From the NCBI RefSeq assembly GCF_026898155.1, contig NZ_CP114029.1, positions 813,501 through 877,500 on the forward strand: a stretch of DNA of 64,000 nt, written 5' to 3'. Origin of the DNA: Jiella pelagia (lineage in GTDB: Bacteria; Pseudomonadota; Alphaproteobacteria; Rhizobiales; Rhizobiaceae). Below the pieces are notes generated by a model. The model was not told the DNA's origin and made no database searches. It worked only from the letters and a program-made list of their open reading frames with translations. A program made the position numbers and the translations under genes. This document shows positions 1 to 64,000 of the stretch, in pieces; positions within the stretch are counted from its first letter, which is position 1; each line of letters starts with the position of its first letter.

Positions 1-863
1 ACGCCATCGGCCGGGTGGCGGGGGGCGAGTTCCTGCCGCTTTCGGTCTCGCTCGGCCGCGTGCCCGGGACCACAGGCTTCTGCGCGGTGATCAACGACAT
101 CACGCCGTGGAAGCGGGCCGAGGAAACGGCGCAGCGCCAGCGCGCCAACGCCGAGGCGTCGAACCTGCAGAAGAGCACCTTCCTTGGAGAGGTGGCGCAG
201 GAGATCAAGGACCCGATCGACGCGATGATCGGCTTTGCCGATCTGATCGGCAGCGAGAGCCTCGGGCCGGTCGGCAACGAGCGCTATCTGGAGTATCTCG
301 ACGACATCAAGCGTTCGGGCCACCAGGTGATCGATCTCGTCACCATCCTGCACGACCTTGCGGAGGTCGAGAGCGGCCGGCAGGAACTCAGCTTCGAGGC
401 GGTATCGCTGGCGGAGATCGTCACAGAGGTGACCGCCGTCATGGCGCCGCAGGCGAACCGGCAGCGCGTCATCATGCGCACCCACCTGCCCTCCTCGGTG
501 CCGCCCGTCGTCGGCGACCGTCCCACGATCCGGCAGATCGCCACCAATCTCGTCGCCAACTCGATCCGCTCGACGCCGGCCGGCGGCCAGTTGATCGTCT
601 CGCTGCGCTACGAAGCAGAAACGGGGGTTTCGCTGCGCTTTCGCGACAGCGGCGTCGGCATGCGCCAGGACGAGATCGACAGCGCCCTGCGGGGCCCGGG
701 AACCGGCTATGCCTCGGCCGGCGCGGAGAGCGGCCGCCTCGGCCTGCCGCTGACGAAGGCCCTTGCCGAGGCCAACAGGGCCGAGCTCTCCATCCGGTCG
801 ACGCCTGGCGAGGGAACGCTCGTCGAGGTGCGCTTTCCGCCGACACGCGTACTGCTCGACTGA
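1..863 (+). CDS. PAS sensor histidine-kinase-like protein, 3' part, H-box His replaced by Gln
   Basis: The 5' end lies outside the window; the frame is open from base 3. What remains is the end of a PAS-type domain (to about residue 35 of the visible part), a HisKA-like dimerisation helix and a HATPase_c domain. The ATP-binding part looks sound: an N-box (NLVANSIRSTPAGG), a G1 box (RDSGVGM) and a G2-like GRLGLPL. In the H-box, however, the usual SHEIRTPL is AQEIKDPI, so the phospho-accepting histidine is glutamine (codon cag near 198). Together with the FADLIGSE.LGPVGNERY stretch this resembles the PdhS/DivL/PleC group of cell-cycle kinases. A DivL-like pseudokinase or a phosphatase-only role is inference. 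Residues 'ESLG' here contain an in-frame GAGCCTC, so that heptamer is not always a lesion. Confidence 0.8.
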   Translation, partial: AIGRVAGGEFLPLSVSLGRVPGTTGFCAVINDITPWKRAEETAQRQRANAEASNLQKSTFLGEVAQEIKDPIDAMIGFADLIGSESLGPVGNERYLEYLDDIKRSGHQVIDLVTILHDLAEVESGRQELSFEAVSLAEIVTEVTAVMAPQANRQRVIMRTHLPSSVPPVVGDRPTIRQIATNLVANSIRSTPAGGQLIVSLRYEAETGVSLRFRDSGVGMRQDEIDSALRGPGTGYASAGAESGRLGLPLTKALAEANRAELSIRSTPGEGTLVEVRFPPTRVLLD

Positions 864-1004
864 TCGGCTCTCCAATCGATCCGATCGGATGGCGGCTCAA
901 GCCGGCGTGGCGATCGAACGGGCTTCAAGGCCGACATCCCGAAGGGGCCTCGGACTGTCCTATGACGCGAGATCGCTCGCGCGGACCGAAGGTAGTTTCA
1001 CGGC

Positions 1005-1048
1005 CCGCTCGGCCTTCGCCCCTGACCCGCTCGGCCTTCGCCCCTGAC
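1005..1048. repeat. 22-bp tandem duplication (two exact copies)
   Basis: Two head-to-tail copies of a 22-bp unit (1005-1026 and 1027-1048, beginning CCGCTCGGCC) lie in the 334-bp gap between the kinase stop and the hppA stop. Nothing else in the gap looks coding. The function is unknown; it may be a simple replication-slippage duplication. Confidence 0.75.
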
Positions 1049-1107
1049 CCGATGGGACGGCGCATCCGCGTCCAAGAGCCTCAGAACGAATTGTTGGAGA
1101 TGGTATC

Positions 1108-1187
1108 GAGAGGCACCGAAAATGCCTCTCGCGATTGCTTTTCGCGATGTTGTTCGGCGGGCGGACGCATCAGCGCCCTGCCCGCCG
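1108..1187 (-). terminator. Two hairpins downstream of hppA, possible termination region
   Basis: Reading the minus strand after the hppA stop there are two strong hairpins. The first has 8-bp arms, CGGCGGGC (1155-1162) and GCCCGCCG (1180-1187). The second has perfect 8-bp arms, GAGAGGCA (1108-1115) and TGCCTCTC (1123-1130), with a 7-nt loop. Neither is followed by a clear U-run, so they may act in Rho-dependent termination or mRNA 3'-end stability rather than as textbook intrinsic terminators. Confidence 0.4.
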
Positions 1188-1197
1188 GCTTCTTCCC

Positions 1198-3348
1198 TTA
1201 CTGATGCGCCAGCACCGCCAGCAGTAGCAGCGCCACGATGTTGGTGATCTTGATCGCGGGGTTCACCGCCGGGCCCGCCGTGTCCTTGTAGGGATCGCCG
1301 ACCGTGTCGCCGGTGACCGAGGCCTTGTGGGCGTCGGAACCCTTCATGTGGCGCACGCCGGCGGCGTCGACGAAGCCGTCCTCGAAGGACTTCTTGGCAT
1401 TGTCCCAGGCGCCGCCGCCGGACGTCATCGAGATCGCGACGAAGATGCCGGTGACGATGACGCCGAGCAGCATCGCGCCGACTGCCGAGAAGGCCTGGCT
1501 CTTGTCCGAGATCAGATAGACGGCGAAGTAGACGACGATCGGCGCCAGCACCGGCAGGAGCGAGGGTACGATCATCTCCTTGATCGCCGCCTTGGTCAGG
1601 AGATCGACCGCGCGGGCATAGTCCGGCCGCTCGGTGCCTGCCATGATGCCGGGCTTCTCGCGGAACTGCCGGCGAACCTCTTCGACGACCGAACTCGCCG
1701 CCCGGCCCACCGCCGTCATGGCGATGCCGCCGAACAGGAACGGGATCAGGCCGCCGAGCAGGAGACCGACGACGACATAGGGGTTGGTGAGCGCGAAGTC
1801 CGGCTGGACACCGCGGAAGTACTCGAAGCCGTTGCCGGCATCGGCCTGCTGGATGAAGAACTGGAGGTCGTAGTTGTAGGCGGCGAAGAGCACCAGCGCG
1901 CCGAGGCCGGCCGAGCCGATGGCATAGCCCTTGGTGACGGCCTTGGTGGTGTTGCCGACGGCGTCCAGCGCGTCGGTCGAGCGGCGCACGTCGGCCGGCA
2001 ATCCAGCCATTTCGGCAATGCCGCCGGCATTGTCGGTGACCGGGCCGAAGGCGTCGAGGGCGACGATCATGCCGGCGACGCCGAGCATGGCGGTGACCGC
2101 GATGCCGGTGCCGTAGAGGCCGGCGAGCTGGTAGGTCGAGATGATGCCGGCGACGATGACGATGGTCGGCAGCGCCGTCGCCTCGAGCGACACGGCGAGG
2201 CCCTGGATGACGTTGGTGCCGTGGCCGGAGACCGAGGCCTCCGAGATCGAGCGGACCGGCCGGAAGCCGATGCCGGTGTAGTATTCGGTGATCCAGACGA
2301 TCAGTCCGGTGACGGCGAGGCCGACGATGCCGCAGATGAACAGGTTGAGGCCGTTGATGGTGATGCCGGCCGAGGACTGGCCGACGTCGCCGAAGCCGAC
2401 GGTTGCCCAGGTGGCGGCGGCGAGGCCGACGATGGACAGGAGCGTCGTCACCCACAGGCCCTTGTAGAGCGCCCCCATGATCGAGCCGTTGGCGCCGAGC
2501 CGGACGAAAAAGGTGCCGATGATCGAGGTGATGATGCAGGCGCCGCAGATCGCCAGCGGATAGATCATCACGCTCTCGATGACGGTGGAGCCGGCGAAGA
2601 AGATCGCGCCCAGCACCATCGTCGCGACGACGGTCACCGCATAGGTCTCGAACAGGTCGGCCGCCATGCCGGCGCAGTCGCCGACGTTGTCGCCGACATT
2701 GTCGGCGATGGTGGCCGGGTTGCGCGGATCGTCCTCGGGAATCCCGGCCTCGACCTTGCCGACGAGATCGCCGCCGACATCGGCGCCCTTGGTGAAGATG
2801 CCGCCGCCGAGGCGGGCGAAGATCGAGATCAGCGAGGCGCCGAAGCCGAGCGAGACGAGTGCGTCGATGACCGTGCGGTCGGCCGGCTCAAAACCGAACC
2901 AGGCGGTCAATGCGAGGAAATAGAGGGTGACGCCGAGAAGCGCGAGGCCGGCGACGAGCATGCCGGTGATCGCCCCCGACTTGAAGGCGACGCCGAGGCC
3001 GGCGCCGAGCGAGCGCGCCGCCGCCTGGGCGGTGCGCACGTTGGCCCGCACCGAAACGTTCATGCCGATGAAGCCGGCAAGGCCGGAGAGGATCGCGCCG
3101 ATGGCAAAGCCGGCGGCCGCATAGAGGGACAGGAGGAGCCAGGTCAGCGCGAAGACGACGACGCCGACGATGGCGATCGTCGTATACTGCCGGGCCAGAT
3201 AGGCCTGCGCACCTTCACGGATGGCGCCGGCGATCTCCTGCATGCGCGCCGAGCCCTGATCGGCGGCAAGAACGGAGCGTGTCGCCCACATGGCGTAGAC
3301 GAGCGCCAGCAGCCCGCAAAGGGCTACGACCCATAGAATTGTCTGCAT
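1198..3348 (-). CDS. hppA: K+-independent membrane-bound proton-pumping pyrophosphatase
   Basis: Hydrolyses pyrophosphate and uses the energy to pump protons across the inner membrane. The protein is 716 residues, the normal size, with about 16 hydrophobic segments. The catalytic loop [11 protein letters not shown] is at about 190-200 and the acidic DNVGDNVGD motif at about 216-224. The [10 protein letters not shown] stretch (about 465-474) has lysine where K+-dependent enzymes have alanine, which marks the K+-independent subclass. The frame is open further upstream, but the start at 3348 is chosen because a GAGGAAA ribosome binding site precedes it and the protein then begins with the first membrane helix. 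It is transcribed alone. Confidence 0.95.
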
Positions 3349-3564
3349 GCCGTTTCCTCGCTTGGTCGCAAGCCCCTGGCCGGCGACGATCCCTTTTATG
3401 GCTTCTATAGCTTCTTGAGCCCCGGCCGACTTGCTCCCCCGCGACCAAAGGCATGCGGAGGTTATATGAGCGCGTCGCCGCGTCAAGCGCAGGGAGGAAA
3501 GGAGACAGACCTTGTCACTTGATCGGCGGGCCCGCGCCAGGTGGCCCCGCTCGACACGGCTGGA

Positions 3565-4800
3565 TCAGGCCGGAAGCAGACGGGCGCCGGCGCGCCGGGC
3601 CTCGAGAAGGACCGCCACCATGCACACGACGGCGATCGGCAAGGCGACGAGGTTCATCGTCTCCCAGCCGCTGGCGACGAAGACCCGTCCCGACATGAAG
3701 GAGGAAAACGCCACCGTCGTGAACAGGACGAGATCGTGGAAGCCTTGCGTCTTGCCCTTCTCGGAAGGGCGGTGTGTCTCGGCGACCATCGCCGTCGCGC
3801 CGATGAAGCCGAAGTTCCAGCCAAGCCCGAGCAGGACGAGGCCGAGCCAGAACTGCCAGACAGCGATGCCCGAAAGAAACACGGCAAAGCTGGAGAGGAG
3901 CGCGACGAGGCCCGCGGCGATCACCCGCTCCTTGCCGTAGCGGGCGATCAGCTTGCCGGTGAAGAAGCTCGGGCCGAACATCGCCATGACGTGCCACTGG
4001 ATGCCGAAGAAGCCGATTTCCTGGGGATGGCCGCAGGCGACGATGGCGAGTGGCGCGCCGGTCATCACGAAGCTCATCATCGCATAGCTGCCGACGCCGC
4101 ATAAGAGCGCCGTGAGGAAACGCGGCTGGGCGACGATTTCGGCAAGGGGACGGGCGGGAAGAGCCGGCTCTTCCGCGGAATTCGCCGCCGCCTTGTCGGC
4201 CACGACCAGCCTGGACAAGACGAAGACACCGAGAAATCCGAGGATCGAGACGCCGAAGAAAGCTCCGGCGAACTCCGCCGGACGGAACAGATCGGTGGTG
4301 AAGTTCACCATCTGCGGCCCGATGACGGCGGCGAACATGCCGCCGGCGAGCACCACGGAGATCGCCCGCGCCTGATAGTCGCGCGGCGCGCCATCGGTGG
4401 CGGCGAAACGGTATTGCTGGGTGAAGGCGTTGCCGCAGCCGACCACGATCAGCGATGCGACGAAGGCCCAGAAGGACTGGGCGAGCAGCGAGAAGGCGGC
4501 GAGCATCCCGCCGATCGAAACGAACAGGGCACCGGCGGAAAAGCCGAGCCGCCGGCCGATCGCCCGCATCAGCGCCGCCGCCGGCAGCGCGCCGAGCGCG
4601 ACGCCGACATTGAAGCCGGTGACCGGCAGCGTCGCCAGCGACTTGTCGTCGAGGAGCAGCCAGGTGCCGGCGAGGCCGCCGGTGGAAATCGCCACCGGCG
4701 CGGCCGAGCCGACGATGGCCTGGGCGGCGGCCAGAACGAGGGCGTTCCGGCGCGCCGTCCTGATCCCCAGCCCGCCGACCGGCTCCGCCGCAACGCTCAC
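3565..4800 (-). CDS. Major facilitator superfamily transporter
   Basis: A 411-residue inner-membrane protein with about 12 hydrophobic segments and a charged central loop near residues 200-215 ([14 protein letters not shown]), the usual six-plus-six MFS plan. After the second helix there is a RAIGRRLGF stretch, a variant of the MFS loop 2-3 signature. The start is GTG at 4800, which overlaps the nusB stop (GTGA), so translation is probably coupled to nusB. The substrate cannot be read from the sequence. It ends the ribH-nusB transcription unit. Confidence 0.85.
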
Positions 4801-5309
4801 GGCCGTTCGCGCTTGCCGGAGGGTGCGCCGGTCTCTGTCCGTCGCTCCTTGGCGATGCGGTCGAGGACGGCGTTGACGAGCTTCGGCTCCTCATCGGTGT
4901 AGAAGGCGCGCGCCACGTCGACATACTCGTTGATGATCACCGCAACCGGCACGTCGAGCCTCGAGCTGATCTCGAAGACGCCGGCGCGCATGATCGCCCG
5001 CAGCGTCGTGTCGAGACGGGCGAGCGGCCAGTCGGTCGGCAGGGCGCGGTGGATCAGCGGATCGATGGTCGCCTGCTGGCGCACGACACCGGACACGACG
5101 TCGCGGAACCAGGCGGCATCGGCGTCGCGATACTGCTCGCCGTCGATCTCCTGGCCGAGCCGGAAGGATTCGTATTCGGCGACGGTCTCCATCAGCGTCG
5201 AACCGCCGACATCCATCTGGTAGAGCGCCTGCACGGCTGCGAGGCGCGCGGCGCCCCGCTTGTTGGCGGCCTTCGCCGCCGGCCGTTGCGGCTGCGCGGA
5301 TTCGACCAT
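4797..5309 (-). CDS. nusB: Transcription antitermination factor NusB
   Basis: RNA-binding protein that with NusE (S10) forms the boxA-recognition complex for rRNA antitermination. It is 170 residues and all-helical, with a basic N-terminus ([18 protein letters not shown]) and the conserved C-terminal [15 protein letters not shown] and [10 protein letters not shown] motifs. The ATG lies 2 nt from the ribH stop, so the two are co-translated. The ribH-nusB pairing is standard in alphaproteobacteria. Confidence 0.95.
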
Positions 5310-5311
5310 CG

Positions 5312-5761
5312 TCAGGCTCCGAAATGGTCCCTGAGGGCGATCATGCGCAGCGTCGTCTGCGCCGCCTCGCCGCCCTTGTTCTTCCTGGAAGGATCGGCGC
5401 GCACCAGCGCCTGCTCCTCGTTCTCGACGGTGAGGATGCCGTTGCCGATGGCGAGGCCCTCGTCGACGGCAAGCGACATCAGCGCGCGGGCGGATTCGCC
5501 CGCGACGATGTCGAAGTGGAAGGTCTCGCCACGAATGACGCAGCCGAGCGCGACATAGCCGTCAAATTCCGTGCCGCCGCCGTCGGCGCCCGACAGGGCG
5601 AAGCCGATCGCCGCCGGCGCTTCCAGCGCGCCGGGCACGGTGACGACCTCGTAGGAGGCGCCCGCCGCGTCGAGGGCGGCCTTCGCGCCGGAAAGCAGGT
5701 GATCGGCGATGTGCCCGTAATAGCGCGCCTCGACGATCAGGATGTGCGGGTTGGCCGCCAT
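5312..5761 (-). CDS. ribH: 6,7-dimethyl-8-ribityllumazine synthase
   Basis: Penultimate step of riboflavin synthesis: condenses 5-amino-6-ribitylamino-uracil with 3,4-dihydroxy-2-butanone 4-phosphate. The start is taken at 5761 ([10 protein letters not shown]), giving 149 residues, the usual length. Motifs seen are [10 protein letters not shown] (ribityl-pyrimidine site), GCVIRGET(F)H (phosphate binding and catalytic His) and [13 protein letters not shown]. It lies next to nusB and separate from the ribD-ribE pair, across a gap that carries an oppositely oriented gene. I see no FMN riboswitch in the 235-bp leader. Confidence 0.95.
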
Positions 5762-5996
5762 GGAAATGTCCTTCAGGGAATGGGTTGTCGCGGGGATACG
5801 CCTCCGCCGTGCCGCAAGCAACCGCTCACTTGTCGAACGCTGTCTTTCGAAGGAAGCCGGCAATCCTGAGGCCGTTCCAAAGCGTCTTTCGGCCGAGGGT
5901 GTTTTCACCGCTGCACGATGGGAAACGGAGCCCCGTTAAGCAGAAGTTCATTGCCGGGCGGAACACTCGGTCACGGCCCGTGGAGGAGCGATCCCA

Positions 5997-6482
5997 ATGC
6001 GCAAAGCCGTGATTGCACTCGTGCTCGGCCTGGCGTTCCAGACAACCGGAACCGCGCAGGCACAGATCCTCGATTTCGTCGGGCACTGGCGGCAGGTCTC
6101 TTCGAATGCCGGCGACTGTGCCCGTTGCAGTCTCGACTTCCATGCCTCCGGCGGCGAACTTTCCGTCAAGGCCAACAATGGCTGGTCAGGCGAAGTCGCC
6201 GTCCTTTTCAAGCAACGCGTCGCGGCCGCGACCGGCAACGGCGCGTGGCAGGAGGGCGCCGGCGGCTCCTACGGCGGGCTGGCGTTTTCCGTCGAATTCC
6301 AGCTCGTCGACGAGCGTCTTCACATGCAGATGACGGTTCCGAGGCCGAGCGGCCGCGTATCGCGCATCGAAGCCGTCTACGAGCGAAGCCCGCTCATCAG
6401 CTCCCGCCCCTCGAAAGGAGCAGGCGGAGAGCTGCCGGGCCAGGTTCAGTCCCGCTCCGCCGCAAACAGACGCTCGGCATAG
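5997..6482 (+). CDS. Small secreted protein of unknown function
   Basis: A 161-residue product with a classical signal peptide: MRKAVIALVLGLAF, a polar stretch, then a probable cleavage after AQA near residue 22. The mature part carries a CARC pair (about residues 41-44) and alternating polar/hydrophobic stretches typical of a beta-rich periplasmic protein. The last 37 bp overlap the 3' end of ribE on the other strand. No family is recognised. The start is preceded by a GGAGCG-like site. Confidence 0.6.
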   Translation: MRKAVIALVLGLAFQTTGTAQAQILDFVGHWRQVSSNAGDCARCSLDFHASGGELSVKANNGWSGEVAVLFKQRVAAATGNGAWQEGAGGSYGGLAFSVEFQLVDERLHMQMTVPRPSGRVSRIEAVYERSPLISSRPSKGAGGELPGQVQSRSAANRRSA

Positions 6483-7057
6483 CGCGCAATCTGATCGATC
6501 TCGAGATTGATGTGGTCGCCGGGCTGGCGGTCCCCCCAGGTGGTCACGCTGAGCGAGTGCCGGATGAGAAGGACGTCAAAGACGTCGTCCTCGACCGAGT
6601 TCACCGTCAGCGACGTGCCGTCGAGGCAGACCGACCCCTTGCGGGCGATATAGCGCTTCAGATCCTGCGGCACCTTGAGCCGGAAGCGCACCGCCTCCCC
6701 TTCGTCCTCGCGAGAGACGATTTCCGCCAACCCGTCGACATGGCCGGAGACGAGATGCCCGCCGAGTTCGTCGCCGACCTTCAGCGAGCGTTCGAGATTG
6801 ATCCGGCTTCCCGCCTGCCACTCGCCGGCGGTGGTCAGCCGCAGGGCCTCCTCCCAGGCTTCGACCTCGAACCAGCGGGGGGCCGACGTCGCCTCGGGCA
6901 GCGCCGTCACCGTCAGGCAGACGCCGGCGCAGGCGATCGACGCGCCGATGTCGATCCCTGCCGGATCGTATTCGGTCGATATGCGGAAGGCCCTGCCCTT
7001 TTCGCGCGGCTCGATCGCGTCGATCCGGCCGACATCCGTGACGATACCCGTGAACAT
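6446..7057 (-). CDS. ribE: Riboflavin synthase, alpha chain
   Basis: Final step of riboflavin synthesis: dismutation of two lumazines into riboflavin plus the pyrimidine precursor. It is 203 residues with two lumazine-binding repeats. Each begins in family style (MFTGIV at residue 1; GGHLVSGHVDG near 100), and the first repeat has the CAGVCLTV motif. The start overlaps the ribD stop, so both are in one operon. The 3' end overlaps the oppositely oriented secreted-protein gene by 37 bp. Confidence 0.95.
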   Translation of the reverse strand: MFTGIVTDVGRIDAIEPREKGRAFRISTEYDPAGIDIGASIACAGVCLTVTALPEATSAPRWFEVEAWEEALRLTTAGEWQAGSRINLERSLKVGDELGGHLVSGHVDGLAEIVSREDEGEAVRFRLKVPQDLKRYIARKGSVCLDGTSLTVNSVEDDVFDVLLIRHSLSVTTWGDRQPGDHINLEIDQIARYAERLFAAERD

Positions 7058-8184
7058 CAGCGCCTATCCTCGTTGGTGAAGTCGAACCACGTGTCGGCCC
7101 CGAAGACGTCCTGCCGCAGCAGCCTGAAACGCTCTCTGGCACCGTCGACATCGATCGGAGCCTTGAGCCCCTGTTCGCCGATCTCCACCTGGCCTTCGAC
7201 CAGGATCAATCGCTCGACGAGGCCGGCAGACAGAAAGCTCTCGGCGATCGTCGCCCCGCCCTCGACGAGGATCGAGGTGATGCCCGTCGCGCCCAGGTCT
7301 TCCAGAAGTTCCGGCAGCGCAACGCGCCCGGTCTCCGGATCGGCGACGCAGGCGACGAAGGAAACGCCCTCGGCGGCAAGCGCCGCGCGGCGCTTCGGAT
7401 CGGAGCTTTCGAAGGTGGCGATCATCGTTGGGACGGTCCGCGCGGTCTTCGCGACCGTCATTTCCGGCGATGTGCGCAGGTTCGGGTCGAGGATGATCCG
7501 CGTCGGCGAGCGGCCCGCCATGCCCGGCAGACGGCAGTCGAGCCGCGGATCGTCCTCCAGCGCGGTGCCGGCGCCGACCAGGATGGCGTCGTGGCGGGCC
7601 CGCACCAGATGGGTCTGTGCATCCGACACCGGCCCGGTGATCTTCACCTGGCCGCCGCCCCTGACGCCGATCCGCCCGTCCCGCGACAGCGCCATCTTCA
7701 GCGTCATGCCGGGTCTCGCCTTGCTGTGCCGCGTCAGATAGCCCTCGATCACCCGCGCCGCCTCGACGGCCAGGACCTTCGGGGTGACGATCACCCCGCC
7801 ATCCATCAGCATCTTGTGGCCCTTGCCGTTCACCCGAAGGTCCGGATCGGCCGCCGCCGACACGACACGGGCGATGCCGGCCCGCACTAAGGCCTCGGCG
7901 CAAGGGGGCGTCCGCCCATGATGGGCGCAGGGCTCGAGTGTCACATAGGCGGTCGCGCCCCGCGCCAACTCGCCCGCCTCGGCAAGTGCCCCGGCCTCGG
8001 CATGGGGCCGACCGCCGACCGCCGTCACCCCTCGCCCGACGATGCGCGGCCCGTCGCCGTCGTCGCGCACGATCAGCGTCGCGACGGACGGGTTGGTGCC
8101 CGTACGGCCGGAATTGCGCATGGCGTAGCGGATCGCGGCGGCCATGAAGCGGCGGTCCTCCGGCCGTTCGGGCGAAGACACCAT
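7057..8184 (-). CDS. ribD: Bifunctional diaminohydroxyphosphoribosylaminopyrimidine deaminase / 5-amino-6-(5-phosphoribosylamino)uracil reductase
   Basis: Catalyses steps 2 and 3 of riboflavin synthesis. The N-terminal zinc deaminase domain shows PHAEAGAL and the PCAHHGRTPPC zinc motif. The C-terminal reductase domain (about 150-375) begins TLKMALSRDGRIG and contains an ILVEGGATIAESFL nucleotide-binding segment. Two starts are possible: 8199 and 8184. I prefer 8184 because a GAGGAG ribosome binding site, embedded in the last codons of nrdR, sits seven bases before it. The product is then 375 residues. Confidence 0.93.
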   Translation of the reverse strand: MVSSPERPEDRRFMAAAIRYAMRNSGRTGTNPSVATLIVRDDGDGPRIVGRGVTAVGGRPHAEAGALAEAGELARGATAYVTLEPCAHHGRTPPCAEALVRAGIARVVSAAADPDLRVNGKGHKMLMDGGVIVTPKVLAVEAARVIEGYLTRHSKARPGMTLKMALSRDGRIGVRGGGQVKITGPVSDAQTHLVRARHDAILVGAGTALEDDPRLDCRLPGMAGRSPTRIILDPNLRTSPEMTVAKTARTVPTMIATFESSDPKRRAALAAEGVSFVACVADPETGRVALPELLEDLGATGITSILVEGGATIAESFLSAGLVERLILVEGQVEIGEQGLKAPIDVDGARERFRLLRQDVFGADTWFDFTNEDRR

Positions 8185-8188
8185 CGGT

Positions 8189-8704
8189 TCACTCCTCATG
8201 GGAATTGCCCGGAACGATCGGCGCGGGCGGCGGCGCGATCACCGGTTCCTTATGGGTCCGCGCCAGTTCGCCGATCACCGATTCGAAGTCGCTCGCCTCG
8301 GCAAAGTCGCGATAGACTGAGGCGAAGCGCACATAGGCGACGTCGTCGAGGCCCCTCAGCGCCTCCATGACCATCGCCCCGATGGCATCGGAACGCACCT
8401 CAGGCTCGCCCATCTGTTCGAGCCGCCGCACGATGCCGGAGATCATCCGTTCGACCCTTTGCGGATCGACCGGCCGCTTCCTGAGGGCAATCTCCACCGA
8501 GCGAGCGAGCTTGTCGCGCTCGAAGAGCACCCGTTTGCCGGATTTCTTCAGGACGTGCAGCTCGCGCAGCTGCACCCGCTCGAAGGTCGTGAAACGGCCC
8601 GAGCAGTCGGGGCAGATCCGCCGCCGGCGGATCGCCGCGCCGTCTTCGGCGGGCCGCGAGTCCTTCACCTGGCTGTCCTGAGAGCCGCAAAAGGGACAGC
8701 GCAT
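8189..8704 (-). CDS. nrdR: Transcriptional repressor NrdR of ribonucleotide reductase genes
   Basis: Zinc-ribbon plus ATP-cone regulator that represses nrd operons according to dATP/ATP. The start at 8704 gives [18 protein letters not shown], the canonical N-terminus; the second zinc pair is CPDC. The ATP cone follows (about 49-139, [13 protein letters not shown]). At 171 residues it is slightly longer than most because of a Pro-rich tail. It sits between glyA and ribD, a typical alphaproteobacterial position. A strong intrinsic terminator lies about 30 bp upstream of its start. Confidence 0.95.
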
Positions 8705-8735
8705 GTCTTCACCCACTCCAGCATCGAACAAAGAA

Positions 8736-8757
8736 AAGGCCGCTTGAACGCGGCCTT
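8736..8757 (-). terminator. Intrinsic terminator after glyA
   Basis: Perfect 8-bp stem AAGGCCGC/GCGGCCTT with a 6-nt loop. On the minus strand it is followed by TTCTTTGTT, a U-rich tail, so it fits a Rho-independent terminator for glyA. nrdR begins only about 30 bp further on. It must therefore depend on read-through, or have its promoter inside the hairpin region. Confidence 0.8.
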
Positions 8758-8802
8758 CCCCAGATAGTCATGATTTGGCTGGCCGAAAAGCGAACAGCGT
8801 GA

Positions 8803-10119
8803 TCAGATCGCCTGATAGATCGGGAAACGGTCCGTCAGGGCGACCACCCGCTCCTTCACCGAAGCCTCGATCTCGGCGTTGCCTTCGTCGGAATTGGACT
8901 TGCGCAGGCTGTCCAACACTTCGAGGATCAGCTTGCCGACCTCGCGGAATTCGGCGGTGCCGAAGCCGCGGCTGGTCGCCGCCGGGGTGCCGAGGCGGAT
9001 GCCCGAGGTCACCATCGGCTTTTGCGGATCGTTGGGCACGCCGTTCTTGTTGCAGGTGATGTTGGCCCGGCCGAGCGCCTTTTCCGAGGCCTTCCCGGTG
9101 AGGTTCATCGGCCGGAGATCGACCAGCATCAGATGGGTGTCGGTGCCGCCGGAGACGATGTCGAGGCCGCCCTCGCGCAGCGTCTCGGCGAGGACCTTGG
9201 CGTTCTCGCAGACGGCGCCGACATAGGACTTGAAAGCCGGCTGCAGCGCCTCGCCGAAGGCCACGGCCTTGCCGGCGATGACATGCATCAGAGGACCGCC
9301 CTGGAGGCCGGGGAAGATCGCCGAATTGATCTTCTTGGCGATCTCTTCGTCATTGGTCAGAACGATGCCGCCGCGCGGGCCCCGCAACGTCTTGTGGGTC
9401 GTCGAGGTGGCGACATGGGCGTGCGGGAACGGGGACGGATGGTGGCCGGCGGCAACGAGGCCGGCGAAATGCGCCATGTCGACCCACAGATACGCCCCGA
9501 CCTTGTCGGCGATGGCGCGGAAGCGGGCAAAATCGATCTGCCGCGAATAGGCCGAGCCACCGGCGACGATCACCTCCGGCTTGTGGTCGATGGCGAGGCT
9601 CTCCACCTGGTCGTAGTCGATCAGGCCGGTGGAGAGGTCGAGTCCGTATTGCACGGCGTTGAACCAGCGGCCGGACATGTTCGGCTTGGCGCCGTGGGTC
9701 AGATGGCCGCCGGCATCGAGGCTCATGCCGAGCAGCGTCGCGCCGGGCTTCGACAAGGCGAGCAGCACTGCCTGATTGGCCTGGCTGCCGGAATTGGCCT
9801 GGACGTTGGCGAAGGAGCAGCCAAAGAGCTGCTTCACCCGCTCAAGGGCCAGTTCCTCGACGATGTCGACATACTGGCAGCCGCCATAATAGCGCCGACC
9901 GGGATAACCCTCGGCGTATTTGTTGGTGAGGACGGAGCCCTGCGCTTCCATGACCGCTCGCGAGACGATGTTTTCCGAGGCGATCAGCTCGATCTCGTGG
10001 CGCTGGCGTCCGAGTTCCTTCTCCATGGCGGAGAAGACCTCCGGGTCGCGCTCCGCGATCGGGGTGGTGAAGAAGCCTGAAAAGTCGCTGTCGGCGTCGG
10101 CACTTTGGGCATGGCTCAT
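8803..10119 (-). CDS. glyA: Serine hydroxymethyltransferase
   Basis: PLP enzyme interconverting serine and glycine with tetrahydrofolate. It is 438 residues. The PLP-lysine motif [13 protein letters not shown] is visible, as are [13 protein letters not shown] and the substrate-site IELIASENI. The start at 10119 has an AGGGAG ribosome binding site; an open extension upstream is ignored. In this window it could take up glycine and methylene-THF produced by the downstream betaine/sarcosine pathway, although it lies on the other strand and upstream of that cluster. Confidence 0.96.
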
Positions 10120-10374
10120 GCTGTCACTCTCCCTGTGGCGATGGCGCTCTTTGTGTGGCGATTGGCGCGCTGCGATGGGGCTGGCCACAGCCGACGAGGA
10201 TCGCTGCGCGGGGCCCGCCCGATGCTTGCGGCTTAACACAGCCCAGGATCATCTCCAAGCAGCCTTGCGCCGACTGGGCGCCGCGCCAAGGCGGGACATG
10301 GCGGCAGTGCGCCATCGCGGCAGCGCATCCGTGGTGAGCGGCAATGTGCCACGGGCAGCGCGCCCGCCGCAGGG

Positions 10375-11515
10375 TCATGCTGCGCCATCGAGGCTCCTTG
10401 TCGACCAGCGCCATCGCCCGGCCGCAGGCCTGGTCCATGTTGTAGTAGGCGTAGTCGCCCAGCCGGCCGGCGAACCACACCTTTCCCCGCAGTTTTCTGG
10501 CGGCCTCCACATAGGGCCTCAGCATCTGCGCGCTCTGCGGCGTCGGCACCGGATAGAAGGGCTCGTTGCGCCCGCGGGCATAGGCCTCGGGAAACTCCTT
10601 GACGAGGACGCTGCCGTTGATCTGCCCGGTAATGTGGGAGAGGTCGGTGATGCGCGTATAGCCGGCCGCCCCCGGGTAGCTGATCGTCCCGACCGGCTGG
10701 ATATTCTTTCTGGCGGCAAAGCTCAGATCGAAGCGGACGCTGCGATAGGGCAGCTCGCCGTAGCGGTGGTCGAAATAGGCGTCGATCGGTCCGGTATAGA
10801 CGACCCTCGCCGTCGGGTGGTCGGCGCGCACATCGGAAAATTCGGTTCGCAGCGCGACCTCGATCTTGGGATGGGCGAGCATCCGCTCGAACAGCGCGGC
10901 GTATCCCTCCACGGGCATCGCCTGATGGCGGCTCTGGAAATATCGGTCGTCATGGCTGATCGACACGGGCAGGCGCGCCAGCACGGACGGGCTCAGCTCT
11001 TCCGGATCGAGATCCCACTGCTTGCGGACATAGTTCAAATAGACGTTGTCACGGAGAAAATGGGCGAACTCGATGATCGTCGGCGTCGAGCTGTCAAGCA
11101 GCTTTCCGATCGTCACCCGCCTCCCGAAGCCGTGTTCCGCGACCAAAGCCGCCGAGATCATGTCGGCGTCCCGACCAGGAAAAATCTGATGCAGCGAATC
11201 GAGATTGAACGGCAGCGTGACCAGATGGTCGCCGATCGCCACCATGGTTCGGTGGACATACGGCCGCCACCCCGTGAATTGCGAGAGATAGTCCCAGATC
11301 CGATCGCTGCCCGTGTGAAAGATGTGCGGGCCGTATTTGTGGATGATGTTGCCGGCCTCATCGGTGAAATCGAAGGCGTTGCCGGCCAAGTGATCACGGC
11401 GATCGACAATGAGAACCCGCTCGCCCCGCGTTCGCGCGATCCGTTCGGCGACGACCGCCCCGGTGAAGCCGGCTCCGGCAACGAGCCACCGGATGCGGCC
11501 GCTCAAGACATCCAA
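10375..11515 (-). CDS. glf: UDP-galactopyranose mutase, +1 break near its 3' end
   Basis: FAD enzyme converting UDP-galactopyranose to UDP-galactofuranose. It has an N-terminal dinucleotide motif (LVAGAGFTGAVVAERIA), then GPHIFHT, the substrate helices, YPVPTP and the C-terminal GRLGDYAYYNMDQ. An extra base in GAGGCTC (plus strand, 10390-10396) breaks the frame after MALVDKE. Removing it gives KELDGAA and a stop at 10375. As read, the frame runs on to 10124 with meaningless sequence. The start is uncertain. TTG at 11515 gives 379 residues, the normal family length, but the frame is open to an ATG at 11683, adding 56 basic residues. No other galactofuranose gene is near. Confidence 0.85.
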
Positions 11516-12058
11516 CCGATGCAAACTGGATCGGACGTGCGCCCTGGATTGATCAAGCAGCAACTCCCGGTATCTCGGCCAGCGGTCTTGCCGGCCTGCC
11601 TTGCGAGGAGGTTTGAGCCTTCGCCGCCTTGAGGGATTATCTGCGCGAAATTTCCCTACGGCAACCGGAAAGTACGGGATCAAGATAACCTTCCGGTCGG
11701 CGCGCTTTTCTCATCCCACGAGACGCCTGCGACCCTGAAGACCGATCGACGGGACGAAATTTCGCAGCGCGAATTTCACCAAACCACGAGCGGCTGAATT
11801 GCCAATGCGGGTGGCCAGGAGAGCCGCTCACCAGAACCCCACCACCGCCTCGCGGGCCCGACAGCTCTCCGGGATGCCTCGCAGGCGGCCCACCCAAGCC
11901 CTTGCCTGCAAAGATTTATTGCAGTGCAGTGATGGATTTTGCGGCACGGCAAAAATATCCTCATCGATGTCGCTTTTGAAACGTTCCACTTCGCTTTTGA
12001 GTTAGTCAAAAAACCGTCACTCTGCGCATTCTCCGCCATGGTTAGCGGGGGCCGAACG
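11516..12058. other. Intergenic region between glf and soxB
   Basis: Divergent promoter region for glf (minus) and the sox operon (plus). Its left part (11516-11683) is an open extension of glf and could be coding. The right part is clearly AT-richer than the surroundings (about 11900-12040) and holds the 10-bp direct repeat described separately. I see no other gene. Confidence 0.5.
11970..12000 (+). promoter_or_regulatory. Direct-repeat operator candidate upstream of soxB
   Basis: The decamer TCGCTTTTGA occurs exactly at 11970-11979 and again at 11991-12000. The spacing is 21 bp start to start, two turns of the helix, so both copies face the same side of the DNA. It ends 58 bp before the soxB start in an AT-rich stretch. 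This is the pattern expected for an AraC/GlxA-family activator such as those controlling betaine and sarcosine catabolism. The identity of the regulator is inference. Confidence 0.5.
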
Positions 12059-13312
12059 ATGCGCCGTTTCTCACTTACATCGCTTCTGAAGGAAGCCGCC
12101 AACGGCCATCAGGGCTGGGAACGGCAATGGCGCGCGCCGGAGCCGAAAAAAGAGTACGACGTGATCATCGTCGGCGGCGGCGGCCATGGGCTGGCGACGG
12201 CCTATTACCTTGCCTCAGTCCACGGCGTGACCAATGTCGCGGTGCTCGAACGGGGCTGGATCGGCGGCGGCAATACCGGCCGCAACACGACGATCGTGCG
12301 CTCGAACTATCTCTTCGACGAGTCGGCCGGGCTCTACGAGCACGCGATGAAGCTCTGGGAGGGTCTCTCCCAGGAGTTGAACTACAACGTCATGTTCTCC
12401 CAGCGCGGCGTCCTCATGCTCGCGCACAACCACCACGACGTCATCTCCTTCAAACGCCACGTCTATGCCAACCGCCTGAACGGCATCGACAACGAGTGGC
12501 TGTCGCCGGAAGAGTGCAAGGCCTACTGCCCGCCGCTGTCGATCTCGCCGGACCTGCGCTACCCTGTCCTCGGCGGCGCGCTGCAGCGCCGCGGCGGCAC
12601 GGCGCGGCATGATGCCGTCGCCTGGGGCTATGCGAGAGGCGCTGATTCCCGCGGCGTCGATATCATTCAGAATTGCGAGGTCCTCGGCCTCAAGCGCCAT
12701 CCCGACGGCTCGGTCGCCGGCGTCGAGACCTCACGCGGCACGATCGGCGCAAAACGCGTCGGCGTCGTCGCGGCGGGGCACACCGGTGTCGTCATGAGCC
12801 GCTTCGGCCTCAGGATGCCGGTGGAAAGCGTGCCGCTGCAGGCTTTGGTGTCGGAGCCGGTGAAGCCGGTCTTTCCCTGCGTCGTCATGTCGAACGCCGT
12901 CCACGCCTACATCTCCCAGTCGGACAAGGGCGAGCTGGTCATCGGTGCGGGCACCGACCAGTATGTCTCCTATTCCCAGCAGGGCGGCATCCACATCATC
13001 AATCACACGCTGGACGCGATCTGCGAACTCTTCCCGCAGTTCGGTCGGATGCGCATGCTGCGCTCCTGGGGCGGCATCGTCGACGTCACGCCAGACCGCT
13101 CGCCGATCCTCGGCAAGACGCCGATCGAGGGCCTCTTCGTCAATTGCGGCTGGGGCACCGGCGGCTTCAAGGCGACCCCCGGATCCGGCCACGTCTTCGC
13201 CCATACGCTGGCGACGGGCGAGCCCCACAAGATCAACGCGCCGTTCAGCCTTGACCGTTTCCGAACCGGGCGGCTGATCGACGAGGCGGCGGCCGCCGCC
13301 GTCGCGCACTAA
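12059..13312 (+). CDS. soxB: Sarcosine oxidase, beta subunit
   Basis: FAD/FMN subunit of the heterotetrameric enzyme that oxidises sarcosine to glycine, passing the methyl group to tetrahydrofolate. It is 417 residues from [10 protein letters not shown], the typical beginning. The dinucleotide motif [12 protein letters not shown] lies at about 35-46, [16 protein letters not shown] provides the flavin contact, and the C-terminal [16 protein letters not shown] closes the FAD site. It is first in the operon soxB-soxD-soxA-soxG. Upstream in-frame ATGs exist (11939) but would give a non-family extension. Confidence 0.95.
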
Positions 13313-13340
13313 CCCTTCTTCTCCACCGGAGTAGACCCTG

Positions 13341-13649
13341 ATGCTCCTGATCGACTGCCCCTACTGCGGCAAGCGCCCCGAGGTGGAGTTCCACTGCGGC
13401 GGCGAAGCGCACATCGCCCGGCCCGAGATGCCGACAGCCGTGGAAGACGCGGACTGGGGCTCGTTCCTCTATTACCGGACGAACCCCAAGGGCCTCCACG
13501 CCGAGCGCTGGCTGCACGGCCATGGCTGCGGGCGCTGGTTCAACGCGCTACGTGACACGGTGAGCGACGCCTTCGTCGCGACCTACGAGATGGGCAAGCC
13601 ACGGCCGGACCGTGACGAGGCCACCGCTTCATCCCCCTCGAACGCCTGA
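13341..13649 (+). CDS. soxD: Sarcosine oxidase, delta subunit
   Basis: Small zinc-binding subunit of the heterotetramer, 102 residues. Zinc ligands are in the N-terminal CPYCGKR motif and near CGGEAH, with HGHGCGRWFN in the second half, as in the family. It lies 28 bp after soxB with a GGAG site upstream, and 11 bp before soxA. Confidence 0.95.
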   Translation: MLLIDCPYCGKRPEVEFHCGGEAHIARPEMPTAVEDADWGSFLYYRTNPKGLHAERWLHGHGCGRWFNALRDTVSDAFVATYEMGKPRPDRDEATASSPSNA

Positions 13650-13660
13650 ACGGGGCCATC

Positions 13661-16645
13661 ATGAGCCAGCCCTTTCGCCGTCCCTCCGGCGGCCGCATCG
13701 ATCGCAGCCGCCCGCTCGCCGTCACCTTCAACGGCAAGCAGCTGGAGGGCTTTGCCGGAGACACAGTCGCCTCGATGCTGATCGCCTCGGGCCAGCATCT
13801 CGCCGGCCGTTCGTTCAAGTATCACCGGCCGCGCGGCATCCTCTCGCACGGTTCGGACGAGCCGAGCGCGCTCCTCTCGGTCGACTGGCGGGCCGATCGG
13901 GGCGCCGGCTACCGTGATCCGAACAACCGTGCCTCGGTGGTGGAGGCGCGTGACGGGCTCGTGGTGAACACCCAGAACCACTGGCCGTCGCTCGAAACCG
14001 ACGTCGGCGCTGTGAATGACCTGTTGTCGCCGATCTTCGTCGCCGGCTTCTACTACAAGACCTTCATGTGGCCGCGGAAATTTTGGGACCGGGTCTACGA
14101 GCCGGTGATCCGCAAGGCCGCCGGCCTCGGCGAGGCGCCCGAGGTCCGGGACGCCGATCGCTATTCCAATCGCCACGCCCATTGTGACGTTCTGATCGTC
14201 GGCGCCGGCCCGGCCGGCCTCGCCGCAGCGCTGGCGGCTTCTGCCGATGGCGAGAAACGCGTCATCCTCGCCGACGAAGGCTTCGAGCCGGGCGGTGCGC
14301 TGCTCAACGACGTGACGTCTGAGATCGACGGCAAGCCTGCGATGGCCTGGGTCGCGGAGACCGTTGCGACGCTGGATGCGCGCGAAAACGTCGTCATCCT
14401 GCCGCGCACCACGGCTTTCGGCTACTACAACCACAATCACGTCTGCATGGTCGAACGGGTTTCCGACCACCGGGCAGACGCGCCGGAGGGCCTTGCCCGC
14501 GAGCGGCTTTGGCAGGTGCGGGCCGGCGAGGTCGTGCTCGCCGCCGGCAGCCACGAGCGGCCGCTGGTGTTCGAGAACAATGACCGGCCGGGCATCATGC
14601 TGGCAGAGAGTGTCCGCGCCTTCGTCAATCGCTGGGCCGTGCTGCCGGGCAACGAGCTGGTCGTCGTTACCTCCTCTGCCTCGGCCTACCGCACCGCCCT
14701 CGATGCCAAGGCGGCGGGCATGCGGGTGTCCATCGTCGACATCCGGCTGGACGCCGATTGCGGCACCGAACTTTCCCTCGCCCGGGACGGCGGCATCACC
14801 GTGCGAACCGGCCACACCGTCATCAAAGCGCTTGGCGGAAAGCGGGTGACCGGCCTCGTCGTCGCTCCGATTTCGGCGAACGGATCGATCGGCGAGAAGA
14901 CGACGCTCGCCTGCGATTGCGTGGCGATGTCCGGCGGCTGGACCCCGTCCGTCCATCTATTCTCCCAGTCGCGCGGCAAGCTGCGCTTCGACGTCGAGCT
15001 CGATGCCTTTGTGCCGGGCACCTCGGCCCAGGCCGAGCGCTCGGCCGGCGCCTGCCGGGGCGTCTACGATCTTTCCGCCGTCATCGCCGATGGCGCCAAG
15101 GCCGGCGGCGGTTCGTCCACCCCACAGGCGACCGTCTCCTTCGCCGGCTTCCAGCCGGTGCGCGTGCTGCCGACCGACGCCGATGCGACCAAGATCAAGG
15201 CATTCATCGATTTCCAGAACGACGTGACGGCCAAGGATATCAAGCTCGCGGTGCGCGAGGGCTTCGAATCGATCGAACACGTCAAGCGCTACACCACGAC
15301 GGGCATGGCGACCGACCAGGGCAAAACGTCGAACATGAATGCGCTTGGCCTCGTCGCCGGCATTCTGGATCGCCCTCTCCCGGCGGTCGGCACCACGACC
15401 TTCCGCCCGCCCTATACGCCCGTCACCTTCGGTGCCCTCATCGGCCCGGCGCGGGACGAGCTCTTCGACCCAGTCCGCAGGACGCCGATCGATCCCTGGG
15501 CAGAGAAGAACGGCGCGGTGTTCGAGCCGGTCGCCTTGTGGCGTCGGGCGAAATACTTCCCGCAGGCTGGCGAGGACATGCACGCGGCCGTCGCCCGCGA
15601 GACCAAGGCTGTGCGCACGACGGTCGGCATCTTCGACGCCTCGACGCTCGGCAAGATCGAGGTGATCGGCCCGGACGCCGCCGAGTTCATGAACCGCATC
15701 TACACCAATGCCTGGCTGAAGCTCAAGACTGGCGGCTGCCGCTACGGCCTGATGCTACGCGAGGACGGCTTCGTCTATGACGATGGCGTCGTCGCGCGCC
15801 TCGCCGAAGACCGCTTTCACGTGACCACCACCACCGGCGGCGCGCCGCGGGTGATGCGCCACATGGAGGATTATCTCCAGACCGAGTGGCCGGACCTCGA
15901 CGTGTTCCTGACGTCGATCACCGAGCAGTGGGCGGTGATCGCCCTGCAGGGGCCGAACGCCCGCAAGGTGCTGGAGCCCTTCGTCTCGGAGATCGACCTC
16001 GCAGAGGACGCCTTCCCGCACATGACGGTGAAGACCGGCTATGTCTGCGGCGTGCCCTGCCGCTTGTTCCGCGTATCCTTCACCGGCGAACTCGGCTTCG
16101 AGGTGAACGTGCCGGCCGATTATGGCGAGGCGGTCTGGAAGACGCTTTACGAGAAAGGCCAGAAGCACGGGATCACGCCCTATGGCACCGAGGCGATGCA
16201 CGTCTTGCGCGCGGAAATGGGCTTCATCGTCGTCGGCCAGGAGACCGACGGCACGGTGACGGCCGACGATCTCGGCCTTTCCGGCCTCGTCTCCAAGGTG
16301 AAGACGGATTTCGTCGGCAAGCGTTCGCTCACCCGGCCGGACATGGTGGCGGAGGGCCGCCGCCAGCTCGTCGGGCTCCTGACGAAGAACCCCGACGAGG
16401 TGCTCGATGAGGGCGCGCAGGTGGTCGACGATCCCGGCCAGCCGATCCCGATGAAGATGATCGGCCACGTCACCTCCAGCTACGCGTCTTCCAATTGCGG
16501 CCGCTCGATCGCCATGGCCATGATCGACGGCGGTCGAACGAGGATCGGCGAGACGGTCTTCGTAACGACGCCGGCGGGCTTCACCGAGGCGGTGATCTCG
16601 AACGCAGTCTTCTACGACGTGAAGGGAGAAACCGTCGATGCTTGA
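13661..16645 (+). CDS. soxA: Sarcosine oxidase, alpha subunit
   Basis: Large subunit (994 residues) that binds NAD+ and carries the folate site. Domain order: an N-terminal ferredoxin-like fold (about 25-105; DTVASMLIASG, FKYHRPRG), a pyridine-nucleotide domain starting at VLIVGAGPAGLAAAL (about 177), and a C-terminal aminomethyltransferase (GCV_T) domain (about 600-985; ALQGPNARKVL, FTGELGFEVNVP). The gene is intact and contains two unbroken GAGCTC sites (about 14998 and 15458), useful controls for the lesions seen elsewhere. It overlaps soxG by 8 bp. Confidence 0.96.
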   Translation: MSQPFRRPSGGRIDRSRPLAVTFNGKQLEGFAGDTVASMLIASGQHLAGRSFKYHRPRGILSHGSDEPSALLSVDWRADRGAGYRDPNNRASVVEARDGLVVNTQNHWPSLETDVGAVNDLLSPIFVAGFYYKTFMWPRKFWDRVYEPVIRKAAGLGEAPEVRDADRYSNRHAHCDVLIVGAGPAGLAAALAASADGEKRVILADEGFEPGGALLNDVTSEIDGKPAMAWVAETVATLDARENVVILPRTTAFGYYNHNHVCMVERVSDHRADAPEGLARERLWQVRAGEVVLAAGSHERPLVFENNDRPGIMLAESVRAFVNRWAVLPGNELVVVTSSASAYRTALDAKAAGMRVSIVDIRLDADCGTELSLARDGGITVRTGHTVIKALGGKRVTGLVVAPISANGSIGEKTTLACDCVAMSGGWTPSVHLFSQSRGKLRFDVELDAFVPGTSAQAERSAGACRGVYDLSAVIADGAKAGGGSSTPQATVSFAGFQPVRVLPTDADATKIKAFIDFQNDVTAKDIKLAVREGFESIEHVKRYTTTGMATDQGKTSNMNALGLVAGILDRPLPAVGTTTFRPPYTPVTFGALIGPARDELFDPVRRTPIDPWAEKNGAVFEPVALWRRAKYFPQAGEDMHAAVARETKAVRTTVGIFDASTLGKIEVIGPDAAEFMNRIYTNAWLKLKTGGCRYGLMLREDGFVYDDGVVARLAEDRFHVTTTTGGAPRVMRHMEDYLQTEWPDLDVFLTSITEQWAVIALQGPNARKVLEPFVSEIDLAEDAFPHMTVKTGYVCGVPCRLFRVSFTGELGFEVNVPADYGEAVWKTLYEKGQKHGITPYGTEAMHVLRAEMGFIVVGQETDGTVTADDLGLSGLVSKVKTDFVGKRSLTRPDMVAEGRRQLVGLLTKNPDEVLDEGAQVVDDPGQPIPMKMIGHVTSSYASSNCGRSIAMAMIDGGRTRIGETVFVTTPAGFTEAVISNAVFYDVKGETVDA

Positions 16646-17204
16646 GCGCAATCTCGCCCGCCGGGCGCCGACGGTTTCGCCCCTCGTCTCCGAATCCAGC
16701 GTGACGGTGACGCCGCTCGACCCGCAAGGCCGCCTCGCCTTTCGCATCAAGCCGGCGGCGCTCGCCGGGCGCGGCACGATCGACGGCTTCGACCTCTCCG
16801 GAGCGATCAACTCGCGGACGTCCTCGGAGGAAGGTGCCACGATGCGCACCGCCCTTCGCCTCGGCCCGGACGAATGGATGCTGATCACGGCCGCAGACGA
16901 GGTGGACGAGCGGTGCGAGGCAATTTCGGCCGCACTGACCGGCGTCGCCCATTCGCTGGTCGACGTCTCCCACCGGGACGTCAGCTTTTCGGTCGAGGGC
17001 CCGGGTGCCGACAGCGTCGTCAATTCGGGCTGCCCGATCGACCTGTCGATGAGAGCATTCCCGGCCGGCTCGGCCACCCGCACTATCCTGGGCAAGGCCG
17101 AGATCGTGCTTCAGCGCCGTGCCGCCGACAGCTTCACCGTGACCACCTGGCGGTCCTTCGCGCCATACGTCCAGGGTTTCCTGGTCGAAGCGACACGCGG
17201 GTGA
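16638..17204 (+). CDS. soxG: Sarcosine oxidase, gamma subunit
   Basis: Gamma subunit, 188 residues; a fold related to GCV_T that packs on the alpha subunit. The start overlaps the end of soxA and is preceded by GGGAGA. Family features are LGPDEWMLI (about 76-84) and the C-terminal TTWRSFAPYVQGFL. It is the last gene of the sox operon; a hairpin begins over its stop codon. Confidence 0.92.
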   Translation: MLERNLARRAPTVSPLVSESSVTVTPLDPQGRLAFRIKPAALAGRGTIDGFDLSGAINSRTSSEEGATMRTALRLGPDEWMLITAADEVDERCEAISAALTGVAHSLVDVSHRDVSFSVEGPGADSVVNSGCPIDLSMRAFPAGSATRTILGKAEIVLQRRAADSFTVTTWRSFAPYVQGFLVEATRG

Positions 17205-17228
17205 TCGGGAAGCATCGGCTTTCCGATC
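17203..17228 (+). terminator. Hairpin over the soxG stop codon
   Basis: An 11-bp stem (17203-17213 with 17218-17228; one G-U pair) and an ATCG tetraloop start inside the soxG stop codon. No U-run follows. It may limit read-through from sox into gbcA or protect the sox mRNA end. Confidence 0.45.
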
Positions 17229-17389
17229 GGATCGCGCCGGTCCGAGACATCGAGCGGGACGACACGTCCCGCCACGAAGACGCCTTCTGAAGCTTGAAGG
17301 ACGCCGACCCGAGGAGGGCCGGAAAGGGAATTTATCGATCAACAGGGGCGCGGCCGGCGCCCGCTCTCCCGGCCCCCATAGGGTGCATC

Positions 17390-18656
17390 ATGATGATGAA
17401 CGACCTCGTCGCCCGCCTGACCCACCGCAAGAAGGGATACACGCTCGAAGCGCCCTTCTATACGGACAAGGACATCTTCGACGTCGACATGGAGGTGATC
17501 TTCGGCCGGCACTGGCTGTTCGTCGGTGTCGAGCCCGACGTGCCGGAGCCCGGCGACGTCATGGTCGTCGACATCGGCAAGACCTCCGTCGCCATCCTGC
17601 GCGACGACGACGGCGAGGTCCGCGCCTTCCACAATGTCTGCCGCCATCGCGGCGCCCGTCTCGTCCACGAGGAGAAGTCGACGGTCGGCAATCTCGTCTG
17701 CCGCTACCATTCCTGGGTCTACGACACGGCGGGCCAGCTGATCCATGCCGAGCACATGGGCGAGACCTTCGACAAGTCCTGCCACGGGCTGAAGCCCGTC
17801 CACATCCGCTCGCTCGAAGGCCTGTTGTTCGTCTGCCTCGCGGAGAACCCGCCGAAGGATTTCGACGAGGCTCGAGCGGGTGATGGCGCCCTATCTCGCG
17901 CCCCACAATCTGCGCGAGACCAAGGTCGCCTACAGCCATGACCTGATCGAGCCGGGCAACTGGAAGCTGACGATGGAGAACAACCGCGAGTGCTATCACT
18001 GCGGGGCAAACCATCCCGAGCTGACCGTGCCGCTGTTCGCCTATGGCTTCGGCTTCGCGCCGGAAGAGCTGGACGAGAGCGAGCGCGAGCATGCGGCGGA
18101 ATATGCCTGCATGCTGAACGACAACCACCGCGACTGGGAAGCCGCCGGCCTGCCGTCCCGGGAAGTGGACCGGCTGGACGACATGGTGACCGGCTTCCGC
18201 ACCGAGCGCTTGCCGCTGTCGGGCGCCGGCGAGAGCCACACCATCGACACCAGGCGCGCCTGCAACAAGCTGATGGGCAACCTCGACAACGCCAAGCTCG
18301 GCGGCCTGCATTTCTGGACCCAGCCGAACTCCTGGCACCATTTCATGGGCGACCACGCGGTGGTCTTCTCGGTGCTGCCGATCGACGCCGAGCATTCGCT
18401 GCTGCGCACCAAGTGGCTGGTCCACAAGGACGCGGTCGAGGGCGTCGACTACGATCTTGAGAACCTCATCGGCGTGTGGATGGCGACCAACCAGCAGGAT
18501 TCCGACCTCGTCGGCTACTGCCAGGAGGGCGCGCGGATGACCGGCTACGAGCAGGGTCCCTATTCGCCGCACACCGAGATGCTCGTCGAGAAATTCGTCA
18601 ACTGGTATGTCGGCCGGATGCTGTCGCATCTGGCTGAAACCCGCGCCGTCGCCTGA
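17390..18656 (+). CDS. gbcA: Glycine betaine monooxygenase, Rieske oxygenase subunit (one +1 break)
   Basis: Rieske non-haem iron oxygenase that demethylates glycine betaine to dimethylglycine. The Rieske ligands are CRH (about residue 84) and CRYH (about 104). The mononuclear iron motif is NNRECYHCGANHPEL, in the second half. As sequenced the frame breaks in GAGGCTC at 17867-17873. Removing one G restores KDFDELERVMAPYLAP and a 421-residue protein of normal length. The start is one of three consecutive ATGs at 17390. Its partner gbcB follows after 14 bp. The product feeds dgcAB. Confidence 0.9.
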
Positions 18657-18670
18657 AGGGGCTCGCCGCC

Positions 18671-19787
18671 ATGGATGCTCCCGTCCCGAAGAACCTGACC
18701 GTCGGCCCCGTTCCCACCGGCTACTACCGCTGGGAGCCGGAGGAGGACGACGTCCTGATCTGCCGCGCGGTGCGCGAGGAGACCCATGACGTCAAGACCT
18801 TCGTCTTCGCGCCGCGGCACCGGCGGCAGTTCGAATTCGTCTCCGGCCAGTTCCTGACTTTCGAATTCGAGATCGGCGGCGAGATCATCCATCGCTGCTA
18901 CACCATCTCCTCGCCGCCGACCCGGCCGGACACCGTCGCCATCACGGTGAAGCGCGTGCCGGGCGGGCCGGTGTCGAACTGGCTGCACGACGAGTTCCAG
19001 CCCGGCATGATGCTGAAGGCGACCATTCCGATGGGCGTCTTCTCCTGGTCGGGCATGCAGGCGACGAAGTATCTCTTCATCTCCGGTGGCTCGGGCATCA
19101 CGCCGATGATGTCGATGACCAGAGCCTCCTTCGACCTGGCGCTCATCTCCGACATCGCCTTCGTCCATGCGGCGCGCTCGCCGGCCGACATCGTCTTTCG
19201 CGACGAGCCTCGACTTCATGGCGAAGCGCAACCGCTCGATCCGCCCGACCTTCATCATAGAGGACGACGCGGCCAGGGAGACCTGGAGCGGCTATCGCGG
19301 CCGCATCGACGGGGCGAAGCTGGCCATGATCTGCCCGGACTTCCGCGACCGCACCGTCTTCGTCTGCGGCCCGGCGCCCTTCATGCGGGCGGTGAAGACC
19401 ACCCTGAAGGAAGCCGGCTTCGACATGAGCCGCTACCATCAGGAGAGCTTCAACTTCGACGACTTCACCGAGGAAGCCCAGGACAAGATCACCGATGCGA
19501 CGGAGGAGATCGATTCCGGCGTCCGGGTGTTCCAGCTGGAGTTTGCCAAGACCGGCCGCACCATCGAATGCCCGGAGGGGATGACGGTGCTGGAAGCCGC
19601 CCGCCGCGCCGGCATGCGCCTGCCCTCTTCCTGCTCCAAGGGCCTCTGCGGCACGTGCAAGTCGAAGCTGACCTCGGGCTCGGTGGAGATGAAGCACGGC
19701 GGCGGCATCCGGCAAAGGGAGATCGACGCCGGCATGGCGCTGCTGTGTTGTTCGCGGCCGAGGACGGATCTGGTGATCGAGCGGTGA
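18671..19787 (+). CDS. gbcB: Glycine betaine monooxygenase, reductase subunit (one +1 break)
   Basis: Electron-transfer partner of GbcA. It has a ferredoxin-reductase-type FAD domain (HRCYTISSPP, about 76-85), an NAD(P) domain (ISGGSGITPMMSM; VFVCGPAPFM) and a C-terminal plant-type 2Fe-2S domain (CSKGLCGTC...CC). The extra base is in GAGCCTC at 19205-19211. Without it the junction reads VFRDELDFMAKRNRS and the protein is 371 residues, normal for the family. The ribosome binding site AAGGGG precedes the ATG. Confidence 0.9.
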
Positions 19788-19848
19788 GTTCGGGGCGGGC
19801 GTCGTGGTGATGGGAATGCCGGCAAGGCAACGTGAGGCATAAGACACC

Positions 19849-20232
19849 ATGGGAGGCTGGGTCTACATCATGGCATCCCAGCGGAACGGAACGCTCTATG
19901 TCGGCGTAACCTCCGACCTTCACCGCCGCGTTCTGGAACATCGCGAAGGCGATCTCCGCGGGTTCACCGCGCGCTACGGCTGCAAGACGCTGGTGTGGCA
20001 CGAGCGGCACGACGACATCGAAAGCGCCATCCAGCGCGAGACGTCGATCAAGCGCTATCGGCGGGACTGGAAGCTGCGGCTGGTCGAGGAGTTGAACCCG
20101 CAGTGGCTGGATCTGTTCGAGCGGTTTTCGGACGAGGACAATCCTTTCAGGCCGTCCTTCGCCAGGGTGCTCGACGATTTTACGCCAGAACCCGACGCTC
20201 CCCTGGATTCTCGGGACGGGGCCCGAGAATGA
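19849..20232 (+). CDS. GIY-YIG nuclease domain protein
   Basis: A 127-residue single-domain GIY-YIG protein. The GIY-YIG strands are VYIMAS (5-10) and LYVGVT (16-21). The catalytic arginine is in SDLHRRVLEH, and RETSIKRYRRDWKLRLVE supplies the rest of the fold with the metal-binding glutamate. Small members of this class are common in alphaproteobacteria and their role is unknown. It interrupts the betaine cluster between gbcB and dgcA. Its last 10 or so codons lie inside a 36-bp palindromic repeat, which also supplies the stop codon; an inverted exact copy lies 80 bp downstream. Confidence 0.85.
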   Translation: MGGWVYIMASQRNGTLYVGVTSDLHRRVLEHREGDLRGFTARYGCKTLVWHERHDDIESAIQRETSIKRYRRDWKLRLVEELNPQWLDLFERFSDEDNPFRPSFARVLDDFTPEPDAPLDSRDGARE

Positions 20233-20235
20233 CGA
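20200..20235 (+). repeat. Palindromic 36-bp repeat, copy 1
   Basis: It contains the hairpin ATTCTCGGG-(6 nt)-CCCGAGAAT and matches copy 2 (20316-20351) exactly in inverted orientation. It overlaps the 3' end of the GIY-YIG gene. Sequences of this kind (a GTCATTCTCGGG...CCCGAGAATCCAGG core) are dispersed REP-like palindromes in many alphaproteobacterial genomes. Confidence 0.9.
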
Positions 20236-20315
20236 CCGGGATGGGGGATGGGCGCCTTCTTCTGAACCGTCGAGGCTGCCGCAAACGTTGCAGGACAGGC
20301 GACACCCTCGCAGCT

Positions 20316-20351
20316 TCGTCATTCTCGGGCCCCGTCCCGAGAATCCAGGGG
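20316..20351 (-). repeat. Palindromic 36-bp repeat, copy 2 (inverted)
   Basis: Exact reverse complement of copy 1, all 36 bases, separated from it by an 80-bp spacer. The pair forms a large inverted repeat whose arms are themselves hairpins, the architecture of a REP doublet (REPIN). Confidence 0.9.
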
Positions 20352-20487
20352 CTGACGGGCACCATCGGTCGATGCTTGCTCTTCTCGGCAACGGCGCGTG
20401 GGCGGACGAAGAATCCGCACGAGCAGAAACCTCGCTACCGCGACGCCATCGACCCGCACCAACCATGACGCAGGAGAGCCCTCACCC

Positions 20488-22542
20488 ATGATCGCCAATG
20501 CCGAAGCTCTCCTCAAGCCCCTGACCATCAAGGGCCTCACCATCCGCAATCGGGTGATGTCGACGAGCCATGCGCCGTCCTACGGCAAGGATGGCAAGCC
20601 GCAGGAGCGCTATCAACTCTATCATGAGGAGAAGGCCAAGGGCGGCATCGGGCTGACGATGTTCGGCGGATCGTCCTCGGTGTCGATCGACAGCCCGGCG
20701 GCACCGTGGAACCAGATTTCCGTGGCGGATGACTCAGTCGTGCCGTTCTTCCGGGAGTTCTCGGAGCGCATCCACAAGCATGGCGCGAAGCTGATGATCC
20801 AGCTGACCCATATGGGCCGGCGCACCAAATGGGACACCGAGCACTGGCTGCCAGTGAAATCGGCGTCCGTCACCCGCGAGCCGGCGTCGCGGGCGATCTC
20901 AAAGGCTCTTGAGCAGGAGGAGATCGACCGCATCGTCGCCGACTTCGCGGCCGCCGCCCGGCGCTGCAAGGAGGGCGGGCTCGACGGCTGCGAGATTTCG
21001 GCCGCCCACGGCCATCTGGTCGACCAGTTCTGGTCACCGAACTCCAACCATCGCACCGACAAATATGGCGGCTCGCTCGAAAACCGCATGCGCTTCGGCA
21101 TCGAGGTGCTGTCGGCGATGCGCGAGGCGGTGGGCGACGACTATGTCATCGGCATGCGCATGTCCGGCGACGAGATGCTGAAGGGCGGGCTCTCCCACGA
21201 GGACTGCGTGACGATCGCGGCCGAATATGCCTCGCGCGGCCTCGTCGACTTCCTCAACATCATCGGCGGCCAGGCGCGCGACCACATCGCCCATGCGGTG
21301 TCGTTGCCCAACATGTCCTTTCCCGTCGCGCCCTTCCTGCCGCTGCCCTCGGCGATCAAGCGGGAGGTGGACGTGCCGATCTTCCACGCCCAGCGGGTCA
21401 CCGATCTTGCCACCGGCGCCCGGGCCGTCGCCGAAGGCCATGTCGACATGATCGCCATGACCAGGGCGCACATCGCCGATCCGCATCTGGTCAAGAAGCT
21501 GTCCGAGGGACGCGCCGACGACATTCGCCAGTGTGTCGGCGCCGGCTACTGCATCGACCGGATCTATGTCGGCGGCGACGCGCTCTGCATCCAGAACGCG
21601 GCGACCGGCCGCGAGGCGACGATGCCGCACGTCATCGACAAGGCGGCGGCACAAAAGACCGTCGTCGTCGTCGGCGGCGGCGTCGGCGGGCTGGAGGCGG
21701 CCCGCGTGCTGGCCGAGCGCGGCCACGCCGTGACGCTGTTCGAAAAGTCGAACCGGCTGGGCGGCCAGGTCAACGTCGCCTCCAAGGCGACCTGGCGCGA
21801 GGCGCTGTCGGGCATTCCCCGCTGGCTGATCTCGCAGGTGCAGAAGCTCGGCGTCGACATTCGCCTCGGCACTGAGGCCGGCGAAGAGGAGATCGCTGCG
21901 CTCTCGCCCGACATCGTCATCGTCGCCACCGGCGGCCTGCCGCAGAAGGGCGAGGCGAAAGGCTTCGAGCACGCGGTGACCACCTGGGACGTGTTGGAAG
22001 GCCGCTCGCAGCCTTCGGGCACGGTGCTGCTCTACGACGAGATCGGCGGCCACAACGCCGCCTCCACCGCCGAGGTGCTGGCCAAGATGGGCTGCCTCGT
22101 CGAACTCGTCACCCACGACCGGATGATCGGCGAGGAGATCGGCCCGACCAACCAGCCGGTGCACCTGCGCGAACTCTACAAGCTCGGCGTCCTGATGACG
22201 CCGAATTCCGAGCTGATCGAGATCTATCCCGAAGGCAACCGGCTGATCGCCGCGATCCGCAACACCATGACCGACGCGGAGGAAGAGCGGGTAGTGGACA
22301 GCGTCGTCGTCGACTACGGCACCCTGCCGGTGGACGGGCTGCACTTCGCGCTGAAGGACGGGGCGAAGAACCGGGGGCTGACGGACGACCACGCGATCGT
22401 CGCGGGCGCGCCGCAGCCCTTCGAGGTGAACGGGGCCGCCGCCGAGCCCGGCTACACGCTCTACCGCATCGGTGACGCGGTCGCCGGCCGCAACATCCAC
22501 GCCGCGATCTACGACGCGCTTCGCCTGTGCAAGGATTTGTGA
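20488..22542 (+). CDS. dgcA: Dimethylglycine demethylating dehydrogenase, flavin subunit (DgcA-like)
   Basis: Old-yellow-enzyme/trimethylamine-dehydrogenase family, 684 residues. It has an N-terminal FMN TIM barrel (about 1-370; AAHGHLVDQFWSP, NRTD-like substrate loop) and a C-terminal NAD/FAD-type domain starting VVVVGGGVGGLEAARVLAERG (about 392). The family's 4Fe-4S motif appears as CVGAGYCIDRIYVGGDALC. Compared with trimethylamine dehydrogenase, one of the four cysteines is alanine. Context (gbcAB upstream; dgcB and an ETF pair downstream) supports dimethylglycine to sarcosine. A stachydrine or N-methylproline demethylase is the main alternative. Confidence 0.87.
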   Translation: MIANAEALLKPLTIKGLTIRNRVMSTSHAPSYGKDGKPQERYQLYHEEKAKGGIGLTMFGGSSSVSIDSPAAPWNQISVADDSVVPFFREFSERIHKHGAKLMIQLTHMGRRTKWDTEHWLPVKSASVTREPASRAISKALEQEEIDRIVADFAAAARRCKEGGLDGCEISAAHGHLVDQFWSPNSNHRTDKYGGSLENRMRFGIEVLSAMREAVGDDYVIGMRMSGDEMLKGGLSHEDCVTIAAEYASRGLVDFLNIIGGQARDHIAHAVSLPNMSFPVAPFLPLPSAIKREVDVPIFHAQRVTDLATGARAVAEGHVDMIAMTRAHIADPHLVKKLSEGRADDIRQCVGAGYCIDRIYVGGDALCIQNAATGREATMPHVIDKAAAQKTVVVVGGGVGGLEAARVLAERGHAVTLFEKSNRLGGQVNVASKATWREALSGIPRWLISQVQKLGVDIRLGTEAGEEEIAALSPDIVIVATGGLPQKGEAKGFEHAVTTWDVLEGRSQPSGTVLLYDEIGGHNAASTAEVLAKMGCLVELVTHDRMIGEEIGPTNQPVHLRELYKLGVLMTPNSELIEIYPEGNRLIAAIRNTMTDAEEERVVDSVVVDYGTLPVDGLHFALKDGAKNRGLTDDHAIVAGAPQPFEVNGAAAEPGYTLYRIGDAVAGRNIHAAIYDALRLCKDL

Positions 22543-22582
22543 GGATGGGAGGGCGAGTTGCGGCCCATCCGGTGACCGTCCC

Positions 22583-24532
22583 ATGACGGCCGCCGCCTTC
22601 CTGCCCTGGCTGGTCGTCGCGATGCTCCTCGTCGCAGCCGTCCAGATCGGCCGGCGCGTCATGCTCTGGCGCGCAGGAAAACCCGCCACCATCGACTGGA
22701 TCGTCGGGCTGAAGGCGCTCCCGAAGCGCTATCTCGTCGACGTCCATCACGTGGTCGATCGTGACAAGTCGGCGTCGCGGATGCATGTGCCGACCGCCGG
22801 CGGTCTCGTTCTCGCCTGCGGCCTTCTCGGCTTCGGTCTCGTGCCGGCGATCGCCGCCTCGCGCCTCTACTGGGCGCTCGTCGCGCTCGCCTTCCTGATC
22901 ATGGCCGCCGGCGTCGTCCTCGAAGCGCGGCGGCGCTACCCGCGGGCGCTGCCGCGGCTGTCGCTCGGGCGGTGGCAGCGGCTGCCCGTCTATCTCGGCG
23001 TCTTCGCCGCCGGCGGCTTCCTCACCGCGCTTCTCGCCGCCCTCGGCAATCCGCTGCCGGCGCTGTCGTTTCTCCTGTTCTTTCCGGCGGCGGCGGCAGG
23101 GCTTGCCCTCGCCGCCACGACGGCGAGCGGCCCGATGCGCCATGCGCTGGCGGGGGCGACCCATCTCGTCGCTCATCCGCGGCCGCGGCGCTTCGACCAT
23201 GAGGCTCCCAAGGGTGAAGCGACCGGGCTTCGACCGCTCGACCTCGAGGCGGACAAGCTCGGGGCCGAAATGCCGACAGATTTCGCCTGGAACCGGCTCC
23301 TCGCCTTCGATGCCTGCGTCCAGTGCGGGCGCTGCGAGGCCGCCTGCCCGGCCTTTGCCGCCGGCCAACCGCTCAGCCCCAAGCACCTGATCGCCGATCT
23401 CGCGGCTGCGAGCGGCGGCGGCCATGCCAGGACCTATGCCGGCAACCCCTATCCAAACGAACGGCAGATCGGCGGCACGGCGGGGCTGCATACCCCGATC
23501 GTCTCGCCGGACGGTCTCGTCCACCCGGATACGCTTTGGTCCTGCACCACCTGCCGGGCCTGCGTCGAGGAATGCCCGATGATGATCGAGCATGTGGATG
23601 CGATCGTCGATCTTCGGCGCTTCCAGACGATGGAACTCGGCGCCATTCCGATGAAGGCCGAAGAGCCCCTCGCCCACTATCGCGGCTGCGACGAGCCGAG
23701 CGGCCGGCCGCTGTTCGAGCGGACGGATTTTGCCGCCGGCCTGTCGTTGCCCCGGATCGTCGAAAAAGGCGAGGCGGAGGTGCTGCTCTGGCTTGGCCAG
23801 GCGGCCTACGACCTGCGCGGCCAGCGGACGCTGAAGGCGCTGATCCAGACGCTGAACGCCGCCGGCGTCGACTTCGCCGTGCTCGGCGGCCAGGAGCGCG
23901 ACTGCGGCGATCTCGCCCGCCGGCTCGGCGACGAGGCGACGTTCCAGCGGCTGGCGAAGGCGAATGTCGAAACGCTGTCGCGCTATCGCTTCGCCCGCAT
24001 CCTCACCGCCGACCCGCACGCGCTGCACGTCATCCGCAACGAATATCCGGCCTTTGGCGGCACCTATGACGTCGTCCACCACACGGCCTTCCTCGCCGAA
24101 CTGGTGGCGAGCGGTCGCGTCACTCCGGCCTCGCTCGCCGGGCGGACGATCACCTATCACGACCCCTGCTATCTCGGCCGCTACAATGGCGAGGTCGAAG
24201 CGCCGCGCGCGCTGCTCGACGCGCTCGGGCTGGAGCGCCGCGAGATGGCGCGATCCGGCAAGCGCTCGATGTGCTGCGGCGGCGGCGGCGGCGCGCCGTC
24301 GGCCGACATTCCCGGCGACACCCGCATCCCCGACATCCGCATGGGCCAGATAAAGGACACCGGCGCGAAGACGGTGGCGGTCGCCTGCCCGCAATGCACG
24401 GCGATGCTCGAAGGCGTCACCGGCGAGCGGCCGGAGGTGAAGGACGTCGCCGAGCTTTTGTGGGAGGCGATCGAGGCCGGGCGCAGGAAGCCCGCCGGCG
24501 CCGCGCCGGCGCGGGAGCTTCAACCCGCATGA
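22583..24532 (+). CDS. dgcB: Membrane-anchored iron-sulfur / CCG-domain oxidoreductase (DgcB-like)
   Basis: Electron-transfer subunit, 649 residues. The N-terminal third has about five hydrophobic segments (6-22, 70-88, 92-110, 135-152, 155-175). Two 4Fe-4S motifs follow, CVQCGRCEAAC and CTTCRACVEEC. The C-terminal half has the heterodisulfide-reductase-type cysteine-rich signatures (DPCYLGRYN; CCGGGGG; CPQC). It probably takes electrons from DgcA/ETF to the quinone pool. The start at 22583 follows dgcA by 40 bp; the end overlaps the next gene by ATGA. Confidence 0.87.
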   Translation: MTAAAFLPWLVVAMLLVAAVQIGRRVMLWRAGKPATIDWIVGLKALPKRYLVDVHHVVDRDKSASRMHVPTAGGLVLACGLLGFGLVPAIAASRLYWALVALAFLIMAAGVVLEARRRYPRALPRLSLGRWQRLPVYLGVFAAGGFLTALLAALGNPLPALSFLLFFPAAAAGLALAATTASGPMRHALAGATHLVAHPRPRRFDHEAPKGEATGLRPLDLEADKLGAEMPTDFAWNRLLAFDACVQCGRCEAACPAFAAGQPLSPKHLIADLAAASGGGHARTYAGNPYPNERQIGGTAGLHTPIVSPDGLVHPDTLWSCTTCRACVEECPMMIEHVDAIVDLRRFQTMELGAIPMKAEEPLAHYRGCDEPSGRPLFERTDFAAGLSLPRIVEKGEAEVLLWLGQAAYDLRGQRTLKALIQTLNAAGVDFAVLGGQERDCGDLARRLGDEATFQRLAKANVETLSRYRFARILTADPHALHVIRNEYPAFGGTYDVVHHTAFLAELVASGRVTPASLAGRTITYHDPCYLGRYNGEVEAPRALLDALGLERREMARSGKRSMCCGGGGGAPSADIPGDTRIPDIRMGQIKDTGAKTVAVACPQCTAMLEGVTGERPEVKDVAELLWEAIEAGRRKPAGAAPARELQPA

Positions 24533-25770
24533 GCCGTATCCGAAAAGATCCCCGCGCCGAGCGCGCGACGAAGACGGTGGCCGAGGCGGGCCGGCGCCCG
24601 CGCCTTAATCTCGGCCGGCGCGAGGCGGGCCCGGCATCCGGCCGGCCGCGCCGCGACCCGTGGCGGGAATGGGCGGCGAGCCTTGCGGGCGAGACCGTCA
24701 TCGGGCCCGAACGCAAGCGCTACGACCGCTCGCAGCGGCAGATGAACCGCGCGGACGCGGCCCGTTTCGCCAGGGCACGGCCGGGCCTCGACGCCACCGA
24801 CATAAGCCCCGGCCAGCCGGCCCTGCGCGTCGTCGACGAGCCGGCGTTCGTGGTCTTTGCCGTCTTGGAGGCGGCGGGCGGTCGGCTGTCGCGCTTCGAC
24901 CGGCAGGTGCTCGGCGCCGCCCGGCTGCTGGCGGATGCGGGGGACGGCGGCGGCGCGGTCGTCGCCATCATGCCGGAGAGCGTCGAGGGGCTGGGCGAGG
25001 CCGGCGCCGACCGGGTTTTCGCGATGCCGGAAGCAGCGACGCCCGCCATCCGGGCAGCGACGCTCCGCGGGGCCGTCGACGAGCTTTGCCCGCGTCACGT
25101 GCTCTTTGCCGAGGACGGCGACAGCGCCGACATCGCACGGCGCCTCGCAGCCTCTGTCGGCGAGCCGCTCTTTGCCGACGTCGAGCATCTCACCGCCCGG
25201 CAGGCCGTGCGCGCGATCCGCAGTGGCCGCGCGGAGATAGGCCTCGCGCCGCCCCGGCTGATGAGCATCGGCGAGGATCGGGCAAAGCCCTACGAGGCTG
25301 TGCCCTGCGAAGCTAGGCCGCTCGAAACTTCCGCTCCGTCGCGCCTCGATGATCCGGCGATCCTCTCAGTCGAAATCATCCCCGGCGATCCGGCGAAGCT
25401 CGCCCTGAGCGAGACCGACTTCGTCGTCTCGGCCGGCAACGGCGTCAGCGACTTTGCCGCCTTCCGCGATCTCGCCGCAGCGATGAAGGGGACGCCGGGC
25501 GCGAGCCGCGTCGTCTGCGACGCCGGGCTGATGCCGCGGCAGGCCCAGGTCGGCGCGTCGGGCACGGTGCTCGCCGCCGACTGCTATCTCGCTCTCGGCA
25601 TTTCGGGCGCCCCGCAGCATCTGCAGGGCATCGCCGGTTGCGAGCATGTCATTGCAGTGAACACGGACCTACACGCCGCGATGATCGAGCGGGCGGGGCT
25701 CGCCATCGTCCAGGACGCGCAGCTGGTCATGCCGGCCTTGCAGAAACTCCTGCAGGAGCGCGAGACATGA
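24529..25770 (+). CDS. Electron transfer flavoprotein alpha subunit, betaine-pathway paralogue
   Basis: A 413-residue ETF alpha-type protein. The C-terminal third has the FAD-binding features of the family: VVSAGNGVSDFAAF, QVGASGTVLAADCYLALGISGAPQHL and VNTDLHAAMI. The N-terminal about 110 residues form a basic, Arg-rich extension (RKDPRAERATK...) absent from the housekeeping EtfA at 36.2-37.2 kb. ATGA overlaps join it to dgcB upstream and the beta subunit downstream, so all four genes are one operon. It most likely accepts electrons from DgcA. Often annotated etfA or dgcD-like. Confidence 0.85.
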   Translation: MSRIRKDPRAERATKTVAEAGRRPRLNLGRREAGPASGRPRRDPWREWAASLAGETVIGPERKRYDRSQRQMNRADAARFARARPGLDATDISPGQPALRVVDEPAFVVFAVLEAAGGRLSRFDRQVLGAARLLADAGDGGGAVVAIMPESVEGLGEAGADRVFAMPEAATPAIRAATLRGAVDELCPRHVLFAEDGDSADIARRLAASVGEPLFADVEHLTARQAVRAIRSGRAEIGLAPPRLMSIGEDRAKPYEAVPCEARPLETSAPSRLDDPAILSVEIIPGDPAKLALSETDFVVSAGNGVSDFAAFRDLAAAMKGTPGASRVVCDAGLMPRQAQVGASGTVLAADCYLALGISGAPQHLQGIAGCEHVIAVNTDLHAAMIERAGLAIVQDAQLVMPALQKLLQERET

Positions 25771-26540
25771 AGACGATCGTGCTTCTCTCCGAGGCGAACG
25801 ACCCAATCTCCGGGCGCCCGCATCTTTCCCGCCTTGAAGCCCAGGCGATCGGCCTTGCGGCCAATCTCGACAAAACCCCGCAGGGCCTTCATGTCGGGCC
25901 GAGCGAAGAAGGCGCCTCGGCCGCCCTCGGCCATGGTCTTTCCGGCCTCGACGTCGTCGAAACGTCCGTCGGCGAAGACCCGCTGCCGGCGATCGCCGGC
26001 TTTCTGAAGAACGCCCTGAACGGCAATGAGCCGCCCGCGCTGTTCCTGTGTGGCCGCCGCGGCGAAGGCGGGCTCGAAACCGGCATCGTTCCTTACCTTC
26101 TTGCCGAAGCGCTTGATCTGCCGATCCTCGCCGACGCAGTGGCGATCCGGCCGGGAGAGGTTCAAGGCACGCTGGTCGTTGATCAGGCGATGGCGAAGGG
26201 AGCCCGGCGTCGGGTGACAGTCCGACTGCCGGTCATCGCCACGGTGCATGCACTGGCGCCGCCACCGCAACCTTTCGCCTATGGCCGCATGCGCCGTGGC
26301 GAACTCCGCAGGCACCGGGCGGACATGATTCCGGCCGCTGCGACGTCAGCTGAATCGACAACCCCGGTCGTCGGCTCGCACGAAGAGCGCCCCCATCGCG
26401 CCCGGCCAAAGCTGATGCGCACCAGCGGCACCTCGGCCGGGAGCCACAATCTCCATGTCGGCCCGGAGCCGGACGAAGCCGCGCGGCTGATCCTCGCCTA
26501 TCTGGAAGAGAACGGTATCCGGCGCTACGGCAACGACTGA
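25767..26540 (+). CDS. Electron transfer flavoprotein beta subunit, betaine-pathway paralogue
   Basis: A 257-residue ETF beta-like protein beginning MKTIVLLSEANDPISGRPHLSR. It contains LFLCGRRGEGGLETGIVPYLLAEALDLP, which corresponds to the AMP/partner-recognition segment of EtfB (the general EtfB has [17 protein letters not shown] at this place). It is divergent from the general EtfB at 37.3 kb. Start overlap (ATGA) with the alpha subunit; last gene of the dgc operon. Confidence 0.82.
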   Translation: MKTIVLLSEANDPISGRPHLSRLEAQAIGLAANLDKTPQGLHVGPSEEGASAALGHGLSGLDVVETSVGEDPLPAIAGFLKNALNGNEPPALFLCGRRGEGGLETGIVPYLLAEALDLPILADAVAIRPGEVQGTLVVDQAMAKGARRRVTVRLPVIATVHALAPPPQPFAYGRMRRGELRRHRADMIPAAATSAESTTPVVGSHEERPHRARPKLMRTSGTSAGSHNLHVGPEPDEAARLILAYLEENGIRRYGND

Positions 26541-26605
26541 CGGATTTTCCCGCCGCGTCCAACGCCGCGTCGCGAGCTCATGGAGCAAGCGGCCTGGAGC
26601 CATGG

Positions 26606-26650
26606 GGTCCCGCCCGAGCCTCATTGGGGTCCACGCCCGAGGCTCATTGG
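26606..26650. repeat. Tandem 22/23-bp repeat containing GAGCCTC and GAGGCTC
   Basis: Two adjacent near-copies, 26606-26627 and 26628-26650, both ending CATTGG. Their cores are CGCCCGAGCCTCATTGG and CGCCCGAGGCTCATTGG. They differ in the extra base of the heptamer; both reduce to CGCCCGAGCTCATTGG if one base is removed from each. It lies in the 186-bp gap between the dgc operon and the convergent DUF4175 gene. No terminator-like U-run was found. Confidence 0.7.
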
Positions 26651-26726
26651 CGGACGCGGCATCAGGGCTTGAGCGAAGCCTTGCGAGACTTTCGGGCAAG
26701 GGAGTGCCGGCCGCCCTCCCGCCCCG

Positions 26727-29454
26727 TCACGGCGTCTGCAGCAAGCGCTCCAGATAGTCGCGTTCCTGCTGCGGCGACAGCTGGTTGCCAAGCCGCTTGC
26801 GGATCTGGTCGAGGATTCGCCGGGCCCGCTGGGTGTCGATCTCGTCGGGAATGCCGACGTCCTGGCCGAAATCGGGTCCCTGGTTATTGCGCTGGCGGCC
26901 GAGCGGATCGCGGCCGGCCTGATTCATCTGCCTGCCGCCGGGACCCTGGCCCATCTGGCCCTGACCCGGCTGCTGGCCCTGCTGCATCGCCTGTTGCATC
27001 TGCTGCATCATGTTCTGGGCGCCGCGCCTGAGCGCTTCGAGGGCCCTGCCCTGGTGCCCGAACGCCTCGCCGTCGCGGCCCTCGCCGAGCGAGCCCTCAG
27101 CATTGCCCATTTCCTCGCCGGCCTCGCCGAAGTCTTCCGAAGGCTGCATGCCCATGCCTTCGAGTTCCTGACGCATGGCCTCGAGCTGTTGCTGCAGTTC
27201 GCCCTGCTGCTGTTGCAGCTGTTTCATCATCTCCTGCATCTGCTCGGCGGTCATCTCGCCGCCTGGCTGCTGGCCCTGCTGCCCTTGCTGGCCCTGCTGG
27301 TTCTCGCCCTGCTGCTGTTGACCCTGCTCGCCTTGCTGGCCCTGTTGTTGCTGCTGTTGCTGGCGGTACATCTGGCGGCCGAGATCGTAGGTCTGATCGC
27401 GCAGCTGCTGCTGGCGCTGCAGCATTTCGCCGAGCTTGTTCATCTGCTCCTGCATCGGGTTCTGCTGGCCTTGCTGCTGCTGTTGCTGGCCGGGGCGCAT
27501 CGCCTGGAGATTGTCCATCATCTGCTGGAGTTCCGATAGCAGCTGCTGGGCCGCATCCTTCGAGCCGGACTTCGCCAGATCCTCGATCTGGTCGAGCATC
27601 TTCTGGAGGTCCTGGGGGCGGATCTCCTGGAAGTTCTGCGCCTGCATGTCCTGCTGGCTCATCGGCGGCATGTTCTTCATCTGCTCAGCGAGCGCCTGCA
27701 TGTATTCCTGCATCGCCTCGCGCAGTTCCTGCATCAGCTGGTCGAGGCTCCTCGTTCGACGCACCGTTCTCCAGCGCCTCGGAGAGCTGTTCGCGCGCAT
27801 CCCGGAGGCGGCGCTCGGCGAGCGACAGGTCGCCGTCCTCGATACCAAGGGCGATCTCCCACATGAAATCCACCGCTGAGCGCAGCGTGTCGTCGTCATG
27901 GGCGGTGGCGATGCGCGTGCGGACCGCCTGCAGCGCCAGATAGTCGGTCGGATTGGCGATGAACTCGTCGCCGCGCAGCGTCACCGCGTCAAGCATCTCG
28001 ACGACGCGACGCGTCTTGTTCGCGTCGAGGGCGAGAATCCGGCGCTGCTCGACCACCGCCCTGGCGAGCGGATTGAGGAAACGCCGCTCCGGCAGCGTCA
28101 TCGCCTTGGTCTGCGAGCGGCCAGTCTGGCCGGCATCGTCTTCGGCAACCAGCGTCAGCTCGACATCAGCACCGGAATAGGGGCTTTCGGTGAGGTCGAC
28201 GCTGGTCTTTCCCTCCGCCACGCCCTGACCGCGCCGCGGCAGGGCAAGCCGCATTTCCGGCGCCGGATAGAGCGGGCGCGCGCCAGCCGCCTCGGCGCCC
28301 TCGATTTCGATCTCGCCGCGTGCCTTGCGCACTCCGTAGTCGTCGCCGACCTCATAGGTCAGTTGCAGCGCCCCATTGCGCGCCTCAGACGGTTCGCCCT
28401 TGAAGGCAATGGTCGGATCCGTGTCCGGCGTGACGTCGAAGCGCCATTCGCCGAGCGAGGAAAAGCTGGTTCCAACGTTGAGGGAGCCGCTTTCGGCAAT
28501 GGTGTATTCGTAGTCGCGCGGGCCGTCCGCCGGCACCGTCGCCGCGACATCGCCGCCCGATTGCGCCTCCGGCTGGGCGTCGCTCGCCGCGGTCCGGTCT
28601 CCCTCGCCGGGATTGCCGCCCTCGCCTGCCGCCGCTGCGGCCGCCTCCGCCTCCGCCGTCGAGACGATCGCCACCGCCTCGGCGCCCTCGCGAGCCGGTT
28701 CGAAATTCACGCCGACGCTTTCGCCATTGCTGACGCGAAGCGAGAACTTGCTGCCTTCCGGCACGGTCAGCGGCTGTGTGTCGCCCGAAGTCAGAAAGAT
28801 CGGCGCCCGCCGCGTATAGGCGGGCGGCGTGACCCACGCATCAACGCGGCGGCCGGCGGCCTCGACGCTCAACGGCCGCAGGAAGGCGTCGCCGATGCGC
28901 CCCCCGTCCGGGCCGAAGGAAAATGCAAAGGAGGTGACGAGAAGAAGAGCGACCACGGCCCTGAGGCCGAATGGGTCGATCCGCTCGCTGCGGGTCGCCG
29001 GGGCTCCTCCGGTCAGGTGGCGAAGATTGTCCGACATCCGCCGCTGATGCTCGCGCCACAGGGCCGCCGCGAAGGGATCGTCGCTGGCCGGTTGCTCGCC
29101 CTGGGCCCGCAGCGGCTGATGGGTGAGCCGGCTGGTCGACTCGATTCGCTCGTCGACGTCGCCGGCCGAAGGGATCCGCAATCGTCTGCCGCCGAAGACC
29201 AGCAGGGCGATGGAGCCTGCTGCGCCGATACCGATCAGGCCGAGCACCAAGATGCGCAGGATGTCCGGCATCAGCCGGAACAGGCCGAACCACGCGAAGA
29301 TGAGGAACAGCGCGGCGGTTGCGGCAAGGCCAAGGATCGCCGGCCAGGAGCGTTCCAGCAGCATCGCGGCAAAGGTCGTCCGGCGCGTCCATCCGAGACG
29401 CCGGGTCGGCCGCCATGTCCTCGACGCGTCGTTTTCCGCCATGCCCTGCCCCAT
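26727..29454 (-). CDS. DUF4175/TIGR02302-family membrane protein with long Gln-rich C-terminus (one +1 break)
   Basis: About 908 residues after correction. N-terminal half: a cytoplasmic stub, two close hydrophobic segments (about 35-55 and 66-88), a third (about 165-183), then a large presumably periplasmic region. The C-terminal part is rich in Gln, Met and Gly, with runs such as RQQQQQQQGQQGEQG, predicted helical or disordered. The break is in GAGGCTC (plus strand, 27744-27750). Removing one base reads ASNEELDQLMQELREAMQEY. This family usually lies beside lysA in Rhizobiales. Its function is unknown; a cell-envelope role is inferred. The start could also be 29442. Confidence 0.85.
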
Positions 29455-29581
29455 TTCGCGCTCGTGAGGCGCAACCGTAGCAGGATTTGAGGCGAAGTGG
29501 AGGCGCTTGACGGGAGTGTGAAGACGCTGCGAGGTCAGAGGATTAGCAAAGTCGCCCGGCGTCGGAGATCCACGTACGATC

Positions 29582-30856
29582 TCAGTCCTCGCCGCCCAGC
29601 CAAGTCGGCAGGCGGTCGAGACCGATCAGTTCGTCGATCGTCTGGCGCGGGCGAACGATGGCGAAATCGTCGTCCCGGACCAGAATCTCGGCGATCAGCG
29701 GCCGCGAATTGTAGGTCGAGGACTGGACTGCGCCATAAGCACCCGCCGAGGCGACATAGACGAGATCCCCCGTTTCGACCGCCGGCATGTCGCGGTCCCT
29801 GGCGAGGAAGTCGCCGCTCTCGCAGACCGGGCCGACGACGTCGACCTTGAAGCGCTCTTCCGCAGCCGATTCGCGCACCGGCGCGATGTCGTGCCAAGCG
29901 TCGTAGAGTGTCGGCCGGATGAGATCGTTCATCGCCGCGTCGAGGATGACGAAGGTCTTGCCCTCGGTCTGCTTCACGTAGATCACGCGGGAGACGAGGA
30001 TCCCCGCATTGGCGGCGATCAGCCGGCCCGGCTCGAACACCACCATGCAATCCAGATCGCGCACGTGCCGCTTGACGATCTCGGCATAGGCCGTCGGCTC
30101 CGGCGGCGGCTGATTGTCGCGGCGATAGGGTACACCGAGGCCGCCGCCGAGATCGACGTGGTGGATCTCGTGGCCCTTGCCGCGCAGGTGCCTGACGAGG
30201 CCCGCGAGCCGGTCGAAGGCGCGGTCGAAGGGCTCCAGCGCCTCGATCTGGCTGCCGATATGCATGTCGATGCCGGTGACGGCGATGCCGGGCAATTGGC
30301 GGGCGCGATCGTAGACGGCATCGGCGCGGTCGAAGGCGATGCCGAACTTGTCGCTCTTCTTGCCGGTCGATATCTTCGCGTGGCCGCCCGCATCGACATC
30401 CGGATTGATCCGGAAGGACACGTTGGCGGTGACGCCGGCTTCGACGGCGCGAGCGGAAATCGCCTCGAGTTCGGGCTCCGACTCGACGTTGAAGCAGAAG
30501 ATGCCCGATGCGAGCGCGACGTCGATCTCGGCGACCGTCTTCCCGACGCCGGAGAACATGATCTTCTCGGCCGGAATGCCGGCCCTCAGCGCCCGGACCA
30601 GTTCGCCGCCCGAAACCACGTCGGCGCCGGCGCCAAGGCCCGCCAGGGTCGCCAGGACCGCCTGGTTCGAATTGGCCTTCACCGCATAGCAGACGAGCGC
30701 GTCGATATCGGCAAACGCCTCGGCGAAAACCTGATAGTGCCGCGTCAGCGTCGCCGTCGAATAGCAGTAGAACGGCGTGCCGACTTCGGCGGCGACAGCC
30801 TCGATTGCGACGTCTTCGGCATGGAGGCTGCCGTTCTTGTATCCGAAATGGTTCAT
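29582..30856 (-). CDS. lysA: Diaminopimelate decarboxylase
   Basis: Last step of lysine synthesis: decarboxylates meso-diaminopimelate. It is a 424-residue fold-III PLP enzyme. The PLP lysine is in CYAVKANSN (K60), the phosphate loop in HHVDLGGGLGVPY, and the active-site cysteine in GPVCESGD. Order argH, lipoprotein, lysA, DUF4175 on the minus strand. Confidence 0.96.
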   Translation of the reverse strand: MNHFGYKNGSLHAEDVAIEAVAAEVGTPFYCYSTATLTRHYQVFAEAFADIDALVCYAVKANSNQAVLATLAGLGAGADVVSGGELVRALRAGIPAEKIMFSGVGKTVAEIDVALASGIFCFNVESEPELEAISARAVEAGVTANVSFRINPDVDAGGHAKISTGKKSDKFGIAFDRADAVYDRARQLPGIAVTGIDMHIGSQIEALEPFDRAFDRLAGLVRHLRGKGHEIHHVDLGGGLGVPYRRDNQPPPEPTAYAEIVKRHVRDLDCMVVFEPGRLIAANAGILVSRVIYVKQTEGKTFVILDAAMNDLIRPTLYDAWHDIAPVRESAAEERFKVDVVGPVCESGDFLARDRDMPAVETGDLVYVASAGAYGAVQSSTYNSRPLIAEILVRDDDFAIVRPRQTIDELIGLDRLPTWLGGED

Positions 30857-30881
30857 GGCGAGGGGGATACCGGAAAAGGGG

Positions 30882-31163
30882 TCAGTTCAACAGTGGATCG
30901 AGGATAAAACCGCGCTCGTTGGTCTTGTTCTTCGAAACCTCCGCCCCGCTGACATCGACGTTCCGGCTCGATGCGGTCAGCGACTGGGGCCGCAGCAGCG
31001 ACGCGGTGTCGCCGCTCCGGTTCGACTTCATCTGGCCGCTGACGACCGGTGGAACTTCGCCGGTGGTCGGGCCGACCGGCAGATTCTTGACGCCGCAGCC
31101 GGCCATCAGGCCCGTGGCAAAAACAACGGTCGCCCACACCAGCTTCACCGCTCGATCTCCCAT
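30882..31163 (-). CDS. Small LptM-like lipoprotein
   Basis: A 93-residue product from the start at 31163. It has a signal sequence and a lipobox ending LMAGC (Cys about 22), followed by GVKNLPVGP. The short 'GCG(x)KxxLxxP' pattern after the lipobox is the signature of LptM/YifL lipoproteins, which support outer-membrane LPS transport assembly and usually precede lysA or dapF. The rest is low-complexity and polar. The frame extends upstream to 31241, overlapping argH, but the lipobox favours the shorter start. Confidence 0.75.
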   Translation of the reverse strand: MGDRAVKLVWATVVFATGLMAGCGVKNLPVGPTTGEVPPVVSGQMKSNRSGDTASLLRPQSLTASSRNVDVSGAEVSKNKTNERGFILDPLLN

Positions 31164-31237
31164 TTCGACTGTCCCGCAACTACGATCGCCGCGACGGTGA
31201 TAGCCGGTTCCAACCGCAAAAGCATCCGCCGTCGCGG

Positions 31238-32641
31238 TCAAAGTCCTTCAGGGGCGAGGCGATGTCGCCAGTATGCCACTTGTTGGCGGACGTTGTCCGG
31301 CGCGGTGCCGCCGAAACTCATGCGGCTGCGCACCGAGGCGTCGACGCCCAGCACCGAATAGACGCCCTCGCCAATGCGCCCGTCGAGGGATTTCAGAACG
31401 TCGAGCGGCAGGTCTTCGAGCTTCAGCCCAGCCCCCTCGGCGAGCGAAACCGCCCGCCCGGTGACGTGATGGGCGTCGCGGAACGGCAGTCCGAGCTCGC
31501 GCACCAGATAGTCGGCGAGATCCGTTGCAGTCGAATAGCCGTGGCCGGCGGCCTTGCGCATCGCGTCTTCATTAACGGAGAGGTCGCGAATCATGCCCGT
31601 CGCCGCCGCCAGAGCGAGCGCCAGCGAATCGATCGCGTCGAAAACCTGCTCCTTGTCCTCCTGCATGTCCTTGGAATAGGTCAGCGGCAGGCCCTTCATC
31701 ACGGTGAGCAGCGAGATCAGCGCGCCGTTGATCCGCCCCGGTTTGGCGCGAACCAGCTCGGCGGCATCGGGGTTGCGCTTCTGAGGCATGATCGAGGAGC
31801 CCGTGGAGAAGGCATCCGACAGCTTCACGAAGCCGAACTGCGGCGTCGACCAGATGACGATTTCTTCGGCCAGCCGCGACAGGTGGGTCGCGCAGATGGC
31901 TGCGACCGACAGGAACTCCAGAGCGAAGTCGCGGTCCGACACCGAATCGAGCGAGTTGCGCGTCGGCGTCGAAAAGCCGAGCGCCGCCGCCGTCGCATGG
32001 CGGTCGATGGCGAAGCCCGTGCCGGCAAGCGCCGCTGCGCCGAGCGGGCACTCGTCGAGCCGCTTCAGTGCGTCGCGGCAGCGCGAGCGGTCCCGCGCCG
32101 CCATTTCGACATAGGCGAGGCAATGATGGCCGAAGGTCACGGGCTGGGCGACCTGCAGATGGGTGAAGCCCGGCATCACCGTGTCGGCATGAGCCTCGGC
32201 CTTGTCGAGCAGGGCCTCGATGAAGCCGGTCAGCCTTGCCTCCAGCGCCTCGAAGGCGGCGCGCACATGCATGCGGAAATCGACCGCCACCTGGTCGTTG
32301 CGCGAGCGCGCCGTGTGCAGCCGTCCGGCGGCCGGGCCGATCAGCTCGGCAAGCCGCGCCTCGACGTTCATGTGGATGTCTTCGAGCCGTCGCGAGAAAT
32401 TGAACGTGCCGGCCTCGATCTCGGCCTCGATCTGGGCCAGACCGTCGACGATCGTCTCGGCATCCTCGGCCGAGACGATGCCTTGCCGCCCGAGCATCTC
32501 GGCGTGGGCCTTGGAACCGCGGATGTCTTCACGATAGAGCCGCTTGTCGAAATCGATCGAGGCGTTGATCTCCTCCATGATCGCGTCGGGGCCGGAGGCG
32601 AAACGTCCGCCCCACATCTCGTTGCTGGTTTTCTGGCTCAT
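31238..32641 (-). CDS. argH: Argininosuccinate lyase
   Basis: Final step of arginine synthesis, splitting argininosuccinate into arginine and fumarate. It is 467 residues. The fumarase/aspartase superfamily signature [12 protein letters not shown] is present, as are [12 protein letters not shown] and [10 protein letters not shown] with the catalytic histidine. The start at 32641 ([14 protein letters not shown]) is the family N-terminus. It is divergent from tlpA, whose ATG is only 32 bp away. An unbroken GAGCTC lies inside it (about 31492). Confidence 0.96.
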
Positions 32642-32672
32642 CGGTACCGTTGGACGAAGGAATGGGAGTGAA

Positions 32673-33347
32673 ATGACGGTGGAGAAATCGCGGCGCTTCT
32701 TCGACAGGCGCCTTCTCGGCATTGCGGGTCTGGCGCTGGTCTTCGGCATCGTCGCCGGCGTCGGGGTGCTATACGTGACGGAACGCGGGTCTGGCAACGC
32801 GGTCGCCGCCGCCTGCCCGCTCGACGAAGCCTTTGCCGCCGCCGTCGACGACAATGCCACCGGCGAGGTCGCGGCCGTCCGCGCCCTCGACGAGCCGTTC
32901 GACGCCACGACGATCGCCTTCAAGGACGAGAGCGGCAAGGATATCTCGATTGCCGACTTTTCCGGCAAGAGCCTGCTCGTCAACATCTGGGCGACGTGGT
33001 GCGTGCCCTGCCGGGCGGAAATGCCGGCCCTCGACGCGCTGGAGCGCCAGGAGGGCGGCGCGGATTTCGCCGTCGTGCCGATCAGCGTCGACATGGGCGA
33101 CATCGACAAGCCGAAGAAATTCTACGCCGAGACCAACCTTCAGAGCCTGCCGCTCTACCACGACGGCTCGCTGGCGACCTTCAACGACCTCAAGTCCAAG
33201 GGCGTCACCCTCGGTTTGCCGGTCTCGCTCATCGTCGGTCCCGACGGCTGCGCGAAAGGCGTCATCACCGGCCCGGCGGAATGGGCGAGCCCGGACGCCA
33301 TCCGGCTGATCGAGGCGGTGAAGCGGGAAGGCTCCGCCGGCGCCTGA
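32673..33347 (+). CDS. tlpA: TlpA-type thiol:disulfide oxidoreductase
   Basis: Membrane-anchored periplasmic thioredoxin-like reductant, 224 residues, used in cytochrome c or cytochrome oxidase maturation. One N-terminal membrane helix (about 14-36), then a thioredoxin fold with the active site WCVPC (C110 and C113) and the cis-proline region LGLPVS. The start follows GGGAGTGAA. It shares a short divergent promoter with argH; the same arrangement is common in Rhizobiales. CcdA encoded at 56 kb would be a natural electron donor. Confidence 0.92.
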
Positions 33348-33350
33348 CGC

Positions 33351-33809
33351 CTAGCGCTTCGGCGGCGGCTGTTCGGCCGCCGCGGCGAGCGCGTCCCGCA
33401 GCGCCCGGACCTCGACGTTGAGCGCCGCGAGCCGTTCTGGCGACATCTTCGAGGCGGCAAGGAGCCGCTCGCCGATCCGGCGGGTGACGGCGCGGATCGC
33501 CCGCCCCTCCTCGGTCAAGGTCACCAGGACCTGCCGCTCGTCCTCGAAATTGCGCCGGCGAGCCAGACGACCGCTCGTCTCCAGCCGCTTGACCAGCGGC
33601 GTGATCGTGCTCGATTCCAGTGCCAACCGCCCGGCGATCGCGCCGATGGTCAGGCCGTCGTTCTCCCATAGCGTGCTCAGCACCAGATACTGCGGATAGG
33701 TGATGCCCGCCTCGTCCAGCACCGGCTTGTAGAGCCGGCCGATCGCCATCGACGCGCCATAAAGCGCGAAGCAGAGATGCTGGTCGAGTTCGAGGGTCTT
33801 ATCCGTCAT
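33351..33809 (-). CDS. ohrR: OhrR-type organic-peroxide sensing MarR regulator
   Basis: A 152-residue winged-helix repressor from the start at 33809. Its N-terminus DQHLCFALYGAS has the peroxide-reactive cysteine (C13) in the typical OhrR context. The MarR core follows (TIGAIAGRLALESSTITPLVKRLE, then the wing RRRNFEDERQVLVTLT). It is divergent from ohr with two matching palindromes in between, so it should repress ohr and itself until the cysteine is oxidised. Confidence 0.9.
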   Translation of the reverse strand: MTDKTLELDQHLCFALYGASMAIGRLYKPVLDEAGITYPQYLVLSTLWENDGLTIGAIAGRLALESSTITPLVKRLETSGRLARRRNFEDERQVLVTLTEEGRAIRAVTRRIGERLLAASKMSPERLAALNVEVRALRDALAAAAEQPPPKR

Positions 33810-33906
33810 GGGTGGGCGTTTCGCATTCGAGTACAGGAGGCGCGGCCGCAGCAGCTCGAAGACGATGTGGGAAACGCACTGCAACGATCCCACGCCGTGC
33901 GATCGA

Positions 33907-33973
33907 TTATCACGATAAAGTTTATGGACGGCAACACACCGTCCTCCTAACTTTTAATTATCGCGATAATTAA
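33907..33973. promoter_or_regulatory. Paired OhrR operators in the ohrR-ohr intergenic region
   Basis: Site 1 (33954-33973) is a perfect 20-bp palindrome with core TTATCGCGATAA. Site 2 (33907-33918) is TTATCACGATAA, perfect arms around AC. Core centres are about 51 bp apart (five helical turns). Site 1 lies 27 bp before the ohr start and site 2 about 100 bp before the ohrR start. Confidence 0.85.
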
Positions 33974-34000
33974 TATCGCCGCATCGAAGGGGACTGCAAA

Positions 34001-34426
34001 ATGCCCGTGGACGTCATCTACAAGACCACCGCCACCTCGACCGGCGGTCGCGACGGCGCCGCCCGTTCCGACGACGGGTCGGTGGACGTCAAGCTCGTCG
34101 TGCCGAAGGAGATGGGCGGCCCCGGCGGGGTCGGCGCCAATCCCGAGAAGCTGTTCGCCGCCGGCTACTCCGCCTGCTTCCTCGGCGCGATGAAGGCGGT
34201 CTCCGGCAAGGTCGGCGTCAAGGTTCCGGCGGACGCGACCGTCACCGCCGAAATCGGCTTCGGCCAGCGCTCGGAGGGCGGATACGGCATCACCGCCAAT
34301 CTCACCGCGACGCTTCCGGGCGTCGATCGGGAGGCCGGCGAAAAGCTCATGGCCGCCGCCCACGAGGTCTGCCCCTATTCCAACGCGACCAGAGGCAATC
34401 TCGACGTGGGCCTGACGCTGGCCTGA
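34001..34426 (+). CDS. ohr: Organic hydroperoxide resistance protein (peroxiredoxin Ohr)
   Basis: Thiol peroxidase reducing organic hydroperoxides, 141 residues. The two catalytic cysteines are seen in GYSACFLGAM (C59) and HEVCPYSNAT (C124); GGPGGVGANPEKLFAAG precedes the first. Controlled by the divergent ohrR through the palindromes just upstream. Confidence 0.96.
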   Translation: MPVDVIYKTTATSTGGRDGAARSDDGSVDVKLVVPKEMGGPGGVGANPEKLFAAGYSACFLGAMKAVSGKVGVKVPADATVTAEIGFGQRSEGGYGITANLTATLPGVDREAGEKLMAAAHEVCPYSNATRGNLDVGLTLA

Positions 34427-34564
34427 GCCTTTCGAGCATCGGGACACGGCACGCATACGATGAGGCGCGGTGGCTGGCGAAGCGCCGCGCCCTTTCGCGT
34501 ATCCGATAAGTTGCCGCAAGTTCGATCACCGCATATCTTTCCGAAGACATTCGGAGATTGCGTC

Positions 34565-34849
34565 ATGAGCATTACACTGACGGTGACGAAGGACGGCGCG
34601 GTGGCACTTGGCCCCGAGCTGCTCGAACATCTCGGTGTCGAGCCAGGCGGTCATCTGTCGGCTGAGCTAGACTCGGCCGGCACTATCAGCCTGCACGCCG
34701 CCGAGAGTAATTCCCGGCCGCAAGAACCGCAACGCAGCGGCCGCATCGAAGACACGTTCGGGGCTTTGAAGCCGTATTATGATGGTCCGCCGCTGACGAT
34801 CGAACAGATCAACGAGGCGATCGCCGACGGCTGGGCCGGCAAGCGTTGA
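34565..34849 (+). CDS. vapB: AbrB/VapB-type antitoxin
   Basis: A 94-residue protein with an N-terminal SpoVT/AbrB-like swapped-hairpin barrel (ITLTVTKDGAVALGPELLEHLGVEPGG). The acidic/aromatic tail (about 60-94; FGALKPYYDGPPLTIEQINEAI) would block the toxin. It is immediately upstream of and translationally coupled to a PIN-domain toxin. It probably represses its own promoter. Intergenic region 34427-34564 should hold this promoter; no clear palindrome stood out. Confidence 0.85.
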   Translation: MSITLTVTKDGAVALGPELLEHLGVEPGGHLSAELDSAGTISLHAAESNSRPQEPQRSGRIEDTFGALKPYYDGPPLTIEQINEAIADGWAGKR

Positions 34850-35253
34850 ACATCATCGCCGACACGAATCTCCTGATACGGGCGATCATTGCCGACGACG
34901 AAGCCGCAGCCTCGGTCGCTCGCATGCGGATCAAGGAGTGCCGAACCATCACGATTCCGTCCATCGTGTTCTGCGAATTCTCTTGGGTCGCGACGAGAAC
35001 CTACAAGTCGCCGCGCCACGCAGTGGCATCGACCATCCGCGACCTGCTTCTTGATCCAAAAATCGTGTGCGACCGCCCTGCGGTCGAAGCGGGACTTGCT
35101 GTTGCCGATCACGGCGGAGATTTCGCTGACGGTGTCATCGCCTTTGAAGGCCGAAGGCTCGGCGGCAAGGTCTTCGCGACCTTCGATCGAAAAGCCGCTT
35201 CGCTTCTCGCAGCGCAGGGCCATGCCGTCGATCTACTGGCCGCAGCCCCGTAA
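34846..35253 (+). CDS. vapC: VapC-type PIN-domain ribonuclease toxin
   Basis: A 135-residue PIN nuclease. The acidic metal ligands are visible in IADTNLLIRA (D6), VFCEFSW (Glu) and GDFADGVIAFEG and TFDRKA (Asp). The start codon is TTG at 34846, overlapping the antitoxin stop (TTGA), so toxin output is tied to antitoxin translation and kept low. Its 3' end is only 10 bp from the convergent hbd gene. Confidence 0.87.
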   Translation: MNIIADTNLLIRAIIADDEAAASVARMRIKECRTITIPSIVFCEFSWVATRTYKSPRHAVASTIRDLLLDPKIVCDRPAVEAGLAVADHGGDFADGVIAFEGRRLGGKVFATFDRKAASLLAAQGHAVDLLAAAP

Positions 35254-35263
35254 ACGCGGGCCG

Positions 35264-36145
35264 CTACCTTGTCGGCACCGGCTCCTCGCCGCGATAGTCG
35301 TAGAAGCCCCGGCCCGCCTTGCGGCCGAGCCAGCCGGCTTCGACGTATTTCACCAGCAACGGACACGGGCGATACTTGGAATCTGCCAGCCCGTCATGGA
35401 GCACCTGCATGATCGACAGGCAGGTGTCGAGGCCGATGAAGTCGGCGAGCTGCAGGGGGCCCATCGGATGGTTGGCGCCGAGTTTCATCGCCGTGTCGAT
35501 CGAGGTGACCGAGCCGACGCCTTCATAGAGCGTGTAGATCGCCTCGTTGATCATCGGCAAAAGGATGCGGTTGACGATGAAGGCCGGAAAATCCTCCGAC
35601 ACCGTGATCGTCTTGTCGAGCGCTGCGACAAACACCTTGGCCGCGTCGAAGGTCTCTTCCTCGGTGGCGATGCCGCGCACCAGCTCGACCAGCTTCATCA
35701 CCGGCACCGGATTCATGAAGTGGATGCCCATGAAGCGTTCCGGCCGGTCGGTGGCGGCGGCAAGCCTTGTGATCGAGATCGACGAGGTGTTCGTCGCCAG
35801 CATCGCCTCGGGCTTCAGATGCGGGCAGACCTCCCGATAGATCTTGCGCTTGACCGCCTCGTCCTCGGTCGCCGCCTCGATGACGAGATCACGGTCGCCG
35901 AGATCCTTGACGTCGGTCGTGCCGGAAATACGCGACAGCGCCTCGGCCTTGTCGGCCTCGGTAATCTTTTCCGAGGCGAGTTGCCGGCCCATCGACTTCT
36001 CGATGCGCTGCATGCCCGCGGCGACGCGGTCTTCGGCGATGTCGTAGAGCTTGACGTCGAAGCCGGCCAGCGCCGCCACATGGGCGATGCCGGCGCCCAT
36101 CTGGCCCGCGCCGATCACACCGATCGTCCTGATCTCAGTTTTCAT
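35264..36145 (-). CDS. 3-hydroxybutyryl-CoA dehydrogenase
   Basis: NAD(P)-dependent short-chain 3-hydroxyacyl-CoA dehydrogenase, 293 residues. The Rossmann motif is IGVIGAGQMGAGIAHVAA. The catalytic region has MGIHFMNPVPVMKLVE and FPAFIVNRIL; the C-terminal helical domain starts near GANHPMGPLQLADF. It acts in butyrate/PHB-type metabolism and sits before etfA/etfB as in other Rhizobiales. Often named hbd, hbdA or paaH; I leave the symbol open. The start has GGGAGAG upstream. Confidence 0.92.
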   Translation of the reverse strand: MKTEIRTIGVIGAGQMGAGIAHVAALAGFDVKLYDIAEDRVAAGMQRIEKSMGRQLASEKITEADKAEALSRISGTTDVKDLGDRDLVIEAATEDEAVKRKIYREVCPHLKPEAMLATNTSSISITRLAAATDRPERFMGIHFMNPVPVMKLVELVRGIATEEETFDAAKVFVAALDKTITVSEDFPAFIVNRILLPMINEAIYTLYEGVGSVTSIDTAMKLGANHPMGPLQLADFIGLDTCLSIMQVLHDGLADSKYRPCPLLVKYVEAGWLGRKAGRGFYDYRGEEPVPTR

Positions 36146-36233
36146 CGTGCGCTCTCCCATCGCCGATTTTATTGCACCGCAACATAAACTCCCGAGACCC
36201 GGGGATCAACCGACCCCGCCACTCGGGGCTGCC

Positions 36234-37163
36234 TCAGAGCTTGTCCTTCATCTCCGGCAGGAGCTGGAACAGATCGCCGACGAGGCCGTAATCGGCCACC
36301 TGGAAGATCGGCGCCTCCTCGTCCTTGTTGATGGCGACGATGACCTTGGAATCCTTCATGCCGGCGAGATGCTGGATCGCGCCGGAAATGCCGGCGGCGA
36401 TGTAGAGCTCGGGCGCGACCACCTTGCCGGTCTGGCCGACCTGCCAGTCGTTCGGCGCGTAGCCGGCATCGACCGCCGCGCGGGACGCGCCGACGGCGGC
36501 GCCGAGCTTGTCGGCGAGCGGCAGGATGAACTCGTCGAACTTTTCCTTCGAGCCGAGCGCCCGGCCGCCCGACAGGATGATCTTCGCCGCCGACAGTTCC
36601 GGCCGCTCCGAATGGGCGAGTTTCTCCTCGACGAAGGTGGACAGGCCCGGGTCGCCGGCCGCCTCGACGGACGCGGTCTCGGCCGCTCCGCCCTCACCCA
36701 CTGCCTGGAAGGCCGAGGTGCGCACCGTGATGACCTTCTTGGCGTCCTTCGACTTCACGGTCTGGACGGCATTGCCGGCGTAGATCGGCCGCTCGAAGGT
36801 GTCGGCCGAAACGACGGCGGTGACGTCGGAGATCTGCATGACGTCGAGAAGGGCGGCGACGCGCGGCGCGACGTTTTTTCCAGTAGTCGTGGCCGCGAAA
36901 ACGATTGCCTCGTAGTCGCCAGCGAGCTTGACGACGAGGTCGGCGAGCGGCTCGGCAAGGTGGTTGGCATAGGCCGCGTCGTCGGCGCTCAGCACCTTGG
37001 CGACGCCGTCGAGCTTGCCGGCCGCTTCGGCGACCGTGGCGACGCCCTGTCCGGCGACCAGAACATGCACGTCGCCGCCGAGCTTGGCGGCAGCGGCGAG
37101 CGCCTTGGCGGTCTGTTCGGACAGGCTGGCATTGTCATGTTCGGCGATCAGGAGGGTGGTCAT
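36234..37163 (-). CDS. etfA: Electron transfer flavoprotein alpha subunit (general)
   Basis: A 309-residue FAD-binding ETF alpha. Motifs seen are [40 protein letters not shown] and [12 protein letters not shown]. It takes electrons from acyl-CoA and other dehydrogenases to ETF-quinone oxidoreductase. RBS GAGGAAA. It is co-oriented with etfB upstream (148-bp gap). An intact GAGCTC lies near 36415. Confidence 0.96.
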
Positions 37164-37311
37164 CTCGGTTTCCTCGGCTGGCCCGGTCTCTCAATCCCTT
37201 TGGGAGTTCCTCGGGCGCTCCATTGAGTTCGGCTTCATCCGGCTCGGAAGAAGCCTCCGCCCGGAGGTCGGGCGATGCTGCTGCGGACGGGCTGGTTGCC
37301 CGATCATCTCG

Positions 37312-38061
37312 TCAGAGAAGGCCGGCTTCGTTCTTCAGCTTGTCGAGAAGTTCGTCGACGGAAGCCACCTTCACGCCCGCCTGGCGCCCCTTCGGCTCCT
37401 CGGTCTTGACGATCTCGAGGCGCGGCGAGATGTCGACGCCGAAATCGGCCGGGCTCTTCTCGTCGATCGGCTTCTTCTTCGCCTTCATGATGTTCGGCAG
37501 CGAGGCATAGCGCGGCTCGTTGAGGCGCAGATCCGTGGTGACGATCGACGGCATCTTGAGATCGATGGTCTGCAGGCCGCCGTCGACCTCGCGCGTCACC
37601 TTGGCGCGTCCGTCCGCCAGCTCGACCTTGTTGGCGAAGGTGCCCTGGCTCCAGCCGAGCAGCGCGGCGAGCATCTGGCCGGTCTGGTTGGCGTCGTCGT
37701 CGATCGCCTGCTTGCCGAGGATGACGAGATCGGGGCTCTCCGCCTCGACGACCCCTTTGAGGATCTTGGCGACGGCGAGCGGCTCGGTCGGCTGATCGGT
37801 CTTGACCAGAATGCCACGGTCGGCGCCCATGGCGAGCGCCGTGCGGATCGTCTCCTGCGCCTGCTGCGGCCCGACAGAGACGGCGATCACTTCGGTCGCC
37901 GTACCGGCTTCTTTCAGACGGATCGCCTCCTCGACCGCGATCTCGTCGAACGGGTTCATCGACATCTTGACGTTGGCGAGTTCGACGCCCGAACCATCCG
38001 ACTTGACGCGGATCTTCACGTTGTAGTCGACCACCCGCTTGACTGCGACGAGAACTTTCAT
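37312..38061 (-). CDS. etfB: Electron transfer flavoprotein beta subunit (general)
   Basis: AMP-binding beta subunit of ETF, 249 residues. N-terminus [20 protein letters not shown], then [14 protein letters not shown], and [19 protein letters not shown], the AMP/recognition segment. RBS GGAGAG. The 247-bp gap upstream (38062-38308) has no gene and presumably the promoter. Confidence 0.96.
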
Positions 38062-38308
38062 GGGCGGCTTCTCTCCTTAGAAGTGTCATTCATGCGGCGA
38101 TTTTGTTGCGGCACTCTTCGCGCAAAGCATGGCCGCTTGGCAAGCCGGAGGCGGGCATCACTGCCATATGCCACCGCTCAATCTAAGCCTGCGTGCCGAA
38201 ATTTCATCCGTCATGCAGCACCGAACGCCCCAGCGCCTGCCGACGAGGCGTCGGATGGCAGGGCCAGAAAGACGCCGCGCCTTCCGAATTTCGAAACCGC
38301 CTTGATTG

Positions 38309-38882
38309 TCAGCGGCTGCCGCCAGGCACCCAGAGAACGTCCGCCCGACCCTCGTCATTGGCGATGCGCGCCGCGACGAAGAGGTGGTCCGACAGGCGAT
38401 TGACGTAGCGAATGGCGGTGCTCGCAACGGGCTCGCCCTGTTTTGCGGCGAGCGCGATCATCAGGCGCTCGGCGCGCCGCGCCACCGTCCGCGCCAGATG
38501 GAGATGGGTTGCGGCGGGCGAGCCCGCCGGCAGCACAAAGGACTTCAACGGCGACAGCCGGGTGTTCATCGCGTCGATCTCGGCCTCCAGCCGCTCGACC
38601 TGGGTGTCGACGATCCTCAGCGGCTCGAACTCCAGTGGCTTGCCGGTGTCCGGCGTCGCGAGTTCCGCGCCGAGATCGAAGAGTTCGTTCTGGATCCGGG
38701 CGAGCATCGCGTCCAGAGCCTCGTCCGCATGGAGACGTGCGAGGCCGATCACCGCATTGAGGCTCGTCGACGGTCCCGTAGGTCTCGACCCGCAGGTCGG
38801 CCTTCGACCGGCGTTCGCCGTTGCCGAGGGATGTCTCGCCCTCGTCGCCCGTGCGCGTGTAGATCCTGTTCAGCCGGACCAA
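38309..38882 (-). CDS. PduO-type ATP:cob(I)alamin adenosyltransferase (one +1 break)
   Basis: Transfers adenosyl from ATP to cob(I)alamin to make coenzyme B12. N-terminal ATP motif [19 protein letters not shown]; later [11 protein letters not shown] and the C-terminal [15 protein letters not shown]. The break is in GAGGCTC (plus strand, 38759-38765). With one base removed it reads [19 protein letters not shown] and the protein is 190 residues, the family size. An in-frame, harmless GAGCCTC occurs 45 bp further on (about 38716). No cobalamin riboswitch is visible near it. Neighbour order etfB-cobO-HIG1 is common in Rhizobiales. Confidence 0.9.
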
Positions 38883-38922
38883 AGTTCGCCTCCCTCGCTA
38901 TGTGTCAGAACGCCGGACGGCG

Positions 38923-39114
38923 TCAGTGCTTGGCCAGAAGCAGAACGCCGACGATGAGGATCACCGCCAGCCCCTGCAGCATGACGCGAGCCCGCATCAG
39001 CTTTTGCGACGTGTTGCCGGAGCCGCCGCGCATCATGTTGAGCAGCCCGGCGAGCAGAACACCGGCGGTGACGATCATCACCAGGAGGGCGAGATAGGTC
39101 AGAAGACTGGACAT
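38923..39114 (-). CDS. HIG1-domain twin-transmembrane protein
   Basis: A 63-residue protein: two hydrophobic helices (about 2-24 and 42-61) joined by a basic loop (MMRGGSGNTSQKLMRARVMLQ), the pattern of hypoxia-induced-gene-1 domain proteins. Related proteins associate with respiratory supercomplexes. The start at 39114 is chosen over 39150 because the shorter form begins at the first helix. Confidence 0.85.
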   Translation of the reverse strand: MSSLLTYLALLVMIVTAGVLLAGLLNMMRGGSGNTSQKLMRARVMLQGLAVILIVGVLLLAKH

Positions 39115-39206
39115 GCCGTCCTTTCGGCTTCGAATCACGAACGCATTCACGGCTCATATAAGAGCGCCCGTCACTTCATCGAATGGGTGAATTCGGCGCA
39201 GGCAGC

Positions 39207-40103
39207 TCAAGCGGGCGTTCTCGGGCTCTGCCTGCCTCTCCCACCTCGCCCCGTGGCGGCAGCAACCCCGGCGCCGGCAAGGATCAGCCCGCCGAGCTGC
39301 ACGAGGGTCAGCGTCTCGCCGAAGAGGAGATAGGCCATCACGGCGGTGACGCCCGGCGTCAGATACATCAGCGAGGCGACCTTCGACACCGCCCCCTCCC
39401 TGATCAGGATCATCATCAGGAAGATCGCACCGATCGACAGCACCACGGTCAACCAGAGCAGTGCGAAGATCACCTCGCCGTTCCACTCCACCGCCATCGT
39501 CTCGAACGCCAGGGCAAGAACCAAGGACGGCAGCAGCGCGCCGAGATACTGGAAGAAGGTTCCGGTCCGAACGTCGATGCCGGTGGCGAAGCGCTTTTGC
39601 CAGATCGTTCCCAGCGAAATCCCCAGCGCCGAGAGGCAGGCCGGCGCGACATTGACGAAATGGTAGTCGCCGCCCGCCCCGAGCTTCGGCAGGATGACCA
39701 GCGCAACGCCGGCCAGCCCGAGCGCCAGACCCAGGGCATGGCGGGGGCGGATCGTCTCGCCGAGCGTCGGCGACGCGATCAGCGCCGTGATGATCGGCTG
39801 CAGCCCGACGATCAGCGCCGCGACGCCGGCATTCAGACCATGCCGGACCGCGAAGAAGACGCCGCCGAGATAGACGCCGTGAATGAGACTGCCCGCGATC
39901 ATCGCATGCATGGCGAGTCTGGGCTGCGGCCAGACGGCTCGCGCCGCCAGAGCCATTGCCGCCAGAAGCACCAGCGCCAGAGCGAAGCGTATCGACAGGA
40001 AGGTGAAGGGCTCGGCGTAGGGCATCGCGAAGCGCGCGCCAATGAAGCCAGTCGACCACAACAATACGAAGACGCCGGGAAAGAAGGGAAGGAAACGCTG
40101 CAC
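39207..40103 (-). CDS. EamA/DMT-family transporter
   Basis: A 298-residue inner-membrane protein with ten hydrophobic segments arranged as two EamA repeats (N-repeat LLWSTGFIGARFAMPYAEPFTFLSIRF; C-repeat ends YLLFGETLTLVQLGGLILAGAG). Substrate unknown; metabolite exporters are typical. The start is GTG at 40103. Confidence 0.85.
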   Translation of the reverse strand: MQRFLPFFPGVFVLLWSTGFIGARFAMPYAEPFTFLSIRFALALVLLAAMALAARAVWPQPRLAMHAMIAGSLIHGVYLGGVFFAVRHGLNAGVAALIVGLQPIITALIASPTLGETIRPRHALGLALGLAGVALVILPKLGAGGDYHFVNVAPACLSALGISLGTIWQKRFATGIDVRTGTFFQYLGALLPSLVLALAFETMAVEWNGEVIFALLWLTVVLSIGAIFLMMILIREGAVSKVASLMYLTPGVTAVMAYLLFGETLTLVQLGGLILAGAGVAAATGRGGRGRQSPRTPA

Positions 40104-40323
40104 GTCGGCGCCGCACCGGAATGGGAGAAGGAGACAGGCGCCAGTCGCGCGCCGTCTCTGGAAAGACGAGCGACGCTCTATCGCGAAGGCCGGGTGCTGT
40201 CACGGCCTCGTTCTGTCCCCGCCGTCCGGCCCGGCGCCCACCCGCACCACTAAGGAATAACCGATTCTTGACGCTTTGGATCAATAGTGGGTGATCGACG
40301 TATCGCTTCCAGGGAGGACGCAA
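40104..40323. other. Intergenic region between EamA gene and chemoreceptor gene
   Basis: 220 bp holding both divergent promoters. A TTGACG hexamer at about 40268-40273 in an AT-richer stretch may be a -35 element for the chemoreceptor, but I cannot assign a -10 with confidence. No repeat or small gene seen. Confidence 0.35.
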
Positions 40324-41722
40324 GTGTTTGGCAGGGCGCGCGGCAAAAAGACTTTCAAAGAACATTCGGCAGACGCGGTCTTTCACCTCTCTCCCGACGG
40401 CTACTACATTCTCGACGACGGCGTCCTGACGGAGTGCAATCCGTCGACGGAGCGCATGCTTGCGACCAAACGCGACCGGCTGATCGGCCTGCGCTTCGAG
40501 GACCTGTCGCCCGAGAAGCAGGCCTGCGGTACCCGTTCGAGCGAACTGGTGAAACGAATTCTCGCCGACGTCGCCCGTGACGGCGTCACGCGCTTCGAAT
40601 GGACGATGAAGCGGCTGGACGGCACGACCTTTCCCGGCTTCCTGACACTCATAGCCTCGCAGATCGATGGTCGGCCGGCCGTCATCACCTTTCTCGTCGA
40701 CATGACGATTATGGTCGAATTGCGCGAGCAGGGCGACAAGGCCCGCATCGCCGAGGAGGCCGCCGCCAAGAAGCAGTCCGACGCCTTCGCGCTTCTGGCT
40801 GACGGCCTCGCCAGGGTCGCCTCCGGCGATCTTTCCGTCCATGTCGGTCACCGGATGCCGCAGGGCTTCGAGCGGATCGGCAATGACTTCGATTCGGCCA
40901 TCGGATCACTCGGCGCGGCGATGGGCGAAGTCACCGATTCCGTGAAGATCGTCGCCGCGACGTCGGGCGAGATCGCCGGCACGGCCGACGACCTGGCGCG
41001 CCGCACCGAGCAGCAGGCGGCAACGCTGGAAGAGACCGTCGCGGCGCTGAACGAGATCTCCCGCGCCGTGAACCAGACGGCGCAAAGTTCCAGCGCGGCC
41101 CAGAAGACCGCCTCCACCGCCCGCCAGAAGGCCGAGCGCGGCGGCGAGGTCGTCGCTTCGGCGATCGCAGCGATGAACCGCATCGAGGGGTCGTCCCAGC
41201 AGATCAACCAGATCATCTCGGTGATCGACGAGATTGCCTTCCAGACCAATCTCCTTGCCCTCAACGCCGGCGTCGAAGCCGCACGCGCAGGTGAAGCCGG
41301 CAAGGGCTTCGCGGTCGTCGCCCAGGAAGTCCGGGCGCTGGCCCAGCGCTCCGCGGAAGCTGCCAAAGAGATCAAGGCACTGATCTCCGCCTCGTCGGAT
41401 CAGGTGGAAACCGGCGTCGAGCCTCGTCACCGCCTCCGGCCGGAGCCTCGAGGAGATCGTCGCGGAAGTCTCGGCCATGAGCGAGACGATCAACCAGATC
41501 GCCAGCGCCGCCGGCAGCCAGGCGTCGAGCCTGCGCGAGCTTTCGAGCGCTGCCGACGCCATGGACAAGGCGACCCAGCAGAACGCCGCCATCGTCGAGG
41601 AGACGACCGCCGCGGCCAGGTCGCTCGCCAGCGAGGCCGGCAAGCTCGACGCCATCGTGCAGAAGTTCGAAGTGGAGGAACGGCCGGCGGCGCCGAGGCG
41701 CAGCCACCGCATGGCCGCCTGA
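40324..41722 (+). CDS. Soluble PAS-containing methyl-accepting chemotaxis protein (one +1 break)
   Basis: A 465-residue chemoreceptor without membrane helices. It has an N-terminal PAS domain (about 15-135; [22 protein letters not shown]), a HAMP-like linker (about 155-205; [14 protein letters not shown]) and a signalling domain with the hairpin tip [24 protein letters not shown]. The break is GAGCCTC at 41419-41425. Removing one base gives [18 protein letters not shown] and runs to the stop at 41722. The start is GTG at 40324 with GGAGG upstream. It may sense cytoplasmic redox or energy state (inference from PAS and the absence of membrane segments). Confidence 0.88.
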
Positions 41723-41743
41723 GACCGCTCGACGTATGAGCGA

Positions 41744-41775
41744 GCCAACGGGCAAGGACGCGTCCGCCCGTTGGC
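41744..41775 (+). terminator. Long hairpin after the chemoreceptor gene
   Basis: Perfect 10-bp arms GCCAACGGGC (41744-41753) and GCCCGTTGGC (41766-41775). The loop itself contains the palindrome GGACGCGTCC. It starts 21 bp after the stop. No U-run follows, so termination may need Rho, or the hairpin protects the mRNA end; it also lies downstream of the convergent recG. Confidence 0.5.
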
Positions 41776-41912
41776 CCCACTCTGGCGCTCCCCTCGTCGG
41801 CGCCTCAGCGCCGCAGATATCTGGTCCGCACGTGGCACTGATAGCACCGCCCCGTCAGGGCCTCTGGCTTTGGGTCATCCGGCGATGACAGTCCCGGCCC
41901 TTCCGGTTGGCC

Positions 41913-44018
41913 TTACCCCGACCGGAGCAGCCTGACCGCCTCGTCCTTGCCGAACAGATAGAGCAGCGCCCTCAGCGCCTCCCCCCGCTCACCCTTCAGC
42001 TCCGGGTCCTTTGCCAGCACCAGCCGCGCGTCGTCCCGCGCGACTTCCATCAGGTCGGCGTGGTGCTCGGTGCGGGCGATGCGGAAGAACGGCAGGCCGG
42101 ATTGCTGAGTGCCGAGGAGATCGCCCTCGCCGCGCAGCTTGAGGTCTTCCTCGGCGATGCGGAAGCCGTCTTCGGTCTCGCGCATGACCTTGAGACGCGC
42201 CGCCGCCGTTTCGCCGAGCGGCCCGCGGTAGAGGAGGACGCAGGCCGACGCCTTGTCGCCGCGCCCGACGCGGCCCCGCAACTGGTGGAGCTGGGAGAGG
42301 CCGAAACGCTCGGCGTGTTCGATGACGATGATCGTCGCCTCCGGCACGTCGACACCGACCTCGATGACCGTGGTGGCGACGACGAGGCGCTTTTCGCCGC
42401 GCTTGAAGGCGCCCATCACGGTGTCCTTCTCCTCGGCGTTCATCCGGCCGTGGACGACGCCGACGGTGTCTTCCCCGAAGACTTCCCGCAGCTGCCGGCC
42501 GCGCTCCTCGGCGGCCATGAGGTCGCTCTTCTCGCTCTCCTCCACCAGCGGGCAGACCCAGTAGACCCGTTGGCCACCGGCGATGGCGTTGCCGATCCGC
42601 TCGACGACCTCCTCGATGCGGTCGGTGGGCAGCGCCACGGTGGCGATCGGCTTGCGGCCCTTGGGCTTTTCGGAGAGGCGGGAGACCTCCATGTCGCCGA
42701 AGGCGGAGAGGACGAGGGTGCGCGGGATGGGCGTTGCGGTCATCACCAGGAGATCGGCGCCGCGACCCTTGCGGGTGAGCGACAGCCGCTGGTGGACGCC
42801 GAAGCGGTGCTGCTCGTCGACGATGACGAGGCCGAGGTCGTGGTAGGCGACGTCCTCCTGAAACAGCGCATGGGTGCCGACGACGATGTCGGTCTCACCG
42901 TTGGCGATCGCGTCCAGCTTGGCGGCGCGGGCCCTGCCGTTGTCGCGGCCGGTGAGGAGGGTCACAGTCAGGCCTGCGGCTTCGCAAAGCTTGCCGAGGC
43001 TGGCGAAATGCTGGCGGGCGAGGATCTCCGTCGGGGCGAGCAGCGCCGACTGGCAGCCGGAGCCCACCGCCACTGCCATCGCCATCAGCGCGACGACCGT
43101 CTTGCCGGCCCCGACATCGCCCTGCAGGAGCCGCAGCATGCGCTCGGGGTTCGCCATGTCTTCGGCGATCTCGGCGAAGGCCTGCTCCTGGCCGGCGGTG
43201 AGCGCGAAGGGAAGCGCCGCCCTTACCTTTGCGAGGCGGCCTGCAGGGTCGGTCATCGCCCGGCCGGGCACCGCCTTCTGGTTCTGGCGGGACAAAGCGA
43301 GAGCCAGCTGGCTCGCCAGATATTCGTCATAGGCGATGCGGCGCCATGACGGGTTTTCCGGCGAAATGTCGGCCGCATCGGCCGGATCGTGCAGGCGTTT
43401 CAGCGCGTCGTTGAAGGTCGGAAAACTCTGGCGCTTGACGACCGAAGGCTCGATCCATTCGGCAAAGGGCGGCACGCGTTCCAACGCTTGCCCGATCGCC
43501 TTGCGCAACACCTTGCCGGAGAGCCCGGCCGTCATCGGATAGATCGGCTCGACGAGGCTCATGGTCTCGGCCCGCTCGAGGCTGGCGACGAAATCCGGAT
43601 GGACCATGGACGGGCGGCCGTTGAACCACTCGACCTTGCCGGAGACGATCATCGTCTCCCCGACGGGCAGGAGGTTCTCCATCCATGCGCCTTGCGCCCG
43701 GAAATAGGTGAGCGCGATCTCGCCGGTCTCGTCGGTCGCGAACACCCGGTAGGGCACCGATTTTTGCGCCCGGCCGGGAGCCTGATGCCGGTCGATGCGC
43801 ACTGTGAGCGTAACGATCGCGCCTTCCGGGGCGGTGGCGATCTCGGCGCGCTTGCGCCGGTCGACGAGGCCCGTCGGCAGGTGGAAGACCAGGTCGCGGA
43901 TGCGCAGCGTCTCGCCGGGCCGCACCAGCAGGTTCTGGAGCAGGCCGGCAAGCTTCGGCCCGACGCCTTCCAGCGTGGTTACGGCGGCGAAGAGAGGGTC
44001 GAGGAGGGAGGGGCGCAT
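41913..44018 (-). CDS. recG: ATP-dependent DNA helicase RecG
   Basis: Branch-migration helicase for stalled forks and Holliday junctions, 701 residues from MRPSLLDPLF. N-terminal wedge/OB domain (about 1-240), Walker A GDVGAGKT, DEQH box, and the C-terminal helicase domain (RGRVGRGDKASAC, the RecG/Mfd-type TRG-like segment GEGDLLGTQQSG). An ATG at 44057 would extend it by 13 residues. It is divergent from sdhE. Confidence 0.96.
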   Translation of the reverse strand: MRPSLLDPLFAAVTTLEGVGPKLAGLLQNLLVRPGETLRIRDLVFHLPTGLVDRRKRAEIATAPEGAIVTLTVRIDRHQAPGRAQKSVPYRVFATDETGEIALTYFRAQGAWMENLLPVGETMIVSGKVEWFNGRPSMVHPDFVASLERAETMSLVEPIYPMTAGLSGKVLRKAIGQALERVPPFAEWIEPSVVKRQSFPTFNDALKRLHDPADAADISPENPSWRRIAYDEYLASQLALALSRQNQKAVPGRAMTDPAGRLAKVRAALPFALTAGQEQAFAEIAEDMANPERMLRLLQGDVGAGKTVVALMAMAVAVGSGCQSALLAPTEILARQHFASLGKLCEAAGLTVTLLTGRDNGRARAAKLDAIANGETDIVVGTHALFQEDVAYHDLGLVIVDEQHRFGVHQRLSLTRKGRGADLLVMTATPIPRTLVLSAFGDMEVSRLSEKPKGRKPIATVALPTDRIEEVVERIGNAIAGGQRVYWVCPLVEESEKSDLMAAEERGRQLREVFGEDTVGVVHGRMNAEEKDTVMGAFKRGEKRLVVATTVIEVGVDVPEATIIVIEHAERFGLSQLHQLRGRVGRGDKASACVLLYRGPLGETAAARLKVMRETEDGFRIAEEDLKLRGEGDLLGTQQSGLPFFRIARTEHHADLMEVARDDARLVLAKDPELKGERGEALRALLYLFGKDEAVRLLRSG

Positions 44019-44128
44019 GGGGCGACGTTTAGCGACCATGCCGATGAAGGCAAGCAACGAATGGCCGATCTGCTGACAGAGCCGATCGGTGCCTATATGA
44101 GGGGCTGTTCCCAGGCGACAGGTTTCCC

Positions 44129-44476
44129 ATGACAGGCATGCAGCGCTCCTCGAGCGATCTCGACATTCGTCGCCGCAAGGCGCTCTTCCGCTCTTGGCAT
44201 CGCGGTATCCGGGAGATGGACCTCGTGCTCGGCCAGTTCGCCGATGCGAAGATCGCGGACTTGAGCGATGACGACCTCGGCGACTACGAGCAGCTGATGG
44301 AAGCGCAGGATCGCGACATCTTCATGTGGCTGACCGGCGAGGCGGAGACGCCGGACAATTTCGACACGCCGGTGTTCCGGCAGATCCGTGCGTTCCATGT
44401 TGGCGGCGACGGGGGTGGCCAGGAGCCCGGTCATATGGCGGTCGGGTCCAAGGATAGCCCGGAGACGGACAAGTGA
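44129..44476 (+). CDS. sdhE: Succinate dehydrogenase flavinylation factor SdhE
   Basis: Small chaperone that helps attach FAD covalently to SdhA; 115 residues. The signature RGIREMD is at about 26-32, followed by an acidic helical bundle and DIFMWLTG. The polar tail after residue 90 is longer than usual. Its stop overlaps the mfd GTG start (GTGA), so the two are coupled. Placement between recG and mfd is the standard alphaproteobacterial order. Confidence 0.92.
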   Translation: MTGMQRSSSDLDIRRRKALFRSWHRGIREMDLVLGQFADAKIADLSDDDLGDYEQLMEAQDRDIFMWLTGEAETPDNFDTPVFRQIRAFHVGGDGGGQEPGHMAVGSKDSPETDK

Positions 44477-47400
44477 GCCTGCCGGACAAGCTCAAGAAGG
44501 CGCTGGACAGGGATGGCGCGCTGGACATCGGCGGCGTCGTCGAGGGGGCGGAGGCCTTCGTCCTTGCCGACGTCGCGCGTCACCGGGCCAAGAAGCGGCC
44601 GCTGGTCTTCGTCATGCGCGACGGCAGCCGGATGCCGGAGATCGAGGAGGCGCTGAAATTCGTCGCGCCGGAACTACCCGTGCTGACGCTGCCGGCCTGG
44701 GACTGCCTGCCTTACGACCGCGTCGGCCCCTCCTCCGAGGCCGCCGCCCGGCGGTTGGCGGCGATGGCAGCGCTGGCCAGCCTTCGCGAGGCGCCGCACC
44801 GGGCGGTGATCCTGACCACGGCGAACGCGCTCTTGCAGAAGATGCCGCCCGCCCAGTTGCTGGCCGAAGAGGCGATCTCGGTCGGCGCCGGCGGGCAGAT
44901 GCCGATGGAGAAGATCGTCACGGCGCTCAACCGGGGCGGCTTCGAGCGGGTCTCGACGGTGCGCGAGCGCGGCGAATATGCGGTGCGCGGCGGCATTCTC
45001 GACGTCTTCGCGCCGGGGGCGGAAGAGCCGGTGCGGCTCGACTTCTTCGGCGACACGCTGGAGACGGTGCGGGCCTTCGATCCGGCCAGCCAGCGCACGA
45101 CCAAGCAGCTGAAGCGCTTCGAGCTGTCGCCGGTGTCGGAAGTCTCGCTGCGCGACGAGACGATCAGCCGGTTTCGCACCAACTACATCAAGCGCTTCGG
45201 CGCGGCCCTGAGGGGCGATGCGCTGTACGAATCGATCTCCGAGGGCAAGCGCTTTGCCGGCATGGAGCACTGGCTGCCGCTGTTCTACGAGCGGCTCGAC
45301 ACGATCTTCGACCATTGCCGGGGCTTCGCCTTCGTCCTCGACCACCTGACCAGCGAGGCGGTGGCCGAGCGCCGGACGCTGATCGAGGATCACTATCAGG
45401 CGCGCAAGCGCGGTGCCGGCGAGAGCGGCGGCGAAGGCGGCGTGCCCTACCACCCGGTCGAGCCGGACGCGCTCTACCTCAGTGACGACGAGCCTCGCCG
45501 GCGGTCTCGCCAGCGCCGAGCCGGTGCGCTTCTCGGCCTATGGCGTCTCCGACGTTCTTGGCCGCGACGCCTACAATCTCGACTACAGGCGCGGGCGCAA
45601 CTTCTCCACCGAGCGCACCGCCGAGGGCGTCAACGTCTTCGCCGAGGCGGTCGACCATGTCGCCAAGCTCCGCGCGGCGGGCCAGCGGGTGCTGCTCGCC
45701 GGCTGGACGGAAGGCTCGCGCGAGCGGCTGACCCAGGTGATGGAGGAGCACGGCCTCGGCAACATCAAGCCGGCGGAAAACCTCAAGCAGGTGCGCGAGG
45801 CGCCGAAGAACTACGTCGTCACCGCCGTCCTCGGTCTGGAAGCCGGTTTCGAGAGCGACGACCTCGTCGTCGTCGCCGAACAGGATATTCTCGGCGACCG
45901 GCTCGTGCGGCGCGGCCGCAAGCGGCGGAAGAACTCCGACTTCATCGCGGAAGTCTCCGGGTTGGACGAGGGCGATATCGTCGTCCATGTCGACCACGGC
46001 ATCGGCCGCTTCGTCGGGCTGAAGACCATTGAGGCGGCGGGCGCCCCGCACGACTGCCTGGAGCTGCGCTATCACGGCGACGATCGGCTGTTCCTGCCGG
46101 TGGAAAACATCGAGCTTCTGTCGCGCTATGGCGGCGAGGGGACCGAGACGACCCTCGACCGCCTCGGCGGCGGCGCCTGGCAGGCGCGAAAAGCCAAGCT
46201 GAAGAAGAAGCTGCTCGACATGGCGGGCGGCCTGATCAAGATCGCCGCCGAGCGCGAGATGCGCGGCGCGCCGCGGCTGTTGCCGCCGGAAGGCCTGTGG
46301 GACGAGTTCGCCGCCCGTTTCCCATACGAGGAGACCGAGGACCAGCTCGGCGCCATCGACGCCGTCACCGACGACCTCGCCGCCGGCAAGCCGATGGACC
46401 GCCTCGTCTGCGGCGATGTCGGCTTCGGCAAGACCGAGGTGGCGCTCCGCGCCGCCTTCGTCGCGGCGATGAACGGGCTGCAGGTGGCCGTCGTCGTGCC
46501 GACGACGCTGCTCGCCCGTCAGCACTACAAGACGTTTTCCGAGCGCTTCCGCGGACTTCCCATTCAAGTGGGCCAGGCCTCGCGGCTCGTCACGGCCAAG
46601 GAACTCGCCGGCGTCAAGAAGGGGATTTCCGACGGCACGCTCGACATCGTCGTCGGCACCCATGCGCTGCTCGGCAAGGCGGTGAACTTCAAGTCGCTGG
46701 GCCTTTTGATCATCGACGAGGAGCAGCATTTCGGCGTCAAGCACAAGGAACGGCTGAAGGAGCTGAAGTCGGACGTCCACGTCCTGACGCTGTCGGCGAC
46801 GCCGATTCCGCGCACGCTCCAACTCGCCTTGACCGGCGTGCGCGAACTGTCGCTGATCACAACGCCGCCGGTCGACCGCATGGCCGTGCGCACCTTCGTC
46901 TCGCCCTTCGACGCCATGGTGGTGCGCGAGACGCTTCTCAGAGAGCGATACAGGGGCGGCCAGAGCTTCTATGTCTGTCCGCGGGTGTCGGACCTCGCCT
47001 CGGTGAAGGAATTTCTCGACACCCAGGTGCCGGAGCTGAAGGTGGCGGTCGCCCACGGCCAGATGGCGGCGGGCGAGCCTCGACGACATCATGAACGCCT
47101 TCTACGAGGGCCAGTACGATGTCCTGCTGGCGACGACGATCGTCGAATCCGGCCTCGACATCCCGACGGCGAACACGCTGATCGTCCACCGGGCCGACAT
47201 GTTCGGCCTCGCCCAGCTCTACCAGATCCGCGGGCGCGTCGGGCGGTCGAAGCAGCGGGCCTATGCGCTGCTGACGCTGCCGGCCAACAAGACGCCGACC
47301 AAGGGCGCCGACCGGCGGCTGAAGGTGCTGCAGTCGCTGGATACGCTCGGCGCCGGCTTCCAGCTCGCCAGCCACGATCTCGACCAGCGCGGCGCCGGCA

Positions 47401-47987
47401 ATCTCCTCGGCGACGAGCAGTCCGGCCACATCAAGGAGGTCGGCTTCGAGCTCTACCAGCAGATGCTGGAAGAGGCCGTCGCCGAGATGAAGGGTGTCGA
47501 GAGCGAGACCAACGGCCAGTGGTCGCCGCAGATCACGCTCGGCACCGCCGTGATGATCCCCGAGCACTACGTGCCGGACCTGCAGCTGCGCATGACGCTC
47601 TATCGCCGCCTTGCCGATCTCGGCGATGCCCGCGAGATCGACGGCTTCGGGGCGGAGCTGATCGATCGCTTCGGGCCGCTGCCCACCGAGGTCGAGCATC
47701 TGCTCAAGGTCGTGTTCATCAAGGCGCTGTGCCGAAAGGCGAATATCGAGAAGCTCGACGCCGGGCCGAAGGGCATCGTCATCACCTTCCGTGACAAGAA
47801 CTTCGCCAATCCGGCGGCGCTGGTGCGTTACATCGGCGAACAGGGCGCCTCGGCGAAGATCCGTCCAGACCAGTCGATCGTCCTCATCCGCGACTGGCCG
47901 ACGCCGGAAAAACGCCTCAACGGTGCGGCGACGGTGGCGACCAACCTGGCGCGCTTCGTCGACGAGGGGCAGAAACAGGCGGCGTGA
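44473..47987 (+). CDS. mfd: Transcription-repair coupling factor Mfd (two +1 breaks)
   Basis: ATP-dependent translocase that removes stalled RNA polymerase and recruits UvrA; 1170 residues after correction, the usual size. It has a UvrB-like module (about 1-345), the CarD-like RNA polymerase interaction domain (about 480-560; GDIVVHVDHGIGRFVGL), Walker A GDVGFGKTEVALRAA, DEEQHFGVKHKE, the TRG motif (GAGNLLGDEQSG) and a C-terminal UvrA-binding domain. Break 1 is GAGCCTC 45490-45496 (corrected LSDDELAGGLAS). Break 2 is GAGCCTC 47075-47081 (corrected AAGELDDIMNAFYEG). An intact GAGCTC lies between break 2 and the stop (about 47448). Confidence 0.95.
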
Positions 47988-48123
47988 GGCGGGCCCGGAT
48001 GGTGGGAAAAGTGCCAGGGCGGGCGGCGTTGTCCGCCGGGGCAAGCTCCTCTGACTTGTCGGAACCCGCCGCGGGCTTTGCCTCCGGGGCCGAAACCCGC
48101 ATATGCGCCCCGATGGGGCCGCG

Positions 48124-48510
48124 TCAGCCGAAATTGGCGCGATAGGCGTCCAGGACAGTGCTGAGCTGGCCGTTTGCCGGCGGATGGCCCCCCTCGTGGC
48201 TCGTCCTCAACGTCGTCAGATCGAGGGAAGCCTTCGATCCCATGCCGTCGACCTGGCTGCGCGTGCGCAGCGCCCGGCGATTGACGGCCTGTTCCTCGGC
48301 CTGTGCCTTGAGCTTTTCGATATAGGCCTGGTTGATCTGCGGCGATCGCAGCGACCCGGCGAGCGAAGCCCGGAGTTCATCGGGAACGGATCGATCGGTT
48401 CCGGTGCTGCGGTCCGCGTTGGCGAGCGTCGGTGTCTCGAACTGTCTCGATGCAAAGGCGCTGTAGACGGAAGCCATCTCGATCGACGGTAGTGGGTCGC
48501 TGTTTGCCAT
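48124..48510 (-). CDS. Hypothetical protein, helical and charged
   Basis: 128 residues (MANSDPLPSIEMASVYSAF...). No signal peptide or membrane segment. The middle (about 58-85; INQAYIEKLKAQAEEQAVNRRALRTR) is a likely amphipathic helix. No family recognised. Base composition matches neighbours. The region 47988-48123 on its 3' side, after mfd, shows no gene. Confidence 0.5.
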   Translation of the reverse strand: MANSDPLPSIEMASVYSAFASRQFETPTLANADRSTGTDRSVPDELRASLAGSLRSPQINQAYIEKLKAQAEEQAVNRRALRTRSQVDGMGSKASLDLTTLRTSHEGGHPPANGQLSTVLDAYRANFG

Positions 48511-48903
48511 GACGCTGGTTCCCGAATCTCTTGTTCGGGAAAATGGCTGACAGAACTTTCAAGTCGGCTTCTTCAGTCGTGAGGATTCAAATCGTATTGT
48601 TCCGATCGGTCGGCGCAGCGCAAAAGGCAGCCGATCATAACCTTTCAGATCGCCCCCCGCCGATGCCACGCCGATATCAACGCGGCAGCCACTCGCTGGT
48701 GTGATACGTCCGTTCGATCCGAACAATACTTGCCGTTCCAGCGTTCATGACGAAAGACGTTTGACAAGAGGCAAGATGCAATCCGACATCACCGGACAGT
48801 CCGCAGGCGCGGTGCCCGCTCTTCGTGAGGCTGACGACAATAAGGGCGGTCGATTGCACCAAGTCCCATCGCGCGTGGGGCCCGCGCGCGGAGGAGCAGG
48901 CCG
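48511..48903. other. 393-bp intergenic region with an inverted repeat
   Basis: AT-richer than its surroundings and without a convincing gene; short frames here have no family features. It holds a 15-bp inverted repeat: arm 1 at 48594-48608 (GTATTGTTCCGATCG), arm 2 at 48715-48729 (CGATCCGAACAATAC), one mismatch, 106-bp spacer. It presumably carries the divergent promoters of the hypothetical gene (minus) and the channel gene (plus). Confidence 0.5.
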
Positions 48904-49923
48904 ATGATGATCCTGACCTTCCTCGGTATCGTGATCGTTGCCTGGACGGTCGCGGAGATCGGCATGACGACCCTGACCGCGCAAGGGGCGGGACCGCTGA
49001 CCTCGCGTGGCCTGCGGCTGATCTGGAAACTCTGCCTGCGCCTCTTCGCCGAGAGCCCGAGGCGGCATTCGATCTTCACCAAGATCGGCCCCCTGTTTCT
49101 CGGCTTGACAACGCTCAGCTGGTATGTCGGCCTGTGGCTGGGCTGGTGGCTGGTATTTCTCGGCGCGAGCGGGAACATCGTCGATGCCTCGACGAACGAG
49201 CCGGCCAGCGCGCTCGATACCTTGTATTTTGCCGGCTACACCGTCACGACGCTGGGGATCGGCGATTTCAAGCCGTCCGGCGCATTCTGGCAGATCCTCA
49301 CGGCGGTCTGCGCCGCCAACGGGCTGCTGGCGTTGACCCTGTCGGTAACCTATCTCGTGCCGATCCTTTCGGCCGCCGTCCAGAAGCGCCAGCTGGCGCT
49401 GACGATCCACGGCATCGGCAGCACCCCCGCCGGCATCCTGCAGCGGGCTTGGGACGGCAAGAGCCTGTCGAGCCTCGAGGGCGTGCTGCCGGATCTCTCG
49501 ACGCAGATCCTGACCCTCGGCGAGCAGCATCTTGCATACCCAGTCCTGCACTATTTCCACAGCCGGCACGCGGAATCGGCGCTTCCGGTCCGTCTCGCGG
49601 CATTCAGCGAAGCGATCGACGCAATCTCGAGCGCGACGCCTGCGGAGGTCCGGCCCAGCCGCCTGTCGCTGATCCAGTGTCAGGCGGCTGTCGCGACCTT
49701 CCTGGGGGCCATGGAGTCTGCTCACATCGACAACACCGAGCGACAACCGGCAGCGCCCGACCTGAGCGAGGCGGTGGCCAAGGGGGTGCCCGTCGATGCC
49801 ACTTTCGACGTCCGGCACGATACGGGCGGGGCGGACCGCCGCCTGCTCAAGTCGCTGGTCGAGAGCGACGGGTGGAGTTGGAATGACGTGGTCTCGTCAG
49901 GGAGCGACCGGAGCGCCTCGTGA
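48904..49923 (+). CDS. Two-helix-pore potassium channel-like protein
   Basis: A 339-residue membrane protein. Hydrophobic segments at about 2-24, 62-88 and 127-157. Between the last two lies a pore helix and selectivity filter TVTTLGIGD (about 113-121), an Ion_trans_2 (KcsA-like) pore with TLGIGD in place of TVGYGD. The C-terminal about 175 residues are cytoplasmic with no obvious RCK domain. Two adjacent ATGs (48904, 48907) follow GAGGAG. The changed filter leaves ion selectivity open. Confidence 0.8.
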   Translation: MMILTFLGIVIVAWTVAEIGMTTLTAQGAGPLTSRGLRLIWKLCLRLFAESPRRHSIFTKIGPLFLGLTTLSWYVGLWLGWWLVFLGASGNIVDASTNEPASALDTLYFAGYTVTTLGIGDFKPSGAFWQILTAVCAANGLLALTLSVTYLVPILSAAVQKRQLALTIHGIGSTPAGILQRAWDGKSLSSLEGVLPDLSTQILTLGEQHLAYPVLHYFHSRHAESALPVRLAAFSEAIDAISSATPAEVRPSRLSLIQCQAAVATFLGAMESAHIDNTERQPAAPDLSEAVAKGVPVDATFDVRHDTGGADRRLLKSLVESDGWSWNDVVSSGSDRSAS

Positions 49924-49978
49924 TTGCGTGAACTTCAGTCCATTGCCCGACATCTTCGGTCTGCTGGAGTCAGGACTT

Positions 49979-50167
49979 TCACACGGCGGGATCGCCGAGG
50001 ATCGCGGCGGCATGGACCAATGCATCCTCCTGCGACATCGGGTGGAGCGTCATTGACGAGCATCGGATGACACGACCTCTCCAGAGGTGCACCAGCTCTT
50101 CCGGTAAAACACTGGGGCGCGACTGGCTCCACTCGTTCGATGGCGATAGATGTGCCGTGACTGTCAT
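49979..50167 (-). CDS. Possible small protein
   Basis: An open frame of 62 codons starting [18 protein letters not shown] on the strand opposite the channel and glutaminase genes, filling most of the 261-bp gap between them. No family recognised and no strong ribosome binding site. Its composition (few Arg runs, normal residue mix) looks more protein-like than the usual shadow frames. It may be spurious. Confidence 0.25.
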
Positions 50168-50184
50168 ACCGCCGGACGCCGCCC

Positions 50185-51135
50185 ATGCCCTCCCCCGACC
50201 TTTCAGACGTCGTCGCCGAGATCGCCGCCGAGATGGCCGCAAGGCCAGATCGCGGGCAGGTGGCGACCTACATTCCCGAGCTCGGGCGGATCGATCCGAA
50301 CCAGTTCGCCATCGCCGTCGCGCTCCGGGACGGCTCGGTCGTCTGCGGCGGCGATTGTGGGACGTATTTCTCCATACAGAGCGTCTCCAAGGTCTTCACC
50401 CTCACCCTCGCCCTCGGCCTTGCAGGCGACCGCCTGTGGAACCGGGTCGGCCGGGAGCCCTCGGGCAGCCGGTTCAACTCGATCGTCCAGCTCGAACAGG
50501 AGCGCGGCATTCCGCGCAATCCGTTCATCAATGCCGGCGCGATCGCCGTCACCGACATGATCCTGTCGGGCCACCAGCCGCGCGAGGCGCTAGGGGAGAT
50601 CCTGCGCCTCCTGCAGTTCCTCGCCGACGACGACGGTGTTCATATCGACCGGGCGGTGGCGGCGTCGGAGGAGCGCACAGGCTTCAACAACCGGGCGCTG
50701 GCCAATTTCATGAAGGGCTTCGGCGTCATCGAGAACACGGTGGAATACGTGCTCGGCGTCTATTTCCACCACTGCGCCATCGCCATGACCGCCCGCCAGC
50801 TCGCCGCGGCCGGAAGCTTCCTCGCCCACCAGGGCAAGAACCCGGCGACGGGCCATTCGGTCATTACCGCCGAGCGCGCGAGGCGCATCAACGCCATCAT
50901 GCTCACCTGCGGCCACTACGACGGCTCGGGTGAATTCGCCTACCGGGTCGGCCTGCCGGGCAAGAGCGGCGTTGGCGGCGGCATCCTGGCGGTGGTGCCG
51001 GGCAAGGCATCGGTGGCAGTCTGGTCGCCGGGGCTGGATGCCTGGGGCAACTCGCATCTCGGGCGGATCGCACTGGAAATGCTCACCACCCGCATGGGCT
51101 GGTCGATCTTCGGCGCGCCGGCCGGAACTGGATAA
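50185..51135 (+). CDS. glsA: Glutaminase
   Basis: Hydrolyses glutamine to glutamate and ammonia; 316 residues, beta-lactamase-like fold. The catalytic Ser-Lys pair is in [12 protein letters not shown] (S66, K69). Also [27 protein letters not shown] and GKSGVGGGI. An intact GAGCTC sits near 50278, in YIPELGR. No paired transporter is adjacent. Confidence 0.95.
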
Positions 51136-51175
51136 CATGCTTCCCGGGAAGGCCCCCGCCTGACCGGTGACTGCC

Positions 51176-51598
51176 CTATTCGAAACTTCGCCCGTTCCAG
51201 CGAACGGTGCCGCCACCGCCGCCATGGGCACTGAGGAAGATCGCAGGGATGCGTCCGGACCGAACTTCTACATTGGCTCCCAGCATCTCGTGGACCTTCA
51301 CCAGCAGGTCTCCGCGGCGGATGTAGAACAGTACCGAACAGACCTGCATGCCGCAGAAGCCGCTCCGCCCCCAGCCGCAGCTGATCGCCTCATGGGAAAT
51401 GATGAGATCCGCGCGGCCGTCGCCGTTCAGGTCGCGTTCGATGACACCCGACGGGTCGATGGAGCCGCCTCCGGTCTCGCAGGCGTCCGCGATCTGCTGC
51501 TTCACCAGCCATTGTGCGGCCTTGGACCGAGCCGAGCCTTCCGACACGGAGAAAGCGGAAACGAGAGCGAGCGTGGTAATCAGCAGGGTGCGAAACAT
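51176..51598 (-). CDS. Secreted protein with an FG-GAP-like calcium loop
   Basis: A 140-residue product from the start at 51598. Signal peptide MFRTLLITTLALVSAFSVSEG. The mature part has DLNGDGRADLIISHE (about 54-68), an integrin/FG-GAP-type Ca-binding loop, and several cysteines in two pairs (CGWGRSGFCGMQVC), suggesting disulfides. Function unknown. An in-frame ATG exists at 51655 but would bury the signal peptide. The 100-bp gap to the next gene holds nothing obvious. Confidence 0.7.
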   Translation of the reverse strand: MFRTLLITTLALVSAFSVSEGSARSKAAQWLVKQQIADACETGGGSIDPSGVIERDLNGDGRADLIISHEAISCGWGRSGFCGMQVCSVLFYIRRGDLLVKVHEMLGANVEVRSGRIPAIFLSAHGGGGGTVRWNGRSFE

Positions 51599-51699
51599 CG
51601 GCGGCGTCCGAAGGGACAGAACGTGATCTCGCCCAGTCATAACTCTGAATTGCATCGATGGCCACTATCGCGCAGCAGAATCGACCGAGCAAGCGGCGC

Positions 51700-52395
51700 T
51701 CATTCCGCCGCCTCGATCTCCCGTTCGCGGCTCTGGCGCGCAGACACGATCTTCGCCGCCTCGTCGAGCGTGACCTTGCCGCTGGGCTCGTCGGGCATGA
51801 CAAGGCCGGAGGAGACGACGAGCTTCAGGGCGTTCTCGATGCTCATGTCGAGGATCCTGAGATCCTTGCGCGGCACGAAGAGCAGAAAGCCGGAGGTCGG
51901 ATTGGGCGCAGGCGGCAGGAAGACGGCGATCATCTCGTCGGAGAGGTCGGAAAGCTTGTGTGCCACCTCGCCCTTGGCGTCGGTCGCCACGAGGACGATG
52001 CACCAGACCCCTTTTCGCGGATACTCCATCAGGGCGGCGGTCTTGAAGGAGGTGGAGCGGTCGGCGAGCACCGTCTCGAAGATCTGCTTCAGCGCCATGT
52101 AGACCGTGCGCACCAGCGGCGTGCGGGAGAGCAGCCGCTCGCCCCAGCCGATGATGGTACGGCCGATGATGTTGGCGGTCAGAAAGCCGATCAGCGTGAT
52201 CAGGATCAGCGCGACGATCAGGCCGAAACCGGGAATGGCGAAGGGCAGATAGGCGTCCGGCCAGTAGCGGGCGGGAATATACGGCTTCACCCAGCTATCG
52301 ACCCAGCCCATGAAGGACCAGGTGATCCACGCGGTGATCGCCAGCGGCGCGCAGACGATGAAGCCCGTCAGGAAGTAGTTTCTGAGCCGCATCAT
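51700..52395 (-). CDS. DUF502-family membrane protein
   Basis: 231 residues with two hydrophobic segments (about 9-30 and 54-78), then a conserved cytoplasmic beta-rich domain (LVRTVYMALKQIFETVL; FLPPAPNPTSGFLLFVP). DUF502 proteins are widespread and uncharacterised. In Rhizobiales they sit beside glmS/recG as here. Confidence 0.85.
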   Translation of the reverse strand: MMRLRNYFLTGFIVCAPLAITAWITWSFMGWVDSWVKPYIPARYWPDAYLPFAIPGFGLIVALILITLIGFLTANIIGRTIIGWGERLLSRTPLVRTVYMALKQIFETVLADRSTSFKTAALMEYPRKGVWCIVLVATDAKGEVAHKLSDLSDEMIAVFLPPAPNPTSGFLLFVPRKDLRILDMSIENALKLVVSSGLVMPDEPSGKVTLDEAAKIVSARQSREREIEAAE

Positions 52396-52486
52396 GCTCT
52401 TTGGTCACCTTTCGGCGGGCCGTCAGCCGATCGCGGCGGTCGCGCCATGCATCAACCCTTCGGTGGAATCATCGTTCCGCGTGGCC

Positions 52487-52508
52487 GCGAATGCAAGCTC
52501 GCATTCGC
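52487..52508 (-). terminator. Hairpin downstream of glmS
   Basis: Perfect 8-bp stem GCGAATGC/GCATTCGC with a 6-nt loop, 31 bp after the glmS stop on the minus strand. No U-run follows, so a classical intrinsic terminator is not certain. Confidence 0.45.
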
Positions 52509-52538
52509 AGGCGCAGCATAAACAAGGGTCGGTGTCGA

Positions 52539-54365
52539 TTACTCGACAGTGACGGATTTCGCCAGATTGCGCGGCTGGTCGACATCCGTGCCCATCTGGA
52601 TCGCCGTGTGATAGGCGAGAAGCTGCAGCGGGATGGCGTAGATGATCGGCGTCAGGATCTCCGGCATGTCCGGCAAGGCGACGATCTCCGCGCCCTCGAC
52701 GATGCCGCTCGCCGCGCCCTTGGCATCGGTGAAAAGGACGATCTCCCCGCCCCGCGCGGCGACCTCCTGAACGTTCGAGGCGGTCTTTTCGAAGCTGCGG
52801 TCATGGGGCGCGATGACGACAACGGGCATGGTCTCGTCGATCAGCGCGATCGGCCCGTGCTTGAGTTCGCCCGCGGCATAGCCCTCGGCATGGATATAGC
52901 TGATTTCCTTCAGCTTCAGCGCGCCTTCCAGCGCCAGCGGATAGGAGAAGCCGCGGCCGAGGAACAAAGCGTGCTTCTTCGTCGCCATCCTGCGCGACAG
53001 CGCCTCGATCGTCCCCTCCAGCCGGATCGCCTCGTTGGCGAGGCGCGGCGCCTCGGCGAGGATGCGGGTGAATTCGGTCTCCCGTTCCGGCGAGATCACG
53101 CCGCGATCGACGCCGGCCTTGATGGCGAGCGCCGCCAGCGCCATCAGCTGGCAGGTGAAGGCCTTGGTCGAAGCAACGCCGATCTCCGGCCCGGCCAGCG
53201 TCGGGAAGACGTGATCGGCCTCGCGGGCGATGGTCGATTCCTCGACATTGACGATCGCCGCCGTCTTCAGCCCCTCGCCCTTGGCGTAGCGCAGGGAGGC
53301 GAGCGTGTCGGCGGTTTCACCGGATTGCGAGACGAAGAGCGCCAGATCGACGTCGGAGAGCGGGCTTTCGCGGTATCTGAACTCCGAGGCCACGTCGAGG
53401 TCGCAGGGGATGCGGGCGTAGCGCTCGAAATAGTAGCGGCCGACCAGAGCGGCATAAAAGCCGGTGCCGCAGGCCGACAGCGCGATGCGCCGGACCTTGG
53501 AGAAGTCGATCGCCGCTCCCTTGGGAAGGCGCGTGCGGCCGGTGGTGAAGTCGACGAAGGAGCCGAGCGTGTGAGAGAGGACCTCCGGCTGCTCGTAGAT
53601 CTCCTTCTGCATGAAGTGGCGATAGTTGCCCTTGTCGACGTAGAAGGCCTTGCCGCCGGCCCGCTTCACCGCCCGGGTCACCTCGGTGCCGTGCTCGTCG
53701 AAGATGGTGATGCGGCCGTGCTCGAGGACGGCGAGATCGCCCTCCTCGAGATAACGTACCGCGTCGGTGAAGGGCGACAGCGCGATACCGTCCGAGCCGA
53801 GGAACATCTCGCCCTCGCCCTCGCCGACGGCAAGCGGGCTGCCGCGCCGGGCGCCGATCAGAAGCTCCTCCTCGCCGTCGAACAGGAAGGCCAGCGAGAA
53901 CGCGCCATCGAGCCGGGCGAGTACAAGCTGCACCGCCTCTTTCGGCGGCAGGCCCTTTTCGAACTCGCGGGTGACGAGATGGGCGACGATCTCGGTGTCG
54001 GTCTGGCTCTCGAAGACGGCGCCCTCGGCTTCCAGTTCGGCCTTCAGCTCCCGGTAGTTCTCGATGATGCCGTTGTGGACGATCGCCAGCCGCTTGGTCG
54101 CATGGGGGTGGGCGTTGGCGACATTCGGCACGCCGTGGGTCGCCCAGCGGGTGTGGCCGATGCCGATGGTGCCGTCGAGCGGCTGTTCCTCGACCAAAGC
54201 AGCAAGGTTCGACAGCTTGCCCTCGGCCCGGCGGCGGGTGAGCCGGCCGTTCTCCAGCGTCGCGACGCCGGCGGAATCATAACCGCGATATTCCAGCCGC
54301 TTCAAGGCGTCGACCAGACGGTTTGCGACCGGCTTCCGGCTGATGATCCCGACGATGCCGCACAT
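52539..54365 (-). CDS. glmS: Glutamine--fructose-6-phosphate aminotransferase (isomerizing)
   Basis: Makes glucosamine-6-phosphate for peptidoglycan and LPS; 608 residues. N-terminal glutaminase domain with nucleophile Cys2 (MCGIVGI) and GHTRWATHG; two SIS isomerase domains (about 285-425 and 455-595), the first with ALSACGTGFYA and SQSGETADT; C-terminal AKSVTVE. It lies next to glmU. I see no glmS ribozyme in the 178-bp gap upstream; that element is known from Gram-positives. Confidence 0.97.
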   Translation of the reverse strand: MCGIVGIISRKPVANRLVDALKRLEYRGYDSAGVATLENGRLTRRRAEGKLSNLAALVEEQPLDGTIGIGHTRWATHGVPNVANAHPHATKRLAIVHNGIIENYRELKAELEAEGAVFESQTDTEIVAHLVTREFEKGLPPKEAVQLVLARLDGAFSLAFLFDGEEELLIGARRGSPLAVGEGEGEMFLGSDGIALSPFTDAVRYLEEGDLAVLEHGRITIFDEHGTEVTRAVKRAGGKAFYVDKGNYRHFMQKEIYEQPEVLSHTLGSFVDFTTGRTRLPKGAAIDFSKVRRIALSACGTGFYAALVGRYYFERYARIPCDLDVASEFRYRESPLSDVDLALFVSQSGETADTLASLRYAKGEGLKTAAIVNVEESTIAREADHVFPTLAGPEIGVASTKAFTCQLMALAALAIKAGVDRGVISPERETEFTRILAEAPRLANEAIRLEGTIEALSRRMATKKHALFLGRGFSYPLALEGALKLKEISYIHAEGYAAGELKHGPIALIDETMPVVVIAPHDRSFEKTASNVQEVAARGGEIVLFTDAKGAASGIVEGAEIVALPDMPEILTPIIYAIPLQLLAYHTAIQMGTDVDQPRNLAKSVTVE

Positions 54366-54543
54366 GGAAAAACCCCGCTCGCCCGGCCGACCGTGTCGGC
54401 CTCGTGAAAATCCGAAAATCCCGTCTGGCGCGGGCTGAATGCGTCACTCGGCAAGACCTGCCGCCGGCTCTCGCCTCTCACCGCCGCCTGCTCTCGTCTA
54501 TCCGAAGATAAGCCTGCGCGGGATAACGATTGGTGACGGCGTA

Positions 54544-55908
54544 TTACGCCTTCTGCGCCTTTCCGGCTTTGGCGGCCCGGTTTCGTTCCGCGATCGCGGT
54601 GCCGCGCCCCTCCTTGTTGACCTGCCGCTCGCGGGCGATGGCCAGCGCTCCCGCCGGCACGTCCTCGGTGATGACGCTCCCCGTTCCGACATAGGCGCCG
54701 TCGCCGACGCTGACCGGGGCGACGAGGGCGGTATCCGAGCCGATGAAGGCGTCGGCGCCGATCACCGTGCGATGCTTCAGCGCGCCGTCATAGTTGCAGG
54801 TGATGGTACCCGCCCCGACATTCGTCCGCGCGCCGATCTCGGCATCGCCGATATAGCTGAGGTGGTTGAGCTTGACGTCTTCGCCGAGCCGGGCGTTCTT
54901 GACCTCGCAGAAATTGCCGACCTTCGAGCCGGCGTCGAGCTCCGTGCCCTCGCGCAGCCGGGCGAAGGGGCCGACCGAGACCTCAGGCGAGATCTTCGCC
55001 CCGACGATATGCGAGAAGGCGTGGATGATGGCGCCCTCGCCGACGGTGACGCCGGGCCCGAAAACGACATGCGGCTCGACGAGGACGTCGCGGCCGAGCA
55101 CCGTGTCGTGGGAGAAGGTCACCGAGGCCGCGTCGATCAGCGTGACGCCCTCCTCGATCATGGCGTGGCGCCGTCGCAGGGACTGCCACGTCGCCTCGAC
55201 GGCGGAGAGTTCGGCGCGGTTGTTGACGCCGGCAACCTCGAAGGCCTCGGCCTCGATGGCGCGGACCTTCAGGCCCTCGCGGCGGGCGATCTCGACGGCG
55301 TCGGTGAGGTAGTATTCGCCCTTGGCGTTGTCGTTGCCGATCTGGTCGAGGATCGCCAGCGCCTTCTCGCCGGCGAGCGCCATGACGCCGGCATTGCAGA
55401 AATCGATGGCCTTTTCGGCCTCGCTGGCGTCCTTGTCCTCGCGGATCGCCATCAGTTCGCCGTCGCGTTCCAGGAGCCGGCCATAGCCGGACGGGTTCTC
55501 CGGCCGGAAGCCGATGACGCAGATGTCGGTGCCGGCGATCAGCGAGGCTCTTGCGCGGGCGAGCGTCTCGGGCCTGATCAGCGGCGTGTCGGCGAAGAGG
55601 ACGAGGATGTCGTCGGTTCCCGCCTCGATCGCGGCGCGTGCGGAGAGAACGGCATGGGCGGTGCCGAGGCGCTCCTCCTGGACGAAATGCTCGGCATCCT
55701 CCCGGTCCTTGCGGACCGCCGCGATCACTGCTTCGCTGTCCTTGCCGGAGACGACGGCGATCCGCCCGGACCCCGCCTTCCCAGCAGCCTCGACGACGTG
55801 GCGGACCATCGCAAGCCCCGCCACCTCGTGCAGCACCTTGGCGCGGGCGGATTTCATCCGCGTCCCCTCGCCCGCGGCGAGAACGATCGACAGGCAGCGT
55901 CTAGCCAT
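54544..55908 (-). CDS. glmU: Bifunctional UDP-N-acetylglucosamine pyrophosphorylase / glucosamine-1-phosphate acetyltransferase
   Basis: Last two steps to UDP-GlcNAc; 454 residues. The N-terminal nucleotidyltransferase begins [15 protein letters not shown] (residues 5-19) with the [10 protein letters not shown] metal site. The C-terminal left-handed beta-helix has hexapeptide repeats and the acetyltransferase residues around [11 protein letters not shown]. Same strand as glmS. An intact GAGCTC lies near 54936. Confidence 0.97.
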
Positions 55909-55997
55909 GGACAGCCTCTGAAAACTTCAGCGAAGATTGTCGGCGGCGCTTAGCATGAAACCCGGCGAAAACGCGAGCAAAGCCGCTCGCTATGGTT

Positions 55998-56738
55998 TCA
56001 GCCGATGGTCTGGAGCGCCGGGAAGGTCTCGAGCAGCCAGAACGACATGTCCTGCATGCCGCCGGTGAGAAAGAGGACGCCGGTGACGACCAGCAGCCCG
56101 CCCATGGCCTTTTCCACCGCGCCGAGATGCCGGCGAAAGCCGCTCAGCCAGCGCAGGAAGACGCCGGAAAAGGCGGCGGCGAGGATGAAGGGAATGCCGA
56201 GACCGGCGGAATAGAAGGCCAGCATCGTCGCCCCCTCGCCCACCGTCCCCCTGGAGCCGGCAAGGCCGAGGATCGCGCCGAGGACGGGCCCGATGCAGGG
56301 CGTCCAGCCGAAGGCGAAGGCGAGCCCCATCAGATAGGCGCCGAGGAGGCTCCTCGGCCGGTCCGGCGCCTGCAGCCGCGCCTCGCGGGAGAGGAAGGAC
56401 AGCTTGAAGACGCCGAGAAAGTTGAGCCCCATGACGATGATGGCGATGCCGGCGAGCATGCCCAGCCAGTCGAGGTTTTGCCGCAGGAACAGGCCGATCG
56501 AACTCGCCCCTGCGCCAAGCGCCACGAAGACGGTGGAAAAGCCGAGGACGAAGATCGCCGAGGAGCCGATCAGCCGGGCATAGCCGGTCGTGGCGACGGC
56601 CGGGCCGGATTTCAGATCGTCTGCCGAAACCCCCGCCATGTAGCACAGATAGGGCGGCACGAGCGGCAGGACGCAGGGCGACAGGAAGGACAGCGCCCCG
56701 CCCAGCACCGCCGTCGGATAGGAAAGATCTGCGATCAA
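55998..56738 (-). CDS. ccdA: Cytochrome c biogenesis protein CcdA
   Basis: Inner-membrane protein passing reducing power from thioredoxin to periplasmic thiol proteins (TlpA/CcmG type). It is 246 residues with six hydrophobic segments. Its two redox cysteines are in FLSPCVLPLVPPY (helix 1) and WTPCIGPVLG (helix 4). I take TTG at 56738 as start because it precedes the first helix directly and follows a GAAGGTG site; the frame is open to 56816. Confidence 0.9.
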   Translation of the reverse strand: MIADLSYPTAVLGGALSFLSPCVLPLVPPYLCYMAGVSADDLKSGPAVATTGYARLIGSSAIFVLGFSTVFVALGAGASSIGLFLRQNLDWLGMLAGIAIIVMGLNFLGVFKLSFLSREARLQAPDRPRSLLGAYLMGLAFAFGWTPCIGPVLGAILGLAGSRGTVGEGATMLAFYSAGLGIPFILAAAFSGVFLRWLSGFRRHLGAVEKAMGGLLVVTGVLFLTGGMQDMSFWLLETFPALQTIG

Positions 56739-56883
56739 GGTCTTCGCACCTTCTTTCGATCGTCCAGCCTTGCTGGCATCACTGTTAGTGGCAAGCGGCG
56801 GTGCCCCGCCGCCCACACGAGCTTCTTCGGCGGTGAAGGATGCCTGTTACACCGACCGCAAGCTTCACCGGCTCACCTTACCC

Positions 56884-59755
<2,872 letters not shown>

Positions 59756-59888
59756 CGGATGTCCAGAAAGCGTTTCTCGCGTCGCCCTCCGGTTAGCCAC
59801 CGGAACTCGCGCCTGTCAACGCGAAGCGGGGCCCGCGCGTCTCCGCGCCAGCCCCGCAGGCATCCAGAAGCGTCCTCGGACCGGCCGA

Positions 59889-60774
59889 TCAGCGGGCATT
59901 GCCGCGGGCTACCCGCTCGATCTCTTCGCGCACGAGGTTTTCCACCAACCGCGGCAAATTCTCGTCCAGCCACTCCTGCAACATCGGCCGGACCACCTCG
60001 CGCACCACTTGGTCGGCATCGCGCAGATGCTCGTCTCGGATCGCCGCGGCGAGTTCTGAAAAGGAGGCAGCGACGCGCTCGCCGGATTCCCTGGAGATCA
60101 GGGCATGGGCGACCTCGATGCCCTCGTCGAGCGGGGCGGCGGCCGATGCTTCCATGGCCGGCTCCTCTACCGGATCGAGGCTGGCCGGATAGTGCGCGGA
60201 GGGCGCTGCATCTTCGAAGTCCTCCGCCTCGATCGCGGCGGCAACCGACTCAAAGTCCGGGTCGACCACGGTCTCTCCGGCGATCGCACCGCGCATGAGC
60301 CTCGTCGGCAAAACCCTTTTCGTCGAACTCTCCAACGAACATTTCGGCCGCGACTTCGACATAGCGATCGTTGGCGGCGATCGCCTGGGGCCATTCCGGC
60401 ATGTCGGCTTCGCTGCCGGCAGCCTGACGGCGAATGGCGCGAGGCGCATTGGCGGAAACCCGCGAGGCGTCCGTGGCCGGGCTGGTGGGTCCGACATCGT
60501 CATGCACGGCCTGCTCGCCGGCCATCGCCATCTGCTCCGCCCGCAGCCGCGCCTCAGCGATGTCGTCGGCCTTCGGGGCTGAGTCGCGCCGATGCTGGAC
60601 GAAGGAACCTCCGTCGAATGCTGGTTCCGCCGACGCTCCGGCGACCGCTCGAACCGCGGCTCCGACAGCTGACGAATTGCGACCCAGACGTTCGTCTCCA
60701 GTCTCGATGATCCGGCGAATCGAGGCGAGGATTTCATCCATCGACTGGTCTCGGGCCGGCAGCGCGTTGCTCAT
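59889..60774 (-). CDS. popZ: PopZ-like polar organizing protein (DUF2497; one +1 break)
   Basis: Cell-pole scaffold family, 294 residues after correction. The N-terminal helix QSMDEILASIRRII (about 10-23) and the C-terminal oligomerisation region VRPMLQEWLDENLPRLVENLV...EIERVARG match the DUF2497/PopZ pattern. The middle is acidic and disordered-looking. The break is GAGCCTC on the plus strand (60297-60303). Removing one base gives GFADELMRGAIAGE. It lies between valS and tolC, as in related genomes. The start at 60774 avoids a long unsupported extension to 60954. Confidence 0.9.
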
Positions 60775-61175
60775 GAAAGGCTCCCGCAGGTTTGGCGACG
60801 ATGCTTTCGTATCGCCCGAATCATGCGCGAAGCCTATGTCCTTCATCCGGCGGCGTGAATCCCGCAATGCTCCCGAAACGACAATTTCACCAAGTTTGCT
60901 TGTCCCGGCAGCGCCGCGGACGCATCGGAATCGCCTGCGGAGGGGCATAGCCAAGGTCTTTGCGCCTCAGGAAGCACCCTTCACCGCCGCGAAATTGTCC
61001 CTTCTGACCGGTGGCGCGAACATTTTCACTGCAATCGCACTCGCCGGGACGCGCGCCCTGACCGGCTTTTGTCGCGCCTCAAGCCTGGCGGCAGCGCTCA
61101 GCGAACCTCTTCAACGGGCAGACGCGTCAGCGTCATACCCGCTCGGCATTTCGCATTGCGCGAGGCAGCTTGCCC
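60775..61175. other. Intergenic region between popZ and tolC
   Basis: 401 bp between the popZ start and the tolC stop, both minus strand. It should contain the popZ promoter and the tolC terminator. I see no convincing gene, repeat or strong hairpin with a U-run. Confidence 0.5.
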
Positions 61176-62598
61176 TCACCGGCCGTCCGGCGTGCGCAGA
61201 CCGAACCATTTGTCCTCGACGGCAATGTAGTGATCGTCCGGCTCATACTTCGTCGCCGCAAGCTTCAGCGTATCGAGCGACAACAGGCCCACCGAAGAAA
61301 GCAGCGTGTAGGCAGCCACGACCTCGTCGCGCTGCGAGCCGGCAAGCAGGATCTGCGCCGAGATCAGATCAGCCTGGGAATCCAGGACGTCGAGGGTCGT
61401 GCGCTGGCCGACATTGCGCTCCTCGATGACGCCTTCGAGCGCCAGGCGGGCGGCCCGAACCTGCGCCTGATAGCCGGTGATGTTCGCCTTGGCGGCCTCC
61501 AGCTGCGCCCATGAGGAGGCGACTGCGGCCCGCACCTCATCGCGCGTGCCGTCGACCTCGATGCGGCGCTGGCCGAGGGTTTCCTTGAACTGCCGGACCA
61601 GCGAACTCGCGGCGCCGCCCTGATAGATCGGGATGGTGATCTGGGCGCCGACGGTGGCCGAGATATCGTTCGAGGTCTGCACGTCGACGCCCGGCAGCGA
61701 CTCCGGGTTCGGACTGGTATCGCTGGCGGCGTAGCTGTTCGTGACGTCGCCGGACAACGTCACTTGCGGGAGGAACGCGCCTTCGGCCGACTTCACCTGA
61801 TAAGCTGCCGCATCGACCGAGCCGAGGGTCGCGAGGATCGCCGGATGCTGGCGCTGGGACAGGGCATAGGCGGCCGCCACCGAGCGCGGCAACAGGCGCG
61901 TCGGCGCGCTCGCCGGCGCGAGATTGTTCGGCGCGTCGCCAATATCGTCGAAATAGGCGGCTTCGCTCTGGGCCACCGCGGAAAGAGCACTGTTGAGGAG
62001 CGCGGTCGCCAGTGCCTGCTGGGATTCGGCCTGGGCGACGTCCGTGCGCGTGCCCTCGCCAACGTCGAACCGCGCTCGCGCCGCTCGCACCTGCTCGCTG
62101 AGGAAGTTGAGGTTCTGGCGCCGGAAATCGGCGATCTGCCGGTCCCTGATGACGTTCATATAGTCGATGACGGCACTGAGGAGGGTGTTCTGGGTGGTGT
62201 TGAGGAGATTGAACTGGGCAGCCTTCACCTGCGCCTTGGCGGAGCGGACATTGTTGGGCGTCTGAAAGCCGTCGAAGATCGTCTGGTTGATCTGGATGCC
62301 GGTACTCCAGGAATAGGTCGTGTTACGCGAACGCGGCAGATTGTCGCCGAAGGTCGTCTTGCTGATCGTCGCACCGAGCGTGCCAACGCCCGCCACCCTC
62401 GGCCTCAGCCCAGCCTTCGCCTGGGGAACCGTCTCGTCGGTGGCGCGCAGCTGGGCGCGCGCCGCGTTGAGATCCTGATTGTTCGAATAGGCCTTGGCGA
62501 GAGCCTCCGGACAAGGTTTCCGCGCTAACGTTCGGCATTGCTGCGAGCGTCAGGGACGCCGACAGGAGGGCGAGGAGGGTAAACTTCTTCAGCACCAA
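61176..62598 (-). CDS. tolC: TolC-family outer-membrane efflux channel (one +1 break)
   Basis: Trimeric outer-membrane exit duct for type I secretion and RND efflux; 473 residues after correction. Signal peptide to about residue 26 (PNVSA-ET). Two repeats: the first has INQTIFDGFQTPNNVRSAKAQV, the second ITIPIYQGGAASSLVRQFKETL; helical regions follow each. The break is GAGCCTC on the plus strand (62501-62507). On the coding strand the printed frame is GGA GGC TCT and the corrected one GGA GCT CTC (SGALAKAYSNN), so the heptamer sits in a different codon phase from all other breaks. The start is TTG with GGAG six bases before it. Confidence 0.93.
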
Positions 62599-62778
62599 TC
62601 AATACTCCGGGCTGGAACGCGATCCGGTCCGGGCCGCATCATCGTCAGGACGATGAGTGGCGCAGAACCGCCTGTCCTACGCTATAGCCGAACAAGCGAA
62701 CGAACTCGTCTCACTTTGAGGCAACAGCGCCGGTTTTCCCGCGACCGGGGCAAATCTGCAACGCACCGTGTCAAATGC

Positions 62779-63441
62779 TCAGAAAACGAATGCGGCCTTC
62801 TGGCGGAAGCTCGGCAGCGGCTTGATCGAGCAGTTGAAGGCGAATCGCTCCGAAACCACCCCTTCGTCGTCCTTGACGTAGAGCAGCGCCTCGGCGGCAT
62901 TGCCGGAGCCGCGAACGACGACCATCCGGCCGCCGGCCTTCATCTGGTCGAAGAAGGTGGTCGGCAGGGTCTCCACCGCGCCCTGGAAGATGATGACGTC
63001 GTAGGGCGCCTCTTCCGGGCAGCCTTCGATGAGGGCGTTTTCCACGACGGCGCAGGTGACGTAGTCGAGCCGGGCGAGATTGTCAGTCGCTGCGGCGGCG
63101 AGCGCCTGATCCTCTTCGAGCGCGACGACAGAACCGGCCAGATGAGAGATGATCGCCGAGGAGTAGCCGGTGTTGCAGCCGACATCGAGAACGACATCGT
63201 CCTTGTCGATGGCGGCAAGCTGCAGAAGCTTGGCGAGCGGCGAGGCTTCCATCACATAGCGGCCGTCGCCGAGCGGCATGTCATCGTCGACATAGGCGAG
63301 CGGACGACGCGAGGCCGGTAGAAACTCCTCGCGCGGGACCTCGAGAAAGGCCCTCAGGATCGCGTGGCTGGTGACATCCGTCGTCCTGATCTGATTGTCG
63401 ACCATCCTCGTGCGGGCCGCTTCGAAATCCATCGCCGACAT
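62779..63441 (-). CDS. Protein-L-isoaspartate O-methyltransferase family protein
   Basis: A 220-residue SAM-dependent methyltransferase of the PIMT fold. N-terminal MVDNQIRTTDVTSHAIL and EFLP; SAM motif VLDVGCNTGYSSAIIS (about 82-97); then VIIFQGAVETLP. The SAM motif is DVGCNTGY rather than the EIGTGSGY of enterobacterial Pcm. This form typically lies just before tolC in Rhizobiales. Repair of isoaspartyl residues is assumed from the family, not shown. Starts at 63441 or 63432 are both possible. Confidence 0.85.
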   Translation of the reverse strand: MSAMDFEAARTRMVDNQIRTTDVTSHAILRAFLEVPREEFLPASRRPLAYVDDDMPLGDGRYVMEASPLAKLLQLAAIDKDDVVLDVGCNTGYSSAIISHLAGSVVALEEDQALAAAATDNLARLDYVTCAVVENALIEGCPEEAPYDVIIFQGAVETLPTTFFDQMKAGGRMVVVRGSGNAAEALLYVKDDEGVVSERFAFNCSIKPLPSFRQKAAFVF

Positions 63442-63569
63442 CCTGCTCTCGTCCATCCGCTGGCGCTCATGGGGCGCGTCCGTTCCATAGTCGCGCGGCC
63501 GAACAGGTGCAAGCTTGGAGGAATGCCGGAAACACCAGCCAAAAATGGCAAGACCCGCGCGGCCATCGC

Positions 63570-64000
63570 CTATTCAGCCGGTTGCGGCCGTGGGTGCTGG
63601 CGCACCGCGCCGGCGAGTCGCTCTTCCGCCTCCGGGTCGATCTGGAGATCGCGCTCGCTCTCGATGCCGGCGTTCGGATCGGCGAAGACGGCCGGGTCGA
63701 ACTCGCCTTCCAGCTTGGCGACGATCGTCGAGACGACCGCGTCCCCCGTGATGTTTACCGCCGTGCGGATCATGTCCATCAGGCGGTCGACGCCGAGAAT
63801 GAGCGCGATGCCCTCGATCGGCAAGCCAACCTGGTTGAGCACCATCGTCAGCATCACGAGACCGACACCCGGAACGCCCGCCGTGCCGACGGAGGCGAGA
63901 ACAGCCATGGCGATGACTGTCAGATAGCCGGCGATACCGAGGCTCGATCCCGTAGACATTGGCGAGGAACACGGTGGCGACACCCTGCATGATCGCCGTG
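63570..64000 (-). CDS. Dicarboxylate/amino acid:cation symporter, 3' part (one +1 break)
   Basis: C-terminal about 140 residues of a DAACS (SLC1-like) symporter; the rest lies beyond the window. Seen: VFLANVYGIEL, TAGVPGVGLVML (hairpin 2), LILGVDRLMDMIRTAVNITGDAV (last helix with the NITGD sodium/substrate motif), then a polar tail. The break is GAGGCTC on the plus strand (63939-63945). One base removed gives VYGIELGIAGYLTV. Substrate (glutamate, aspartate or C4-dicarboxylates) cannot be set from this part. Confidence 0.85.
   Translation of the reverse strand, partial: RRSCRVSPPCSSPMSTGSSLGIAGYLTVIAMAVLASVGTAGVPGVGLVMLTMVLNQVGLPIEGIALILGVDRLMDMIRTAVNITGDAVVSTIVAKLEGEFDPAVFADPNAGIESERDLQIDPEAEERLAGAVRQHPRPQPAE

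Follow-up and report, generated by a model that had tools for sequence, protein, structure and literature searches.

CGTC-tagged REP palindromes flank small GIY-YIG nuclease genes in Alphaproteobacteria and beyond

Members of a family of small GIY-YIG nuclease genes are flanked, far above background, by palindromic repeats of the CGTC REP class, often on both sides and with the CGTC tags pointing outward. One such gene lies in the 64,000-nucleotide stretch of Jiella pelagia DNA that was analysed here (the window; NZ_CP114029.1, positions 813,501 to 877,500), and the REP type beside it is the family dispersed through the J. pelagia genome. The association is strong and general across Alphaproteobacteria and beyond, and because hairpins of this class border many relatives in other bacteria, enzyme and repeat very probably work together as functional partners. 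Judging from sequence, we consider it probable that the locus pairs an Ssn-like enzyme, a GIY-YIG nuclease associated with CGTC REPs, with the palindrome cognate to it, and that the protein would act on the REP. The first-pass annotation of the window had proposed that the GIY-YIG protein may act on the palindromes beside it; the linkage of gene and REP proved to be real and general, but the window pair is atypical of the family arrangement. What it had picked up is a genuine system, met at a member that is not typical.

Table 1. Features of the GIY-YIG locus in the window (positions of the window, forward strand +)
Feature	Positions	Strand	Basis
gbcB-like oxidoreductase, upstream neighbour, frame shifted by one base	18671..19787	+	ORFs; ferredoxin-reductase-like, FAD_binding_6
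Ssn-like gene for a small GIY-YIG nuclease, 127 aa	19849..20232	+	ORF list; Pfam GIY-YIG E 3.1e-13
CGTC-tagged REP no. 1; tag is GACG at 20231-20234, directed away from GIY-YIG gene	20200..20235	-	Inverted-repeat search, folding, genome copies
Spacer, 80 bp, between REP no. 1 and REP no. 2	20236..20315		BLAST against dispersed-element consensus
CGTC-tagged REP no. 2; CGTC at 20317-20320, directed toward REP no. 1	20316..20351	+	Inverted-repeat search, folding
dgcA-like Oxidored_FMN protein, downstream neighbour	20488..22542	+	Pfam; dgcA homologue with gbcB upstream in 10/10 genus genomes

The two REPs of the window (Table 1), 36 nt each with 80 nt between them, are 100% complementary, and the positions given in the first-pass annotation hold. 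Each folds as single-stranded DNA into the hairpin described there, with a 9-bp stem and a 6-nt loop (−8.6 and −8.3 kcal/mol, z −2.56 and −2.04). REP no. 1 also supplies the last codons of the nuclease gene, as had been noted: it encodes the C-terminal PLDSRDGARE and the stop TGA (20230-20232). The ends of the 80-bp spacer are similar to the outer flanks of the dispersed REP elements of the genome (BLAST). A match of the inverted REP pair to plant MIR1883 in Rfam (window 20190-20360; 44.1 bits against a threshold of 128) was judged to be chance and was set aside; probably any long GC-rich hairpin would give it. The names gbcB and dgcA were taken from the first-pass annotation and are consistent with the FAD_binding_6 and Oxidored_FMN domains of the two neighbours. 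The gbcB-like gene, 1117 nt long, is split over two frames (ORFs 18671-19810 and 19167-19787). Since a relative (L198) is open in a single frame over this region and aligns to it with one single-base gap, the window copy contains either a one-base frameshift or an assembly error.

Residues Y17, R27, H31, E64 and N83 of the GIY-YIG protein are invariant in a 37-row alignment, with Y6 nearly so; the five invariant residues are catalytic positions of the GIY-YIG superfamily. AlphaFold modelled the protein as structured to about residue 95 (10-residue blocks at 80-94 over residues 1-90) and as disordered from residue 100 onward, including the REP-encoded end (pLDDT <50 for residues 100-127). Foldseek returned no solved fold at E ≤ 0.001, the nearest being 1zg2 (UPF0213; E 1.3e-3) and Slx1 (E 1.7e-2), and profile searches matched UPF0213-type structures (1zg2, E 1.8e-9; 1ywl, E 1.1e-5). 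Matches to NCBIfam, PHROGs and PADLOC were weak only. The dN/dS values of 0.09-0.21 among five orthologues show purifying selection on the gene.

The fusion of the 3' end of the gene to a REP, to which the first-pass annotation had drawn attention, is not general, because the proteins of many relatives stop at about residue 95, ahead of any REP; that the fusion matters is not supported. It probably arose more than once, since two other GIY-YIG genes (L163 and L183) also have REP-like translated tails, PDPRVKPEDD and PDPRIKSEDD.

Read from its tagged end, the REP is CGTC-ATTCTCGGG-CCCCGT-CCCGAGAAT-CCAG. The sections of Di Nocera 2013 (PMC3733652) drawn on here describe CGTC REPs as having a CGTC tag (TGTC is a named variant), 8-9-bp stems beginning with AT and a tail that is mostly CCA, and as being mostly inverted dimers, predominant in Alphaproteobacteria. 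The window palindrome has the CGTC tag, a stem of such length that starts with AT and a CCA-type tail; its loop of 6 nt lies outside the 4-5 nt of the super-family, loop length not being an exclusive feature (other lengths occur in some genera, according to the same sections). The REP pattern has 34 matches at ≤3 mismatches in the 5.95-Mb genome, corresponding to about 33 sites because one site matches on both strands, and the reversed pattern has 0, a number far above what chance would give. The palindrome is thus a dispersed REP, found mostly as inverted doublets: its sites form 14 inverted pairs, 99-119 bp from start to start, and five singles, at least two of them with a decayed partner. 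CGTC stands at the outer ends in all 13 dispersed pairs (one left arm has CGTC at both ends), and the interior is conserved in most. The larger dispersed repeat, about 330 bp long, is composite and has additional REP-like ends. Unlike these 13 pairs, the window pair has its tags pointing inward, and it is therefore not the dispersed doublet. The first-pass reading of it as a mobile doublet is not supported: it is an inside-out pair that consists of the downstream REP of the GIY-YIG gene and the REP of an adjoining unit. The upstream REP pair of the window gene was either lost or never present.

The linkage of small GIY-YIG genes with this palindrome class was measured in three sets of loci. 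The first comprised 159 loci with relatives of the window protein (L033-L191; 59 plus 100, taken from among the matches listed), of which 158 were placed, and perfect hairpins were defined by a stem of ≥7 and a loop of 3-9. CGTC hairpins numbered 144 in 63 kb within 200 bp of the gene (2.29/kb), compared with 21 in 365 kb at 600-2400 bp (0.058/kb), an approximately 39-fold difference in density between ≤200 bp and >600 bp. A CGTC hairpin was present within 300 bp in 70 of the 158 loci; for the control tags CTGC, GCAG and GACG the counts were 1, 5 and 4. Hairpins with the TGTC tag were also enriched at the gene (49 in 63 kb vs 12 in 365 kb), and those with GTAG slightly so (8 vs 2). When one mismatch and the tags CGTC, TGTC or CCTC were allowed, 86 of the 158 loci had a hairpin on at least one side and 43 had it on both.

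The second set was the best 80 of 589 named-collection loci, ranked by similarity to alignment A1, a choice not wholly blind because some A1 rows came from REP-bearing loci. CGTC hairpins were found within 300 bp in 54 of the 80 and on both sides in 36, at densities of 3.56 vs 0.10/kb; other tags were seen in 0 (CTGC, GTCC and CCTC), 2 (GTAG), 2 (GACG), 3 (GCAG) and 8 (TGTC) of the 80. One locus is common to the first two sets (L068, identical to L222), and without it the counts become 53/79 and 35. Records outside Alphaproteobacteria with the hairpin included, for example, Rhodanobacter, Gallionella, Undibacterium and a Nitrospinae MAG; a Planctomycetota MAG in the same set (L287) was without a CGTC hairpin near the gene. 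The third set, 26 phylum loci chosen as best matches (L298 and L305 being already in the second), had the hairpin in 16, namely 12/12 outside Alphaproteobacteria and only 4/14 inside. With the first and second sets pooled and the common locus counted twice, a CGTCAT or TGTCAT hairpin lay within 300 bp of 138 of 238 GIY-YIG genes, and the remaining 100 had none within that distance. The distances of proteins and REPs also covary, weakly and in part through shared ancestry (Mantel test, Spearman 0.16, above all 300 permutations with a maximum of 0.12). Flanking far above background across Alphaproteobacteria and beyond, an association that the first-pass annotation had suggested looking for, is observed.

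The same counts bear on whether REPs are bystanders that just insert near the gene, or serve it as terminators or mRNA stabilisers. REPs in general lie mainly on the downstream side of coding regions (Di Nocera 2013, PMC3733652, in the sections used), as such models would have it. At the GIY-YIG genes, however, hairpins within 200 bp are enriched to the same degree on either side, with 70 in 31.6 kb upstream and 74 in 31.3 kb downstream, and the enrichment is missing at other ORFs of the pooled loci (1/53 within 300 bp) and at Y1 transposase genes (0/24). This symmetry and the result for other ORFs led us to set the bystander and terminator models aside as very improbable.

We give still less credence to the idea that a Y1 (RAYT) transposase moves the CGTC REPs and that the GIY-YIG link is secondary. 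RAYTs have been proposed to move their own REPs (Nunvar 2010, in the part consulted). However, no match to Y1_Tnp (PF01797) was found in the J. pelagia genome, and matches occur in only 2 of the ten genus genomes; Y1_Tnp and REPs do not co-occur among 289 genomes (17/59 vs 52/230); and Di Nocera 2013 (PMC3733652, same sections) reported CGTC repeats as not associated with transposase genes, the class apparently being without a dedicated transposase. At Y1 loci themselves, 6 of 30 having been left out as shorter than 3000 bases, the CGTC hairpin was present in 0/24 and TGTC in 1/24. The GTAG hairpin, a positive control, was likewise found at 0/24, so the Y1 genes sampled may mostly not be RAYTs and this test shows only that CGTC is absent there. 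Y1 transposases were set aside as movers of these REPs on the lack of a genome match, of co-occurrence and of the hairpin at Y1 loci.

Presence of the gene and presence of REPs also correlate, loosely, at the level of whole genomes. Among 289 Alphaproteobacteria, a generic CGTC-REP pattern was found in 45 of the 92 that have the gene (GIY-YIG match at E ≤ 1e-15) and in 24 of the 197 that do not (odds ratio 6.9), a test at ≥1 copy that is inflated because gene-positive genomes include the REPs at the gene itself. At least 10 copies were present in 19/92 and 7/197, respectively. Within families the permutation p was 0.002 for ≥1 copy and 0.022 for ≥5 copies (31 families having both states, 97 genomes). 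Fourteen of the 197 gene-negative genomes have five or more REPs, one of them (G232) 133 copies; assemblies may break at these repeats. The outcome named in the first-pass annotation as speaking against its proposal, a palindrome equally common in genomes without the gene and unlinked to it, was thus looked for and did not hold.

REPs stand on both sides of the gene in 80 of the pooled loci. The innermost two point outward in 42 of these, only about half, while 16 have them inward and 22 have both pointing one way. REPs of outward pairs are 92-94% identical within a locus vs 70% between loci; the arms are identical in 24 of the 42, and the match stops outside at CGTC and fades inside after CCA(G). 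In outward pairs the REP unit itself is the terminal inverted repeat. Within the genus, G292, G295 and G297 have the GIY-YIG gene between two inward-facing REP pairs (with one more downstream in G295), which places outward REPs on each side, and the order in G290 is the same. The window gene has inverted REPs only on its downstream side, whereas these four orthologues have them on both.

Four GIY-YIG orthogroups (A-D) were found in ten genus genomes. Groups A, B and D each have their own palindrome types, the same across G290, G292 and G297 when compared by eye. Type-A REPs number 29, 25, 15, 99 and 29 in genomes with gene A and 0, 12, 2, 47 and 10 in those without (the 47 being in G294), which is a trend only. 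Type-B REPs number 6, 6 and 7 in the three carriers of gene B, 6 in the non-carrier G295 and 0 in six genomes. Of the five gene-C carriers, two have type-C REPs (3 and 2 copies, nearly all at the gene), and the other eight genomes have none.

The junction between gbcB and dgcA is polymorphic in the genus, whether by gain or by loss. Where the gene is present, the window has 700 bp between gbcB and dgcA, against 903 bp in G292, 1161 bp in G295, 893 bp in G297 and approximately 898 bp in G290 (BLAST coordinates). Junctions without the gene, which the first-pass annotation had suggested looking for in relatives, do exist, with gaps of 41 bp in G296, 43 bp in G293 and 139 bp in G289. The gap of 340 bp in G294 contains a REP pair and no gene, and that of 819 bp in G291 contains unrelated sequence. 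In the G290 orthologue (L066), which differs from the window protein by R32C and H51Q, the REP-encoded stop is lost by a frame shift and the frame reads on to 214 aa; this copy is possibly decaying.

These comparisons bear on whether the GIY-YIG gene and its two REPs form a full analogue of a RAYT element, a mobile element that is or once was autonomous and that would also move doublets in trans. The outward inverted pair around the gene in 42 loci, with identity ending at CGTC, is what such an element would look like, and it agrees with the genus junctions that are without the gene, one of them with only a REP pair at the same place (G294). Group C adds to this, occurring twice in G290 and, within one genus, in three or more unrelated contexts. 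However, no exact insertion point, precise boundary or target-site duplication could be read at the gbcB-dgcA junctions; synteny holds for groups A, B and D in the comparisons made; group C is almost without dispersed REPs of the type searched; and near-identical copies within a genome were found in only 1 of 15 genomes examined. That genome is G290, in which two group-C copies (L087 and L172) have different surroundings and share a REP-rich upstream region, with proteins 99% identical and approximately 756 bp in common at 91%. They are a candidate recent duplication of a gene-REP unit, which could be segmental because both copies sit near contig ends. Altogether, we regard a full RAYT analogue as somewhat less likely than not.

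A host function is a further explanation, which we regard as rather unlikely. The nuclease would police REPs or DNA uptake, cutting single-stranded REP hairpins to control recombination or transformation, and the REPs would spread otherwise. Purifying selection on the gene (the dN/dS values above) and the single syntenic place of orthologue A in five genomes are in keeping with such a role, as is the effect on natural transformation in Neisseria that is reported for Ssn. By itself it would leave unexplained the two-sided REP bracketing of the gene in many lineages and the multiple divergent GIY-YIG copies per genome (up to 10).

The reading that we prefer, an Ssn-like nuclease acting on its cognate CGTC REP, would work as follows. 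The protein would recognise its REP as a folded single strand, by the hairpin and the CGTC tag, and would nick or cut it at the replication fork, or in DNA uptake or recombination; REP-specific cleavage of single-stranded DNA appears fairly likely. Repair of the cut, or handling of the REP-gene-REP unit, may then copy REP doublets to new sites, a step to which we attach less confidence. On this view the doublets would derive from the gene-bearing unit and depend on it for movement, the relation that has been proposed between non-autonomous REPINs and RAYT units. RAYT-like mobilisation of REPs by the nuclease is plausible, and active dispersal of REPs by it is a suggestion that we make only tentatively.

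The predominant palindrome class of Alphaproteobacteria had been reported to be without a dedicated enzyme. Linkage at many more than a hundred loci now gives it a partner gene, through which the origin and function of CGTC REPs become directly testable, and joins two literatures, that on CGTC REPs and that on the recently described Ssn nucleases. Among the papers listed in a search of mostly openly licensed literature, none links GIY-YIG proteins to REPs, which, given that scope, is not evidence of absence. The results suggest that dispersal of palindromes may have two separate evolutionary origins, each with a nuclease unrelated to the other. Many genomes provide both an enzyme and its predicted target, and these could serve as tools for single-stranded DNA. 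More broadly, it is possible, though somewhat less likely than not, that CGTC REPs have in the GIY-YIG nuclease a dedicated partner across the Pseudomonadota, whose gene sits inside a REP pair and which spreads doublets, an analogue of RAYT-REPIN systems on an unrelated fold of which the Neisseria Ssn system would be one instance.

Among known systems, the window palindrome shares with the CGTC REP super-family its tag, a 9-bp stem beginning with AT, a CCA-type tail and the prevalence of inverted dimers, and differs in the length of its loop; the 2013 text does not contain 'GIY', whereas the present analysis shows a partner gene family. The UPF0213-type small GIY-YIG proteins (1zg2, 1ywl) have the same fold and size as the window protein but are distant from it (28% identity to 1zg2 in the Foldseek match).

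The likeness to RAYT-REPIN systems lies in a nuclease gene that at many loci, though in the window on the downstream side only, is flanked by inverted REPs, in dispersed inverted doublets and in a correlation of gene presence with REP number, a loose one for GIY-YIG. RAYTs diverge fast (Nunvar 2010, in part), and the GIY-YIG protein likewise outpaces the neighbouring dgcA (85-89% identity to the window in G290, G292, G295 and G297, vs 95-97%). Here the nuclease is GIY-YIG, not Y1/HUH, and the tag is CGTC, not GTAG; the parallels to RAYTs (Nunvar 2010; Bertels and Rainey 2011, both in the portions consulted) are of layout, not of fold. The first-pass annotation had seen in the locus a RAYT-REPIN layout with GIY-YIG in place of Y1. 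Outward inverted REPs at 42 of the 80 two-sided loci and dispersed doublets are in keeping with the layout; the pair that it had singled out is not the dispersed doublet.

The closest relation is to the Neisseria system. A homologue of the window protein, 57% identical over 86 aa, is encoded on two N. gonorrhoeae chromosomes, and in the one record examined (L325, NZ_CP119140.1 1880287-1884544) its gene lies among 16 CGTC-tagged ATTCCCN8GGGAAT repeats within 4.3 kb. The two records (NZ_CP119140.1 and NZ_CP119142.1), evidently chromosomes at 2.17 Mb, are filed as plasmids in PLSDB. We take the gonococcal gene to be ssn and the repeat to be its NTS. In a study of 2025 (Nat Commun), Ssn is reportedly a site-specific single-stranded nuclease of the GIY-YIG family, found in N. 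meningitidis, that binds and cuts the NTS repeat as single-stranded DNA and affects natural transformation; its homologues, accompanied by sequences that match, reportedly number in the thousands. That the pairing of a GIY-YIG gene with palindromes is a first of its kind is not supported, the Ssn family being of the same kind. The Jiella system differs in its lineage and REP sequence and is known here from sequence alone. It has in common with Ssn and NTS a small GIY-YIG nuclease with CGTC-tagged repeats: the window protein is a small single-domain GIY-YIG protein with the conserved residues and homology to the Neisseria protein, and in its genome the cognate repeat is both dispersed and adjoining the gene. 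If this account of Ssn is right, the window system would be a member of the same kind.
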